Source of the DNA: Candidatus Methanophagaceae archaeon
GTDB taxonomy: Archaea; Halobacteriota; Syntropharchaeia; Alkanophagales; Methanospirareceae
Direction of reading: 5' to 3'
NCBI GenBank assembly: GCA_003194435.1
Contig: PQXC01000004.1
Span: forward strand, 60,752 to 124,751
Length of the DNA: 64,000 nt
Position numbers and translations under genes: made by a program. Within the stretch, counting starts at the first letter, position 1. Each line of letters begins with the position of its first letter. This document shows, one piece after another, positions 1 to 64,000 of the stretch. The notes below the pieces were generated by a model. The model was not told the DNA's origin and ran no database searches. It saw nothing but the letters and a program-made list of their open reading frames with translations.

Positions 1-1478
1 TTAAAAAAACGACAAGACAGTTCGATTTGGCTTTCATCCCAATCAAAGAGAATAAGCCCGAAAGTCCCTGGATGGAAATTACTGAAAAAGCTTACGAAGG
101 GATAAAGAAGGTTATCGGTGGAAGTCGCTGGTATAAAGCCCACGAAGGTGTAAAGACAGCTCTTAACCAAGTTTATTGGGTTGAAATACTTTCAGAAGAG
201 CCAAATGGGTTGCTTATCACGAATCCTTCGCTACCGGGGCAGAAGAAGAAAGTGAAGCAGGTGAAAAAGGTTGTTGAGAAAGATTTGGTTTACCCTTTGG
301 TCAGAGGGAGGGATGTGAAGAAGTGGTATGTTAAGGGAGATTTAGGATATATATTGATGCCGGTCAATGGGAATGGAAAAACTTTATCTCATTCGGATTT
401 AAAAGTAAAGTATCCTGAGACTTACCAGTATTTATCAAATTTTGTTGGCGATTTGGTGAATAGGGGCGGAGAACCGTATAAAACGAAACTAAAGCCTTAC
501 AGAGAAAAGCCTTTTGAAGATGCTGAAAGGGTTGCACCACCATTTTACTGGTTATTTAATGCTGAACCCTCTTTGGCACCCTACAAACTTGTTTGGAAGG
601 TAATTGCTGGTGGAATTACTGGAAAAGCTGTTAGATTTGCATCATCAGTATTAGAACCTATTAAAATTGGATATATTGAAAAGGAAAGCCCTATAATTCC
701 TGATGCTTCGTTAATTCTCATTTCTTTTAACGACCTGGAAGAGGCCTATTATGTTTCAGCGGTCTTAAATTCTTCAATAGACCTTTTAGCAATAGCATCT
801 TATACCTACGAACTCAGACAAGAAACGCACATCACACAATACATCAAAATCCCGAAATACAACTCAAACAACCAATTGCATCGTGAATTGGGCGAGCTTT
901 CAAAGAAAGCGCATGGAATCGCAAGGGAAATCTACGAAGAAGAAAGGGAGGACTTGAGAGATGATTTGGCGACTGTGGAGGAAGAGATTGACAGGAAGGT
1001 TGCAGAACTTTACGGGATTACCGAAGAGGAGCTAAAGGAGATAAAGAAGTGTTTGAGGATTTTGAAGGAGGGCGAGATTGAGGAAGAGGAAGGCGAGGAA
1101 GAAGAGGGTGTTGTTTTGCTAAAGGAGGAGAAAATAGAGATCGAACTTGAGCCTTTGCTGATTAAGGAGAACGAGTCGCAAGAGATGGAGATAAAAATTG
1201 CTAATCATCTCAAAACCGAAATACAAAATGCGGTAGTGAAAGTTATGCTGGAGGATAAACCTCTGTTCAAAGGTGAAATAGCGGGGATTGGAAGTGGAGA
1301 GACGGGGGCATTAACTTTCAATTCACCGAAGTTGAGAAGCGGGCAATATCCGTTAAAGGTTATCTTAGAGCATGAGAACGGGAAGGAAGAAGGGATAAGA
1401 ACTCTTTTTGTGAGGGCTGCAAAGGTTAAAAAGGGAAAAGGTTTGTTTGATGAGGAATTGGAGGAGATGCTAAAATGA
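1..1478 (+). CDS. C-terminal part of an N6-adenine DNA methyltransferase (Eco57I/PglX-like target-recognition region) with an extra C-terminal beta-rich domain; 5' end outside window
   Basis: Frame is open to the window edge (KKTRQFDLAFIPIKE...), so TTG at 27 is not a convincing start. Typical TRD-end motif ETHITQYIKIPKYNSNNQLHRELGELSKKAH. Confidence 0.75.
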   Translation, partial: KKTTRQFDLAFIPIKENKPESPWMEITEKAYEGIKKVIGGSRWYKAHEGVKTALNQVYWVEILSEEPNGLLITNPSLPGQKKKVKQVKKVVEKDLVYPLVRGRDVKKWYVKGDLGYILMPVNGNGKTLSHSDLKVKYPETYQYLSNFVGDLVNRGGEPYKTKLKPYREKPFEDAERVAPPFYWLFNAEPSLAPYKLVWKVIAGGITGKAVRFASSVLEPIKIGYIEKESPIIPDASLILISFNDLEEAYYVSAVLNSSIDLLAIASYTYELRQETHITQYIKIPKYNSNNQLHRELGELSKKAHGIAREIYEEEREDLRDDLATVEEEIDRKVAELYGITEEELKEIKKCLRILKEGEIEEEEGEEEEGVVLLKEEKIEIELEPLLIKENESQEMEIKIANHLKTEIQNAVVKVMLEDKPLFKGEIAGIGSGETGALTFNSPKLRSGQYPLKVILEHENGKEEGIRTLFVRAAKVKKGKGLFDEELEEMLK

Positions 1479-2689
1479 CGAAGGAAATAAATGAGTTCCA
1501 TTTGTTAGTAACGCCACATCAAAATAAAAAACTTCCTATTTATAGATGGTATCATTTTAACCATAGTTTCTCAAGGGATTTAGTATGGTATCTAATAGAC
1601 AAATTCGATCTTAATTGCGGAAACATCATATTAGACCCTTTTTGTGGCAGTGGGACTACTCTATTGGCTGCACAAGAAAAAGGGATATCAGCTATTGGGA
1701 TAGATATTTTACCTCTTTCTGTATTTATTTCTAATGCTAAATTACAAAACTATAATATAGATAAAATCAAGTATAAAATTGAAGAACTTAATAAGCTCCT
1801 GAGCAATCATAACAAAAATACTACCTTAATTCCCGAATTTAAAATACTCCACAAGGTCTTTGACCCCGATGTGTTATCTGATATTTTCGTGGTTAAAAAT
1901 TGGATCCAAAAGATGGAAGATAAAAAACTAAAATATTTCTTCTTTACAGCCCTTCTTTCTATTACGGAAAAAGTTGCTTTCGCCAGGAAAGATGGTGGCT
2001 TTTTACGGATAGTCCCTGATAAAAAGATACCAGACTTTAAAGAAACTTTGTTTATCAAGATTAACGAAATGCTCAGTGATATTGAACACAGCAATTCACA
2101 GAATAATACTAAATCTAAGGCTCAAATAGGAGATGCACGAAAAATTTGTTTTCGAAGTTCATCCTTTGATGCTGTTATTACTTCACCCCCCTATCTTAAT
2201 AGACATGATTATACGAGAGTCTATATCTTAGAATTAGCTATTGCTTTTCTAAAATCGGAGGGAGAAATAAAAAGGTTGAGGTATAAAACCTTACGTTCTC
2301 ACGTAGAGGCAAAAAAAGTTTTCGTTGCCGATGGTTATAAAGAACCTATTAAATTAAAAGAGATCATAGAAAAATTGGAAAAAGAAACTTTACCTAATAA
2401 GCATGTTATTCCTATGATAAAGGGCTATTTTGAGGATATGTACCTGGTACTTAAGGAAGTAGCGAGGGTATTAAAGCAGAGGGGTTTTGCTGCTTTTGTA
2501 ATAGGAGATGTGAGGTATGGTGGATTTTTGGTTCCTGTTAGTGATATTTTGGTAGAGATAGGTGATTCACTGGGGCTAACGCATCAGGAAACACTTGTAG
2601 CAAGGTTAAGAGGAAATAGTCCCCAACAAATGGGTAAATTTGGAAAGATACCGGCAAAGGAGAGCATAGTGATATGGAAAAAGCAATAA
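1475..2689 (+). CDS. DNA methyltransferase (N4-C/N6-A type)
   Basis: SAM motif DPFCGSGTTLLAAQEKG and catalytic SPPY in VITSPPYLNRHDYTR; ATGA overlap with the upstream gene. Confidence 0.85.
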   Translation: MTKEINEFHLLVTPHQNKKLPIYRWYHFNHSFSRDLVWYLIDKFDLNCGNIILDPFCGSGTTLLAAQEKGISAIGIDILPLSVFISNAKLQNYNIDKIKYKIEELNKLLSNHNKNTTLIPEFKILHKVFDPDVLSDIFVVKNWIQKMEDKKLKYFFFTALLSITEKVAFARKDGGFLRIVPDKKIPDFKETLFIKINEMLSDIEHSNSQNNTKSKAQIGDARKICFRSSSFDAVITSPPYLNRHDYTRVYILELAIAFLKSEGEIKRLRYKTLRSHVEAKKVFVADGYKEPIKLKEIIEKLEKETLPNKHVIPMIKGYFEDMYLVLKEVARVLKQRGFAAFVIGDVRYGGFLVPVSDILVEIGDSLGLTHQETLVARLRGNSPQQMGKFGKIPAKESIVIWKKQ

Positions 2690-3693
2690 AAGATGATATT
2701 TATTGGATGAGAAAAGAAACAAGTCTCTCAAAAATAAGAGATATTCTATTGCTGATTGAAAAATATAATGGTCTTCGTTATACCGAAATCGCTGATATAG
2801 GTATTAAGGAGGGAATTTTTATAAAAAAAGATGGGACTCCGCTTGCTAAATCCCCTATTTATCACTGCATACGAGCTGCCCTCAAATTGGGATTAATTAC
2901 TCAAAATAAGAGCAAAAAATATCTAGTAAACTGGAATAAACCAGAAGTTCGTAAACTTATCAAATTAAGACAATATCTTGCTCCTCTAAACAAGGAGGAA
3001 GAACTTATTTTTCAAAAATTGATTATTGACAACCCTGACTGCAGGGAAGCTTTTTTCTGGATATTTATGGGTAAAAAGGAATTTTCATGGAAAAATTTTG
3101 TGGAACATGGTAAAGTAGTGTATATCTCCCCCACGGTAATAGAAATGAAAGGAGGAAAACAAAAAAGGAAGGTACGAACTAAAAAATATATTAACATGGA
3201 AACAGGCGATCAAATTGTTCTTGAAACACCGATAGAGCGTATGGCAGTGGAGTGGGGATTACAGCTCTGGGGGAGAGAGTGTTCCTTAATCGAGGAAGTA
3301 TATATTGATGAAACAAGGCATATACTTTATCCACTTGATAGGACGTTATCCTTAGAGTTCGATTATTTTCTAAAAAAATTTCTCCAACTGTATAGACCAT
3401 TTCCGGATTCGGATTGGAGCTTCTTTCCTATCGACCTAACGATATTTGAATTAGCACCTTTGTTAAGAGTTTCTGTAAAAGAGATTCAAAATCGCTTTTT
3501 TTTGGAACTATGGCAAAAATTTCCGGAATATATAAAATTCAGCAGTTCCTCAAAGGGTGCTTTAACCTTTAGAAGCCTATCAGAGAAGACCGACGAAAAA
3601 GTTTTAAAGAACTTTATAAAATTAAATAATATATGGATGACTCATATAATAGTTCATAAGAAACTCTGGGAGATGAAACAATGGAGAGATTAG
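2674..3693 (+). CDS. winged-helix domain protein of defence operon, function unknown
   Basis: 339 aa ORF overlapping both neighbours; N-terminal HTH-like segment (IRDILLLIEKYNGLRYTEIADIG...YHCIRAALKLGLI). Confidence 0.6.
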   Translation: MEKAIKDDIYWMRKETSLSKIRDILLLIEKYNGLRYTEIADIGIKEGIFIKKDGTPLAKSPIYHCIRAALKLGLITQNKSKKYLVNWNKPEVRKLIKLRQYLAPLNKEEELIFQKLIIDNPDCREAFFWIFMGKKEFSWKNFVEHGKVVYISPTVIEMKGGKQKRKVRTKKYINMETGDQIVLETPIERMAVEWGLQLWGRECSLIEEVYIDETRHILYPLDRTLSLEFDYFLKKFLQLYRPFPDSDWSFFPIDLTIFELAPLLRVSVKEIQNRFFLELWQKFPEYIKFSSSSKGALTFRSLSEKTDEKVLKNFIKLNNIWMTHIIVHKKLWEMKQWRD

Positions 3694-4937
3694 AGATTAA
3701 GAAGATAGAACCAGAAGAGAGGTATAATCTCTTAGGACTTTCCAGAAATCCTTTTCCTTCAGATGGTGCTTTACTGGAGCCCCCAAGGGTTATAACCTTC
3801 CCGGATAAGAGACTGAAAGAAGAACTTGAAAATTTTCTTAATGCGCTACTCCATGGAGGGGGAGTAACCAAAGAAGGTCGAGCTCTCATTGGAGAATATG
3901 GCTCTGGAAAGACTTTTTATCTTAAAATGGTTCATTACCTTGTAAAGAAGGAATTTCCCAATGTTGCCAGTTTTTATATTCAATATCCTGGGTATGGTTT
4001 TCATGACTTTACAGGCAGTATAGTTAGAGCAATAGGTTTGGGAAATATAGTAAGAAAATTATGGAGTGTAATACGGGAAGAACTATTAAAAAGAGTGAAA
4101 GAAAATGATTTAAATTGGTATTACACGATTTTTCCTTCAGAAAAGGGAAAATATGCCTGGTTTGGAACCTCGCTGCAGGAACACATTCTAAGTGATTACA
4201 GAACTTTCTTTGACTTCGCTAAAAAACAGAGGGCTAATGTAGACGCTATATTGAGTATTTTTAGTAAAATAATAGAGAAATCTGTTGGGATAAATGCCAA
4301 TAGTGCACGTAAACTGTCTCGTATTCTTATGGAAAGTCATTATAAGAGTTATTTTGATTGGGAAGATATTGCTCCTAAAAGGCGAAAAGAAATAGGTGAT
4401 TATGAGTTCCTTTCGGCAATTCTCTCTCTTATCAAAAAAGTAGACAATTATAGTTTTATCTTGATTCTTCTCGATGAATTTGAGGAAATCCCGGCATCAA
4501 AACGGTTCACCGTTAAAGAGGCAACGGATTACGAATATACCATAAGACGTCTTTTCGACCTGGCAAGTGCCTTGCCTCTGGGTATAATTATTGCTATGGT
4601 ACCTACAGCTTGGGAGTTAACGAAAGAGTATTGTGAACCCCTGGCATCACGACTTCTGAGACCAATTCGAATTCAACCTCTTGATAAAGATGGGGCAAAG
4701 AAACTTATTGTTGCTTACCTTAACGATGCTCGGGAGGAGAAAGAGGCTTTGTTTCCTTTTCCCGATAATTTATGGGAGCTACTACCCGATATTGTAAGGG
4801 AAAAACCAAGAAACCTTTTGAACTTTTGTCACGAGACTATCGAGATTGCAGCAAGTAGACGAACCTCAATAGATGAAATCCTTATAAAAGAAATTGCTGA
4901 CATGTGGATAGCCGAATTTAGGGAAAGGAAAGGATAG
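3681..4937 (+). CDS. P-loop ATPase (BrxC/BrxD DUF2791-like or Cdc6-like)
   Basis: Walker A GEYGSGKTFYL; Walker B ILILLDEFEEI; ends TAG. Confidence 0.7.
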   Translation: MERLEIKKIEPEERYNLLGLSRNPFPSDGALLEPPRVITFPDKRLKEELENFLNALLHGGGVTKEGRALIGEYGSGKTFYLKMVHYLVKKEFPNVASFYIQYPGYGFHDFTGSIVRAIGLGNIVRKLWSVIREELLKRVKENDLNWYYTIFPSEKGKYAWFGTSLQEHILSDYRTFFDFAKKQRANVDAILSIFSKIIEKSVGINANSARKLSRILMESHYKSYFDWEDIAPKRRKEIGDYEFLSAILSLIKKVDNYSFILILLDEFEEIPASKRFTVKEATDYEYTIRRLFDLASALPLGIIIAMVPTAWELTKEYCEPLASRLLRPIRIQPLDKDGAKKLIVAYLNDAREEKEALFPFPDNLWELLPDIVREKPRNLLNFCHETIEIAASRRTSIDEILIKEIADMWIAEFRERKG

Positions 4938-4939
4938 AT

Positions 4940-5611
4940 ATGCCAGTGATAGAGTCCTATTTTCTTGACACAAATATATTGGTTAAAACTTCAGAATACT
5001 TTAGAGTGAAAGAAGAGGGTGGAGATGTAAGCAAACTGGAATCATACTATGCTTTTTTACGGCAAACTCGGAATGACGGACACAAATTAATTATAAGCAG
5101 AATCAGTATTTTAGAAATGTATTTCCTTTATCACAGATGGTTTTATTATGATAAAAAGAGAGAAGAACGAGCGCCATTTAATGAAATTTTTGATAGAAGA
5201 GAGGCTACTTATGAGCTTGAAGAGCGAGAAAGAATACAAATAAGAGATATTATTGAAGATTTTGTCCGAAGGAGCAAAAGCCTCGGTATCGAGTTCTCAA
5301 ATGTAGACCAGAATGATGTGCTTGAATTAGCAGAAATTCTTTATAAAGGCTCAAAACCCTCAGTGGAGCCATATAACTTGACTATTTACGCAAATTCAAT
5401 TTTGGAATGCAGTAAATATCTCGTTACCGATGATGGGAAATTACGTAAAGCAATTGACTATTTAAGGAAGCAATACAAGGAAGAAATTCGTAGAGAAATA
5501 ATAGATAGGTTTGGAGAAGCAAAGTATCCTTATTGGATAAAGAAACACGATCTTCCAAATGCCCGTAAACCCAAAGCTAACAGAAAAATGCATAAGTCCA
5601 TACCCGATTGA
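4940..5611 (+). CDS. PIN-domain nuclease-like protein
   Basis: PIN acidic motifs FLDTNIL, ISILEMY and YLVTDDGKLRKAI; starts 3 nt after the upstream stop. Confidence 0.75.
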   Translation: MPVIESYFLDTNILVKTSEYFRVKEEGGDVSKLESYYAFLRQTRNDGHKLIISRISILEMYFLYHRWFYYDKKREERAPFNEIFDRREATYELEERERIQIRDIIEDFVRRSKSLGIEFSNVDQNDVLELAEILYKGSKPSVEPYNLTIYANSILECSKYLVTDDGKLRKAIDYLRKQYKEEIRREIIDRFGEAKYPYWIKKHDLPNARKPKANRKMHKSIPD

Positions 5612-5699
5612 TAGGATAGTGTGATGAAGGTGATTACAGATGAAAATGAACCCTGAAGAACTCGCCACGCTATTGGGAGAAGGATAAGGATAGAACAAA

Positions 5700-7133
5700 A
5701 TGACGCGGGACGAACTAAACGCAAAGCTGAGGTATTATTTCCCCGGATATGTGGTGGACAAAGGTCTTTCCAACCGACAGGACATCAAAAGAGTCCCTAA
5801 ATTTGTATCAGAACACATGCTCACGAGAATATCAGAGGAAAGCGACTCCAAAGCTTTCAACGAGAAATTGATGAAAGTCATCGAATATGTAAACACCCTT
5901 TACCCGGAACCAAAGGACAAAGATTTGATTCTTGACAAAATCTTCCGGAAAATGAAATGCAAGATAATAGATGAGATAAAAGTAGAGATAGACGAGAAGT
6001 ATGGCATAAGAAAAGCGACTATACCGAGTTTAAACCTCAGGAATGCAATGATTAAAGATTCGGTTGTGGATGCTAACGAGCAATTACTTTCTACCGGCGT
6101 TTAGGGGCTGGTAAGTTTAAAATATTCTCCACCCCTGATAGACGAGAAAGAAAGAGATTTGACTCTTCCTGTAATGATAGACGACTTCAAGCCTTTTCAT
6201 GTCTCGAACATAGACCTGAAGGATTTTATAAAAAAGAGGCAGCATTTCTCTCTCGATGAATGGATTGATATGCTGATAAACACTATGGGTTTAAACCCTG
6301 AGGTTTACACGCAAAGGCAAAAACTTATCCTTATCAGCAGGTTTGTCCCTCTGGTGGAAAACAATGTGAACATGATGGAATTTGGACCGAGAGCCACAGG
6401 AAAAACTTATTTCTACCGAAATATATCCTTCTACACGAGGATATTCTCCGGCGGTGTGATAACACCCGCACAGCTATTTTATAACATTGCAAGGAGGACA
6501 GTTGGAGAAATAGGAATGAAAGATTGCATCGTTTTTGATGAGATTACGAAGTTAAGATTTCCCAATCCGGGTGATATGATGGGTAAATTGAAAGACTATA
6601 TGGTGGATGGTCATTTTGAAAGAGGCCCGAAGAAAGCCACTTCTTTATGCTCGCTTGTCTTGATGGGGAATATAGATGTTACCGGCTATGTTCCTGCTGA
6701 GGATATTAATTATGCGCTGCCGGAGTTCATGAGGAATGATACCGCTTTTATTGACCGAATTCACGGCGTGATTCCGGGCTGGGAAATCCCTAAGATAAAG
6801 AGGAGTGAGGTTCACCTATCCAAAAATTATGGTGCGTCCGTTGATTACTTCTCAGAAATATTGCATGGGCTACGGAGATTCTATTTTGCTCCTCTCATAA
6901 GGTCAAAGATTGAGTTGGAAGGGGTTACGATAAGGGACGAGATGGGAATTTACAGGGTTGCTTCTGGCATGGCTAAGATTCTTTTCCCGGATAAGAAGTT
7001 CGATGAGGATGAGCTAAAGCTTATAATGGACCTGGCGATAGAATATCGGCAGAAATTGGCTGATTTGCTTCACAGGATGGCACCAGGGGAGTTCGAGAGG
7101 GGAAAAATAAGTTATAAGGTTATTGTTATTTAG
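5700..7133 (+). pseudogene. brxL: BrxL, BREX system AAA+ protein (short form), interrupted by one in-frame TAG at 6102-6104
   Basis: ORFs 5700-6104 and 6159-7133 share a frame; the 18 codons between read GLVSLKYSPPLIDEKERD. Core BrxL motifs: HFSLDEWIDML, RFVPLVENNVNMMEFGPRATGKTY, IVFDEI. Confidence 0.8.
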
Positions 7134-7167
7134 TCAGCGAAACCCGGTAACACACCCCATTCTCATG

Positions 7168-8379
7168 TCATGACCTACCTGACCCTCTCTTTATTTTATC
7201 ATCCTCCATCTGCGCCCGTACAGAGAGTAAGGCATCTTTCAGCGTGGCAATGAAGTCCCACCGCCGTTTATCTGCCTTCTTCTCTATCTCGCCCGCACCC
7301 CGCGCCGCCGTCAATATCTTCGTACCTCCTGGTTCTCCATAGCCAACATATAGCTTATCGGGTGTCTTGACATGCGCACCGATTTTATAATATGATACTC
7401 CTCCCCGGTCCCTCTCCTTCTTTATCACTATCTTTATCCAGTGTATGCGTCTGGCGAGTCTGACAATTTTCCTCAACTCTGTATCAATGATTCGCATGGC
7501 AAGCTCTTTATATGCCTCATCTACTGTGCCCAGAATCTCCACGTTCACCTCCCTCTTCGCTCTGAATTCACTCAGGAATCGCATTATATCATGCGTAGTC
7601 ACGATTCCCCGGGGGCGCATGTCCTTTCTCGTTATCGGCACGGCACGTATATCATGCTCACACATCAAACCCGCAACATCTGCCAGATTCGCATCCATGG
7701 TGGTGGTTATCACCGGTGAGCTCATGATAAGTGAGACAGGCTGTCCCATTCTCGCTATCTTCTCGCCTTTGTACTCACCTGAGGTCATTCTTTGCTTCGG
7801 CTTGTAGAGCCTTCTCAGGATGTCCCCTTCTGTGATTATACCTGTTATTCTGTTGTGCTCGTCAACAATAACCAGATGTCCGAGGTTACTCTTACGCATG
7901 ATGCTCCGTGCTTTGCCTATACTGGCTGTCTTATCAACATATATCACATCACTGGTCATCACGTCACCTACCGCTGTATCTCTGAGAATGTGAGAATGTG
8001 CTCCTCTTGCCATTATGTCATACTCCGTAACAATCCCTGCGAGCTTCCCATCAGCATCAACTATCGGCGCCGCCCTCTGACCACTGTCCAGCAGTTCACA
8101 GAGCGCTTCCATGGTCGGTGTATCCTTCTGTATGCAGTGCGGCTTGAACATGAATTCATCCACAGGCGAGTCAGGGTTGGAAGCGAGCAGCAGGTCCTGT
8201 ATATTCACCATGTATATCTCATTCTCACTGTTATCGCTATCAAGCACAATGAGATTATGGAATTTGTTCTGCTCCATGATGCCTATCGCCTTCCCTATCG
8301 AGGTATCGGGCGTTATAGTCTTCACTTCCTTAGTGCTTATCTCTATCACTGGCTCTTCAAGCATCGCTACTCGCATCAC
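7168..8379 (-). CDS. multi-CBS-domain protein
   Basis: Repeated CBS motifs (DTSIGKAIGIMEQNKFHNLIV; IVTEYDIMARG; IITEGDILRRL; IVTTHDIMRFL). Confidence 0.85.
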   Translation of the reverse strand: MMRVAMLEEPVIEISTKEVKTITPDTSIGKAIGIMEQNKFHNLIVLDSDNSENEIYMVNIQDLLLASNPDSPVDEFMFKPHCIQKDTPTMEALCELLDSGQRAAPIVDADGKLAGIVTEYDIMARGAHSHILRDTAVGDVMTSDVIYVDKTASIGKARSIMRKSNLGHLVIVDEHNRITGIITEGDILRRLYKPKQRMTSGEYKGEKIARMGQPVSLIMSSPVITTTMDANLADVAGLMCEHDIRAVPITRKDMRPRGIVTTHDIMRFLSEFRAKREVNVEILGTVDEAYKELAMRIIDTELRKIVRLARRIHWIKIVIKKERDRGGVSYYKIGAHVKTPDKLYVGYGEPGGTKILTAARGAGEIEKKADKRRWDFIATLKDALLSVRAQMEDDKIKRGSGRS

Positions 8380-8767
8380 CTCCTCTCGTCGTAGCGCCAG
8401 ACTCTGCTGACTCTATCATCACCCATTTGTCCTCACCTTCCCACAATTTTAGCGAATAGAGAAAGATGCCGAGCTTCGAGTCTTTCAGCTTACGCTCTAA
8501 CTCACGCTTCAGGAATAGTGCTATATTCTCGCTCGTTGGATATTCTATTATCTCATTCAGATACCTGTGGTCAACCAGCTCAAGTACTTCTTTCACCACC
8601 GCTTTCAACTCTGAGAAGTCTGCTACACACTCAGTATCAGGCTTCTTTTCGCCCTCTACTATCACTTCCACTTTATATGTGTGACCATGTAGATTCCTGC
8701 ATTTACCAGGATAACGTGGCAGTGAATGCGCAGCGCTAAAATCTGCCGAGACTCCTAATTTCATCAT
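8357..8767 (-). CDS. 6-pyruvoyl tetrahydropterin synthase/QueD family protein
   Basis: DFSAAHSLPRYPGKCRNLHGHTYKVEV, VDHRYLNEI, PTSENIALFL. Confidence 0.9.
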   Translation of the reverse strand: MMKLGVSADFSAAHSLPRYPGKCRNLHGHTYKVEVIVEGEKKPDTECVADFSELKAVVKEVLELVDHRYLNEIIEYPTSENIALFLKRELERKLKDSKLGIFLYSLKLWEGEDKWVMIESAESGATTRGGDASSDA

Positions 8768-9037
8768 ATCATATTCTCATAAAGAATAATTATGGGATGG
8801 AATAAAAACTTTTATATCCTTATTCTATTCTGAATCGCAATCTTCTGATTACCAAAAATCTTGATTAATGCATTAGAGAATGGATTCGCCTGCAATGCGG
8901 AAACAGAAACTAAAGTGCTACCCACAGATCGAGAGCAGCATGCGATGCGGACTTCCTGACTTGCTCTCCATGCCAGCAGCCAGAACCGCCTTCAAAGAAA
9001 CTGTGAAGCCCGGCTGGCTAATCATCTTACTTTTTCT

Positions 9038-10339
9038 TTATATTTTACCCCTCTTATCAACAACTCTTACAGCCTTGCCCTCACTCCTCGGCAAGCTTCC
9101 GGGCTCGTGGAACTCTACTTTTGGACTTACCACTATCTCATCCTGGATACTCTTAGTAATATCAGCTTCAAGTTTCCTCAGCTTCCTTAAATCGCCGTCA
9201 AACATTTTAGGATGCAATTCTACCCTCACCGTCAATGAATCTAAACTGCCTACACGCTCCACAATGACTTGATAGTTTGTTGCGACTTCAGGAAAACTCA
9301 TCAGGACATCCTCTATCTGGCTTGGATAGAAATTAACACCTTTAACGATGAGCATGTCATCACAGCGCCCTTTTATACGTGAAATCCGCACATGTGTTCT
9401 GCCACAAGGGCATTTTTCGCCATCGTCAATGACTCTGGCAAGGTCTCCTGTCCTGTACCTGAGGATAGGCATGGCTTCCCTATTCAGCGTGGTGATGACA
9501 AGCTCACCTTCCTCGCCGGGGCTAAGTTTTTCGCCGGTAGCTGGGTCAACGACTTCGAGAAGATAGCTGTCTTCCCAGAGGTGCATGCCGGCTTTTTCTT
9601 CACACTCAAACGCTACTCCAGGACCGTTAAGCTCTGACATACCGTATGAATTAAATGCACTTATGTCAAATGTATCTTCAATCCTCTGTCTGGTCTGCTC
9701 TGAATGCGGCTCCGCACCCACAAAACCTATACGTAAATCAAACTCCTTCGGGTCAAAACCCTCTTGAACCATTACTTCGGAAACGTACAGGATGTAAGAG
9801 GGCGTTGCATGGAAGACCGTTGTATTAAAATCCTTCATCAACTGTATCTGACGTTTCGTATTGCCCACACCTGATGGAATGGTCAGCATACCAACCTTCT
9901 CAGCGCCGTAATGGAATCCCAGACCGCCGGTAAACATGCCATAACTGATTATATTCTGGAAGACATCCGCCTTACCTGCTCCGGTCATAACAATACATCT
10001 GGCAACGAGGTCAGCCCAAATCTCGATGTCCTTTCTTGTATGGAAGATAACGGTAGCTTTGCCGGTGGTGCCTGATGATGAATGCATACGCACGATTTCC
10101 ACCCTTGGTACGGTCACAAGACCGAAGTCATAATTAGCACGCAGGTCATCCTTTGTCGTGAATGGAATCAGGGATACATCCTCGGGCGTAGTGAAACGGG
10201 ATTCATCCACGTCCTTCAACCGGTTTCGGTAGAAGATGGACTTCCTGCATCGGGCAACCGTGTCCTTCAGCCGCTTAACCTGTAAAGCCTCAAGTTCATC
10301 CCGGGGCAGCGTCTCGATATGTTTATCCCAGAAAGGCAT
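9038..10339 (-). CDS. phenylacetate-CoA ligase family protein
   Basis: SSSGTTGKATVIFHT, SYGMSELNGPGVAFEC, YRTGDLARV; paralogue of 16446-17750. Confidence 0.9.
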   Translation of the reverse strand: MPFWDKHIETLPRDELEALQVKRLKDTVARCRKSIFYRNRLKDVDESRFTTPEDVSLIPFTTKDDLRANYDFGLVTVPRVEIVRMHSSSGTTGKATVIFHTRKDIEIWADLVARCIVMTGAGKADVFQNIISYGMFTGGLGFHYGAEKVGMLTIPSGVGNTKRQIQLMKDFNTTVFHATPSYILYVSEVMVQEGFDPKEFDLRIGFVGAEPHSEQTRQRIEDTFDISAFNSYGMSELNGPGVAFECEEKAGMHLWEDSYLLEVVDPATGEKLSPGEEGELVITTLNREAMPILRYRTGDLARVIDDGEKCPCGRTHVRISRIKGRCDDMLIVKGVNFYPSQIEDVLMSFPEVATNYQVIVERVGSLDSLTVRVELHPKMFDGDLRKLRKLEADITKSIQDEIVVSPKVEFHEPGSLPRSEGKAVRVVDKRGKI

Positions 10340-10479
10340 GGCTATTAGCTATATAATTGTTGCATAGGTTAGTATAAATATACATACTTTCGGGGAGAGA
10401 AGAATAAACTGCAAGACAGGCTGGCTCTTGATGGTGAAAATTCCAAATTCCAAATCTAATTCTAATGCATCAAATAGCA

Positions 10480-10905
10480 TTACAAGAAAGGTAGTTCATG
10501 CTTTTTTCTGTAAACCAGAGCTTGACAAAGGGCGATCAGGTCGCCTCCCTCATTTTCGACGTTGATAACGTACGTTCCAATTCTACCGGATAAGCTCATC
10601 TCTTTCGCTTCCGCATATAAGACGTCTCCTGCCGAAACGGGTTTTATATACGTGATATTCATACTAAGTGCAACCGCCACGGTTCCATGTGTGTTCGCAG
10701 CCGTCTCAAATGCCTCATCAATCAGCGAAAATATCGCTCCCCCATGCACCATTCCAAATATATTCTCCATATCCTCTTTAAAGGTCATTTTAACTTTTGA
10801 GTACCCCTCATCCAATTCTATCAGTTCTATTCCCAGTTTCTTTGCATAGGGTTCTTCTCTAACACGTTTAATTATAGCATCGAAAATTTTGTTTTTTTCC
10901 TCCAT
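10480..10905 (-). CDS. hotdog-fold thioesterase (PaaI family)
   Basis: MVHGGAIFSLIDEAFETAANTHG motif. Confidence 0.85.
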   Translation of the reverse strand: MEEKNKIFDAIIKRVREEPYAKKLGIELIELDEGYSKVKMTFKEDMENIFGMVHGGAIFSLIDEAFETAANTHGTVAVALSMNITYIKPVSAGDVLYAEAKEMSLSGRIGTYVINVENEGGDLIALCQALVYRKKHELPFL

Positions 10906-11148
10906 TCTTGTGCCCCCTTATAGCTTAGTTTAGTTTTAGTAATGCAATATAAATAATATAACCATGATTTTGTTTTGTAATTTGTAGAGATTAAAGATTA
11001 TTCTTTGCACCCCACAGCGTTCCCGTGCCAGTGTCGTGTACTCCGCGTTAATCTAACATGGTCAAGGAGGTTATCGAGAAAAATAGAAAAGTTTAAATAG
11101 CCGCTCAAATCTTAATGGTGACAATAGAAAACTTGTGAGGTGTTCGAT

Positions 11149-12759
11149 ATGAAGATGAACAAGAAGTACGGGATTTTATTTGCCGTGTTAGTGGTTTCAG
11201 TCTTGCTTGTGTTTGCAGCAAGTGTGGGGCAATCGAAAGAGCCCGGAGTAGAAGAGATAAAGATAGGGATTGTCGCACCTCTGACGGGTGGCGCGAGTAC
11301 AACAGGGACCGATATGTGGCAGTCTGCGGTATTGGCGGCGGAGCAGATAAACGCTAAGGGCGGAGTTGATGTTGGGGGCGTTTATGTACCGATCACACTC
11401 GTTAAGGGAGACACGGAAACGAGCAGGGAAAGCGGTGTTAAAGCAGTAACGAAGCTCATTACGGAAGATAAGGTAGACTTATTGATCGGGGGTTTTTCGA
11501 GCGGCATAACGTATGCTGACCAGGTCGTTGCAGCGGAACACAAAGTGCCTTTCATAATCACCGGAGCGTCTTCCCCCATAGTAACGAGAAGAACCGATAT
11601 AGATACATCCTACTTCTTCCATCACTGTCCTACAACAGACGACTATCCAGAAGCGACTTTGCTTTTTGTCAATGAAGTAGTAAAGCCCGAAATATATGAG
11701 CGGTTCAATTTTTCAGAGGACAGACCTCTCAGGTTAGGGGTTCTATACCAGGACAGCAAATATGGCGAAGGCGTTTACGAGGGTATCAAAAAGGCGATAG
11801 AGAAACACAACCTCAACATGGAGATAGTTTCAGCAGAGAAATTCAAGATGAGCGAGACGGATTTCAGGACTGTGTTAACAGTAATAAAGGAGTCTAAACC
11901 GGATGTTGTTTATGTTGCTGCATTCCTTAACGAGCAGACGCTCATAGTAACCCAGGGGAGGAAGGACGTTGGCATGAATACTATTTATCTCTCTGTCGAG
12001 TGTAATGACGACCCTGATTATTATACCGGGGTGGGGAGATGGGGAGAATACTCGATACAGGAGAGCAGATTTAGTCCTTATACTATCCCCTCAGGACCAA
12101 TCCATGAGGCAGTCGAAAAATTCAGGGAGGACTTTAAGAACAGGTGGGGTACATCCCCGAGTATGATGGGGGCATCGACATACGAGGGTGTTTACATCGC
12201 GGCGGAAGCGATTAAGAACGCAGGTACTTTGGATAAGGAAAAGGTCAGGGCTTCATTGGCTGAGCTCGAGATGCCGCAGATTGTAGAGGTGATGCAGAAC
12301 GGTGTGATAAACTTTTCGTCAGATTATAGGGAGAGTAAATTCGCGCTTTACATGGAGCAGTTGATCTGGAATGAATCCGTGGGAGAGACGAGACCGAAGA
12401 TAGTGTGGCCTGACAGCATAAAAGAAACTGATTTTGTACTCCCGGATTGGTATGAGCCCGGGAGTTCACCAGCTGCGACTGCGACCGCGACTAAAGCGAC
12501 TGAAGAATGCAAAACTCTGTGGTATTTCGATGAAGAAAGTCTAAAATGCCAACAGAAGGAGTTCTGCGGCATGTACATGTACAAAGGCTTGCGTACCTTT
12601 GAGACTGAAGAAGAGTGCAAAGCTGCGCTTGATAAGTATCTTCGAGAGAAGGGAGAAGAAAAAGAAACACCAGCACCAGAAGAACCAGGTTTTGAAGCGT
12701 TTTTAACCATTGCCAGCCTATTAGCAATTGCATACATGGTGCAAAGAAGACGGAAGTAA
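11149..12759 (+). CDS. branched-chain/aromatic amino acid ABC transporter substrate-binding protein with Kunitz-like insert and PGF-CTERM-like tail
   Basis: Signal peptide and LivK-like body (IKIGIVAPLTGGASTTGTDMWQSAVLAAEQINAKGG); tail EEPGFEAFLTIASLLAIAYMVQRRRK. ATG at 11149 preferred over GTG at 11140. Confidence 0.85.
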   Translation: MKMNKKYGILFAVLVVSVLLVFAASVGQSKEPGVEEIKIGIVAPLTGGASTTGTDMWQSAVLAAEQINAKGGVDVGGVYVPITLVKGDTETSRESGVKAVTKLITEDKVDLLIGGFSSGITYADQVVAAEHKVPFIITGASSPIVTRRTDIDTSYFFHHCPTTDDYPEATLLFVNEVVKPEIYERFNFSEDRPLRLGVLYQDSKYGEGVYEGIKKAIEKHNLNMEIVSAEKFKMSETDFRTVLTVIKESKPDVVYVAAFLNEQTLIVTQGRKDVGMNTIYLSVECNDDPDYYTGVGRWGEYSIQESRFSPYTIPSGPIHEAVEKFREDFKNRWGTSPSMMGASTYEGVYIAAEAIKNAGTLDKEKVRASLAELEMPQIVEVMQNGVINFSSDYRESKFALYMEQLIWNESVGETRPKIVWPDSIKETDFVLPDWYEPGSSPAATATATKATEECKTLWYFDEESLKCQQKEFCGMYMYKGLRTFETEEECKAALDKYLREKGEEKETPAPEEPGFEAFLTIASLLAIAYMVQRRRK

Positions 12760-12846
12760 AGGAGACAAAATTTGTACCGCCGGACGGCGAAACCCGGAGG
12801 TACATAATCCTTTTTTATTTAATCCTTTTTTATTTTTTATCCAACT

Positions 12847-13758
12847 ATGGAACCCGGTGTTTTAATACAGATCTTGGTATGGGGTCTGTACGCTGGCTGC
12901 ATTTACATTCTCTTAGCGATAGGACTGAACCTGATTTTTGGCGTTATGAAGGTCGTGAACTTCGCACACGGGGAGTTGTTGATGCTTGGTGCCTATGCTA
13001 CATTCTGGATCTACACCCTTTCGGGGGTTAACCCCTATCTAATTATTGCTTTAGCCATGATTATTCTGGGTATTATCGGTGTTTTCATTGAACGGCTTTG
13101 CTTCCGCCCGATAAAGGGTACAGGGAAGTTAAACGAGATCTTTCTTAGTCTTGGGTTGATTTATCTGTTTCAGAATTTAGCGGCTTTGTTATGGACAACG
13201 GACTCAAGGTCTATTCATAGTCCATACAGCAATGTGTCCGTTTCTGTGGGCTCCGTTCGGCTGCCACTGGATTATATCATTATTATCCTATTTACAATCG
13301 TATTTCTGATTGCCTTTCAACTCTTCATGAAAAGGACCACCATCGGGAGAGCGATGCGTGCTACAAGCCAGAACCGCGATGCGGCTGCTTTAATGGGCAT
13401 TAACGTGGAGCGGATGGACATGCTCAGTTTTGCGTTGGGTTCCGCGCTTGCGGCTGCAGCAGGTAGCTTATGGTTGATAAGTGGTCAGATAGTGGACCCG
13501 TATATGGGCTCCATACCGGCAATAAAAGCTTTTGCTGTGGTCATCATCGGTGGGCTTGGCAGCATACCCGGAGCTATTGTTGCCGGTCTGACTTTGGGTA
13601 TAGCAGAAAACGTAGTGCCATTATTCATGCAATCCTTTGCAGGTTTACTCGGCGTTTCGATGTCGTTCACCGCATGGAAGGATACGATAGCTTTCTTTAT
13701 CCTGATTATAGTTCTCGTAATAAGACCGACAGGCATATTCGGGGAGAAAGGGGAGTAG
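12847..13758 (+). CDS. livH: branched-chain amino acid ABC transporter permease (LivH-like)
   Basis: AIGLNLIFGVMKVVNFAHGELLMLGAY; C-terminal GGLGSIPGAIVAGL. Confidence 0.9.
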   Translation: MEPGVLIQILVWGLYAGCIYILLAIGLNLIFGVMKVVNFAHGELLMLGAYATFWIYTLSGVNPYLIIALAMIILGIIGVFIERLCFRPIKGTGKLNEIFLSLGLIYLFQNLAALLWTTDSRSIHSPYSNVSVSVGSVRLPLDYIIIILFTIVFLIAFQLFMKRTTIGRAMRATSQNRDAAALMGINVERMDMLSFALGSALAAAAGSLWLISGQIVDPYMGSIPAIKAFAVVIIGGLGSIPGAIVAGLTLGIAENVVPLFMQSFAGLLGVSMSFTAWKDTIAFFILIIVLVIRPTGIFGEKGE

Positions 13759-13783
13759 GATAGAGAGTAGGATAAGAGATAAG

Positions 13784-14752
13784 ATGAAATTAGTTAGGAT
13801 GAACATGAATATGAACATGAATATGAAAACCTGGACAGGAATTATTTCACTGATCCTTGCATTTCTGATACCCTTAATCTTTGGAATCAATCAGTATTTG
13901 TTGACGGTTTTGATTATAATGCTTGTGTTTATCATATACTCATCAGCGTGGAACCTGCTTGCTCTTTCAGGTCAGGCTTCTCTGGGGCATGCAGCTTTTT
14001 TCGGTATCGGGGGTTATGTGTCGGCGATAGTAGCAAATACTCTTGGTATGCCACCGATTGCGGCAATACCTGTTGGAGGTTTATTCGCTGCGTTTATAGG
14101 TGTTCTGATAGGCTTAACCTGTATAAGGATGAGGGAGTGGTTCCTCGCCATGGTAACCTTCGGGTTTGCGATTATAGCTCATACAATAACCACGGAGCTT
14201 TCGTGGCTTACCGGAGGCTGGGATGGTATCCCCGCGAAGAGATTGATTCCCGTAACGATAACGAATTATATCATGTATGAGTATTATGTCATTCTACTTA
14301 TAGCGGTTGCTGTGGTCGTTATAATCTACCTGATAGCGAAATCGAGGGTGGGACTCGCTCTACAGGCAATTCGTGAGAACGAGCTTGAAGCAAAGGTGAT
14401 GGGCATCAATGTAATAAAGTATAAGCTAATGGCGTTTGCTGTAAGCGCCTTCTTCACCGGGATTGCCGGCGCATTAGAGATACATCATTTCGGGTATATA
14501 ACCCCTGAGGTCTATGGTATGGACATATCATTCTGGCCGATACTATACTCTATAAGTGGCGGGCTCTTTACCGTTAGCGGTCCAATACTTGGTACAATTG
14601 TAATTACATTTATCTGGGAGGTTCTGCGCGCTTTCGGTTTGATGTATGAGCGATTTATATTAATTGGTGTGATCCTCGTCCTTATTGTGATATTCCTGCC
14701 GAAGGGACTTGTGTCTGTGCCGGAGAAGATAAAATCAAGACTTCAGTTGTAA
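13784..14752 (+). CDS. livM: branched-chain amino acid ABC transporter permease (LivM-like)
   Basis: AWNLLALSGQASLGHAAFFGIGGYV; repetitive N-terminus MNMNMNMNMK. Confidence 0.9.
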   Translation: MKLVRMNMNMNMNMKTWTGIISLILAFLIPLIFGINQYLLTVLIIMLVFIIYSSAWNLLALSGQASLGHAAFFGIGGYVSAIVANTLGMPPIAAIPVGGLFAAFIGVLIGLTCIRMREWFLAMVTFGFAIIAHTITTELSWLTGGWDGIPAKRLIPVTITNYIMYEYYVILLIAVAVVVIIYLIAKSRVGLALQAIRENELEAKVMGINVIKYKLMAFAVSAFFTGIAGALEIHHFGYITPEVYGMDISFWPILYSISGGLFTVSGPILGTIVITFIWEVLRAFGLMYERFILIGVILVLIVIFLPKGLVSVPEKIKSRLQL

Positions 14753-14765
14753 AGTAAAAGCTCAC

Positions 14766-14814
14766 GATATAGGATACAAGATACAAGATACAAAATACAA
14801 AATACAGGATAGAT
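14766..14814. repeat. approx. 7-copy 7-bp tandem repeat (GATACAA-like)
   Basis: gatatag gatacaa gatacaa gatacaa aatacaa aatacag gatagat, between convergent livM and livF. Confidence 0.8.
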
Positions 14815-14824
14815 AGATTGAGAA

Positions 14825-15529
14825 TTAGATTCCTAAATATGCGTTTTTCACATATTCATGCTCAAGAAGCTCAGAACCTTTCCCTTCTAAGATAATCCTA
14901 CCCTTCTCCAGGACGTATCCGCGGTCAGAGAGCTCAAGTGCATGATGTACGTTCTGTTCCACAAGCAATATGGTAACGCCTTCTTCATTCAATTTTTTTA
15001 TTATCTCGAATACCTGTAATACGAGCACGGGGGCTAACCCGAGGGATGGCTCATCCAGCATCAGAAGTTTTGGTTTCGACATCAGAGCGCGTGCAATGGC
15101 GAGCATCTGCTGCTCCCCCCCGCTCATTGTTCCCGCGAGCTGTTTTTTCCGTTCTTCGAGCTTCGGAAAGAGTTGGAACACCCATTCGAGACTCTCTTCT
15201 AGCAAATCCCTTGCTCTTGGCACATATGCGCCAAGTATAAGGTTTTCAAGGACGCTCATCTTTGGGAATATCTCTCTGCCTTCAGGAACGAGAGAAATAC
15301 CCGCATCCACTATCTTGTATGCTGGTAGTCCTTCAATATTTCTATCCATGAACCTGATACTGCCTGACTTTGACTTAAGCAGACCCTGGATGGTCTTTAC
15401 AGTGGTTGACTTCCCTGCCCCGTTAGAACCGAGGAGGGATACAATCTCCCCCTCGTTAACAGTGAAGGAGACGCCCCATAGCACCTGCACCTTCTCGTAA
15501 GAGGCATTTAATTCCTTTATCTCTAGCAT
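14825..15529 (-). CDS. livF: branched-chain amino acid ABC transporter ATP-binding protein (LivF-like)
   Basis: GSNGAGKST, MSGGEQQMLAIARALM, LLMLDEPSLGLAPVLV. Confidence 0.9.
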   Translation of the reverse strand: MLEIKELNASYEKVQVLWGVSFTVNEGEIVSLLGSNGAGKSTTVKTIQGLLKSKSGSIRFMDRNIEGLPAYKIVDAGISLVPEGREIFPKMSVLENLILGAYVPRARDLLEESLEWVFQLFPKLEERKKQLAGTMSGGEQQMLAIARALMSKPKLLMLDEPSLGLAPVLVLQVFEIIKKLNEEGVTILLVEQNVHHALELSDRGYVLEKGRIILEGKGSELLEHEYVKNAYLGI

Positions 15530-15548
15530 GGCATAGCATGAAATGGAA

Positions 15549-16277
15549 TCACATATATATTTTTTCTCCGAGATATGAGTTTATAACCTTTTCATCCGCG
15601 GCTATTTCGGCGGGTGTGCCCTCCGCTATTTTTTCACCGTGATGCAGAACGACAATACTGTCGGAGACGTTCATTATAACCCTCATGACATGTTCTACCA
15701 TGAGTATTGTTATTCCAGAGTCGCGGATTTTCTGTATCAATGAGATAGCATCTTTACTTTCCTTCGGATTTAGTCCTGTCGTTACCTCGTCTAACAGGAG
15801 TAGTTCCGGGTCAGTCGCAAGAGCTCTTGCAAGCTGTATCCTCTTAAGCTCTACAACATTAAGGTTTTTCACCGGGTAATTTAACTTATTCATGGGATAG
15901 CCGACGAATTCAAGATACATCTCTGCTTTTTCTCTTGCTTCTCTCATACTGATTTTATCTGAATTACCGAACAACGCACCTACAAGGACGTTTTGAATCG
16001 CAGACAGTTCAGGGAAAGAGTGTACGAGCTGGAATGTCTTAGCGATTCCCAGCTTACACACTTTATCAGGACTCAAGTTAGTTATATCCAAACCATCAAA
16101 GAAGATCGAACCTGAACTGGGTGGATAGACACCACTCACGATATTCAGAAGCGTTGATTTCCCCGCACCATTCGGACCGACTAACCCCACTATCTGCTCC
16201 TTATTTATTCTAAAGCTTACGTCCTTAATGGCTGTTAGGTTGCCAAAGTGCTTGCTCACTTCTTTTATGGAAAGCAT
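15549..16277 (-). CDS. livG: branched-chain amino acid ABC transporter ATP-binding protein (LivG-like)
   Basis: GPNGAGKSTLLNIVSG, LLLLDEVTTGLNPKE. Confidence 0.9.
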   Translation of the reverse strand: MLSIKEVSKHFGNLTAIKDVSFRINKEQIVGLVGPNGAGKSTLLNIVSGVYPPSSGSIFFDGLDITNLSPDKVCKLGIAKTFQLVHSFPELSAIQNVLVGALFGNSDKISMREAREKAEMYLEFVGYPMNKLNYPVKNLNVVELKRIQLARALATDPELLLLDEVTTGLNPKESKDAISLIQKIRDSGITILMVEHVMRVIMNVSDSIVVLHHGEKIAEGTPAEIAADEKVINSYLGEKIYM

Positions 16278-16445
16278 TTGCTATCACGTTTGCAATATAT
16301 CTATGTATGTCATATAAATAACTTGTGTTATTATTTTGCGATGACATATACCGTCTCGGTGATAAAAGCCGACAAGCGAATTTTGGATACAGAACAAAAC
16401 CTATTGTTTTTTATACATAAAAATTATAGATTGATCTGGTAAGTT

Positions 16446-17750
16446 ATGATCGAATACTGGAATCCCCGCATCGAACGTATGCCGATCGAGGATTTGCATA
16501 AGATGCAGGAGGAACGGCTCAGGTATTTTGTTCGCTATGTCTATAATCATTCCTCATTCTACCGGCAGCGATTCAGGGAGGCGGGTGTGGAGCCCGATGA
16601 TATCAAGAAGCTGAGCGATGTAACCAAACTCCCTTTCACATCGAAGCGCGATCTTCGTGATACCTACCCCACAGGGATGTTCTGCCTCCCCGAAAACTGG
16701 GTGGTGCGGTATCATGTATCCAGTGGCACGACCGGGAAACCTACTGTGGTCGGATATACTCAGGGTGACGTTGATACGTGGTCAGAGTCTCTGGCGCGAG
16801 GACTTACATCCATAGGTCTGGGGCGCGGGGACATAATCCAGGTTAGCTATGGCTATGGACTGTTCACCGGGGGGCTCGGTCTTCATTACGGCTCTGAGAG
16901 AATTGGCGCCACGGTGCTTCCCACGGGCACCGGCAATACCGAACGTCAGATTGAGCTGATGCAGGATTTAGGAAGCACTGCTATAGCCTGCACACCTTCA
17001 TATTTCCTATATATAAACGAGGTTGCACAAAAGATGGGTGTGAGCATCCGCGATGATACAAGACTCAAGGCAGGCATTTTTGGTGCAGAGCCATGGTCTG
17101 AAGAGACAAGAAGGCGGATTGAGGATTCCACAGGCATTAAGGCGTATGACATATACGGAACCAGCGAGATGAGTGGTCCCCTCTTCACCGAGTGCCACCT
17201 ACAGAACGGTATCCACATCTGGGCAGATATGTTTCTTATTGAGGTAATTGATCCGAAGACGATGGAGCAAGTGGATGATGGTGAGCGTGGCGAACTCGTT
17301 GTGACCTCTCTGGATAAATGGGCTTTTCCTCTCATCAGGTACCGGATAGGTGACATCACTATACTGAATAACGAGCCATGTGAGTGCGGACGCACACATC
17401 CACGAATCATGAGAATTCTGGGTAGGACAGACGATATGATCATTGTGCGAGGAATAAATGTCTTCCCGAGCCAGGTCGAGTCTGTACTCATGAGGATTCC
17501 CGAGATTGGCAACAACTACCAGATAATTGTGGACAGGAAGGGACCACTGGATGTCATGACCGTAAAGGTTGAGGTAACTGAATCCGCATTCAGCGATAAA
17601 ATTGCTGACTTGATGTCATTAAGCAACGAGGTCTCCAGGCAGCTTAAAAGCGTGTTGAATATTACGGCGAAGGTAGAGCTGGTGGAGCCGGGTGCGATTC
17701 CGCGTTCCGAAGGTAAGGCACGGAGGGTTATAGACAAGAGGAAGGTGTAA
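16446..17750 (+). CDS. phenylacetate-CoA ligase family protein
   Basis: SSGTTGKPTVVGYT, YDIYGTSEMSGPLFTEC, YRIGDIT. Confidence 0.9.
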   Translation: MIEYWNPRIERMPIEDLHKMQEERLRYFVRYVYNHSSFYRQRFREAGVEPDDIKKLSDVTKLPFTSKRDLRDTYPTGMFCLPENWVVRYHVSSGTTGKPTVVGYTQGDVDTWSESLARGLTSIGLGRGDIIQVSYGYGLFTGGLGLHYGSERIGATVLPTGTGNTERQIELMQDLGSTAIACTPSYFLYINEVAQKMGVSIRDDTRLKAGIFGAEPWSEETRRRIEDSTGIKAYDIYGTSEMSGPLFTECHLQNGIHIWADMFLIEVIDPKTMEQVDDGERGELVVTSLDKWAFPLIRYRIGDITILNNEPCECGRTHPRIMRILGRTDDMIIVRGINVFPSQVESVLMRIPEIGNNYQIIVDRKGPLDVMTVKVEVTESAFSDKIADLMSLSNEVSRQLKSVLNITAKVELVEPGAIPRSEGKARRVIDKRKV

Positions 17751-17752
17751 AA

Positions 17753-18187
17753 ATGGAAGTGATAAAACAGATTTCTGTCTTTGCGGAGAACAAGCCTGGC
17801 AGGATGGCAAGAGTGGCAAGGACATTAGCAGATGCTGGCGTGAACATTCGCGCACTGACAATTGCGGAGGCTGGTGACTTTGGCGTGATCAGGATGGTGG
17901 TTGATGATACGGAGCGGGGATATAAGGCGCTACATGATGGTGGCTTCACGGTCTCAGAGACCGATGTTCTCGCTGTGGAGCTAAAGGACGTTCCTGGCGG
18001 TCTCTACGAGATAGCTAACACTCTGGGTATGAATAACGTCAATGTGGATTATGCTTATGCGTTTGTAACCGCAAAGTTCAAGCGTGCGATGTTGATACTC
18101 CGCGTGGATGATATACAGAGAGCCACGGAAGTACTGAACGAGGCAGGAGTGAGGTTAGCAACAAGGGAAGAGATACAGCAGATTTGA
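17753..18187 (+). CDS. ACT domain protein (tandem ACT)
   Basis: QISVFAENKPGRMARVARTLADAGVNIRALTIAE and a second ACT-like half; directly follows the ligase. Confidence 0.85.
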   Translation: MEVIKQISVFAENKPGRMARVARTLADAGVNIRALTIAEAGDFGVIRMVVDDTERGYKALHDGGFTVSETDVLAVELKDVPGGLYEIANTLGMNNVNVDYAYAFVTAKFKRAMLILRVDDIQRATEVLNEAGVRLATREEIQQI

Positions 18188-18320
18188 AATATCTCGGGAG
18201 GTTTGTTAGGGTAGGGTAGGGTTGTGGTGGTAAAAGACAGTTTGCCGAGAAAGTGAAATTGCCCGAAGCCCGAAGCCACTCAGGCAAATATTATTAGCCA
18301 TTAGCCAGGTATGTATATAA

Positions 18321-19574
18321 GTGAGACTGATGGTAAATAAGGCTAAAATAATCATAGGTGATAGTCGAAAAATGGAGGAAGTTGAGGACAACAGTGTTGA
18401 CCTCGTAGTTACTTCTCCTCCTTACTGGCATATCAAGGATTACGGAGTAGAAGGGCAAGTTGGATATGGACAAAGTTTACATGAATATCTTAAAGATTTG
18501 TATAGAGTATGGAAAGAATGCTATAGAGTCATAAAATCAGGAAGAAGATTCTGCTTAAATATCGGTGATCAGTTTGCAAGGTCTATAATATATGGGAGGT
18601 ACAAAATTATACCATTACATGCTGAATTTATTGCCCAATGCGAAGATATAGGGTTCGATTATATGGGTGCTATTATATGGCAGAAAAAAACAACAATGAA
18701 CACTACTGGAGGCGCAAATGTGATGGGATCATACCCATATCCACCAAATGGGATGGTAGAGATTGATTATGAATATATTTTGATATTCAAGAAACCGGGA
18801 AAAAGTAAAAAAATCCCTAAAGAGATAAAGAAACAGTCAATGCTTACAAAAGATGAGTGGAAGGAATACTTTTACGGTCACTGGTATTTCAGCGGAGCAA
18901 GACAAATTGAACACGAAGCGATGTTTCCTGATGAATTGCCAAAAAGATGTATAAAGATGTTTACTTTTGTTGGTGATACTGTTCTCGATCCATTCTTAGG
19001 GAGTGGCACAACAGTAAAAGCAGCAATGGAATTAAACAGGAATGCAATCGGATATGAAATTAATGAGAACTTTCTGAATGTAATAAAAGAAAAACTTGGA
19101 TTAAATCGAGGACTGTTAGTTTTTTCAAATAATATCCAGATAATAAAAAGAGCTAAGAAAATAGAGATTGAAGAGATTGACTACAAACCCAAAATTAAAG
19201 ATGCCAGACCGATAATTGATCCAAACAAATTCAATTTCAAAAATAATCGAGTGTATAAAGTCATAGATATAATAGATGAAAGGACAATTAAACTAAATAC
19301 TGGCTTAATTGTTAAAATGTTAGGTGTAAAGATTAGCGACAAAGAAAGAGCCATTAGATATTTAATGGATTATATATTAAAAAAGGATGTTTTTTTGAAA
19401 TTCGATAATGGGACCATTGTGGACAAAGATACAGTTGAAGCATATGTATATCTCAAGAATAGAATATTTGTTAATTCTTACCTTATTAAAGCAGGCATGG
19501 CTGTTGCAGATAGATCGAAAGATTACAAATATAAAAATAAATTTATTAGCATAGAAAGAGAAGTGCATGAATAA
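18321..19574 (+). CDS. DNA methyltransferase of MjaI-like R-M system with C-terminal SNase-like domain
   Basis: DLVVTSPPYWHIKDYG, DPFLGSGTTVKAAMELNRNAIGYEI; C-terminus VYKVIDIIDERTIKLNTGLIVKMLGVK...FVNSYLIKAGMAVADRSKDYKYKNKFISIEREV. Stop overlaps start of the endonuclease (TAATG). Confidence 0.85.
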   Translation: MRLMVNKAKIIIGDSRKMEEVEDNSVDLVVTSPPYWHIKDYGVEGQVGYGQSLHEYLKDLYRVWKECYRVIKSGRRFCLNIGDQFARSIIYGRYKIIPLHAEFIAQCEDIGFDYMGAIIWQKKTTMNTTGGANVMGSYPYPPNGMVEIDYEYILIFKKPGKSKKIPKEIKKQSMLTKDEWKEYFYGHWYFSGARQIEHEAMFPDELPKRCIKMFTFVGDTVLDPFLGSGTTVKAAMELNRNAIGYEINENFLNVIKEKLGLNRGLLVFSNNIQIIKRAKKIEIEEIDYKPKIKDARPIIDPNKFNFKNNRVYKVIDIIDERTIKLNTGLIVKMLGVKISDKERAIRYLMDYILKKDVFLKFDNGTIVDKDTVEAYVYLKNRIFVNSYLIKAGMAVADRSKDYKYKNKFISIEREVHE

Positions 19575-19719
19575 TGGCTAAAGAATGGATTTTAAACAGT
19601 GCTATGAATCGCTTTCAATTGAATTTCAAGCGTAATGTTGGTCCTGTCTCAGAAGAAATTAGGAAATGTGCTCCAAAAACGATAGAGGAATGGAGAGAAT
19701 ATTATTTTAAAAATGTTAG

Positions 19720-21372
19720 CTTGACTTTGTCAAATTACCTTAAGAATTAAGAACCGTAAGTTTAATAAGTACTTGGCACTAACAACGATGATACAATATG
19801 ATCATGAAATTGTCTCTTAGTGACTTAAGGGTAGTTACAGGAGAGCTAAAAGTTTTTTATAGCTCCTTCAGCGATTTTTTCAGGAATAGAACGCGAAGTG
19901 TGTTAAAGCAGGCGTTTCAATATTTACAAGGGCAAATAATGGTAAATGAGCGTGGGAACATGACGAATATCGAAAAAGTTGTCCCGGATTGCAATCACCA
20001 ATCGCTTCAGCATTTCATCTCCAATTCGCAATGGGACGAGGAAGGAGTTATCAGCGAGATTCAGAGGCAGGTCAGTGAGTTGATAGGAAATCCCGTTCAT
20101 GGTTCTGTTCATCTTGACGAATCAGGGTTCCTTAAGAGCGGTGATAGCTCTGTGGGCGTGAAGCGTCAGTATTGCGGGCGATTCGGGAAGGTGGAAAACT
20201 GTCAAGTCGGTGTGTTCCTGGGCTATGCACTCTGGAACCGTCGAACGTTGATAGACAAGCGATTATATCTTCCCGAAGATTGGGCGAATGACCCGGTTCG
20301 CAGAGAGCGGTGTGGTGTTCCTGATAACATCACATTCAAAACGAAGGCAGAGCTGGGATTAGAGATGCTGTTAGCGGCTAGGGAGCGAGGCGTTCCTTTT
20401 GCATGGATCGGTATGGACTGCTTCTACGGGCAGCAGTCGTGGTTCCTCGACCGCCTCGATAGCGAAAGCTTACTCTACATCGCAGACGTTCCGAGCGACA
20501 CGAGGGTATGGCTGGAACGTCCAGAGGTCGAAGTCCCGATAAGGAAGGGGAAGCAAGGTCGTCACCCCACGCGGAAGCAGGTTGTCGAAGGAGAGCCAGT
20601 CGAAGTGCGGAAGTTAGTGGAAGAGCTGCCAGAAGATGCCTGGAACCATATTTTCCTGAGGGACAGTGAGAGGAAGGAGATATGGTGTGACATGGCATGT
20701 TTACGCATCTACCAGGTTCGCAACGGGCTGCCTGGACCCGAATCATGGCTCATACTCAGAAAAGAGGAGAACGGGGAGAAAAAGTATCAATTCTCAAATG
20801 CTTCACCCAATACTAAGATGAACAGGCTCGCAGAGATGTCTTGCAGCCGCTACTGGATAGAAAGAGCGCTGGAAGATGCAAAAGGAGAGGTGAGTATGGC
20901 GGAATATGAGGTGAGAGGCTGGCTCGGCTGGCATCATCACATGACAATGGTCCTGTTGGCGATGCTCTTCCTGTTAACCCTGCAAGTGAAATGGAAAGAC
21001 AAAGCCCCAATGCTGACGATACAGGATGTCAGAGAGATTCTGGAAGTGATATTGCCAAAGAGGAGAATAACGGAGAAGGAGATACTTGAGATCGTTAAGC
21101 GGAAGCATAAAGCGAGGGAATCCGCAAGGAAGTCTCACCATAAGCGGAAGAGCAAACCAAACTAAGAATATTTTGATGTTTTTCATGCAATCTAAGCACG
21201 TTTAGTTAGGACTATCTCAAGATTTTGAAGATTGATATCTTTCTCCTTTTATTCCCGTGGAAATTGCTATCCAGTTTGTCTGGTATCTCAGATTGTTTGC
21301 GGCTAATCTGAAATAATAGGTTGGGAAACGCATAAAATTAAGTAGCTTTATTTATAAAATGACAAAGTCAAG
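19720..21372 (+). mobile_element. IS701-like insertion sequence, 1653 bp, 13-bp terminal inverted repeats CTTGACTTTGTCA, TSD TTAG
   Basis: Left end 19720-19732 CTTGACTTTGTCA; right end 21360-21372 TGACAAAGTCAAG; flanked by TTAG at 19716-19719 and 21373-21376. Confidence 0.9.
19798..21165 (+). CDS. IS701-family DDE transposase
   Basis: HLDESGFLKSGDSSVGVKRQYCGRFGKVENCQVGVFLGY; YWIERALEDAKGEVSMAEYEVRGWLGWHHHMT. Confidence 0.9.
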   Translation: MIMKLSLSDLRVVTGELKVFYSSFSDFFRNRTRSVLKQAFQYLQGQIMVNERGNMTNIEKVVPDCNHQSLQHFISNSQWDEEGVISEIQRQVSELIGNPVHGSVHLDESGFLKSGDSSVGVKRQYCGRFGKVENCQVGVFLGYALWNRRTLIDKRLYLPEDWANDPVRRERCGVPDNITFKTKAELGLEMLLAARERGVPFAWIGMDCFYGQQSWFLDRLDSESLLYIADVPSDTRVWLERPEVEVPIRKGKQGRHPTRKQVVEGEPVEVRKLVEELPEDAWNHIFLRDSERKEIWCDMACLRIYQVRNGLPGPESWLILRKEENGEKKYQFSNASPNTKMNRLAEMSCSRYWIERALEDAKGEVSMAEYEVRGWLGWHHHMTMVLLAMLFLLTLQVKWKDKAPMLTIQDVREILEVILPKRRITEKEILEIVKRKHKARESARKSHHKRKSKPN

Positions 21373-21940
21373 TTAGATCAAAGGAGCATATCAAAGAGTT
21401 AGGACGAAAATTGTATATCAAAATATCAGAGGTGATTTCCGCCGAGATTGAGGAGATTACAGAGGAGGATTGCATAGAATATATGGTTAAGATGGTAATA
21501 GATCGGACTTTTGACGGCTACATGACTGAGATTAAAACAATTTATGGACAGTTAGAAAAAATACTGGGTGTTAAGATTCATCCAGCACCAGATGAATGGG
21601 ATAGATTATACGCTGTAGATTTTTATATCAAAATTAATGGTAACTATATCGGACTTCAGATTAAACCCGCTGGTGGTGTTTCCCATATACCTCAGATATT
21701 TAAGGAACATGTATTCCAAAAAGTTTCACACCAGAAATTTACTGAGAAATATGGAGGCAAGGTGTTTTATGTTATATCAATAAAAGAAGGCGGAAAAAAG
21801 AGAATATACAATATGGAAGTAATTGATGAAATAAAGCATGAAATGGAACGGTTGAAAGGCAAATAATATGGGGCTTTGGGCAACTATGCTACAATTATGA
21901 TGCTAAAAGAGATTGAATGGACGATAGCCAATAGCATAAT

Positions 21941-22561
21941 TTAACCTTCGCGCTTACCGAGTTCAAAGGCGCGTCTGTTGACGTCCAGAAACTTCGCGGG
22001 CACGGACTCTGTAAGCGACTCGATGAGCATCTCTTCCCGTAATGGAATATATTTAGAGAGCGCACCTAACATCACGACGTTCATCGTCTGCGGATTGCCC
22101 GCTTTGACTGCCAGTTTTGTCGCATCAAAAGTTTTGATGCCCCGGCAAATTCGCTGGAGTGGCGCAAGAATCTCTTCCAACGGTGGATACTTCGATTGAC
22201 CTGAGGTCACCGTACTTGGGAGGACGGGTTTGGTATTCACAAGTGCGACACCATCTTTAGATAGGTAATGGGCATACCGCAGAGCTTCGGCGGGCTCGAG
22301 AGCTACCAAAATGTCTGCTCCTCCGACTGGCACCAGTGGACCGAACATGCATCCTATCCTGAGGTGGTTAATCACACTGCCTCCACGATGCGCCATCCCA
22401 TGCGTCTCGGCACTCCTTACAGGTAAGCCTGCCTTAAGCGCCGCCTTACCAATTATACTGGAGAGCAGGATTACTCCCTGGCCACCAACACCAACCACAA
22501 CAATATCACACTCTGATGTCTTTGTCTTGGTTTTTGTCTTCATCTTCATCTTCATCTTCAT
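21941..22561 (-). CDS. iorB: indolepyruvate:ferredoxin oxidoreductase beta subunit
   Basis: DIVVVGVGGQGVILLSSIIGKAALKAGLPVRSAETHGMAHRGGSV; repeat-derived N-terminus MKMKMKMKTKTKTKT. Confidence 0.9.
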   Translation of the reverse strand: MKMKMKMKTKTKTKTSECDIVVVGVGGQGVILLSSIIGKAALKAGLPVRSAETHGMAHRGGSVINHLRIGCMFGPLVPVGGADILVALEPAEALRYAHYLSKDGVALVNTKPVLPSTVTSGQSKYPPLEEILAPLQRICRGIKTFDATKLAVKAGNPQTMNVVMLGALSKYIPLREEMLIESLTESVPAKFLDVNRRAFELGKREG

Positions 22562-24393
22562 TTGACCATCTCGATGGCATCATTGGGACAGATCTGGGCA
22601 CATACCCCGCACCCGGTACAGAGCGAGTTGATTCGAGCACTATCCCCGTCGAACTCGATTGCAGGACAGCCAAACTCCACACACTCACGGCAGCCTGTGC
22701 AATTCTCGTTAACCATGAATGGCTTTCGCATTATGCCTGCTCGTCTCTCGTTTATCACGCATGCCCGCTTTACTATGACCACAGATAGTCCCTGATAATC
22801 CCTCGCCCTCTTGAAGGTCTCGATTGTCGCTTTAACATTGTAAGGATCTACAGTCTCGACAAAGTCTGCACCCAGTGCTCTGGCGAGAGCCTCAAACGAT
22901 ACAGATTTTGTTTTATCACCGCTTGCAGTAACGCCTGTTCCGGGATGAGGCTGATGTCCGGTCATCGCTGTGGTCGAGTTATCCAGTATAGCGACAGTTA
23001 TCTTAGCCTTATTGTAAACAGCGTTGAGTAATCCGGGTAAACCGGTATGCAGGAAAGTCGAGTCGCCAATACTACAACATATATCCCGCTCCTCGCCACT
23101 AAACCGGATTCCGCAGCCGATGGTTATGCTGGAGCCCATACAGAGACATGTATCTATGGTTCCCATGTCAACAGCCAGCGTGTAGCACCCAATATCACTG
23201 GGAAAGATTGCATCCGTCCCAAATGCTTCCCTCATTGCATAGTATGCCGCTCTATGACCACAGCCAGGACAGAGTGCCGGGGGTCTGGGCGGCAGGATTG
23301 CAGCGGCTTCTCTCAAAGATTGAGATGGCGGTTCCACTAACGGTAGAGAAGCCATGTCTGCGATGGCATTTCTGACAATATAGGGGTCCAGTTCTCCTTC
23401 CCGCGGGATGTGACCCGACCTCTTGCCCAGGATCTCAATATCAGGATTGTGCACTCTTGCTACCCTTTCTACATATTCCTCCAGCACGGGTTCCAATTCC
23501 TCGATTACCATCACTTTACTGACATGCCTGATGAACTCGGAACACAAACCCTCAGGAGGTGGAAAGGTGCCGATTCGCAGAAAGGAAATATCCGCTTCCG
23601 CTTCCAGTTGTTTTATCGCTTCCTCGGCGTAGAGACTCGAAATCCCAGATGCAATGACGCCCAGCTCGCTCCGTCCCTGTAACACAAGCTGGTTCCAGGG
23701 CGATTTTTCCAGCGCTGACTTGATTGCATCCTGTTTCTCGAGAAGCACGGAATGGCGTGGTCGGGCATGTGCGGGAAGAGCAACCCATCTGGCTGGATTC
23801 TTCAAGAACTGAGGAGTAGCCCGAGTTTCTTTTGGTTGCCCTACTTCCACATCGGCTCTGGCATGAGAGACACGTGTAGTGGATCTGAGAAGGACGGGCA
23901 ACTCCAGCTCCTCAGAGAGTTCAAAGGCGTAGATGGTCATATCTCTTGCCTCCTGTGGGTCTGCAGGGTCCAGACAGGGGATACAGGCAAACTGGGCATA
24001 GCGTCTCGAGTCCTGCTCGTTCTGTGATGAATAGCAGAACGGGTCATCGGAGACGATCACTACAAGTCCGCCCCTCACACCGGTGTATGCCAGCGTCATA
24101 AAAGGGTCCGCAGCGACGTTCAAGCCTACATGTTTCATGACAGCAGCAGCTCTCATTCCCGTCCATGACGACCCGATGGCAACTTCCAAAGCAGCCTTCT
24201 CGTTGACCGACCACTCTACATGGAGGTCATACTTCTTAGCGAGAGGCGCCAGAATCTCCACAACCTCGGATGCGGGTGTCCCGGGATAACTGGCAACCAC
24301 ACGGGCACCTGCCTCAAGGATACCTCTTGCAATCGCAGCATTCCCAAGCAAATATTCTCTCATAACAATACTCCTTTGTAAGATATTTAGCAT
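22558..24393 (-). CDS. iorA: indolepyruvate:ferredoxin oxidoreductase alpha subunit
   Basis: GNAAIARGILEAGARVVASYPGTPASEVVE; TPP-binding GDSTFLHTGLPGLLNAVYN; two C-terminal Fe-S motifs CTGCRECVEFGCP and CTGCGVCAQICP. Confidence 0.95.
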   Translation of the reverse strand: MLNILQRSIVMREYLLGNAAIARGILEAGARVVASYPGTPASEVVEILAPLAKKYDLHVEWSVNEKAALEVAIGSSWTGMRAAAVMKHVGLNVAADPFMTLAYTGVRGGLVVIVSDDPFCYSSQNEQDSRRYAQFACIPCLDPADPQEARDMTIYAFELSEELELPVLLRSTTRVSHARADVEVGQPKETRATPQFLKNPARWVALPAHARPRHSVLLEKQDAIKSALEKSPWNQLVLQGRSELGVIASGISSLYAEEAIKQLEAEADISFLRIGTFPPPEGLCSEFIRHVSKVMVIEELEPVLEEYVERVARVHNPDIEILGKRSGHIPREGELDPYIVRNAIADMASLPLVEPPSQSLREAAAILPPRPPALCPGCGHRAAYYAMREAFGTDAIFPSDIGCYTLAVDMGTIDTCLCMGSSITIGCGIRFSGEERDICCSIGDSTFLHTGLPGLLNAVYNKAKITVAILDNSTTAMTGHQPHPGTGVTASGDKTKSVSFEALARALGADFVETVDPYNVKATIETFKRARDYQGLSVVIVKRACVINERRAGIMRKPFMVNENCTGCRECVEFGCPAIEFDGDSARINSLCTGCGVCAQICPNDAIEMVK

Positions 24394-24498
24394 ATATATT
24401 TAAGAGCGAGTGAAAGAGATATCTGGAAAGGAGACATTTATAAAATAAAGCTATTACTATTGGGATTATAACCTTAAGGAAATAGGACAGAGTAAGAG

Positions 24499-24705
24499 AT
24501 GAGCAGAGGCGAGATCGAAGTGGAGATACGCATAGATGGTGAGGAGATAGAGGTAAACAGGTTCGTACAGGAGATGATGGGGAATGCGATTGCCGGTGCG
24601 ATATCTGCGTTAAAGGGTGTAAGAATGGACTGGAATGAGCTAAAGATAACTGTGAATCGCAATCGCAGCGCAAATACAAATACGAACACGAATCACGTGG
24701 AATAG
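24499..24705 (+). CDS. small protein of unknown function
   Basis: 68 aa ORF with own upstream region, acidic compact N-terminus, C-terminal NRNRSANTNTNTN repeat. Confidence 0.5.
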   Translation: MSRGEIEVEIRIDGEEIEVNRFVQEMMGNAIAGAISALKGVRMDWNELKITVNRNRSANTNTNTNHVE

Positions 24706-24775
24706 AATAGAGAATAGAGTTTCACATTCACATTCTCTCCCTCACCCACCAGGTCTCTGAATCAAATTATGTTAG

Positions 24776-26656
24776 TCATCCATGTATTAGCATCACTATC
24801 AGATAAAGAGCGAAGAATAGCAACACCACCAATACTGCGATTCCTACTCCTATAGTCAATTTCTCCGCTGGTTCCACTATCACTCGCTGCTCCACCCTCT
24901 CTGGATGATGATAATGATTAAGATTTAGAGGCAGGTGTTTTGCCACCCTCGCACCAGTCGTGGACAGCTGTATTAATGATGCACCTACCGGATTCCGGCT
25001 GAACCATACGAGCGAATCAGCGATTCTCTTCAGTTTGGTGTCAATAGCACCTGCGAAACTCATAAGTGGCTGTTCACAGAACCATATAACCCTCCTGCCC
25101 GCCTTTCTATACAGGTGATCAAAGTCAAGAGTTATCTTCTCATGAGGTGCGAAGTATCCCAGCATGAAGAACAGGAAGAGCGTCATCAGCACCAGTTCCA
25201 TCGTTCCTAAGGTGTGCCCTGGAGCAAACGCTTCGTAACTGAACGCAGCATCGCGGAAGGGTAATATCGTGTAAAGCAACTTTGGATATACCCCAATAGC
25301 CATACAGAGAAAAGCGGTAACGCACATCGGAACGAGCATGGCTAATGGCGCTTCCTTCGCTTCTATCTGCTCGTTCTTAGCGAAAAAGGCGAAATAGGTG
25401 AGTTTTATAAATGATATTAGCGTGCCCACCGAAGCCAGCATCAAAGCAAGTGCGACTATGTGCATCCCTTTCAGTTCCGCGGCGTGAATTATCATACCCT
25501 TGCTTATGTAGCCATTGAAGCCCACAACACCGGAGATAGAAAGCGCTGCTATCACGCACGTTATCGTCGTTATCGGCATCTTCCTCGCAAGTCCGCCCAT
25601 ATCGGTGAGATTGTTCTTTCCCGTCCGGTATATTATTGCGCCCATGCACATGAACAGCGTGGTCTTGAACAACAGGTTATTGAAAAGATGCGCAATAGCG
25701 CCGTCTAACGCTAATTTCTCCACCAGTGTTCCCGTAGCCGTAGCCGTGGCGGCGGTGTGCAGTCCCAGTCCCATAACGCCCATTCCCACTCCTGCCATTC
25801 CCACGCCCGCCACCATATAGCCTAACTGGCTCACAATATGATAAGAGAGGAGTTTCCTCACATCGTTCTGCAATATTGCAAATATAACGCCGTAGAGCGC
25901 CATCACACCGCCCATGTATGCTACCGCTTCTACACCGGAGAAAGTCCTCGCAAGCATGTATATACCCGTCTTCGTCGTGAATATGGAGAGGAAAATGGTG
26001 CCACCTATCGTCGCTTTCGGATATGCATCCGGTATCCATGTATGTAGCGGTATGAACCCTGCGTTTACGCCTATCCCTGCGAGCAACAGGAAGTACCCTA
26101 TGCCCGGTTCTATCGGTCCCACTGCAATAGAACCACCTGATACAGAGTAATGTATTATTATCCCTGCAAGAGTGAGACACCCGCCAAATATATGATACAG
26201 GATATAACGCATCCCAGCATCTATCGAGCGCTTTGTGCGTTCATACCATATCAAACCAAGGGAAGAGAAACTCATTATCTCAAGGAAGATGAAGAGCGTG
26301 AAGAAATCGCCCGCGAATACCGCACCCAGTGCACTGCCCATATATAGCAATCCGCACACATATTGACCCGCCTCCTTTATCGTGCTGAGCCCGTATATTA
26401 TCGCACCACCGCCCGCTAACGCGAATATATACCCCATTATCATGCTGAGCCTATCAGCACGCAATAATGTCAGTTCAATTCCCGGGAAGACGGGAATTAT
26501 CCAGCTGGTATGGGGTTGTATCAATGCAACGCATAGAAGCCCAAAAACGGCTAAAGCAACGAGAAAAATCTTCCTCACTTTTCCACTACCCAGTAGCGGT
26601 ACCAATGCCGCACCGAGATAATAGATGAGGAAAGGTGGTATATCGAACTCAATCAT
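24776..26656 (-). CDS. NuoL/MrpD-like proton-conducting membrane transporter (copy 3)
   Basis: GAVFAGDFFTLFIFLEIMSFSSLGLIWY, VNAGFIPLHTWIPDAYPKA, NDVRKLLSYHIVSQLGYMVAG. Confidence 0.9.
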   Translation of the reverse strand: MIEFDIPPFLIYYLGAALVPLLGSGKVRKIFLVALAVFGLLCVALIQPHTSWIIPVFPGIELTLLRADRLSMIMGYIFALAGGGAIIYGLSTIKEAGQYVCGLLYMGSALGAVFAGDFFTLFIFLEIMSFSSLGLIWYERTKRSIDAGMRYILYHIFGGCLTLAGIIIHYSVSGGSIAVGPIEPGIGYFLLLAGIGVNAGFIPLHTWIPDAYPKATIGGTIFLSIFTTKTGIYMLARTFSGVEAVAYMGGVMALYGVIFAILQNDVRKLLSYHIVSQLGYMVAGVGMAGVGMGVMGLGLHTAATATATGTLVEKLALDGAIAHLFNNLLFKTTLFMCMGAIIYRTGKNNLTDMGGLARKMPITTITCVIAALSISGVVGFNGYISKGMIIHAAELKGMHIVALALMLASVGTLISFIKLTYFAFFAKNEQIEAKEAPLAMLVPMCVTAFLCMAIGVYPKLLYTILPFRDAAFSYEAFAPGHTLGTMELVLMTLFLFFMLGYFAPHEKITLDFDHLYRKAGRRVIWFCEQPLMSFAGAIDTKLKRIADSLVWFSRNPVGASLIQLSTTGARVAKHLPLNLNHYHHPERVEQRVIVEPAEKLTIGVGIAVLVVLLFFALYLIVMLIHG

Positions 26657-26864
26657 CTTGCTTACCCTCTTTCTGTATGAGGGACAGTATCTTAGCTGTT
26701 ATCATGAATAGACTTACTCCTATCGCTCCGTATAGAAACCCTTCTAAAAGTTCTGAATGTTCAGAATGCAGCACAAATACGGATACCGCAGATACCACCA
26801 GCGCCACACATACAATAATTATCAGCAATCCTCTCAGGACCTTCACCTTTTTATCCATCTCCAA
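26649..26864 (-). CDS. small membrane protein, 2 predicted TM segments
   Basis: 71 aa hydrophobic ORF overlapping the downstream transporter start. Confidence 0.6.
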   Translation of the reverse strand: MEMDKKVKVLRGLLIIIVCVALVVSAVSVFVLHSEHSELLEGFLYGAIGVSLFMITAKILSLIQKEGKQDD

Positions 26865-27000
26865 TCCTGCCCCATAACTCCATTCCGTTAATAGTGCTCT
26901 AAATTAAAATTGAGTTCAACTTATATAAATAATGATGCTTTTACTTATCTTAGCATTACGATGAAATGCGGAGATGAGCGAAAGATGTTTCGTTTTCTTG

Positions 27001-27495
27001 TTACTTCCTCTGCTTCAGCTTAGCGATTAACTTCTCAATATCCTTAGCAGTGATTTCCACAGCTCTTTGCGTCATTTCATTCTCATAGAAGTTTCTATGT
27101 AAAGCATTCGCACCATTAAAAAGTGTGATGAGTTCTTCATCTCCACTCTCCTCTGACAGTCTATCTATAAATTCCCATAGACTCCCATGTTTTCTTAGTT
27201 TCAACCCCCTCTTAGCCGCCACTGTCTTAATTGCTAATGCAGTGGCACCCCACAACTTTTCAGAAGCTTGAACCCGGTCGTCTTTACTCAAAAGTTCCTT
27301 CGCATCTTTAAGGTATTTCTCGCTCAGGGCTTGGTAGTGCTCTGCGAGGTCTTCGGGGTCCAACTCCTCATTTAGGCTATTACGAACAAGTTCGAGCCCT
27401 AATTCCTCAGGCAAATAGCCTATCTCTTCGGCTTTCTCCCTTAGCTTATCTCCAAGCCTTTTCGGTAAAATAATATAAGTAACTTCTGTATTCAT
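27001..27495 (-). CDS. PaREP1-family-like protein
   Basis: LAEHYQALSEKYLKDAKELLSKDDRVQASEKLWGATALAIKTVAAKRG, HRNFYENEM. Confidence 0.7.
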   Translation of the reverse strand: MNTEVTYIILPKRLGDKLREKAEEIGYLPEELGLELVRNSLNEELDPEDLAEHYQALSEKYLKDAKELLSKDDRVQASEKLWGATALAIKTVAAKRGLKLRKHGSLWEFIDRLSEESGDEELITLFNGANALHRNFYENEMTQRAVEITAKDIEKLIAKLKQRK

Positions 27496-27710
27496 GCTCC
27501 TTTTTATAATAGCTTATACTCACTCATAAATGTTTTTCACCTCACACTTCACCGCACTTCGCATTCGGTAACATAACAAAGTTTCTTGCAATAGCATCCA
27601 TATAAAGTCCATACTGTGGGTCTGTCATTAAAAAATAAAAGTAAGATTTGGAGCTACGCTCCAATTCCCGTTTATTTATTTCTACTGCTATTGACCCGAC
27701 TCCTATCCAT

Positions 27711-29537
27711 TCACACCCACAGCACTCCGTGCGTCAGATAGATAAACAGATAGAGTGCGAAGAACACGAGTGCTAACAGCACGCCTGTTCCTATTGCCAC
27801 TCGCGGCACTTCGCCCGGATACATCTGCTTGAGCTCTTCCAAGTTACGTGCGTATTGTGTATACGTGGGATTGAAAGGTCTCGTCACCACTGCACCCACC
27901 ATGACCACCATTATTTTTGACGCCAGCGTTGGATTCCTGCTGAACCATACGACCGCATCAGCGAGTTTCAGCACGCTTTTATCAATGAAATTCGCAACTG
28001 TCATTAGCGGCTGCTCGCAGAACCATATAAATCTCCTGCCCGCCTTCCGGTAGAGATAATCTATATCCCTTGTTACTCGCTCGTGCGGTGAGAATGCGAA
28101 TTGCAGCGTGAAGAACCCCACTGCGGTCATCACCAGTAACTCCAGCGTGCCTATTGTATGTCCAAGTGCGTATGGATGGAACTGTAACGCCACCTCCCTA
28201 TAAGGGAGTATTTCGTAAAGGACTCGCGGATACACACCGATAAATACGCATAAGAAAGCGGTAACGCTCATCGGTATAAGCATGGATAACGGTGCTTCCT
28301 TCGCTTCTATCTCTCCGTTTCGCCTGAAGAACGTGAAATAAGTGAGTTTCAGGAAGGACAGGAAGGTGCCCACAGAAGCCACTATCAAAGCGAGTGCAAG
28401 GATATGCATGTGTGACAGTTCCGCCGCGTGGATTACCATACTTTTACTCACGTATCCATTAAAGCCCATCACGCCCGAGATAGAAAGAGCCGCTATCACG
28501 CATGTTATCGTCGTTATTGGCATCTTCTTCGCCAATCCCCCGAGTTCCGTCAGGTTGTTCCTCCCTGTCGAATATATCACCGCACCCATGCACATGAACA
28601 GCAGTGCCTTATACAGGATATGGTTGAAAACGTGTGCAATGCCACCGTTTATTCCTATATATGTGCCTATTCCTATCCCCGCCACCATGTAGCCGACCTG
28701 ACTCACAATATGGTAAGAGAGGAGTTTCCTCACATCGTTCTGCAGCAGTGCGAATACAACGCCGTAGAGAGCCATCACACCACCCATGTATGCCACCGCC
28801 TCTACACCCGGGAAAGTCCTCGCAAGCACGTACACACCAGTCTTTGTTGTATATACCGACATGAATACAGCGCCGGCTATCGTTGCCTTCGGATATGAAT
28901 CCGGTAGCCATGTGTGTAATGGTATGAATGCCGTGTTCACGCCTATCCCTATAAGCAGTAGCATGTATCCTATCCCGAGCTCTACCGGTCCCACTGCGAT
29001 GGAGCCTGTATTCATGAAGTGTATGATAATCCCGGCGAGAAGGGCACAGCCTCCAAACAGGTGAAATATGATATATCGCATCCCCGCATTCGTCGCACGT
29101 TCTGTCCGACTGTACCATATCAATCCGAGCGAAGAGAACGCCATTATCTCCCAGAAGATATAGAGCGTGAAGAAATCACCCGCGAATACCGCACCCAGCG
29201 CACTGCCCAGGTATAACAGAGCACATACATACTCGCCATTCTCCCTCACTGTATCCAGTCCGTATATTATCGCGCCAGCGCCGATTATGGCGAATATGTA
29301 GCCCATTATAAGGCTCAGCGAATCAGCATGCAGGAATGTCATCTCGAGTCCTGGCAGAACCGAAAATGCCCAGCCGATCTGTGGTCTTAGCACTGCCACA
29401 CTTATCAGCCCAAGCGCAGCTAAGATAGTAAGATAAATCTTCCTCACCTTGCCCGTTCCGAGCAGTGGTATCAATGCAGCCCCTGCAAAGTAAATAAGAG
29501 CGGGTGGTATATTTGGTATGCTACTTATATCTATCAT
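27711..29537 (-). CDS. NuoL/MrpD-like proton-conducting membrane transporter (copy 2)
   Basis: Same motifs as copy 3: AGDFFTLYIFWEIMAFSSLGLIWY, NDVRKLLSYHIVSQVGYMVAG. Confidence 0.9.
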   Translation of the reverse strand: MIDISSIPNIPPALIYFAGAALIPLLGTGKVRKIYLTILAALGLISVAVLRPQIGWAFSVLPGLEMTFLHADSLSLIMGYIFAIIGAGAIIYGLDTVRENGEYVCALLYLGSALGAVFAGDFFTLYIFWEIMAFSSLGLIWYSRTERATNAGMRYIIFHLFGGCALLAGIIIHFMNTGSIAVGPVELGIGYMLLLIGIGVNTAFIPLHTWLPDSYPKATIAGAVFMSVYTTKTGVYVLARTFPGVEAVAYMGGVMALYGVVFALLQNDVRKLLSYHIVSQVGYMVAGIGIGTYIGINGGIAHVFNHILYKALLFMCMGAVIYSTGRNNLTELGGLAKKMPITTITCVIAALSISGVMGFNGYVSKSMVIHAAELSHMHILALALIVASVGTFLSFLKLTYFTFFRRNGEIEAKEAPLSMLIPMSVTAFLCVFIGVYPRVLYEILPYREVALQFHPYALGHTIGTLELLVMTAVGFFTLQFAFSPHERVTRDIDYLYRKAGRRFIWFCEQPLMTVANFIDKSVLKLADAVVWFSRNPTLASKIMVVMVGAVVTRPFNPTYTQYARNLEELKQMYPGEVPRVAIGTGVLLALVFFALYLFIYLTHGVLWV

Positions 29538-29595
29538 TTTGCTCTACCTCCTTTTATGTTAAGTGCATGTGCAACACTTTCGTTCCAATCTAATG

Positions 29596-29871
29596 CTAAC
29601 GCCACAGCGCACCGTATGTCAGGTAAATGAACAGATAGCCCACAACGAGAGCAAGCGAGTATAGCAACGCAGTCCCTATCGCTAAGGTCTGGGCATCTTC
29701 AGGGCATTCCTCCGGTATTTCTAACCCACGCATGTTAAAGCGCACATACGGGGGAGTAATGGGTCTCAGCAGGGTCACTACTACCATGTTCAGCAGTATC
29801 TTCGTTGCAAGTGCCGGGTTCTTGCCGAAACATCGCCACGAGTTAAATATCTTTCTTATTTTCGTATTCAT
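29596..29871 (-). CDS. stand-alone copy of the C-terminal module of the NuoL/MrpD-like proteins
   Basis: MNTKIRKIFNSWRCFGKNPALATKILLN...TLAIGTALLYSLALVVGYLFIYLTYGALWR; start at 29871 preferred over 30012. Confidence 0.65.
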   Translation of the reverse strand: MNTKIRKIFNSWRCFGKNPALATKILLNMVVVTLLRPITPPYVRFNMRGLEIPEECPEDAQTLAIGTALLYSLALVVGYLFIYLTYGALWR

Positions 29872-30104
29872 TTCCTTACCCTTTTCACCTCCTATTTTAT
29901 CTGGGACACCTTCATCACCGGGTGTCACCAATAACACATAAGTAACAGGTGACATATATAGTTTTTCAATATCTCTATATAAGTACATAGGTGAATATAT
30001 ATGCAGGTGCATAAGTTTAATCCCAAAAAAAAAGAAAAAAAAGAAGATGACTGAGCTGACTATTCAGGGTCCCTCAAGATACTATTTTTACATCTTGCTC
30101 TTGC

Positions 30105-31952
30105 TCAGACCCATAGCACTCCGTAAGTCAGATAAATAATCAGATATAGTGTGAAAAACATGAGCACCAGCAGCACACCACTTCCTATTGCCAGCCTGTG
30201 CACTTCCGCAGGATACAGCTTCCTGAGCTCTTCCAGGTCATTTGCATAGCGCGTGTATAAAGGATTGGGGTTGAAAGGTCTCAAAAACACCGTGCTCACG
30301 GTAAGCATCATTATTCTTGATGCAACTGGTGGATTCTTGCTGAACCATACGAAAGAATCGGCAATCCTACGCACCTTCTCATCAATGGAATCCGCAAAAC
30401 TTATCAACGGCTTCTCGCAGAACCATATGAATTTCTTACCCAATACCCGATAGAACCAGTCGGTATCAAGCGTAATCGTAGGTGTACCGTGGAGCATTCC
30501 TCTTAGTAGCCAGAATGCAACAAACGTAAACAGAAGGAGCTGGCTCATTGCTATTATATGCGAAGCTGCATAGGGGTTATAATCCGCGGGATAGGGGAGT
30601 ATCCCGTAGAGGGCTTGCGGATATACACCGATAAATACGCACAGAAATGCTGTAATACCCATCGCAACGAACATATTCTTAGGTGGTTCTTTCACCGGTT
30701 CTACAACTGGCTCCTTATCCTTATCTCTTCTTCCAAACCATGTAAGGTATGGAACTTTTAGGCCTGTATGAAGAAAAGTCCCTATTGAAGCACCTTCGAG
30801 CAGCAACCATACAATAGGCAGATCTGCCATCGCCGACGCTTCTACAACCATCGTCTTACTCACGAACCCATTGAATAGTGGGAAACCAGAAATGGAGAAA
30901 GCACCAATCATGTAGAGCCAGAAAGTGAGGGGCATGTATTTATACTTGTAGAGACCACCTAATTCGGTGAACTTGCTTCTCCCCGTCATCTCTATTACCA
31001 CGCCTGCACCCATGAAAAGAAGCGCCTTGTAAAGAATATGACAGAACGCATGAGCTATTGAACCATCTATCGCCATCCATGTCCCTATTCCTACACCACA
31101 TACCATGTACCCTACCTGAGAGATGATATGATAGGCGAGAAGTCTTCTTATGTCATTCTCGAGCACTGCGTAGATAACACCATACACCGCCATTATCGCT
31201 CCTAACCATATCAGAATCTCAACACCCGAGAAACCCCTTATCAGCACGTATATCGCACTTTTAGTAGTGAAAGCAGTCAAAAATACAGCTCCCGTAATCG
31301 TAGCTTCGGGGTAAGCATCCGCCAGCCAGGCATGCAACGGAGGGACCGCCGCATTTATGAGAAATCCGAGGAATATGAGGTAAGAGGGCAGGTAACCCCA
31401 GCCCGTTCCCCAATTAAAAGAGTTAAAAGCAATTGACCCTGTGTTCTGCACGTGTAGGATGATGCCTGCTAACAGGCAGATACCGCCAAAGATGTGCACC
31501 ATGATATACCGGAATCCCGCTTCCGAAGATGCCTTCGTCTTGCGATACCATATAAGGAAAAGCGAAGAGAAAGCCATCACTTCCCAGAACAGGTATAAAG
31601 TGAAGAGGTCACCGGCGAAGACCACTCCCAGCGTGCTACCAACGTAGAGGAAGGCAGATACATGATGCCCGTCCTCCTTCACGTGCAGTGCATAAAGCGT
31701 CATACAAAAAGCCGCGATAGTAAATACATACCCGAAAACCAGACTCAACTGGTCAACCCTGCCAAAAACGAGCTCATAGCCCAGAAGAGGAATACGCCAG
31801 AATACCCCCCTGCTCGTGCTCATATACAGAAGGTCTATAAGCGCCGCTATCGGCAATAGAAGCAGGTATATCTTCTTCCATCTTCCTTTTAAAACCGGTA
31901 TCAGAAGAGCACCTAAGATAAATATCAGTCCCGGATGCACCCATTCAATCAT
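30105..31952 (-). CDS. NuoL/MrpD-like proton-conducting membrane transporter (copy 1)
   Basis: AGDLFTLYLFWEVMAFSSLFLIWY, PPLHAWLADAYPEA, NDIRRLLAYHIISQVGYMVCG. Confidence 0.9.
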   Translation of the reverse strand: MIEWVHPGLIFILGALLIPVLKGRWKKIYLLLLPIAALIDLLYMSTSRGVFWRIPLLGYELVFGRVDQLSLVFGYVFTIAAFCMTLYALHVKEDGHHVSAFLYVGSTLGVVFAGDLFTLYLFWEVMAFSSLFLIWYRKTKASSEAGFRYIMVHIFGGICLLAGIILHVQNTGSIAFNSFNWGTGWGYLPSYLIFLGFLINAAVPPLHAWLADAYPEATITGAVFLTAFTTKSAIYVLIRGFSGVEILIWLGAIMAVYGVIYAVLENDIRRLLAYHIISQVGYMVCGVGIGTWMAIDGSIAHAFCHILYKALLFMGAGVVIEMTGRSKFTELGGLYKYKYMPLTFWLYMIGAFSISGFPLFNGFVSKTMVVEASAMADLPIVWLLLEGASIGTFLHTGLKVPYLTWFGRRDKDKEPVVEPVKEPPKNMFVAMGITAFLCVFIGVYPQALYGILPYPADYNPYAASHIIAMSQLLLFTFVAFWLLRGMLHGTPTITLDTDWFYRVLGKKFIWFCEKPLISFADSIDEKVRRIADSFVWFSKNPPVASRIMMLTVSTVFLRPFNPNPLYTRYANDLEELRKLYPAEVHRLAIGSGVLLVLMFFTLYLIIYLTYGVLWV

Positions 31953-31999
31953 TTCCTCTCATTCTCACCTCCAGAGCTTTAGCTTTTCCAATGCTATTG

Positions 32000-32254
32000 T
32001 TAATGCTTCTCATAATAGTCCTCCTCACGCTGAAGCCAGAGATGCCCCAATGCCTTTGACACAACGATGATAAGAACGCAGCCAACAAATCCATATATCG
32101 CACTGAATCCCGGTATTGTTTGCCATAAGAAGGCGGTATGAGCTTGAGCTTCAGCTTGCCCGTGGAAATTAACGAGCACATCTGCTAATATACTCGCCGC
32201 AAGGCAGACATAAAGGATGCCAAATAAATGCTTCTGTTCCAGTTTTATTCCCAT
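32000..32254 (-). CDS. small membrane protein, 2 predicted TM segments
   Basis: 84 aa hydrophobic ORF directly upstream of transporter copy 1. Confidence 0.6.
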   Translation of the reverse strand: MGIKLEQKHLFGILYVCLAASILADVLVNFHGQAEAQAHTAFLWQTIPGFSAIYGFVGCVLIIVVSKALGHLWLQREEDYYEKH

Positions 32255-32309
32255 TCCTATTCCCCCTATTTTTGGCTCATTTCGGTTTCGGACCCTTTCG
32301 TGGCTTTAA

Positions 32310-32576
32310 TTAATACCATAGCACGCCATACGTAAGAGAAAAGAACAGATAGAGCGAGAGAAATAGTAGCGCTTGAAGCATCACAGTCCCTATGGCTAAG
32401 GTTCGCGAATCTTCTAAATATCCGCTCTTCTCCAATTCCAGCACATAGCGCACAGGGTTAGAATTGGAAGGCAATACTATCGCACCTGCTTCAGCTATTA
32501 ACACCCTCATTGCAAGCCCCGGGTTCTTACCAAAGCAGCGCCACGCGCCCAAAATCCTGTTCAGCCCTATTTCCAT
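32310..32576 (-). CDS. second stand-alone C-terminal-module protein
   Basis: WRCFGKNPGLAMRVLIAEAG...RTLAIGTVMLQALLFLSLYLFFSLTYGVLWY. Confidence 0.65.
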   Translation of the reverse strand: MEIGLNRILGAWRCFGKNPGLAMRVLIAEAGAIVLPSNSNPVRYVLELEKSGYLEDSRTLAIGTVMLQALLFLSLYLFFSLTYGVLWY

Positions 32577-32609
32577 TTATTTTTCCCTCCTATTTTATTT
32601 TTATTACAT

Positions 32610-32966
32610 TCAAGCTTGGGCTTCATGCGTATGCTCTATCAATGATTTACCGCGTTCTGAAAGTCGATAGCATGTCTCATTCCCGCGCTCTATCGCCTCT
32701 ACCAGCCCCTGCTGGAGTAGCGAATTTGAAGTATCAAACCTGCCCGTCCCTTTCAGTCCTCTGAGAACGACCTGGAGGTCTATCCCGGTGTTCCTGGCGA
32801 TCTCCGCGGGATACAACGCCTCCGGATAATTCTTATACAGATACATCAGTATCTCGCTTCTCACTCTGCTCCTTCTGAGAGACCGGAGCGCATCCTCAAA
32901 GCCCGCTCTGCTGCTTATGCCTGTACCAATCATCCCCCTTTTTCTCCCCTCAGCCAGCATACACAT
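32610..32966 (-). CDS. winged-helix transcriptional regulator
   Basis: LRRSRVRSEILMYLYKNYPEALYPAEIARNTGIDLQVVLRGLKG...CYRLSERGKSLIE; paralogue of 35279-35620. Confidence 0.8.
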   Translation of the reverse strand: MCMLAEGRKRGMIGTGISSRAGFEDALRSLRRSRVRSEILMYLYKNYPEALYPAEIARNTGIDLQVVLRGLKGTGRFDTSNSLLQQGLVEAIERGNETCYRLSERGKSLIEHTHEAQA

Positions 32967-33114
32967 GCGCCTGCATATATTGGTATATGTGTATGTATAT
33001 AAAAGCTTTTCGGTCTCCTAAAATATTTTTGCATATAGCTGAATGTTGAACGTTCTCCCAGCCGATTAAAGGCTTTTATATAAATAGAATGCTTTTTGTA
33101 ATTGGTAGTTTATC

Positions 33115-34518
33115 ATGACAGAAGGGAAGATACCACCTGAGCTGGTAGAGGCGTTATCGGTGGAGAGAGGTTTTTCTCTATTGATAAGAGGAGCGCCCGG
33201 CACAGGTAAGACGATGCTTGCACTTGAGATGATTCATCAGTTTGGAGATACTAATGCCGTTTACCTCTCAACGAGGGTCTCTCCTTCCTCACTTCGCGAG
33301 CAATTCCCATGGCTGGGCGAGAGTATCCCGCCGATAAACGTGATAGATGCCACGAAACTGTATGTTTCTTCAGATATAATCCCCGGAGTTCAATCTTTTC
33401 CAGACACGATTTACACCAGGTTGGGGAAGATAAAGAAACCCGCTACCGTTGTAATTGATAGCTGGGAAGCGATAACGGCTCAGATAGAGCGGGAGAAGGA
33501 GAAGATGGACGCATTAGCAGCGGCAGTGACGGAATTAGCGAGGCATGAGGGGATGAATTTAATACTCGTGTCAGAGAGGGTCGGTGCTACACCCTCAACG
33601 CTCGATTACGTCGTGGATGGCGTGGTAACGCTCACGCGTCTAACGCTGGACCACAGAACTGCAAGAGAGCTGGAACTGGAGAAATTAAGGGGAGTGAGGA
33701 TAAATCAGCCGAGATATCCTTTCACCTTAGAGGGCGGCAGGTTCCAGTACATCGAGCCGTTCAAGCGTAAGCGTATAGAGAAACCACTGAGGGTAAAGCC
33801 CCTGAAAAATACCGAGACGCATATATCCACGGGCAGTGAGGATATGGATAAGCTCCTGGGCGGCGGATTTGAAAGGGGGAGCTTTAATGTGATTGAGATG
33901 GGCGATGATATGTCCATCTGGGGATACCAGTCAATCGTCATTCACATGCTCGTAAATTGCATAAAGCAAAAGAATCACTGCATCTGCCTCCCATGCTGTG
34001 GCTGGGATGAGAGGCACTTAAGACGACAGTTGCTTCCGTTCGTAAGTGAGGAGGATTATCAAAGATATATGACGGTCTTTGAGATAGGTCCTGCCAGAAG
34101 GGAGTATGGTGCAAGCGAGAACGTGAGATTTCTGGAGGGTAAGTCAATAGAATTGGATTGGGACATAATTAGAAGCTTTGTTTCAGAATTGGAGCCACCT
34201 GTGCTGACCTCTATAGGAACAGACATGTTAGAGCATCCATACCAGTTGAAAGAAAAAGGAAAACTGGGAACCATGGTGAAATGGCTATCCACTGTGATGA
34301 CAGAGACAAGAGCAGCGGGGAACGTGGTGGTGCTGGGTGTGAATCCAAAGCTTGAATTGTGCGGGGAACTGACGCATCTCTCGAGCACTTATCTGAAATT
34401 GGCTGAACTTGATACCGCGGTCGTCCTTTACGGCGTTCGTCCTGCAACCGGATTGCATTGCCTGGAAACTGTCGTCACTGATGACACCATTAAGTTGGGG
34501 CTCACACCGTATGTATAA
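33115..34518 (+). CDS. RecA-superfamily ATPase (KaiC/GvpD-like)
   Basis: RGAPGTGKTMLALEMIHQFG; VVIDSWEAITAQIE; second half STGSEDMDKLLGGGFERGSFNVIE. Confidence 0.8.
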   Translation: MTEGKIPPELVEALSVERGFSLLIRGAPGTGKTMLALEMIHQFGDTNAVYLSTRVSPSSLREQFPWLGESIPPINVIDATKLYVSSDIIPGVQSFPDTIYTRLGKIKKPATVVIDSWEAITAQIEREKEKMDALAAAVTELARHEGMNLILVSERVGATPSTLDYVVDGVVTLTRLTLDHRTARELELEKLRGVRINQPRYPFTLEGGRFQYIEPFKRKRIEKPLRVKPLKNTETHISTGSEDMDKLLGGGFERGSFNVIEMGDDMSIWGYQSIVIHMLVNCIKQKNHCICLPCCGWDERHLRRQLLPFVSEEDYQRYMTVFEIGPARREYGASENVRFLEGKSIELDWDIIRSFVSELEPPVLTSIGTDMLEHPYQLKEKGKLGTMVKWLSTVMTETRAAGNVVVLGVNPKLELCGELTHLSSTYLKLAELDTAVVLYGVRPATGLHCLETVVTDDTIKLGLTPYV

Positions 34519-34554
34519 TAAAAATAAAGCTTTACCAACGATAGAGATAGAGAG

Positions 34555-34743
34555 ATGAAGAAGAGCAGCGATATGGAGATAGACGTGCAGGTGATGGTTG
34601 GTAGTAATGTAATCATCACGTTTGGCAGGGTGGACATCGAATTGACAAGGGAACAGGCGGAGAGATTAAAGGAACTTCTTGTAAACGCCCTTGAGCGGGG
34701 TGAGCGTGATCTTCTCCCCCACGGGGTCAACGAAAGCGAGTAG
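34555..34743 (+). CDS. small protein of unknown function
   Basis: 62 aa ORF downstream of the KaiC-like gene; overlaps 34666-34950 (-) tail to tail. Confidence 0.4.
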   Translation: MKKSSDMEIDVQVMVGSNVIITFGRVDIELTREQAERLKELLVNALERGERDLLPHGVNESE

Positions 34744-34950
34744 AGTCCTCTCGGTGAATAAGAAGAACTCATCGCCACATTTCTCTCTTATCTTTTCCAT
34801 GCTCTTCGAGTCGAAATAAATCCTCTTACCCCTTTCCTCGCCTGCACGCTGCACAGAAGCTATAAGCTCGATAACAGCTCTATCATCCGTTTCTGTTTCT
34901 TTCTCCCGCTCGTCATCCGCCATCTTATCCCCATCCGTTGATATTGACAT
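34666..34950 (-). CDS. small acidic protein of unknown function
   Basis: 94 aa ORF, DDRAVIELIASVQRAGEERGKRIYFDSKSMEKIREKCGDEFFLFTERTLLAFVDP. Confidence 0.45.
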   Translation of the reverse strand: MSISTDGDKMADDEREKETETDDRAVIELIASVQRAGEERGKRIYFDSKSMEKIREKCGDEFFLFTERTLLAFVDPVGEKITLTPLKGVYKKFL

Positions 34951-35065
34951 CAGCAGTTTTTATAAACAATCTGAGGGCATTTATGTCATAGGATCCAATC
35001 AGGTAAAGTAGTAAAGGTCCTGTATCAAAAATGACATCTTCAAACTTAAATATTCTTTCACTCAT
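34925..35065 (-). pseudogene. truncated PIN-domain N-terminus
   Basis: Manual translation: MSERIFKFEDVIFDTGPLLLYLIGSYDINALRLFIKTADVNINGWG*; FDTGPLL is a typical PIN start. Confidence 0.5.
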
Positions 35066-35278
35066 CCTCTCTTTCAACTTCTTTTATCCCTTTCCATATT
35101 AACTTCGGACATGTTCTATTTTTATATTTTTATCTTAAAAAGGTTATTATATCTATAGACTCACATGGAGAGCTATTACAATCGGTCGTTCATGATCGCC
35201 CGCAGACGTCAAATATTCTTCATCAATTCCCTGCCTTAATATGAACTTGTGATAACATCTAAACTAATCCCTTCTTAG

Positions 35279-35620
35279 TTAGAACTTTCGCATGCTCTCT
35301 ATCAATGCTTTCCCGAGTTTGGAAAGCCGATAGTATGTAGCTTTTTTATGCTCTACCTTCTCCACAATCCCCTGTGTGAGTAGAGAACTTTCCGCATCGA
35401 ACCTGTTGCCCATGCCTCGTAACCCACCGAGCACATTTGTAGGGTCTATCCCGGTGTTACGCGATATCTCTGCGGGATATGAAGCCCTGGGATAGATTTT
35501 ATAGAGGTACATCACGATTTCAGTTCTCACACGGCTTCTTCTAAGAGACCGCAAGATATCCTCAAATAGCACCTCCTCATTCTTATTCTCACTCTCAATC
35601 TCGCTCTCACTCTCATTCAT
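35279..35620 (-). CDS. winged-helix transcriptional regulator
   Basis: LRRSRVRTEIVMYLYKIYPRASYPAEISRNTGIDPTNVLGGLRG; N-terminal NESESEIESE repeat. Confidence 0.8.
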   Translation of the reverse strand: MNESESEIESENKNEEVLFEDILRSLRRSRVRTEIVMYLYKIYPRASYPAEISRNTGIDPTNVLGGLRGMGNRFDAESSLLTQGIVEKVEHKKATYYRLSKLGKALIESMRKF

Positions 35621-36023
35621 TACCCTCGCTTCCTCTTCCTCGCTTCCTCAACAGCCTTTCGAACGCTTCAAATAGATTATTTATTGTGAAAGGTTTCCAC
35701 AGGTATTCATCTGCTCCCGCAGCCAGTGCTGCATCCTTATACTCAGACATGCCCAGCGCAGTGATTGCGATGATCAGAGCGTTTGGGTCATATCTCTTTA
35801 TCTCCCTTATCGCCTGAATCCCATCCATCTCCTCCATGACCAGGTCCATAGTGACGATATCGGGCTTCAATTCTTTGTATTTCTCCACCGCTTCCTTGCC
35901 ATTAACTGCGAAGCCCACCACTTCATAGCTCCTCTCTTCCTGGTGCAGCATCTCCTGCAGCATCTCGCGCATGTATGCCGCATCTTCCACAATCAATACC
36001 CGCTTCTTCTTCTCCTCTCCCAT
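35613..36023 (-). CDS. response regulator (CheY-like receiver)
   Basis: RVLIVEDAAYMREMLQEML, DIVTMDLVMEEMDGIQAI, YLWKPF. Confidence 0.9.
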   Translation of the reverse strand: MGEEKKKRVLIVEDAAYMREMLQEMLHQEERSYEVVGFAVNGKEAVEKYKELKPDIVTMDLVMEEMDGIQAIREIKRYDPNALIIAITALGMSEYKDAALAAGADEYLWKPFTINNLFEAFERLLRKRGRGSEGNE

Positions 36024-36029
36024 ATTATA

Positions 36030-37847
36030 TTATGCCCCCTTTTTTATTGCCTTTCGTCTTTTTGGTATTGTAAAGAAGAACTCTGACCCTTTTCCTACTT
36101 CACTCCTCGCCCATACTATCCCGCCATGTAATTTCACATATTCCTTAACTATAGATAAACCCAGCCCAAGACTTCCTGATTTACGGGTCAATGAAGTATC
36201 AACCATATAAAATCGCTCAAAGATCTTCGGCAGGTGCTCCTCTGGAATGCCAATTCCTGTATCTGCAACACATGCACATATATCCTCGCCCCTGTCCTCC
36301 ACATTAATATCTATCTTCCCCTCCTCAGGGGTATATTTGATTGCGTTGGAGACCAGGTTACTGAGGATGGCGATTAATTTCTGCTTATCAGCCTGGACTT
36401 CTATATCGGGAACGGACATAGAGATTTTTTGCCTCTTCTCTTTTGCCTCGGGTTCAAGACTCTTAACCACTTCCGATACGACCTCGGGAATGCGCACCCA
36501 TTCCAAACTCAGCTCTATCTTCTTACCGTCAATACGTGCGAGTTCTAACATCCGATTGATCAGCTTCTCAAGTTGCCTCGCCGATTGCTCTATATTATAT
36601 AGATACCTCTTCCCCTTATCCGGGAGCTCACAGCGCTCCAGCATACTTGCATACCCCACAATGGGCGCAAGGGGTGACCGCAGCTCATGATAAGCCACGT
36701 TAAGGAAATCGCTCTTCATCTTGTCCAGCTCCGCAAGTCTTTTACAGGTCTCACGCAGTTCTTCCTCCTTCCTCTTCAGTTCCGTCATGTCAAGCAATGA
36801 GGCAATGCAACTATCTGCTCCCGGAATCGGCTCTATCCAGGCATTCACATGTTTTATCTCCCCATTACGGCTAACAAACTTGAATTCACAGCATGCCGGT
36901 GCTTCTCCTTTTCTCCTTTCCTCGCAATAATTCTGAACCCTATCCATGTCTTCATCAGCAATGAAATCAATCCACTTCTTACCCTTTATTTCTTCCCTTG
37001 AATATCCGCTCAGGGTTTCAAATTCTTTATTTGCCAAAGATACGAATTTGCCATGTTCAATGACACAAAGAGCGGTGAGTGCATGCTCAAAGATCACACG
37101 ATAACGCTCCTCAGCGTCCCTTAAATTATCCTCTATCCGCTTTTGTTCACTTATATCCCTGAATATCGTTAATTTTGATATACTACCATCAATATTCTTC
37201 AGAGGGGTCTCAAAGAGGTCATAAGTCCTGTTGGTCCTGCGAGAGTGCCACTCCCACCTCACTGTCTTTCCTTTCACTACCTCTGTATTTTTGCACCCCG
37301 GACAGGGCTCGTCCCTATTATGAAACGCCTTATAGCAGATATCACCAACATGGTATCCAAATACATCAATCAAAACCTTGTTCATGAACTCTACTTTATA
37401 GTCCTTTGATATGATGCATACGCCATCATCCATGCTCTCAAGAATTAAATTCAGTTTGTCACGCTCTTCTTTTATCTTCTCTTTTGTCTCTTTTAGCTTC
37501 TCCTCACCCTTAGCCCGCTCCTCGCTCACGAACCCGATAACATACGCCACCGCTACAAAAATAGCGCTCCGTTCAAAAATATGTACAGAAAGCGCAGCCT
37601 GGGGTGAGAAAAGCGTTACAAGAATGTAGACTGAGCTGAGAAGAAGAGCGATATAAACCGCTTTCCTACGATACCATACCCCTGCTAAGAGAATGGGGAT
37701 ATAGAAAAAATGCGTATAGACGATTGTTTCTTCCCTGATAAAGCCGACAAAGAAAGCCAAGATAGTGCAGGCTAACACAGTAGAGAGCAATAAAAGGAAT
37801 CTATAGTTCAGCCTCTCTATCTTCATTATCCATGGATTATAAGCCAA
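36030..37847 (-). CDS. PAS-domain sensor histidine kinase, membrane-anchored
   Basis: H-box NVAYHELRSPLAPIVGY; ATP-binding NLVSNAIKYTPEEGKI, DTGIGIPEEHLPKIFERFYM; cysteine-containing PAS (CYKAFHNRDEPCPGC). True start probably downstream of 37847. Confidence 0.9.
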   Translation of the reverse strand: MAYNPWIMKIERLNYRFLLLLSTVLACTILAFFVGFIREETIVYTHFFYIPILLAGVWYRRKAVYIALLLSSVYILVTLFSPQAALSVHIFERSAIFVAVAYVIGFVSEERAKGEEKLKETKEKIKEERDKLNLILESMDDGVCIISKDYKVEFMNKVLIDVFGYHVGDICYKAFHNRDEPCPGCKNTEVVKGKTVRWEWHSRRTNRTYDLFETPLKNIDGSISKLTIFRDISEQKRIEDNLRDAEERYRVIFEHALTALCVIEHGKFVSLANKEFETLSGYSREEIKGKKWIDFIADEDMDRVQNYCEERRKGEAPACCEFKFVSRNGEIKHVNAWIEPIPGADSCIASLLDMTELKRKEEELRETCKRLAELDKMKSDFLNVAYHELRSPLAPIVGYASMLERCELPDKGKRYLYNIEQSARQLEKLINRMLELARIDGKKIELSLEWVRIPEVVSEVVKSLEPEAKEKRQKISMSVPDIEVQADKQKLIAILSNLVSNAIKYTPEEGKIDINVEDRGEDICACVADTGIGIPEEHLPKIFERFYMVDTSLTRKSGSLGLGLSIVKEYVKLHGGIVWARSEVGKGSEFFFTIPKRRKAIKKGA

Positions 37848-37914
37848 GGCCCGGATTTGAACCGGGGTAGAGCTGATCTGCAGTCAGCCGCGTGTGCCTC
37901 TCCGCCACCTTGGC
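37842..37914 (-). tRNA. tRNA-Cys (GCA)
   Basis: 7-bp acceptor GCCAAGG/CCTTGGC, anticodon loop CTGCAGA, T-arm GGTTCAAATCC. Confidence 0.9.
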
Positions 37915-38002
37915 TGTATTTCTTTTTTTCTATTCCTCTTTCTCTATATGAGAAATTTCAACCAGGAGAAGAAAAAATAATTAAGCACTTTAAAGTACTT
38001 AA

Positions 38003-40995
<2,993 letters not shown>

Positions 40996-41094
40996 CTATG
41001 ACAACCTCATCTGGCTAAAATCGCCATCGGTTCTTCCCTGAATAACATGATGTTATTAGGTGCATTCCTCTACACATACATACACATACACACA

Positions 41095-41166
41095 TGGACT
41101 CGCTGGGATTTGAACCCAGGGCCTTCGCCTCGCAAAGGCGACGATCTTCCACTGATCTACGAGCCC
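41095..41166 (-). tRNA. tRNA-Ala (TGC) in the 16S-23S spacer
   Basis: Acceptor GGGCTCG/CGAGTCC, anticodon loop TTTGCGA, GGTTCAAATCC. Confidence 0.92.
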
Positions 41167-41230
41167 CAAGAATATCCCAGCATCTTATCTTATATAAACT
41201 TTGAACCAACCCCTGGTGTGATCTTTCAGT

Positions 41231-42776
<1,546 letters not shown>

Positions 42777-42870
42777 TTTACTGGATCACCAGTGGGTTAG
42801 CTCTTACGTCGGACACGAAATCCCCATGCTCGTGTCCCCATACACATCTTTATGTCCTATCTTTTTTACA

Positions 42871-42960
42871 TTTATATATAGCATAGTGGAAGTCAACCCA
42901 TCATCCCCGGGTTATCCCTCTCTCAGAGTTGACGCCGGTACTATGCTACATAAATATATA
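42871..42960 (-). promoter_or_regulatory. putative rRNA promoter region with TATA-like boxes inside an imperfect inverted repeat
   Basis: Minus-strand TATATATAAA at 42871-42880; arms TAGCATAGT (42879-42887)/ACTATGCTA (42940-42948) and GTCAAC (42892-42897)/GTTGAC (42928-42933). Confidence 0.45.
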
Positions 42961-43039
42961 CATCTCACTACTTTAAAAATCTTTCATCTGCTATATAAAA
43001 CTTTCCTGTCATATCTCATATCATAAACAACCGCCATTT

Positions 43040-44197
43040 CTATGCCTCTATACTGAGCTCTTTGTAGAGCTCAAGATACTCTTCTCCCGTTTTTGACCAT
43101 GAATACGCACCTGCTCTTTCCTTACCTCTTCTCTTCAATTCCTCACGGAGGCTCGTATCATGGAGCAGTTTTGACATCCCTTCTGCTATCTCATCAATAC
43201 TATAGGGATTTACAAGAACAGCAGCATCCCCTGCAACCTCTGCCGTCCCTCCTATATTTGATGTTACAACCGGCGTTCCCGCCTGCATAGCCTCTATTAC
43301 AGGCATCCCGAAACCCTCACAGAGCGAGGGATAAACAAGTAAGTCAGCATGTTTTAAAAGCGAGTCCAGCTCTTTATCGGGTATGAATCCCGTAAATATT
43401 ACTCGCTCACTCATTTCCGCTTCTTTTACCGCGCGGTCACACCTCTTCTTCATCTTTCTCAGGTATGCATTACTGGATACTGCACCAGTTATTACCAGCT
43501 TCCCACGATACCCATCCTCTCTTACCAGTTTTGAGAACGCGTGAATCAATCGCACAATATTCTTCCGCTCGTGTATCCCCCCAACGTTAAGAATGAACCC
43601 GCGTTCTAAATCGAATCGTGCTTTGAGGCTCTTTTCTATCTCTTCATCCGGCTCTGTTAGTTCTCGTATGCCATTGGGAATGACTTTAATCCGCTCTGCA
43701 GATACACCCACTTTGGTTATAAGCTCATGCTTTGAATATTCAGACACCGTGGTTATCAGATTATTCAGGCGACACGCTTCTCGGGTACCACGTCGGTATA
43801 GCAGATGATTCCTGAAGAACCCCATCGCTTCTCGGAATGTGAAAGGAATAACGTCATGCACGGTAAGAATGGACGGCACCTTCTTACGGAATGGAAAACT
43901 CCAGTTATAAGGGAAATGAATAATACCTGCGCCTTCCTGTGATGCAATGTTCTGGATGGTAACAGAATCCAGCCATGCATTCTTCAATGACATAGAGTGC
44001 GAACGACACGGTAAAGGAACAGTAGTAACGTTAGAACAATCTTCAAATATGCCTTCTGTCTCGGCAAATCGGTGTTTTTTGCAGAGTATAATCACATGAT
44101 GTCCTTTCCCCGATACATACCTCGTTAGCTCTATAATGCCCTGTTCAACGCCACCCACAACGCCGTCGTATTTCCTAAAATCCATTACTATTTTCAT
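43040..44197 (-). CDS. glycosyltransferase family 4/GT-B (group 1)
   Basis: GFILNVGGIHERKNIVRLIHAF, DLLVYPSLCEGFGMPVIEAMQAGTPVVTSNIGG; start MKIVMDFRKYDG at 44197 preferred over 44302. Confidence 0.9.
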   Translation of the reverse strand: MKIVMDFRKYDGVVGGVEQGIIELTRYVSGKGHHVIILCKKHRFAETEGIFEDCSNVTTVPLPCRSHSMSLKNAWLDSVTIQNIASQEGAGIIHFPYNWSFPFRKKVPSILTVHDVIPFTFREAMGFFRNHLLYRRGTREACRLNNLITTVSEYSKHELITKVGVSAERIKVIPNGIRELTEPDEEIEKSLKARFDLERGFILNVGGIHERKNIVRLIHAFSKLVREDGYRGKLVITGAVSSNAYLRKMKKRCDRAVKEAEMSERVIFTGFIPDKELDSLLKHADLLVYPSLCEGFGMPVIEAMQAGTPVVTSNIGGTAEVAGDAAVLVNPYSIDEIAEGMSKLLHDTSLREELKRRGKERAGAYSWSKTGEEYLELYKELSIEA

Positions 44198-44201
44198 CCT
44201 C

Positions 44202-45245
44202 TTAAAAGCTATCGAGTAGACTTTCGATATCTGTGATAGCCACATTAGTGGTCTCATCGGACGCGCCATAATACACATAAATCTTATCATCGCGCTCGGC
44301 AATACCGTTTGAGAATATCACATTCGGGAAGAATCCCGCAGTCTCGTAAGGTTCCGTGGGTGTCATTAGCGGCACAGATGCCCTTCGTATCACGCGGTAA
44401 GGCTCGTCAAGTGCGAGAAGCATGCAAAATAGCGAATATACGCTGTTATCCCCCTTAGCGTGGTAAATAACGAGCCAGCCCTCAGGGGTCTTTATTGGCG
44501 GCGCTCCTGCTCCTATTCGCTGTGACTCCCATTTATTGTCTCTTGTACGTGCAATGCATTTATGATTTCCCCAGTGAAGAAGGTCAGGAGATTCGCTGTA
44601 CCACATGGCAGGCATACCAAATCTGGTATTGTTTGGACGATGGAGTGCGACATACATACCATTAACCCGCTCAGGGAAAATAGCGACATCCTTGTTCTCT
44701 GGATAAAATATAAGCCCTTTCCTCTCGATACTCCTGAAATCCTCGGTAACCGCTAAAGCAGTAGCCCATGAATCTTCGGAAACCGCAGTATAGGTGATGT
44801 AGTATTTACCATCAATAAACGTTATTCGCGCATCTTCCACGCCATATCTCTCTGTCTCATTCTCTGGATAAATAAAAGGTGCATCATCAACTTTGAAGTT
44901 GATGCCATCCTTACTCCTGGCTATTCTGATATGACTCAGGGAGGTGAGATATTCCTGCCCCTTATATACAACAGTGCGTGTGTCTTTCGGTATGACTTCA
45001 GGGTCAGAAGCATCGAATTCCATAATATCTGGATACCCCTTTCCGTTATCATCAAACCGATATATCGGCGTGCGGATATATCCTTCCCTGGGTTCGCACC
45101 CCTCCGCTACGCGCACCAGAAGAATGATTTCATCGCCAAAATTCGTTGCTCCTGGATTAAAGGAGCCAATCACTTTGTACCCTTCTATTGATGGTTTTAC
45201 ATCCCCCGGTTTTATTATCGGGTTACTTTTGTGTCTTATTATCAT
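44202..45245 (-). CDS. glycoside hydrolase family 130-like (beta-mannoside phosphorylase-type)
   Basis: FNPGATNFGDEIILLVRVAEG, GVEDARITFIDGKYYITYTAVS, RIGAGAPPIKTPEGWLVIYHAKG. Confidence 0.85.
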   Translation of the reverse strand: MIIRHKSNPIIKPGDVKPSIEGYKVIGSFNPGATNFGDEIILLVRVAEGCEPREGYIRTPIYRFDDNGKGYPDIMEFDASDPEVIPKDTRTVVYKGQEYLTSLSHIRIARSKDGINFKVDDAPFIYPENETERYGVEDARITFIDGKYYITYTAVSEDSWATALAVTEDFRSIERKGLIFYPENKDVAIFPERVNGMYVALHRPNNTRFGMPAMWYSESPDLLHWGNHKCIARTRDNKWESQRIGAGAPPIKTPEGWLVIYHAKGDNSVYSLFCMLLALDEPYRVIRRASVPLMTPTEPYETAGFFPNVIFSNGIAERDDKIYVYYGASDETTNVAITDIESLLDSF

Positions 45246-45329
45246 TTTTTCCTCTCTTTTTATTTATAGGAAGATAGATCAATATATAGAATAAAGAATA
45301 AATGAGAAAGAAAAAAGGAAAAGGAAGAG

Positions 45330-45707
45330 GTGATGAAGGGCATGGAATATATATATGCGGCATTGCTCTTGCATAACTCGGGCAAGGAGATTACAGAGGA
45401 GCGAATAAGTGCGATCATGGAAGCAGCAGGGATTGAGGCGGACATGGGTAGGATAAAAGGGCTGGTCTCTGCACTCAATGGCGTGAACATAGATGAGGCT
45501 ATCTCTCAAGCTCAACCTGCTTATGCCCCTGTAGCAGCGGTTCCACAGGCACAGGCTCCTGCACCCGCAGCTGCTGCACCTGCAGAAGCTCCTGCGGGTA
45601 AAGAGGGAGAGAAGGGAAAAGAAGAGGAAAAGGAAAAGAAGACTAAGGAAGAGGAGGAGAAAAAAGAAGAGACAGGTATGGAAGGACTTGCATCTCTCTT
45701 TGGCTAA
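45330..45707 (+). CDS. rpl12: ribosomal protein P1/L12 (archaeal)
   Basis: [34 protein letters not shown]...; Ala/Pro hinge; acidic tail ending [10 protein letters not shown]. Confidence 0.92.
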
Positions 45708-45738
45708 CTTCGCTTTGTTTTTTCTTTTTTCACTCTTC

Positions 45739-45813
45739 GCTCCGGTAGTGTAGCTCGGCCAATCATCTCGGCCTTTCGAGCCAAGGACTCGGGTTCAAAT
45801 CCCGACCGGAGCA
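45739..45813 (+). tRNA. tRNA-Glu (TTC)
   Basis: Acceptor GCTCCGG/CCGGAGC, anticodon loop CTTTCGA, GGTTCAAATCC. Confidence 0.9.
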
Positions 45814-46394
45814 TTACTCTTCTTTCCCATTCTCTGTCTGTCCAGCTCATAATTGAGTATTGTTATACACTGTGATGCGAGATAAGAGGTGGAACCAAGA
45901 GATAGCCTTTCATGCGGGAAGCGAGTGACGAACTTTTCTTCTTTCAGCGGCAGCCCCAGATGGTCTCCGACTATAAATACGGCATCCTCTTTCAGGTACA
46001 ATTCGCTTATATCTCTGCCCTTCTCATGGATTATGTAAAAGAACTTACCATCAGATGCTAATTCGGAGATCAACTGTTGAAAGCTGAGCTTACGCACACG
46101 AATACCGGGATTCTTTCCTTTTGGTGCCTTCTTTATCCATGATGCTATACTACGCTCATCGGGTGAGACAGCACGAAGCAAGCTGCCGTAAAATGATATT
46201 ACCCTCGGTGGGTTTGGAGCACCACAGGCAACTACATGGATGCATGAGTCCCGCCTTAAATCATGACTTATCCACAGTGCATTGCAGATGCATCTTGCAA
46301 CCAGGTCCATCCTGCCGCCACTGCCCGGTAAATCATTCAATGAGAAGTCATTGCTCGTAACTGCTTTCCTCGCATATAATATGAATTCCCTCAT
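45795..46394 (-). CDS. trmY: tRNA (pseudouridine54-N1)-methyltransferase
   Basis: MREFILYARKAVTSNDFSLNDLPGSGGRMDLVARCI; FIVGDHLGLPLKEE. Confidence 0.85.
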   Translation of the reverse strand: MREFILYARKAVTSNDFSLNDLPGSGGRMDLVARCICNALWISHDLRRDSCIHVVACGAPNPPRVISFYGSLLRAVSPDERSIASWIKKAPKGKNPGIRVRKLSFQQLISELASDGKFFYIIHEKGRDISELYLKEDAVFIVGDHLGLPLKEEKFVTRFPHERLSLGSTSYLASQCITILNYELDRQRMGKKSNAPVGI

Positions 46395-46495
46395 TCTTAT
46401 GACAAAAGACCTCTATAATAATTCAAATAATCATTAAAAAATCTTGTGCTCAGCGAGCTATATTTATAGCCCTTCTTTATCTATCTCAAATCAGA

Positions 46496-47485
46496 ATGGA
46501 AGGAAAAGGAAAAGGACTTACAATTGTTACTGCCACTGCTACTGCTACTGCATCTCTATCTCTTATTCTTATTACACTGCTGCTTCTATCTCTATCGAGC
46601 GCTGATGCAGGTACAGGTGTTACCCCGATTTCGCAGATAAATGACTCCGATGTCGGGCGGGAACTCACGGTCTCTGGCATTATCAGCGCCGTTCTCTATA
46701 CCAACTCTAGCTCCAGCTCCTGTACCGCACGGACATACGAACCCGGAGATGCTGTATTTCTAACCCTCCATGACAATTCGGGCTATGTATTGATAAGCGT
46801 AGACCCAGAGCTCTGGAATGCAAACTTGTCTGAAGGAGAAAAGATCATGGTCACAGGGATATACGCGGGTAATAGCAGCCACAACGGAATGAAGGGGACT
46901 ATATATGCCAGCAGGATACGCACCTTTACGCAGCTTTATCGGGACAGGAAGATAAAAGAGCTTTTGAACTCACCAGAGGATTACTTCCAGGCGGATGTGC
47001 GAATAATCGGTATTATTAAGCGAATAGAAATTGAACCAGATAAGATGGTGCTCGGGATTGATGATGGCTCTGCCCAAATAGATGTGCTGTGCCATACTGA
47101 ACGGGAGAATATAAGCATTGGGGACGAAGTGGTAGTGGAGGGGGAATTTATGAGGAATATGATATATGCGTTCGCCATCCAGGTACAGAAGCAAAAGCCA
47201 GAGATTAAACCATTGCAGCCCACACCATCACCAATACCCACAGCAACAGCAACACCAACACCCATCAATGAACCTTCACATTCATCTTCTTCACCTCTCC
47301 CCTCCCCATCTATCATTCCTCTCTTACCTGGCAGCCACAGCCACCAGCAAGTCGGCAATAGCAACGAATTGTTCAATTTGATATTCAAACTCAGAGAATT
47401 GTTCACGCATCCTTCTTCATCCAATTTGGATTTTGATTTTGGTACACTATTAAATAGTTTAAATAGGCTCAAATCCTCTTATTAA
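46496..47485 (+). CDS. secreted OB-fold domain protein with PT-rich linker
   Basis: Signal peptide with TATATATAS tract; ISQINDSDVGRELTVSGIISA...GEKIMVTGIY OB-like repeats; related to N-terminus of 52679-54229. Confidence 0.65.
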   Translation: MEGKGKGLTIVTATATATASLSLILITLLLLSLSSADAGTGVTPISQINDSDVGRELTVSGIISAVLYTNSSSSSCTARTYEPGDAVFLTLHDNSGYVLISVDPELWNANLSEGEKIMVTGIYAGNSSHNGMKGTIYASRIRTFTQLYRDRKIKELLNSPEDYFQADVRIIGIIKRIEIEPDKMVLGIDDGSAQIDVLCHTERENISIGDEVVVEGEFMRNMIYAFAIQVQKQKPEIKPLQPTPSPIPTATATPTPINEPSHSSSSPLPSPSIIPLLPGSHSHQQVGNSNELFNLIFKLRELFTHPSSSNLDFDFGTLLNSLNRLKSSY

Positions 47486-48913
47486 AGCCCTGAACAGCAT
47501 TAGAGCTGGTATTATCTCCAGACGTCCCACCCACATGTTTAATATCAATATTATCTTACCTATGTATGGCAATCCCGGATTCGTCAGCCCGGCAGAAAGC
47601 CCCACATTACCCTGTGCCGATGCCACCTCAAACATGATCTCTCCCAGTGGATACTGGGAGCCTACCACCACGGATAGGACACAAATACCTATAAAGAGGG
47701 AAATAAGCCAGAGGATAATGATCAAACTCGCTTCTGAGAATATCTTTGTCATGTTCTCCCTCTCCAGGAATCTATCACCAAGTCTAACGCTGATTATCGC
47801 TTTGGGCGGCAAGAAATTACGCCTCAAAGACCACTTTATCCACTTGTATGCTATTACGGCTCTTAATAATTTCACGCCTCCCGCAGTTGAACCCGTCCCC
47901 CCTCCTATTATCATAGCTATACACATGATGAGTAATGCAGGTGATGACCAGTTGTGCACAGGTACCGTCTGAAAACCCGTACAGGTCATCCCGGAGATAA
48001 GCTGGAAGCCTGAATAGCGGGTGGCACTTAAGAGGTCAGTGCTTTGCATCAGATAATTAGCGGCTAATAGCGGTATGAAGAGGATAGAGAAGACGACAAT
48101 AAAGGCTATACACTGCGTATCCTTGAAATATGACTTCACATCACCCTTCAGCACCCTGTAATGTACTAAAAATGGTATCGCTCCAAGAACCATCATCGGA
48201 ATGATTGCCAGTTCGATGATAGAGCTGTTATATGTGGCGATACTGTTATCAGTGATTGTAAATCCACCGGTACCAATTGCGGTCATTGCGTGGTTTATCG
48301 CTTCCCATGGCTTCATACCGGCGATAAAGAAGAGAATTATCCCTATCGAGGTCAAGAATAGATATATCCACCATGTCATTCTCACTGTTGATATGATACC
48401 CGGTTTTATACGCTCCTCCCGTGCTTCCGCTTTGTAAAGTACGTATGCACCTGTACCCGGACGTGCAAGAACGGAGAGCATCAGAACGATCACACCTACA
48501 CCTCCCACCCACTGCATCAGACTGCGCCAGAACTGGATTGTATGCGTGAGTCCCGACGGATGGGTAATCATCGTCAGACCCGTTCCTGTCCAGCCGGACA
48601 TCGCCTCGAAATAAGAATCCAATGGGCTCATACCCTCAATCGAGACAAAGAGGATTGCGCTAAAAGCTGGAACGACCAGCCATACCAGTGCTGCACATAT
48701 CATTGCATGCCTGTATTCGGGCTCCCCTGCATATCTGAAGAAATATCTGAATAGTAACCCCAGGAGTATAACCCCAGAACCGGTGATTACAACAGGCATT
48801 ATCACATCCTCATGGAAGTAGCATGCAACGCCAAGCAGAGAAAATATCAGCACGCCCAGTATGACGAGGATGCTGCCGAGGTCCCTGAGCACTATTCTTA
48901 GATTTGATAGCAT
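47459..48913 (-). CDS. trkH: Trk/Ktr-type K+ uptake channel subunit
   Basis: MSGWTGTGLTMITHPSGL, NHAMTAIGTGGFT, ISGMTCTGFQTVPV, SAQGNVGLSAGL selectivity-loop repeats. Confidence 0.9.
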   Translation of the reverse strand: MLSNLRIVLRDLGSILVILGVLIFSLLGVACYFHEDVIMPVVITGSGVILLGLLFRYFFRYAGEPEYRHAMICAALVWLVVPAFSAILFVSIEGMSPLDSYFEAMSGWTGTGLTMITHPSGLTHTIQFWRSLMQWVGGVGVIVLMLSVLARPGTGAYVLYKAEAREERIKPGIISTVRMTWWIYLFLTSIGIILFFIAGMKPWEAINHAMTAIGTGGFTITDNSIATYNSSIIELAIIPMMVLGAIPFLVHYRVLKGDVKSYFKDTQCIAFIVVFSILFIPLLAANYLMQSTDLLSATRYSGFQLISGMTCTGFQTVPVHNWSSPALLIMCIAMIIGGGTGSTAGGVKLLRAVIAYKWIKWSLRRNFLPPKAIISVRLGDRFLERENMTKIFSEASLIIILWLISLFIGICVLSVVVGSQYPLGEIMFEVASAQGNVGLSAGLTNPGLPYIGKIILILNMWVGRLEIIPALMLFRALIRGFEPI

Positions 48914-49008
48914 TGGTTTTGGTTGATATTGATAACTACCACTATCCCGTTAGAAGTTACTGAAATAAAAAATACGTGGTTGATACCGATTCACCGATTC
49001 GAGTATAT

Positions 49009-50025
49009 TCAAATATGTAACTGAAGGAAGTTGGGCATGAGTTTCAAGATTGCAAAGAGGGCAAAAGAGCCAGAAGCTAATAATAACGCATGTTTCAAGC
49101 CCGCTATAACCTTGCCCTCACCCAGTTTCCCGGCTACCAGACCGGAACAGATACCCTGTATTATTCCACAGTGGAAGAGGATCATCTTCATCCGTTCTGC
49201 ATCAACATTTACAATGGTCGCTCTACCCATACCTGCGCCTGTGATCTGCTTCGCAGCCTCTGTCATCATCGGAATGAGCGTCTTGTAGAGTACCAGCAGG
49301 ATGAGCAGGAAGACACCAAAGGTTATGTAGCAGATAGCCACATAAGGGCTCATATCTGATGCCCTCTTGCGCTCCAGGGAACGCAACTCATTCACATCCT
49401 CCGCCGCAATCTTCAATATCTCGCCTACATCCCCCCCTACCCGATACCCCTCTATGATTATCTCCACCGAACGTTTGATCATATTCGTTGGATACCGCTT
49501 TGCAAACATCCTCAGGGCATCCTCAAATGGTACGCCCCACGTGAGCTGATAGGCAATGGTCCTCAGTCCTTCTGTGAGTATCCCATAATTACCCTCTGAA
49601 GTGAGTAAAACCGAGTCAATCAATGTCAAACCCGCTCTCTTCGCCTGCGCAAGGTCGCGAAGCAAGCCAGGGAACTCATCATTCGCCTTCCTTACCCGCT
49701 TATCCTCGATATAGAGATAGAGAGCCGTGGGAGTGAAGGTGGCGATACCAGCCAGGATGTATGCATCGAACGGTGCTACAAATCCTGACCAGCCCTCATG
49801 TGCCCTGCCGTAAAGGTATATGATCAGTATGAGACATGCACCTATGACAGCGGATATATAAGCCAGCCGAACCGGATTCCCTCTCACGAATCCAAACGGG
49901 TCCTTGAAGAAGTGAACCACTGCTTTCTCCTGTCTCTTCTTCTTTAACGCTTCCAGAAGTCTGTCAGTTTCAGTCTCAGTCTCAGTCTCAGTCCCGGTCT
50001 CAGTCTCCTTATCTTTCATTGTCAT
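49009..50025 (-). CDS. TadC/ArlJ-like type IV pilus membrane platform protein
   Basis: T2SF-like: FPGLLRDLAQAKRAGLTLIDSVLL, GYRVGGDVGEILKIAAEDV; N-terminal ETETETETET tract. Confidence 0.8.
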   Translation of the reverse strand: MTMKDKETETGTETETETETDRLLEALKKKRQEKAVVHFFKDPFGFVRGNPVRLAYISAVIGACLILIIYLYGRAHEGWSGFVAPFDAYILAGIATFTPTALYLYIEDKRVRKANDEFPGLLRDLAQAKRAGLTLIDSVLLTSEGNYGILTEGLRTIAYQLTWGVPFEDALRMFAKRYPTNMIKRSVEIIIEGYRVGGDVGEILKIAAEDVNELRSLERKRASDMSPYVAICYITFGVFLLILLVLYKTLIPMMTEAAKQITGAGMGRATIVNVDAERMKMILFHCGIIQGICSGLVAGKLGEGKVIAGLKHALLLASGSFALFAILKLMPNFLQLHI

Positions 50026-50028
50026 TCG

Positions 50029-50931
50029 TCATTCGCTCCCGACAAGCTCAATGAGAATGATGAAGCCGAAGCTACCAAGAGGAATTGCGATATAAACAAT
50101 TGCTGCGAGAGCCTCTAAAGAGGCGTTACCGAGGAAGCACATGATTGTGAGCACCACAACGAGCAGCAATGGTGCAACTACTATCCCGATTACATAAAAC
50201 TCCGCGAATAGACCCAGCGTCTCTATAAAGGACTCATACTTCGCCCTCCTCTCACTCATGTATTCCCGCGCTGAATTGATGAAGTAATCACCCATCTCGC
50301 CACCAGAGAGAGCTGTTGTTATCGCACCCTGGAGGAAGGCGCGCATGTTTGTGGACGGTGTCAACGCTAAGAGCTTCTTCAGTGCCGTCATGAAATCCAG
50401 TCCCAGGAGCTCAACATCGCGTACCAGATGTCTCATCTCCCTGCTCACCTCGCCGTAAGTCTCCTCCGCATCTGATAGTTTCTTGAAAATCATGTAGGGT
50501 ATCACGCCTATGGAAGCCATCGAGGATATGTATCCGATGGCATAGGGCAGTGTTCGGTCTATCTTACCCTGCCTCTCCCAGGCTATTATCTTGGGGTAAT
50601 AGCAATAGCCGAAATAAGTGGAGAAGAAAGCGATTACGATACCACTGAGCATGAAGACGAAATCCAGCGCTGTGAATGATAAATTCTCTCCCAATATCAT
50701 TGCTATGATAAATTTCAATACCACATACATGGCTACCACACTACCTACCGCGATGATAGAATACAGGAGTGCTCGCGAGAGCCACTTCTCCACCGGTATG
50801 TACAGCCGGGCTTTCAGGAGGTCGTCCCTCAGAACTCCGAATTTAGCCCTTCTTCGCTTGAAGAAGTTGCCAAATAGCCTGAATGCTATCTGATCCATAT
50901 TTAATTTCTGCTCTTTTATCTCTCCACCCAT
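50029..50931 (-). CDS. TadC-like type IV pilus membrane platform protein
   Basis: LPYAIGYISSMASIGVIPYMIFKKLSDAEETYGEVSREMRHLVRDVELLGLDFMTALKKL. Confidence 0.8.
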   Translation of the reverse strand: MGGEIKEQKLNMDQIAFRLFGNFFKRRRAKFGVLRDDLLKARLYIPVEKWLSRALLYSIIAVGSVVAMYVVLKFIIAMILGENLSFTALDFVFMLSGIVIAFFSTYFGYCYYPKIIAWERQGKIDRTLPYAIGYISSMASIGVIPYMIFKKLSDAEETYGEVSREMRHLVRDVELLGLDFMTALKKLLALTPSTNMRAFLQGAITTALSGGEMGDYFINSAREYMSERRAKYESFIETLGLFAEFYVIGIVVAPLLLVVVLTIMCFLGNASLEALAAIVYIAIPLGSFGFIILIELVGSE

Positions 50932-52670
50932 ATCTTCTTCTCCGTAGCCTCGGGATCTATACTATAATCATGCAGGACCTTATTCAAGGATTGGAAGTCA
51001 CTCATGCCTCTCTGCTGCAGCCCCTCAAGAACACGCCTGCGACGTGCAAACTCTTCCCCCAATTCCATCTCACTCATGTTCAGTTTGTCCATAATCTTCA
51101 CGAATACTTCCGATTCACCCGAGAATTCAAACTCGTCTGGATGCCACATGAACAGGTCATTCGTCTTCAGCGTCTCGTTCTCAAAATCAACACCCGTCAC
51201 TTCCACTATCTTCGTACATCTCCTCGCCAGTTTATTCCCCACCTTCGTCATCTTCTGGATTGGTATTATATCCAGGCTGTCGAGCAACATCAGGGGCACA
51301 TTGATTGGTTGCTTCGTCAGTCGCTTTACCACGGTCTCTGCGGAATCCGCATGAAATGTGGACATTGTTATGTGTCCGGTAGCCATAGCCTGGAAGAGCG
51401 TATGCGCCTCTCTCCCTCTCACTTCACCCACAAGGACATATTCCGGTCTCTGTCTCAGTGCAGAGCGGAGCAGATCGAACATCTCAATGCCATGTGCACC
51501 CTCCTCCACCTCCCTCGTAACCGCAGGTATCCAGTTCTTATGGAGCAGATTTATCTCCCTTGTATCCTCGATTGAGACAATCTTGCTCTCCGGCGGTATG
51601 AACATGGCAATCGCATTGAGAACGGTTGTTTTACCCGAAGCGGTTCCTCCTGCTATGAGTATATTCGAGCCGTTATCCACTGCCATCCAGAGATAAGCCA
51701 TCATTTCCAGTGAGAATGTGCCGTAATTCACAAGGTCTATCGGTGTTATAGGAACACCTCTAAATTTCCTTATCGTAAAGGTGGACCCCCTTGCTGTTAC
51801 TTCTGAGCCCATACTCAACTGTAATCTATCCTGATTGGGTAATGCGGCATCAAGCAATGGCTTGGCGAGCGAGATGTGCCGTCCTGAGCGCTGAGCCAGT
51901 TTATAGATAAGCGCATCCAGCTCCTCTTTATCAAATATTATGTTCGTTTCTATCGAGCCATAGACCCTGTGGTACACAAATAGAGGAATCCCGGGTCCAT
52001 CGGCGGATATGTCCTCCGCCATCTTATCATGCATAAGCGGATCAAGCTTGCCGAAACCGACTAAATCACGCTTCAGATAGTACATAATTTTATCCAGGCT
52101 CTCATTGCTCAGTGCATCGCCCAGCGAGAACTCTTCTATCAGCTCTCTCACCTTCTTCTTCAGAATCTCCTCTGCATCCTTAACATCCTTGAGACTCACA
52201 TCCAGAGTCTCATATAGCCTCGTTTTCAGCTCTTTCAGCAGTTCTGCCTCTCCTCTCGTTAGCTTCACCTCCTTTACCTTATATAAGGGTGGCGAAGTAG
52301 CAGTTATCACAACATAGGCATAGGGTTCATTTACCGGGTACTTCTCCAGATAATTCTCCTCTTCCTCTTCTTCCGATTCACCCACTGTGAGTGTTGGTGT
52401 AGAGGATGGCTCCTCCTGTTCAGAGTTTATATTCTCCAGTTCTTGCTCTATACGCTTTTTATCCGCACGTATACGCTCTAAAGTGGCTATTGCATCAGCT
52501 TCTGCCTTTTCTGCACGTTTTATCAGCTCTATATCGTTCTTTTCTCTTGCACGTGCGGTTATAGCCTTCTTCCTCATTACGACCTTCTCTTGCAGCTTCT
52601 CCTGCCGTTCTAACCGTTTTAGTTTTGCTGCTTCCCTGTTATATTTCTCTCTCCCTACTTTCAACTTCAT
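50916..52670 (-). CDS. type IV pilus/type II secretion ATPase (TadA/ArlI-like)
   Basis: ILIAGGTASGKTTVLNAIAMFIPPESKIVSIEDTREINL, RQRPEYVLVGEVRGREA. Confidence 0.92.
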   Translation of the reverse strand: MKLKVGREKYNREAAKLKRLERQEKLQEKVVMRKKAITARAREKNDIELIKRAEKAEADAIATLERIRADKKRIEQELENINSEQEEPSSTPTLTVGESEEEEEENYLEKYPVNEPYAYVVITATSPPLYKVKEVKLTRGEAELLKELKTRLYETLDVSLKDVKDAEEILKKKVRELIEEFSLGDALSNESLDKIMYYLKRDLVGFGKLDPLMHDKMAEDISADGPGIPLFVYHRVYGSIETNIIFDKEELDALIYKLAQRSGRHISLAKPLLDAALPNQDRLQLSMGSEVTARGSTFTIRKFRGVPITPIDLVNYGTFSLEMMAYLWMAVDNGSNILIAGGTASGKTTVLNAIAMFIPPESKIVSIEDTREINLLHKNWIPAVTREVEEGAHGIEMFDLLRSALRQRPEYVLVGEVRGREAHTLFQAMATGHITMSTFHADSAETVVKRLTKQPINVPLMLLDSLDIIPIQKMTKVGNKLARRCTKIVEVTGVDFENETLKTNDLFMWHPDEFEFSGESEVFVKIMDKLNMSEMELGEEFARRRRVLEGLQQRGMSDFQSLNKVLHDYSIDPEATEKKIWVER

Positions 52671-52678
52671 ATCTTCTC

Positions 52679-54229
52679 TTAACTATTATACACCAATCCC
52701 ATGATTCTCGCTCCAGCAATAGCGACATAAAATCCCGCGAATGCCTCCACGATTGCACCTATTAAGAGCATGAGAACACCAATGTTCAACGAGGCAGTCA
52801 CCGTGTAGAGTGCAAGAAGCCCCAGAACTGTCCATATCCCGAACAGAGAGGAGTAAGCGAGGAAGTAACCCCTGATATTATACCTCAGTTCAGTGAATAT
52901 AGCACCAATAGCGAATGCATCACGTATATTTCCCATATCCGCATATCTAAGTATGGCAATGGTGCATAGTAGCCCTGTGAAGAATAGCAATAGCCCGCCC
53001 ATTGCAGCGGATATAAGAGCAGCAATTGTACTCGAAGTGTACCATGAACCATGAGTAATGGTAATGGCAATGGCAATAATCATCACCGGAATGAATAAAT
53101 AGACAACAGCTATGAGAAATGCACCTGCCCCTTTCTTGAATAAGTAGCCAAAATCGCTCCATGAGGGTAGTTTATCGCTACCAACTATTGTATCTGCGGT
53201 TACACGAACGAGATACCCCGCGATAAGGAATGCTGGTATGACGAGAATACCAGATAGACAGAGCACACCACCTATGAGGATATTAACTCTCCTCTGGAGT
53301 GGATATCTAAAAGCATCACGGAAAAATCTTGACATCACCATCTCTTCGGCACCGTAATACTCCATCATGCGTCTTTCACGTAATTTGAGGGCGGTGGCAA
53401 GACCTATCACTACTGCCATCACACCGGCAATGATGTAGAAGATAGAGTGGGATGCTTCTTTTTCTTCTGCTCCAGGCGTGGGAGCAGGTGTAGGAGCTGG
53501 TGTGGGAGCAGGTGTAGCACTCGGTGAAGGGGAGGGTGAGGGTGTTGGTGCGGGAGTTGCTGTCGGTTCAGGTTTCTTCTGGATTGAGAATGCATATATC
53601 TTATCCCCATTGTATTTACCCTCCACCACCACTTCTTCTCCCAGTTTTATACCCTTCAGCTCGCCTGGATACCTGATCTTTATCTCACCAGTACCATCAC
53701 TAACAGTAAGTTCAGTCTCTCTCATCGTCTCTTCTATTTTCTTTACAACCCCTTTTATTCGCACACTCGCCATATAGTACAGCTCTGAGAGCTCTTTTAT
53801 CTTCTTATCGCGATATCCCTCCTCTATATATGCATGTACCCGGTCAGCATAGAGTATACCACCTGTGTACAGTCCGGTAACGACTATATGCTGCCCTCTG
53901 TAAAATTTACCGTTCCAGAGCCTGGGGTTCACACATATCAGTATGCTATGGGTTCTATCATTATTGCTCAGGGTGAGAATACCCACTTCTCCTGGCTCAT
54001 AGGTCTGAACATTCTTGGACTCAAAGCTGCTATTTAGTGAGGTGATGATACCCGAGACTGTTACCTCTTTACCTATACAGTTCTTATCTACTTTTTCAAT
54101 AGGTATGATATCAGCATTTACATTTACAAGGACAACAGAGACTATGAGTAAGACTATTAGCAATAGAGATGAGGTGACGATCAAAGTTTTCATTTCCCTT
54201 ACTGAGCTTTCCTTTGCTCTATATAGCAA
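52679..54229 (-). CDS. OB-fold plus multi-TM (DUF4013-like) membrane protein with PT-rich linker
   Basis: Signal peptide; IGKEVTVSGIITSL OB segments; PTATPAPTPSPSP linker; C-terminal multi-TM region. Confidence 0.65.
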   Translation of the reverse strand: MLYRAKESSVREMKTLIVTSSLLLIVLLIVSVVLVNVNADIIPIEKVDKNCIGKEVTVSGIITSLNSSFESKNVQTYEPGEVGILTLSNNDRTHSILICVNPRLWNGKFYRGQHIVVTGLYTGGILYADRVHAYIEEGYRDKKIKELSELYYMASVRIKGVVKKIEETMRETELTVSDGTGEIKIRYPGELKGIKLGEEVVVEGKYNGDKIYAFSIQKKPEPTATPAPTPSPSPSPSATPAPTPAPTPAPTPGAEEKEASHSIFYIIAGVMAVVIGLATALKLRERRMMEYYGAEEMVMSRFFRDAFRYPLQRRVNILIGGVLCLSGILVIPAFLIAGYLVRVTADTIVGSDKLPSWSDFGYLFKKGAGAFLIAVVYLFIPVMIIAIAITITHGSWYTSSTIAALISAAMGGLLLFFTGLLCTIAILRYADMGNIRDAFAIGAIFTELRYNIRGYFLAYSSLFGIWTVLGLLALYTVTASLNIGVLMLLIGAIVEAFAGFYVAIAGARIMGLVYNS

Positions 54230-54485
54230 AGAGATAGACAGAAAATCATAAATATGGTTTGCCTTAGTTTAAATTTTTTTAAAAGAGTTTCTGGAATATT
54301 GTTAAACTATATATTAATTTTTTTTGTCCATGTCCATCCCCCAGCATTTCCAATCGTAAAGAACGCCCACCAGGATGGGAAGATAAGGAAGAGCGAAAAC
54401 TATTTATGCTATTTCACTATTTCTGGTATGGTATAGGATAGAGGATAGAGTAAGGACGGCAAGGAGAGGGGGAGTGAACTCGTGA

Positions 54486-55934
54486 GTGAAAAGATGGGGA
54501 TATAAGTTAAAGTTGAAGTTAGCACCACTTTTAAGTAAAATCCCAATGGTTGAACGTCCAAAAAGGCATGTCCCGCTTGAAACAAGACTTCTTGTTACTA
54601 TCGCCATACTCATTCTCTATTTTGCCATGGGCAATATCCCCCTCTTCGGGCTATCACCAGAAGCGATGGACCTCTTCGTTAGATGGCACGCACTATTTGC
54701 GGTAGAAAGATTCTCGCTCAGTGCCGTTGGGATTATGCCAATCATAAATGCTTCGCTTATTTTACAGATTTTAGCGGGTCCAAAGATAATGAAGCTCGAC
54801 TTAACCAATCCAGAGGACCAGGCATTTTATCTGAACATGCAGAAGCTGCTCGTTCTTTGTTTCGTATTTTTCACAAGCTTTACTTACGTTACGGGCTTTT
54901 ATATGCCCAATCAGGATATAGCATCACAACTTGGTGTATCTCCGCGGTTCATTTCGTGCTTGCTCTTCCTTCAGGTCTTCTTCGGCGGGATGCTGATATA
55001 CTATATGGAGGAAGTGGTATCGAAATGGGGGTTAGGGTCTGGACTGGGGCTTTTTATCGTTGCCAATATCTCGCACCAGATAATTACAGCGCTTATAAGT
55101 CCATTCCATGATGCCGGAGGATGGGCGGTAGGCGTGATACCGAGATGGATAGAAATAGCGAAGCAAGTGGAGCCATACGAGATGTCCGAGGCTGGAATGG
55201 TTTTCCTCTTCGAGCATCACTTTATCGCACTTATAGCAACAATCGCTTTGTTCTTCCTTGTGGTTTATCTGGTTTGTGCTCGTATAGAGATAAGAATACC
55301 GGGATATTTGAAAAGAAGAGGTAGAGGTAGAGTCAGATTTCCAATTAAGCTTGCACACTTTTCATATGCGATCGTTGTCCCACTGGTGTTCTTCAATTTG
55401 GGCATGGCACTGCAAGCGGGCATACAGGCTCTGGGTAGAGTGCTCTATTCACATGGGACTACAATTTTGGGTGTGTATGATGAATGGGGCAATGCGGTAT
55501 CTGGTTTGATGTATTATCTGAGTCCGATTTATGGACCCCATGATTGGTTCCCCTCTCTCATGTCAATACCACACGCGGGCTGGCAAATTGCGGTAAGAGC
55601 AGTAGCCAATCTGACAATAGTGGTCGTAGGTGCAATGATAATCGCACTGCTATGGCTAAAATTATCGCCCGGATTGGAAACGAAGGATATAAGAGCAATG
55701 GTTCGCGATTCCGGACTCCCTATTTACGGTCATAGCCGTAGCTTAAAAGTGATAAAGAGGGCTGTGGAGCGATACACTACAAGGATTGCAATGATGGGTT
55801 GTGGTTCCTTAAGTGCTTTGCTTGTAATTGCGAATATGTTCGGCACCCTTGGTATGGTAAGTGTATTGTATCTTACTGTGGCTGTGGTCGTTATTTACGG
55901 AATTTATGAAGAGATTGCCTCTGAGCTGGTGTAA
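54486..55934 (+). CDS. secY: protein translocase subunit SecY
   Basis: SKIPMVERPKRHVPLETRLLVTIAILILYFAMGNIPLFGLS; SASLILQILAG-type NASLILQILAGPKIMKLDL; KWGLGSGLGLFIVANIS. Confidence 0.93.
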   Translation: MKRWGYKLKLKLAPLLSKIPMVERPKRHVPLETRLLVTIAILILYFAMGNIPLFGLSPEAMDLFVRWHALFAVERFSLSAVGIMPIINASLILQILAGPKIMKLDLTNPEDQAFYLNMQKLLVLCFVFFTSFTYVTGFYMPNQDIASQLGVSPRFISCLLFLQVFFGGMLIYYMEEVVSKWGLGSGLGLFIVANISHQIITALISPFHDAGGWAVGVIPRWIEIAKQVEPYEMSEAGMVFLFEHHFIALIATIALFFLVVYLVCARIEIRIPGYLKRRGRGRVRFPIKLAHFSYAIVVPLVFFNLGMALQAGIQALGRVLYSHGTTILGVYDEWGNAVSGLMYYLSPIYGPHDWFPSLMSIPHAGWQIAVRAVANLTIVVVGAMIIALLWLKLSPGLETKDIRAMVRDSGLPIYGHSRSLKVIKRAVERYTTRIAMMGCGSLSALLVIANMFGTLGMVSVLYLTVAVVVIYGIYEEIASELV

Positions 55935-56079
55935 TTCCATTATCCCGCTCTTCAACTCAGGATAGAGAGTTTAATCCAGAGGTCGAAGCTATTGTGCCCG
56001 TTCTCTATTCTGACGAACCGCTTGTAGCGTTCGGTTAGATTTGTCTTTATCTCATATCGCTCCGCTGGCTCTTGCCCCT

Positions 56080-56829
56080 CTATCCAACCTCGATACCCAT
56101 TTGTTCGCAGAACCTTACGAAGGATGGGTGCTTCTCCAATGTGATAATCGCCTTCTTCGCCCTCTTCAAGTTCAACTTCTTCTTCGCCAATTCCGCTTTA
56201 TCATTGAACCGCTCTACATCCTCCTCTTCAGCATACGACTTTATCTCAAATATCAAACTTTCTCCATCTGTTATATACAAATCAATCTCGTATTCCCTGC
56301 CTTTTGGACCTATCATGCCTTCATCATCCTTTATCTTCTTCCTCATCGTTATATTCTCTGGTTTTATATCCCTCTTCAAAGCGAGACGCAAAGTTCCCGC
56401 GATTGCATCTTCGAGTTTCCTACCCGCTCTCCTTTGAAATCCTCCCACTACTATACCCACCCAATCCTCTAAATTGTCAAATCTGCGTTCCATCGCCTCA
56501 AACCTGCGATCTATCGTCTCAAACCTGCGTTCCATCGCTTCAAACCTGCGATCGCTTTCCTCCCGCATCTCCTCAAATCTGCGTTCCATTGCCTCAAACC
56601 TGCGGTTGCTTTCCTCCCTTGACTCCCTCAATTCATTGAATAACCGCTCAAACCTCTCATCGCTCCGCTTCATGTATTCATAAAACTCATCTCTTCTTAC
56701 GAATTCATCAGATATAATACGATATATCTCCCATCTGAGTTCTGGTCTCTCTTTTAAAAGCCCCGGTAAGCTTTTAATCACCTCTTCCGCTGTTGCTGTC
56801 TCTCTTACTTTTTTCATCTCTTCTTTCAC
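56080..56829 (-). CDS. PD-(D/E)XK nuclease-fold-like protein with coiled-coil repeats (DUF3782-like)
   Basis: Repeated RRFEAMERRFE; C-terminal EYEIDLYITDGESLIFEIKSYAEEEDV. Confidence 0.75.
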   Translation of the reverse strand: MKEEMKKVRETATAEEVIKSLPGLLKERPELRWEIYRIISDEFVRRDEFYEYMKRSDERFERLFNELRESREESNRRFEAMERRFEEMREESDRRFEAMERRFETIDRRFEAMERRFDNLEDWVGIVVGGFQRRAGRKLEDAIAGTLRLALKRDIKPENITMRKKIKDDEGMIGPKGREYEIDLYITDGESLIFEIKSYAEEEDVERFNDKAELAKKKLNLKRAKKAIITLEKHPSFVRFCEQMGIEVG

Positions 56830-57072
56830 TTCATTAAAGGGCTATTATACTATAAATTTCATTTCTATACCCCCTGTCCGAGGCGTTAGCATTTCAGGCG
56901 TATGACCACGATTATAGTGTCAGACACGGTGGACGACTTCATCATAGGATTTCTGGATGAGAGCTCACCTCAGCTCAATGCGAACATTCAGAGGTTGTGG
57001 TCATTCAATAAACCATCTGTGAAGAAGAACACCACAAAAATGATAAATAAATGCGTCCGATGTTAATGTTAT

Positions 57073-57768
57073 TTGAATCCAATGCCCAGCTTCTTCTTGT
57101 TCGATGTACACTTACAGTCCGGGATGTCTGCCGATGAGATGCTCCGAGCCGCGCGGAGATTCGGGTATACTGGCATCTGCATCTACAATGAAGATGAAGC
57201 AATTATGCCTTCACCTGACCTTAAACTCAACCTTAACCCACATATATACATGGGCATTGAGATAAGGACTGATTCCATATCTGAATTGAGGCGAAAGCTC
57301 AGGCGCTACTGGTCGAGAGTTCCGCTAATAGCGGTTTATGGTGGTGAAGAGAAGATAAATATGGCTGCGGTGAAAGACCACCGGGTAGATGTGCTGACGC
57401 ATCCCTGTGGTGAGAAGTGGGAAGGTAAGGAGTTGAAGCATCAGATTCCTATGCTGAAGTATGCAGCGAGGAATGGCATTGCCATCGAATTCGATCTGAA
57501 TCCAATAGTAAAGAGCAGGAGGAGTGAGCGGGTACGTATCCTGAGGCGGCTGCATGAGAATTTGAAACTCATACGGAAATACCGTGTTATGCCACTCTTA
57601 ACCACAAACACTCGCTCTATTTATGACTTGAGGGCGCCACGGGAGATGATTGCGCTTGCATCGCTATGTGGCATGGAAAGAGAGGAGGCAATAAAGGCAT
57701 TGAGCGAAATCCCGGCTGGTATACTGACGAGGCGGTGGAAGAAAGGAAGAGAGGTGGAGCAATTATGA
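57073..57768 (+). CDS. rnp3: RNase P protein component 3 (Rpp30)
   Basis: FFLFDVHLQSGMSADEMLRAARRFGYTGICIYN, VDVLTHPCGEKW, TNTRSIYDLRAPREMIALASLCGM. Confidence 0.85.
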   Translation: MNPMPSFFLFDVHLQSGMSADEMLRAARRFGYTGICIYNEDEAIMPSPDLKLNLNPHIYMGIEIRTDSISELRRKLRRYWSRVPLIAVYGGEEKINMAAVKDHRVDVLTHPCGEKWEGKELKHQIPMLKYAARNGIAIEFDLNPIVKSRRSERVRILRRLHENLKLIRKYRVMPLLTTNTRSIYDLRAPREMIALASLCGMEREEAIKALSEIPAGILTRRWKKGREVEQL

Positions 57769-58118
57769 TTATGAGGGAAAAGAGGCGGTATCTCCTGTTT
57801 GAGGTTATAAGTGATGGTGAAGTGGCTAAGCATGGGCTACAGAACGCCATCTGGGATTCCATTTATTCATTATATGGAGATACAGGAGCGAGCGAAAGTA
57901 GATTATGGCTGGTAAACTACGATTCGGGCATTGGGATTGGGGTTTTGAGATGTGCGCATAGAACAGTAGAGAAGGTGAGAGCAGCCTTAGCCTGTATTTA
58001 TTCGGTGGATGGTGTACGAACGGCTATCAGAGTGATTCGCGTCTCAGGCACACTAAAAGGAGCAGTGTCATCTACTTTCTATTGCACCCGTACTCCCCCG
58101 CGCAGCATTTCTATATAA
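57765..58118 (+). CDS. rnp2: RNase P protein component 2 (Pop5)
   Basis: MREKRRYLLFEVISDGEV...AIWDSIYSLYGDTGASESRLWLVNYDSGIGIGVLRCAHRTVEKVRAALACI; ATGA overlap with rnp3. ORF-track start 57666 is too early. Confidence 0.88.
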   Translation: MIMREKRRYLLFEVISDGEVAKHGLQNAIWDSIYSLYGDTGASESRLWLVNYDSGIGIGVLRCAHRTVEKVRAALACIYSVDGVRTAIRVIRVSGTLKGAVSSTFYCTRTPPRSISI

Positions 58119-59257
58119 ATAGAGAGGTCTTTCTTCGTTATTATCCCTATGAGCCCTCCTCCTGCTTCCTCTATCACTGCGAGGATACTCTTTCTATCCC
58201 TGAGCATCCGCTTCAACGCTTCTGATGCCGGAGCATCGCTCAACAGTGCATCACGAGGACCATCATAGGGAATCATCACGTCGGAGACATGCAGAAAATA
58301 TCGCTGATCATTGGGTATCTTCTTCACTGCATCGAGCGTAACAAACCCTTTCAAGTCGCCTCTTGCATCCACTACTGCATATTCGGTTGTCTTATCCGCA
58401 AGCATCGCATTCACGAGCTCCGAGAGTGTGATATCCTCTGGCACTGTTGCCCGTTCGGTCCTCATCACGTTCTCCACCTTTATACCATCCAGTAGGGCAA
58501 AGGTAGCAGTCGCTCTCTCCTCCTCCGTCGCTGCCATGAACAGGAAGATAGCCAGTAGAGGAAGCCATAAGTTCGAACTCCATTTACCGGTCAGGATGAA
58601 GGTGAAAGGGTCGCGTGAGAAACCCATTATGACAAGAGCAAATGCAAATAGCTTTCCTATCAATGCCGCTCGCTTCGTAGCTTTTAAAAATGACATTCGC
58701 TTAGCGAGAAGCGCTCTCAGTATACGCCCACCATCCATTGGAAACGCCGGCAATAAATTAAAGACCGCGAGTGCACCATTAAACAATCCGATGGTCAGCA
58801 CGAGGATCGCAACCGAGCGATAATTTGTCGGATCGAGCGCTTTCAGTCCCAGATAGATGAGGAAGAAGAGACCACCCAGTGCTAAACTCATCAATGGACC
58901 AGCAATTGCAATCCTCCACTCTTTATCTGGACTCTTTGGTATGTCCTCCATCATCGCCAGCCCTCCGAAGAAGAAGAGCGTGATGCTGTGTATCTTCGTC
59001 CCGAAGCGCATTGCCACGAAAGAATGTGCCATTTCATGTAGCAGTAATGTGAAGAAGAACAGGACAGCAGCAATAGCGGATAGTGAGTAACGTATAACCG
59101 GGCTGAGCTCGAGACCACCGAGACCCAGCGGTATACGAGTCCCCGTTTGATCCCAGTTAGCAAAACTGAAGATAATAGCGAAGAAGATGAAGAGGAAAGT
59201 GAAGTGCAATCTTATGGGTATTCCCATGAATTTACAGAGTTGAATAGACGTTTGCAT
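58079..59257 (-). CDS. site-2 protease-like M50 metalloprotease with CBS domains
   Basis: LLHEMAHSFVAMRFG (HExxH), NLLPAFPMDGGRILRALLA, two C-terminal CBS motifs. Confidence 0.9.
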   Translation of the reverse strand: MQTSIQLCKFMGIPIRLHFTFLFIFFAIIFSFANWDQTGTRIPLGLGGLELSPVIRYSLSAIAAVLFFFTLLLHEMAHSFVAMRFGTKIHSITLFFFGGLAMMEDIPKSPDKEWRIAIAGPLMSLALGGLFFLIYLGLKALDPTNYRSVAILVLTIGLFNGALAVFNLLPAFPMDGGRILRALLAKRMSFLKATKRAALIGKLFAFALVIMGFSRDPFTFILTGKWSSNLWLPLLAIFLFMAATEEERATATFALLDGIKVENVMRTERATVPEDITLSELVNAMLADKTTEYAVVDARGDLKGFVTLDAVKKIPNDQRYFLHVSDVMIPYDGPRDALLSDAPASEALKRMLRDRKSILAVIEEAGGGLIGIITKKDLSIYIEMLRGGVRVQ

Positions 59258-59326
59258 CTTGTATCTTGTTATCTTTCTTATCGGTTATTTTATTTTTATA
59301 TATAGCCTTTGTCCTTAAATAATATC

Positions 59327-59629
59327 ATGGAGATAGAGTTGTCTTCACTATATGGGCAGGATATATACACGGACAGGGGAGTGTACGTGGGAAAGATAGA
59401 GGATGTGAATGTGGACATAAAGGGGAGGCGGATATCTGGGCTGGCAGTGACGAATATAAATCCAAACGCTTTTGATGTGGGCAATAAGAAGGGTGTTATC
59501 ATCCCTTATCGCTGGGTAATAGCGATTGGGGATATAGTACTGATAAAACATGTGAAGAGGAAGAGCAGGAGAGAGAAGAGCGAGAATAAAGAGGAGGGTG
59601 AAGGAGAAAGAGCTGAGGAGAGGAAGTGA
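59327..59629 (+). CDS. PRC-barrel domain protein
   Basis: MEIELSSLYGQDIYTDRGVYVGKIEDVNVDIKGRRISGLAV. Confidence 0.85.
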   Translation: MEIELSSLYGQDIYTDRGVYVGKIEDVNVDIKGRRISGLAVTNINPNAFDVGNKKGVIIPYRWVIAIGDIVLIKHVKRKSRREKSENKEEGEGERAEERK

Positions 59630-59666
59630 GAGAGGTAATAGAAGATATAGAAAAATATGATAGCGA

Positions 59667-60443
59667 ATGAACTTCCGGAACCAAAAACGCTATATAGTTG
59701 ATAAAGAGCGTGAGATATACGCGGGGATAAGAGCAAACGCTCCTTTAATCGTACGCGCAGATGGCAGGAATTTCAAGCGTGTATTGCTTGAGCATAAGTT
59801 CCGGAAGCCGTATGACGAGCGATTTGCGAAAGGTATAGCGAGTGCGGCGGAATTATTCTTTGTTAAGAGTGGCTTTGACCCACTGCTCGCATATATCTTC
59901 TCCGATGAGATAAGTCTGTATTTCAGGTTTGTACCATTCAGGGGTCGGATAGAGAAGCTGGACTCTATAATTGCCAGTTTCCTTGCCAGTGCTCTTACTA
60001 TTGCTCTGGATTTTAAGGATCCAATCGCATTTGACGCGCGGGTAATTCCGGTCTGTGGTGATGAAGAAGTGGTAGCTTATTTTGCACAGAGACAGGCAGA
60101 AGCGTGGCGGAATCATATCAATGCTTATGGATATTACGGATTGATAGAGAGTGGATTGAGTGCCAAGGAGGCGGAGAAGCGGCTGAGGGGTATGAAGGCG
60201 GAGGATGTGCATGAGATGCTGTTCCGGATGGGGATAAACCTGAATGATAAGCCGAGCTGGGAGAGGAGGGGTATCATGGTTGTAAGGCATGGCTATGAGA
60301 AGGAGGGATATGACCCGAGAGCAGAGAGGGGTGGCACTGTCACCGTAACGAGGTACAGGATAGCCCAGTTGTGGGACCTGCCGTTATTCAACACAGAAGA
60401 AGGTGAGAATCTGCTCATGCGATATTTGCGGGAGTGTGAGTGA
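59667..60443 (+). CDS. tRNA(His) guanylyltransferase (Thg1 family)
   Basis: YAGIRANAPLIVRADGRNFKRV, YIFSDEISLYF, FDARVIPVCGDEEVVAYFAQRQAEAWRNHINAYGY. Confidence 0.9.
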   Translation: MNFRNQKRYIVDKEREIYAGIRANAPLIVRADGRNFKRVLLEHKFRKPYDERFAKGIASAAELFFVKSGFDPLLAYIFSDEISLYFRFVPFRGRIEKLDSIIASFLASALTIALDFKDPIAFDARVIPVCGDEEVVAYFAQRQAEAWRNHINAYGYYGLIESGLSAKEAEKRLRGMKAEDVHEMLFRMGINLNDKPSWERRGIMVVRHGYEKEGYDPRAERGGTVTVTRYRIAQLWDLPLFNTEEGENLLMRYLRECE

Positions 60444-60462
60444 AAGGGAAATGATAGAGAAG

Positions 60463-60537
60463 TGGGCCCGAAGGGATTCGAACCCTTGACCGCCCGGTTA
60501 TGAGCCGGGCGCTCTAACCGTGCTAAGCTACGAGCCC
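60463..60537 (-). tRNA. tRNA with CAT anticodon (Met or Ile2)
   Basis: Acceptor GGGCTCG/CGGGCCC, anticodon loop CTCATAA, GGTTCGAATCC. Confidence 0.88.
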
Positions 60538-60588
60538 CTGAATATATTTATTGTCTTATCATTTAAAAAACCTTTCTTTTAATCTCAA

Positions 60589-61311
60589 TCAACAGAGTTT
60601 CGTGCAGCACGTGTCCTTCATCTTACCCGCGAGTATATCCTTCACCCTGCGAGGAAATCTGCCATTCACTATTATGCAATACATCTTATGCTGTAACAAA
60701 AAGCCGGGCAGTGCATTGTCAATGCAGGTGCAGGTGCGGGTACTATCGGTACTATCATCGCTCCTCTTCGCAAGCTCCTCTATATCCACCTTTTCTATTA
60801 CTCTACCCTCGGCATCCAGAATCCCATCCACGTCCGTTAACTTTATGAAGCACCTCTCTCCAAGTTTATAAGCAATGAATGCGGCTATTGTATCAGATGT
60901 AACGTCCCAGGTATGAGGCAAGGAGTCATCAGCTTTCAGGATTTTATAGGGCAGTAAGATGGATACATCCCTATCTACTATATCATCCAGACTCTCTATC
61001 AGAGAGAACTCACCATTTGCGAGGAAGAAGCCATACTGGTGCATTGCGAGCACAGCCATCCAGTGCGCTGCCTCATCCGATAGTTTACCCGCAAGAGCCC
61101 GCACGGTCATTGCGAAGGGACCACCACCGGGAATTATTATCAGTGTTAGATTCTTCTCCGCTGCAAAATCACGTAGAGTGCGAATAATAGCCCTGCCATA
61201 TTCTATCAAACTACCCCCCAGCTTTATTACTCTTATCTGATTCTGATTACCCATGCCATGATCCATGATCAATCCAATCAATAGAGGGACGGAATATGCT
61301 GTGTTGCACAA
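60589..61311 (-). CDS. mfnE: amino acid kinase family, MfnE-like (methanofuran biosynthesis); start probably ~61269-61254
   Basis: IRVIKLGGSLIEYGRAIIRTLRDFAAEKNLTLIIIPGGGPFA; ILLPYKIL, HTWDVTSDTIAAFIAYKLG, LTDVDGI, YCIIVNGRFPRRVKDILAGK. Confidence 0.7.
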   Translation of the reverse strand: MCNTAYSVPLLIGLIMDHGMGNQNQIRVIKLGGSLIEYGRAIIRTLRDFAAEKNLTLIIIPGGGPFAMTVRALAGKLSDEAAHWMAVLAMHQYGFFLANGEFSLIESLDDIVDRDVSILLPYKILKADDSLPHTWDVTSDTIAAFIAYKLGERCFIKLTDVDGILDAEGRVIEKVDIEELAKRSDDSTDSTRTCTCIDNALPGFLLQHKMYCIIVNGRFPRRVKDILAGKMKDTCCTKLC

Positions 61312-62372
61312 TTAAACTTTCTTCACTATAAGATTTTACTGATTGCTTATATCTTTTATTCACACCAGGCTTGCGAAAAATGATGTATGAGTCACATCAT
61401 ACTTTAGTATCGCATTATAGAGGATATATTTCAATTTTATCTCATTAAACATATTTTTTACCTTTGTAGCACGTACAAATTCGCCAAATTTACGCTTTAC
61501 CGCCGAGAAGGTGCTCTCCGCGTACCATCGCCTTCCGTATTTGTACTTATCACGCCAACCCTCATAGCCAAGCTCTCGAAATTCGCGTGCATAGCCCTTC
61601 CTTGGATTCTTACTCCGATATGTCGGTCCTTCATTTTTCCTTATTTTTATCGCCGGGATAATATTATGGGCTTCGAGAAATTCAAAATTATCATTTGCGT
61701 CGTATGCCCCATCTGCGCTTGCCTGCACGACTTCTCCTCCCTTATCCTCAACATTCTCCACTGATTGCCCTACCAGGTTCTTAAATTCCTTCGTATCTGA
61801 AATGGACTCATCTGTGGCTTCAATGCCCACCACTTGCTTATTTTGGTCATCTACCGCTATATGAACCTTAATCCAGCCCCTGCGAACCTTCCACTTTTGC
61901 CTCATCCACTCTCCACGATTCGTTACCTTCGCGCCGGAAGAGTCAAGGTAAACCACCACCTCTTTGTCCTTATAGGAAATCAAGGTCTTTTTTATCTCTA
62001 TAGCGACTTTGTTTACTCGTCTGCAAATGGTGGTATAGTCAGGCACATCAAAGCTGATAAGCCTGGATAAACCCCTAAGAAATCCTTTAAGCCCTCTGTA
62101 ATCGATGTTCAGCAACACATGTAAATACGCCAAAAACACCATCAGGCATTCAGGATATACATATGGTGCGCCTACCTTCCCTCTGTTTAACTTCTCTAAA
62201 TCTTTATCCTGCGTTTCAATGAAATCCAGGGAAATATATGCTTCTCCACGAGCTACAAGTTTTTCATTGTATTCTCTCCAGTTTTGCTTATCTTTGTATT
62301 TCTTCCCCCAACGCTCTTTTCTCATAATCTTCCATAGGAAAACATCTATATTTATAGTTATGCAACACAGCA
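61297..62372 (-). mobile_element. IS5-like insertion sequence with about 18-bp imperfect inverted repeats
   Basis: Left TGCTGTGTTGCACAATTA (61297-61314), right TAGTTATGCAACACAGCA (62355-62372; reverse complement TGCTGTGTTGCATAACTA). Confidence 0.8.
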
Positions 62373-62373
62373 C
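61360..62373 (-). CDS. IS5-family transposase
   Basis: VVYLDSSGAKVTNRGEWMRQKWKVRRGWIKVHIAVD; ASADGAYDANDNFEFLEAHNIIPAIKIRKN; RRWYAESTFSAVKRKFGEFV. Confidence 0.9.
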   Translation of the reverse strand: MLCCITINIDVFLWKIMRKERWGKKYKDKQNWREYNEKLVARGEAYISLDFIETQDKDLEKLNRGKVGAPYVYPECLMVFLAYLHVLLNIDYRGLKGFLRGLSRLISFDVPDYTTICRRVNKVAIEIKKTLISYKDKEVVVYLDSSGAKVTNRGEWMRQKWKVRRGWIKVHIAVDDQNKQVVGIEATDESISDTKEFKNLVGQSVENVEDKGGEVVQASADGAYDANDNFEFLEAHNIIPAIKIRKNEGPTYRSKNPRKGYAREFRELGYEGWRDKYKYGRRWYAESTFSAVKRKFGEFVRATKVKNMFNEIKLKYILYNAILKYDVTHTSFFASLV

Positions 62374-62444
62374 AACACAACACCAGAAGAGTTAGGTTTT
62401 TAAAGGAGTGGCGAAGATGAGTGAGAATCGGATGAGGGTTAGAG

Positions 62445-62756
62445 ATGATTCGGAAAACAGAGCCCAGCTATCGTTACCGTGCCGAGCTCGATAGGGTAGT
62501 TGATGGCGACGACCTCGGCTTCTACATCAAGATAAAGGAGCGGATAAGGCTTGAGGGTATGGACACGCCTGAGATCTATGGTGTCTCCCAGGATTCGGAG
62601 GAGTACAGAAGGGGGATGGAGGCGAAGGAATACGTCGAGAGGAGGCTTAACGAGAACGGAAATCAAATGATAATAGAGACACGCAAAATGGGCAAATGGC
62701 GTCGGTGGCTTGCTAAGGTCTATCTTCCCGACACGAGGAGAACCCTGAAAGAGTAG
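62445..62756 (+). pseudogene. SNase/thermonuclease-like protein, C-terminally truncated
   Basis: RVVDGDDLGFYIKIKERIRLEGMDTPEIYG...RKMGKWRRWLAKVYL; stops before the usual C-terminal N-xxLI-xxG-A segment. Confidence 0.7.
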
Positions 62757-62851
62757 TTGAGGTGAAAAGAGTAGTTGACAACGGAGTACCCCCTTTGGGG
62801 TGCCGGTATCGAGTTGGGTGCTCGGTCGAGGAGGGGCAAGTGCACGATTAA

Positions 62852-63097
62852 ATGCTGGCTTTGGCTTTATTTTCTGGATGCTTGCCGTTAAGCAATTATC
62901 CTAAGGAGATGAAAAGTTTTACAACTATAAGCAGCATTAATAGGTTAAGACTATCCAGTCCAATAGCAAAACCAATTATATCTGAGGAGATAAAGGCAAT
63001 TGAGGAAGTTTTGAGATCGGGGATGCTTGCGCACGGGGAAGTCGTTATAAGATTTGAAAATGATTTTTCAGAATACAGAGGCTGCCCCCCCAAATAA
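62852..63097 (+). pseudogene. N-terminal fragment of DegT/DnrJ/EryC1 aminotransferase
   Basis: SSPIAKPIISEEIKAIEEVLRSGMLAHGEVVIRFENDFSEYRG then stop; no PLP domain follows. Confidence 0.75.
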
Positions 63098-63444
63098 TTA
63101 TTACCATGGACACTTAAAGTTGACCATTAGATGTAGTCGCAAGAAATTTGCTACTTTAGATGCTGAGATGCTGAATTCGTGTTAGCTCTGGTTTCTGGTT
63201 ATAACTGGGGGGTGTAAAAAAGAAGAACTGCGCTTTGCTTTTATTATTGTTGTTTGGTAATTGCTGGACAGCCTATTCATAGGCAAACAATCTATTTTAA
63301 TCACTATGATATATAAGGATAAAGTAGAGTTCACGAAAGAGTTCTTGTGAACGATGGGAGAGGTTAAACAGGAAGGATATGACTTTGTCAGATAGATTAG
63401 AGGCGAAAATAAGGGATATTTTGGAACATCAGGAGAGAAGACAA

Positions 63445-64000
63445 ATGAAAATAGTATCGATTGTCGGGGCAAGACCAAATTTCATAAAGCTTGCTCCTGT
63501 TTCTAAAGAGCTTAGAAAGGAATTCGATGAGATAATAGTTCATACCGGACAGCACTATGACTATGAGATGAATAAACTGTTTTTCGACGAGTTAGGAATT
63601 CCCGAACCAGACTACCATCTGGGCGTGGGTTCTGGCTCACAGGGCTACCAGACGGGAGAGATGCTGAAGAGAACAGAAGAAGTTTTAACAAAAGAAAAAC
63701 CGGACATGGTTTTAGTTTTCGGAGATACCAACTCTACCTTAGCTGGTGCTTTGGCTGCTGTCAAGCTTCATATTAAAGCTGCTCATGTTGAAGCAGGCTT
63801 AAGAAGCTATGATAAGAAAATGCCGGAAGAAATAAACAGGGTGCTAACCGACCATTGTTCAGATTTGTTATTCTGTCCAACTGAAACAGCGGTAAAAAAC
63901 TTAAAAAATGAAGGAATTGCGAAAGGTGTTTATTTCACAGGTGATGTGATGGTAGATGCTTTGCAGGAGAATATAAAGATTGCGGAGAAGAAATCAAAGA
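63445..64000 (+). CDS. wecB: UDP-N-acetylglucosamine 2-epimerase, 3' end outside window
   Basis: [25 protein letters not shown]...[21 protein letters not shown]...[29 protein letters not shown]; absent from ORF track because it runs off the window. Confidence 0.93.

What the first reader, a model, noticed from the sequence alone, without database searches (positions are those of the whole stretch)
6102..6104. Single in-frame TAG in brxL at a normally tryptophan position
Seen: 5700-6104 and 6159-7133 share a frame. The sequence reads LLSTGV[TAG]GLVSLKYSPPLIDEKERDLTLPVMIDDFKPF with no other stop. From memory of BrxL proteins this segment reads GG(I/V)W-x-I-x-L-x-Y, so TAG replaces TGG by one transition. 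Options: fresh nonsense inactivation, sequencing/assembly error, amber readthrough (including pyrrolysine in an archaeon), or two separately translated halves that assemble. Other genes in the window terminate at TAG, so wholesale recoding is unlikely.
Basis: partly seen in the sequence, partly recalled or inferred. Interest (0 to 1): 0.75.

Follow-up and report, generated by a model that had tools for sequence, protein, structure and literature searches.

The report
Archaeal brxL gene broken by stop
A defence gene (brxL) in an uncultured archaeon carries one premature stop codon where every relative has tryptophan; it is most likely a freshly broken gene (or a base-level error in the assembly), with no sign of special decoding.

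Summary
Window 5700-7133 is one BrxL reading frame (PF20442 BrxL_N, then PF13337 BrxL_ATPase) interrupted only by TAG at 6102-6104. Every close relative, and even an 84%-identical remnant in the same family, has TGG (Trp) there. Of 397 genomes searched from the phylum, this is the only full-length BrxL with an in-frame stop, so the gene is not naturally split here. The window's genome has no pylS, no pylB and no CUA-anticodon tRNA among 42 tRNAs found. TAG ends about a fifth of the window's genes, including two in the same operon. Both halves still show strong purifying selection, so the stop is very young.

Best reading: a recent nonsense mutation that ended BrxL function and leaves a 134-aa stub cut in the OB-fold. 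Second: a consensus error or strain variant. The same contig carries two suspicious 98%-identical abutting duplications in housekeeping genes. Suppression, pyrrolysine, or two assembling halves are unlikely but not excluded. Related brxL copies in sister genera are shattered, so the gene is evidently dispensable.

The BrxL is not in a BREX operon: the genome search found no PglZ. It sits downstream of a type IIG restriction enzyme, an arrangement repeated in four other archaeal loci. That is the more interesting by-product.

The parts
5700..6104 (+). 5' part of brxL: N-terminal BrxL_N domain (tri-helical region and the first part of the OB-fold), 134 aa, ending at the premature TAG
   Evidence: PF20442 E 5e-27; TIGR02688 positions 3-125; 71-76% identical to intact homologues over the whole protein
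6102..6104 (+). in-frame TAG replacing the TGG (Trp) codon of homologues
   Evidence: 1 TAG inside a full-length profile match
6105..7133 (+). 3' part of brxL: remainder of the OB-fold and AAA+ (MCM-like) ATPase, Walker A GPRATGKT and Walker B VFDE intact; no C-terminal Lon-like domain (short form); nearest in-frame starts TTG 6159 and ATG 6174
   Evidence: PF13337 E 3e-110; TIGR02688 positions 129-449; alignment; starts
1..1478 (+). 3' part of the type IIG restriction-modification gene (1241 aa, C25:58504-62229, begins before the window), intact
   Evidence: PADLOC PDLC03630 REase_MTase_IIG 1096 bits, residues 16-1105
1475..2689 (+). DNA methyltransferase, intact
   Evidence: PF01555 E 8e-16; PADLOC MTase_II E 9e-82
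2674..3693 (+). unknown 339-aa protein; ends at TAG, overlapping the next gene
   Evidence: no family hit; stop codon
3681..4937 (+). AAA ATPase weakly similar to BrxC/BrxD; ends at TAG
   Evidence: PF10923 E 6.5e-6
4940..5611 (+). PIN-domain-like protein, marginal hit below the family cut-off
   Evidence: PF01850 E 2e-4

Best explanation
A G-to-A nonsense mutation, young on the scale of this gene's divergence, changed the conserved Trp codon of a short-form BrxL to TAG. Translation stops after 134 residues, inside the OB-fold and before the whole AAA+ ATPase, so the ATP-driven DNA-binding ring cannot form and this gene is functionally lost. The other genes of the acquired defence island (type IIG restriction-modification enzyme, methyltransferase, ATPase, PIN protein) are open and could still work. 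Shown: the stop, Trp in all relatives, both halves conserved, absence of Pyl genes and of a found CUA tRNA, no natural split. Inferred: that the stop is present in the cells and that it abolishes function.
For: One stop only and no frameshift in 478 codons. TGG in every intact close relative and in the G025 remnant. Of all full-length BrxL matches in 397 phylum genomes only this one has an internal stop. Nonsynonymous distance to intact relatives is no higher after the stop (pN 0.133-0.161) than before it (0.148-0.212), and similar to distances among the more diverged intact relatives; against the nearest relative (L059, 103 codons after the stop) dN/dS is about 0.05 (0.061/1.14). Selection therefore acted until recently. 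Dispensability is independently visible: brxL copies of this type are shattered in G025 (2 TGA, 1 TAG, 2 TAA), reduced to a 3' remnant in G033:C107 and frameshifted in L073. The cut falls in the OB-fold: residues ~80-180 are the DNA-contacting OB-fold in BrxL (PMC12839542), and a low-confidence model puts residue 135 at the start of strand beta-4. The literature holds that BrxL is absent from many BREX loci, hence not indispensable (PMC12839542).
Against: No reads were available, so a consensus error cannot be separated from a real mutation. The near absence of other lesions is also what an error, or a decoded stop, would give. Two 98%-identical abutting duplications on the same contig, absent from genus mates, make assembly or strain artefacts plausible there.
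Confidence: 0.66

Rival explanations
1. Sequencing, assembly or strain-mixture artefact: the cells carry TGG, or the TAG is a minor variant that entered the consensus of a metagenome-assembled contig.
For: Single lesion in an otherwise selected gene. The same contig has two head-to-tail 98%-identical duplications (488 bp, out of frame, in a gene next to a MetF-like ORF; 526 bp in moaA) that genus mates lack, which look like stitched strain haplotypes.
Against: Single-base errors in assembled consensus are rare (general knowledge); TGG to TAG is an ordinary transition; no duplication lies near 6102; brxL is decaying in sister genomes.
Confidence: 0.23
2. Programmed or leaky decoding of UAG (pyrrolysine or an amber suppressor tRNA) gives full-length BrxL.
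For: The frame continues under purifying selection after the stop. Tyr, Asp, Glu-CTC and Arg-CCT tRNAs were not found, so the tRNA list is incomplete and the genome is about 93% complete.
Against: PylS and PylB absent: best hits 26.8 and 29.9 bits against cut-offs of 178 and 348, while one of the 14 control genomes passes each cut-off. No CUA anticodon among 42 tRNAs; one further weak 43-base match was not examined. TAG ends 13 of 57 ORFs of at least 100 aa and 7 of 37 of at least 200 aa, including two genes of this operon and brxL itself. No homologue has TAG here.
Confidence: 0.04
3. Two separately translated halves (134 aa and about 320 aa from TTG 6159 or ATG 6174) assemble into a working BrxL.
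For: ATG 6174 coincides with the start of the PF13337 match; the ATPase half is conserved.
Against: No homologue in 397 genomes is split here. The cut is inside the OB-fold, not between domains (PMC12839542). No start codon lies near the stop for coupled restart: the nearest in-frame starts are 55 and 70 bases downstream, with weak ribosome-binding energy (-3.0 kcal/mol; operon neighbours -4.6 to -11), though that test is weak because many window ORFs score no better.
Confidence: 0.05

Closest known systems
BrxL of type-1 BREX (Acinetobacter BrxL, PDB 8EMC/8EMH)
   Same: N-terminal region and AAA+ ATPase align over profile positions 3-477 (E 3e-149); Walker motifs kept
   Different: no C-terminal Lon-like domain (ends at about 477 aa against 679); premature TAG at the Trp equivalent to residue W139 of that chain; no PglZ found in the genome
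Short BrxL (TIGR02688; type-4-like BrxL without a C-terminal domain)
   Same: length and domain make-up: N-terminal DNA-binding part plus ATPase only (PMC12839542)
   Different: locus has a type IIG restriction enzyme instead of the PAPS reductase/PglZ set of type-4 BREX; gene interrupted
Nonsense-mutated defence-gene pseudogenes
   Same: single stop in an otherwise open, conserved frame; relatives decayed too
   Different: nothing notable except the unusually young state
Pyrrolysine UAG decoding in methanogenic archaea
   Same: in-frame UAG in an archaeal gene
   Different: no pylS or pylB found, no CUA tRNA found, not a methylamine methyltransferase, no conserved UAG in homologues

Membership tests
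BrxL family (PF20442 + PF13337, TIGR02688) | BrxL_N followed by BrxL AAA+ domain in one frame | tested here: met
   interrupted by one TAG
BrxL family (PF20442 + PF13337, TIGR02688) | uninterrupted coding sequence giving a full-length protein | tested here: not met
   TAG at 6102-6104
Recent pseudogene by nonsense mutation | relatives carry a sense codon at the site | tested here: met
   TGG in all intact relatives and in the L059 remnant
Recent pseudogene by nonsense mutation | present in the organism's DNA, not an error | not testable with these tools
   no reads; collections leave out the window's own genome
BREX system | PglZ present | tested here: not met
   PF08665 no match in own genome, about 93% complete, controls ring
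BREX system | BrxC/PglX core | tested here: inconclusive
   ATPase weakly like BrxC/D (E 6.5e-6); the large methyltransferase scores as type IIG R-M (1096 bits), only marginally as PglX (56 bits)
Pyrrolysine-decoding organism | pylS and pylB genes | tested here: not met
Pyrrolysine-decoding organism | tRNA with CUA anticodon | tested here: not met
   none among 42 tRNAs; list incomplete
Naturally split two-gene BrxL | homologues split at the same place | tested here: not met
   397 genomes, no such case

The most novel reading that the evidence does not exclude
The stop is not fatal: UAG readthrough, or separate translation of the two halves, yields a functional two-part or low-level BrxL beside the type IIG restriction enzyme, and the stop acts as an expression throttle on a costly defence ATPase.
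Probability: 0.06. Interest if true: 0.45.

Novelty: new member of a known kind. Interest (0 to 1): 0.14.

Why it matters
As a finding it is ordinary: defence genes are gained and broken often, and this is one more case caught early. It is useful as a caution against calling recoding from one stop in a metagenome assembly. The by-product, a short BrxL repeatedly paired with a type IIG restriction enzyme in archaea, here in a genome that shows no PglZ, deserves its own look: it suggests BrxL also works outside BREX.

Tried and rejected
Searches of viral contigs for relatives and for the exact site with TGG or TAG failed because the machine gave no answer. Plasmids gave no DNA-level match and only protein matches below 60% identity; phage records gave only distant protein matches. 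The AlphaFold model from six sequences is poor overall (mean pLDDT 50.6); only the local beta/alpha order around residue 135 was used, with caution. The ribosome-binding test does not discriminate well. Ka/Ks with distant homologues is saturated at synonymous sites, so only pN comparisons and the nearest relative were used. Weak BrxL-like hits in a genus mate (G006:C133) were not confirmed. Two literature searches on pyrrolysine gave nothing bearing directly on this lineage.

Full report
What is there. Window 5700-7133 (contig C25 of the window's genome, offset 60751) is a single BrxL frame interrupted once, by TAG at 6102-6104. The first 134 codons match BrxL_N, the remaining 342 the BrxL AAA+ domain. 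The product, if read through, would be 477 aa, about the length of intact short-form homologues (476-480 aa). These end without the Lon-like domain of the 679-aa Acinetobacter protein.

The column. In five close homologues of 71-76% identity (L068-L072) the codon is TGG; it is also TGG in L059, a damaged copy in the same family that is 84% identical at DNA level. Across more distant BrxL the position is W, rarely Y. In Acinetobacter BrxL it corresponds to W139 (counted), inside the OB-fold assigned to residues ~80-180 (PMC12839542). A low-confidence model places residue 135 at the start of strand 4 after the helix of that fold. So the stop cuts through a domain.

Not a natural split, not recoding. 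A search of 397 genomes of the phylum with a profile of intact homologues found 65 with BrxL; the only full-length match with an internal stop is the window's. PylS and PylB are absent by curated cut-offs, with one control genome passing each. ARAGORN on all 42 tRNA loci found no CUA anticodon, and lowering the threshold added only one weak 43-base match, not examined further. The tRNA set is not complete (Tyr, Asp, Glu-CTC, Arg-CCT missing), so this is strong but not absolute. TAG ends 13 of 57 ORFs of at least 100 aa in the window, including genes ending at 3693 and 4937 of the same operon and brxL itself at 7133.

Age. Nonsynonymous divergence from intact relatives is no higher after the stop than before it and is similar to that among the more diverged intact relatives. 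Against the nearest copy dN/dS after the stop is about 0.05. If the frame had been untranslated for an appreciable part of that divergence, this would be higher. The stop is therefore recent, or it is not in the cells, or it is decoded.

Background of loss. The same kind of brxL is broken in other archaea by independent lesions: G025:C231 (several stops and truncation), G033:C107 (3' remnant, 91% DNA identity over 143 bases), L073 (frameshifts), and a more distant copy in G030:C174 (stops). No full copy was found in the six genus mates searched. The island is AT-rich (GC 0.34-0.42 against 0.452 for the window). This fits an acquired, dispensable defence island.

Error or mutation. Reads are not available. 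On the same contig, about 9-18 kb upstream of the stop, two pairs of 98%-identical abutting repeats disrupt or double housekeeping genes; genus mates have single copies. They may be stitched strain haplotypes, so I give an artefact or minor-variant reading about one chance in four. A real recent nonsense mutation remains the best reading.

How it works, or fails to. BrxL is an ATP-dependent DNA-binding ring built by its N-terminal and AAA+ domains (PMC10164562). A 134-residue stub lacks the ATPase and part of the OB-fold and cannot make the ring (inference). No start codon lies near the stop for coupled restart; in-frame TTG 6159 and ATG 6174 have weak ribosome-binding signals. The type IIG enzyme, which combines nuclease and methylase in one chain (general knowledge of type IIG enzymes), and the other genes remain open.

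The system. The own genome has no match to PglZ, so this is not a BREX operon. The large enzyme upstream scores as type IIG restriction-modification over residues 16-1105. The same enzyme family lies just upstream of brxL in L070 (58% identity), L068 (45%), L071 (43%) and L072 (40%), with one or two variable genes between. All four close intact brxL loci with enough upstream sequence show it. I did not find this pairing in the recent BREX survey by term search (PMC12839542), but that is not proof of novelty.

Noticed in passing
window 1-7133 and upstream C25:58504; L068, L070, L071, L072: A short BrxL (no Lon-like domain) lies downstream of a type IIG restriction-modification gene in the window and in all four close intact archaeal loci with upstream sequence, with variable small genes between; the window's genome shows no PglZ. 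Possible BrxL-assisted restriction module outside BREX.
   Followed up: partly
L004 969-1944 (C25:48968-49943): Two abutting 488-bp copies, 98% identical, out of frame, break a gene that lies next to a MetF-like ORF; genus mates have one copy. Recent duplication or stitched strain haplotypes.
   Followed up: partly
L004 8943-9996 (C25:56942-57995): A 526-bp tandem duplication (period 528, in frame, 98% identical) inside moaA gives a 509-aa ORF; genus mates have 321-345-aa single copies.
   Followed up: partly
L059/L121 (G025:C231), L075/L122 (G033:C107), L073, L063 (G030:C174): Independent wreckage of brxL in related archaeal genomes: stops, truncations, frameshifts; the L075 remnant lies near a transposase-like ORF.
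   Followed up: partly
own genome, tRNA set: tRNAs for Tyr, Asp, Glu(CTC) and Arg(CCT) were not found among 42; probably missing from the assembly or hidden by introns.
   Followed up: no
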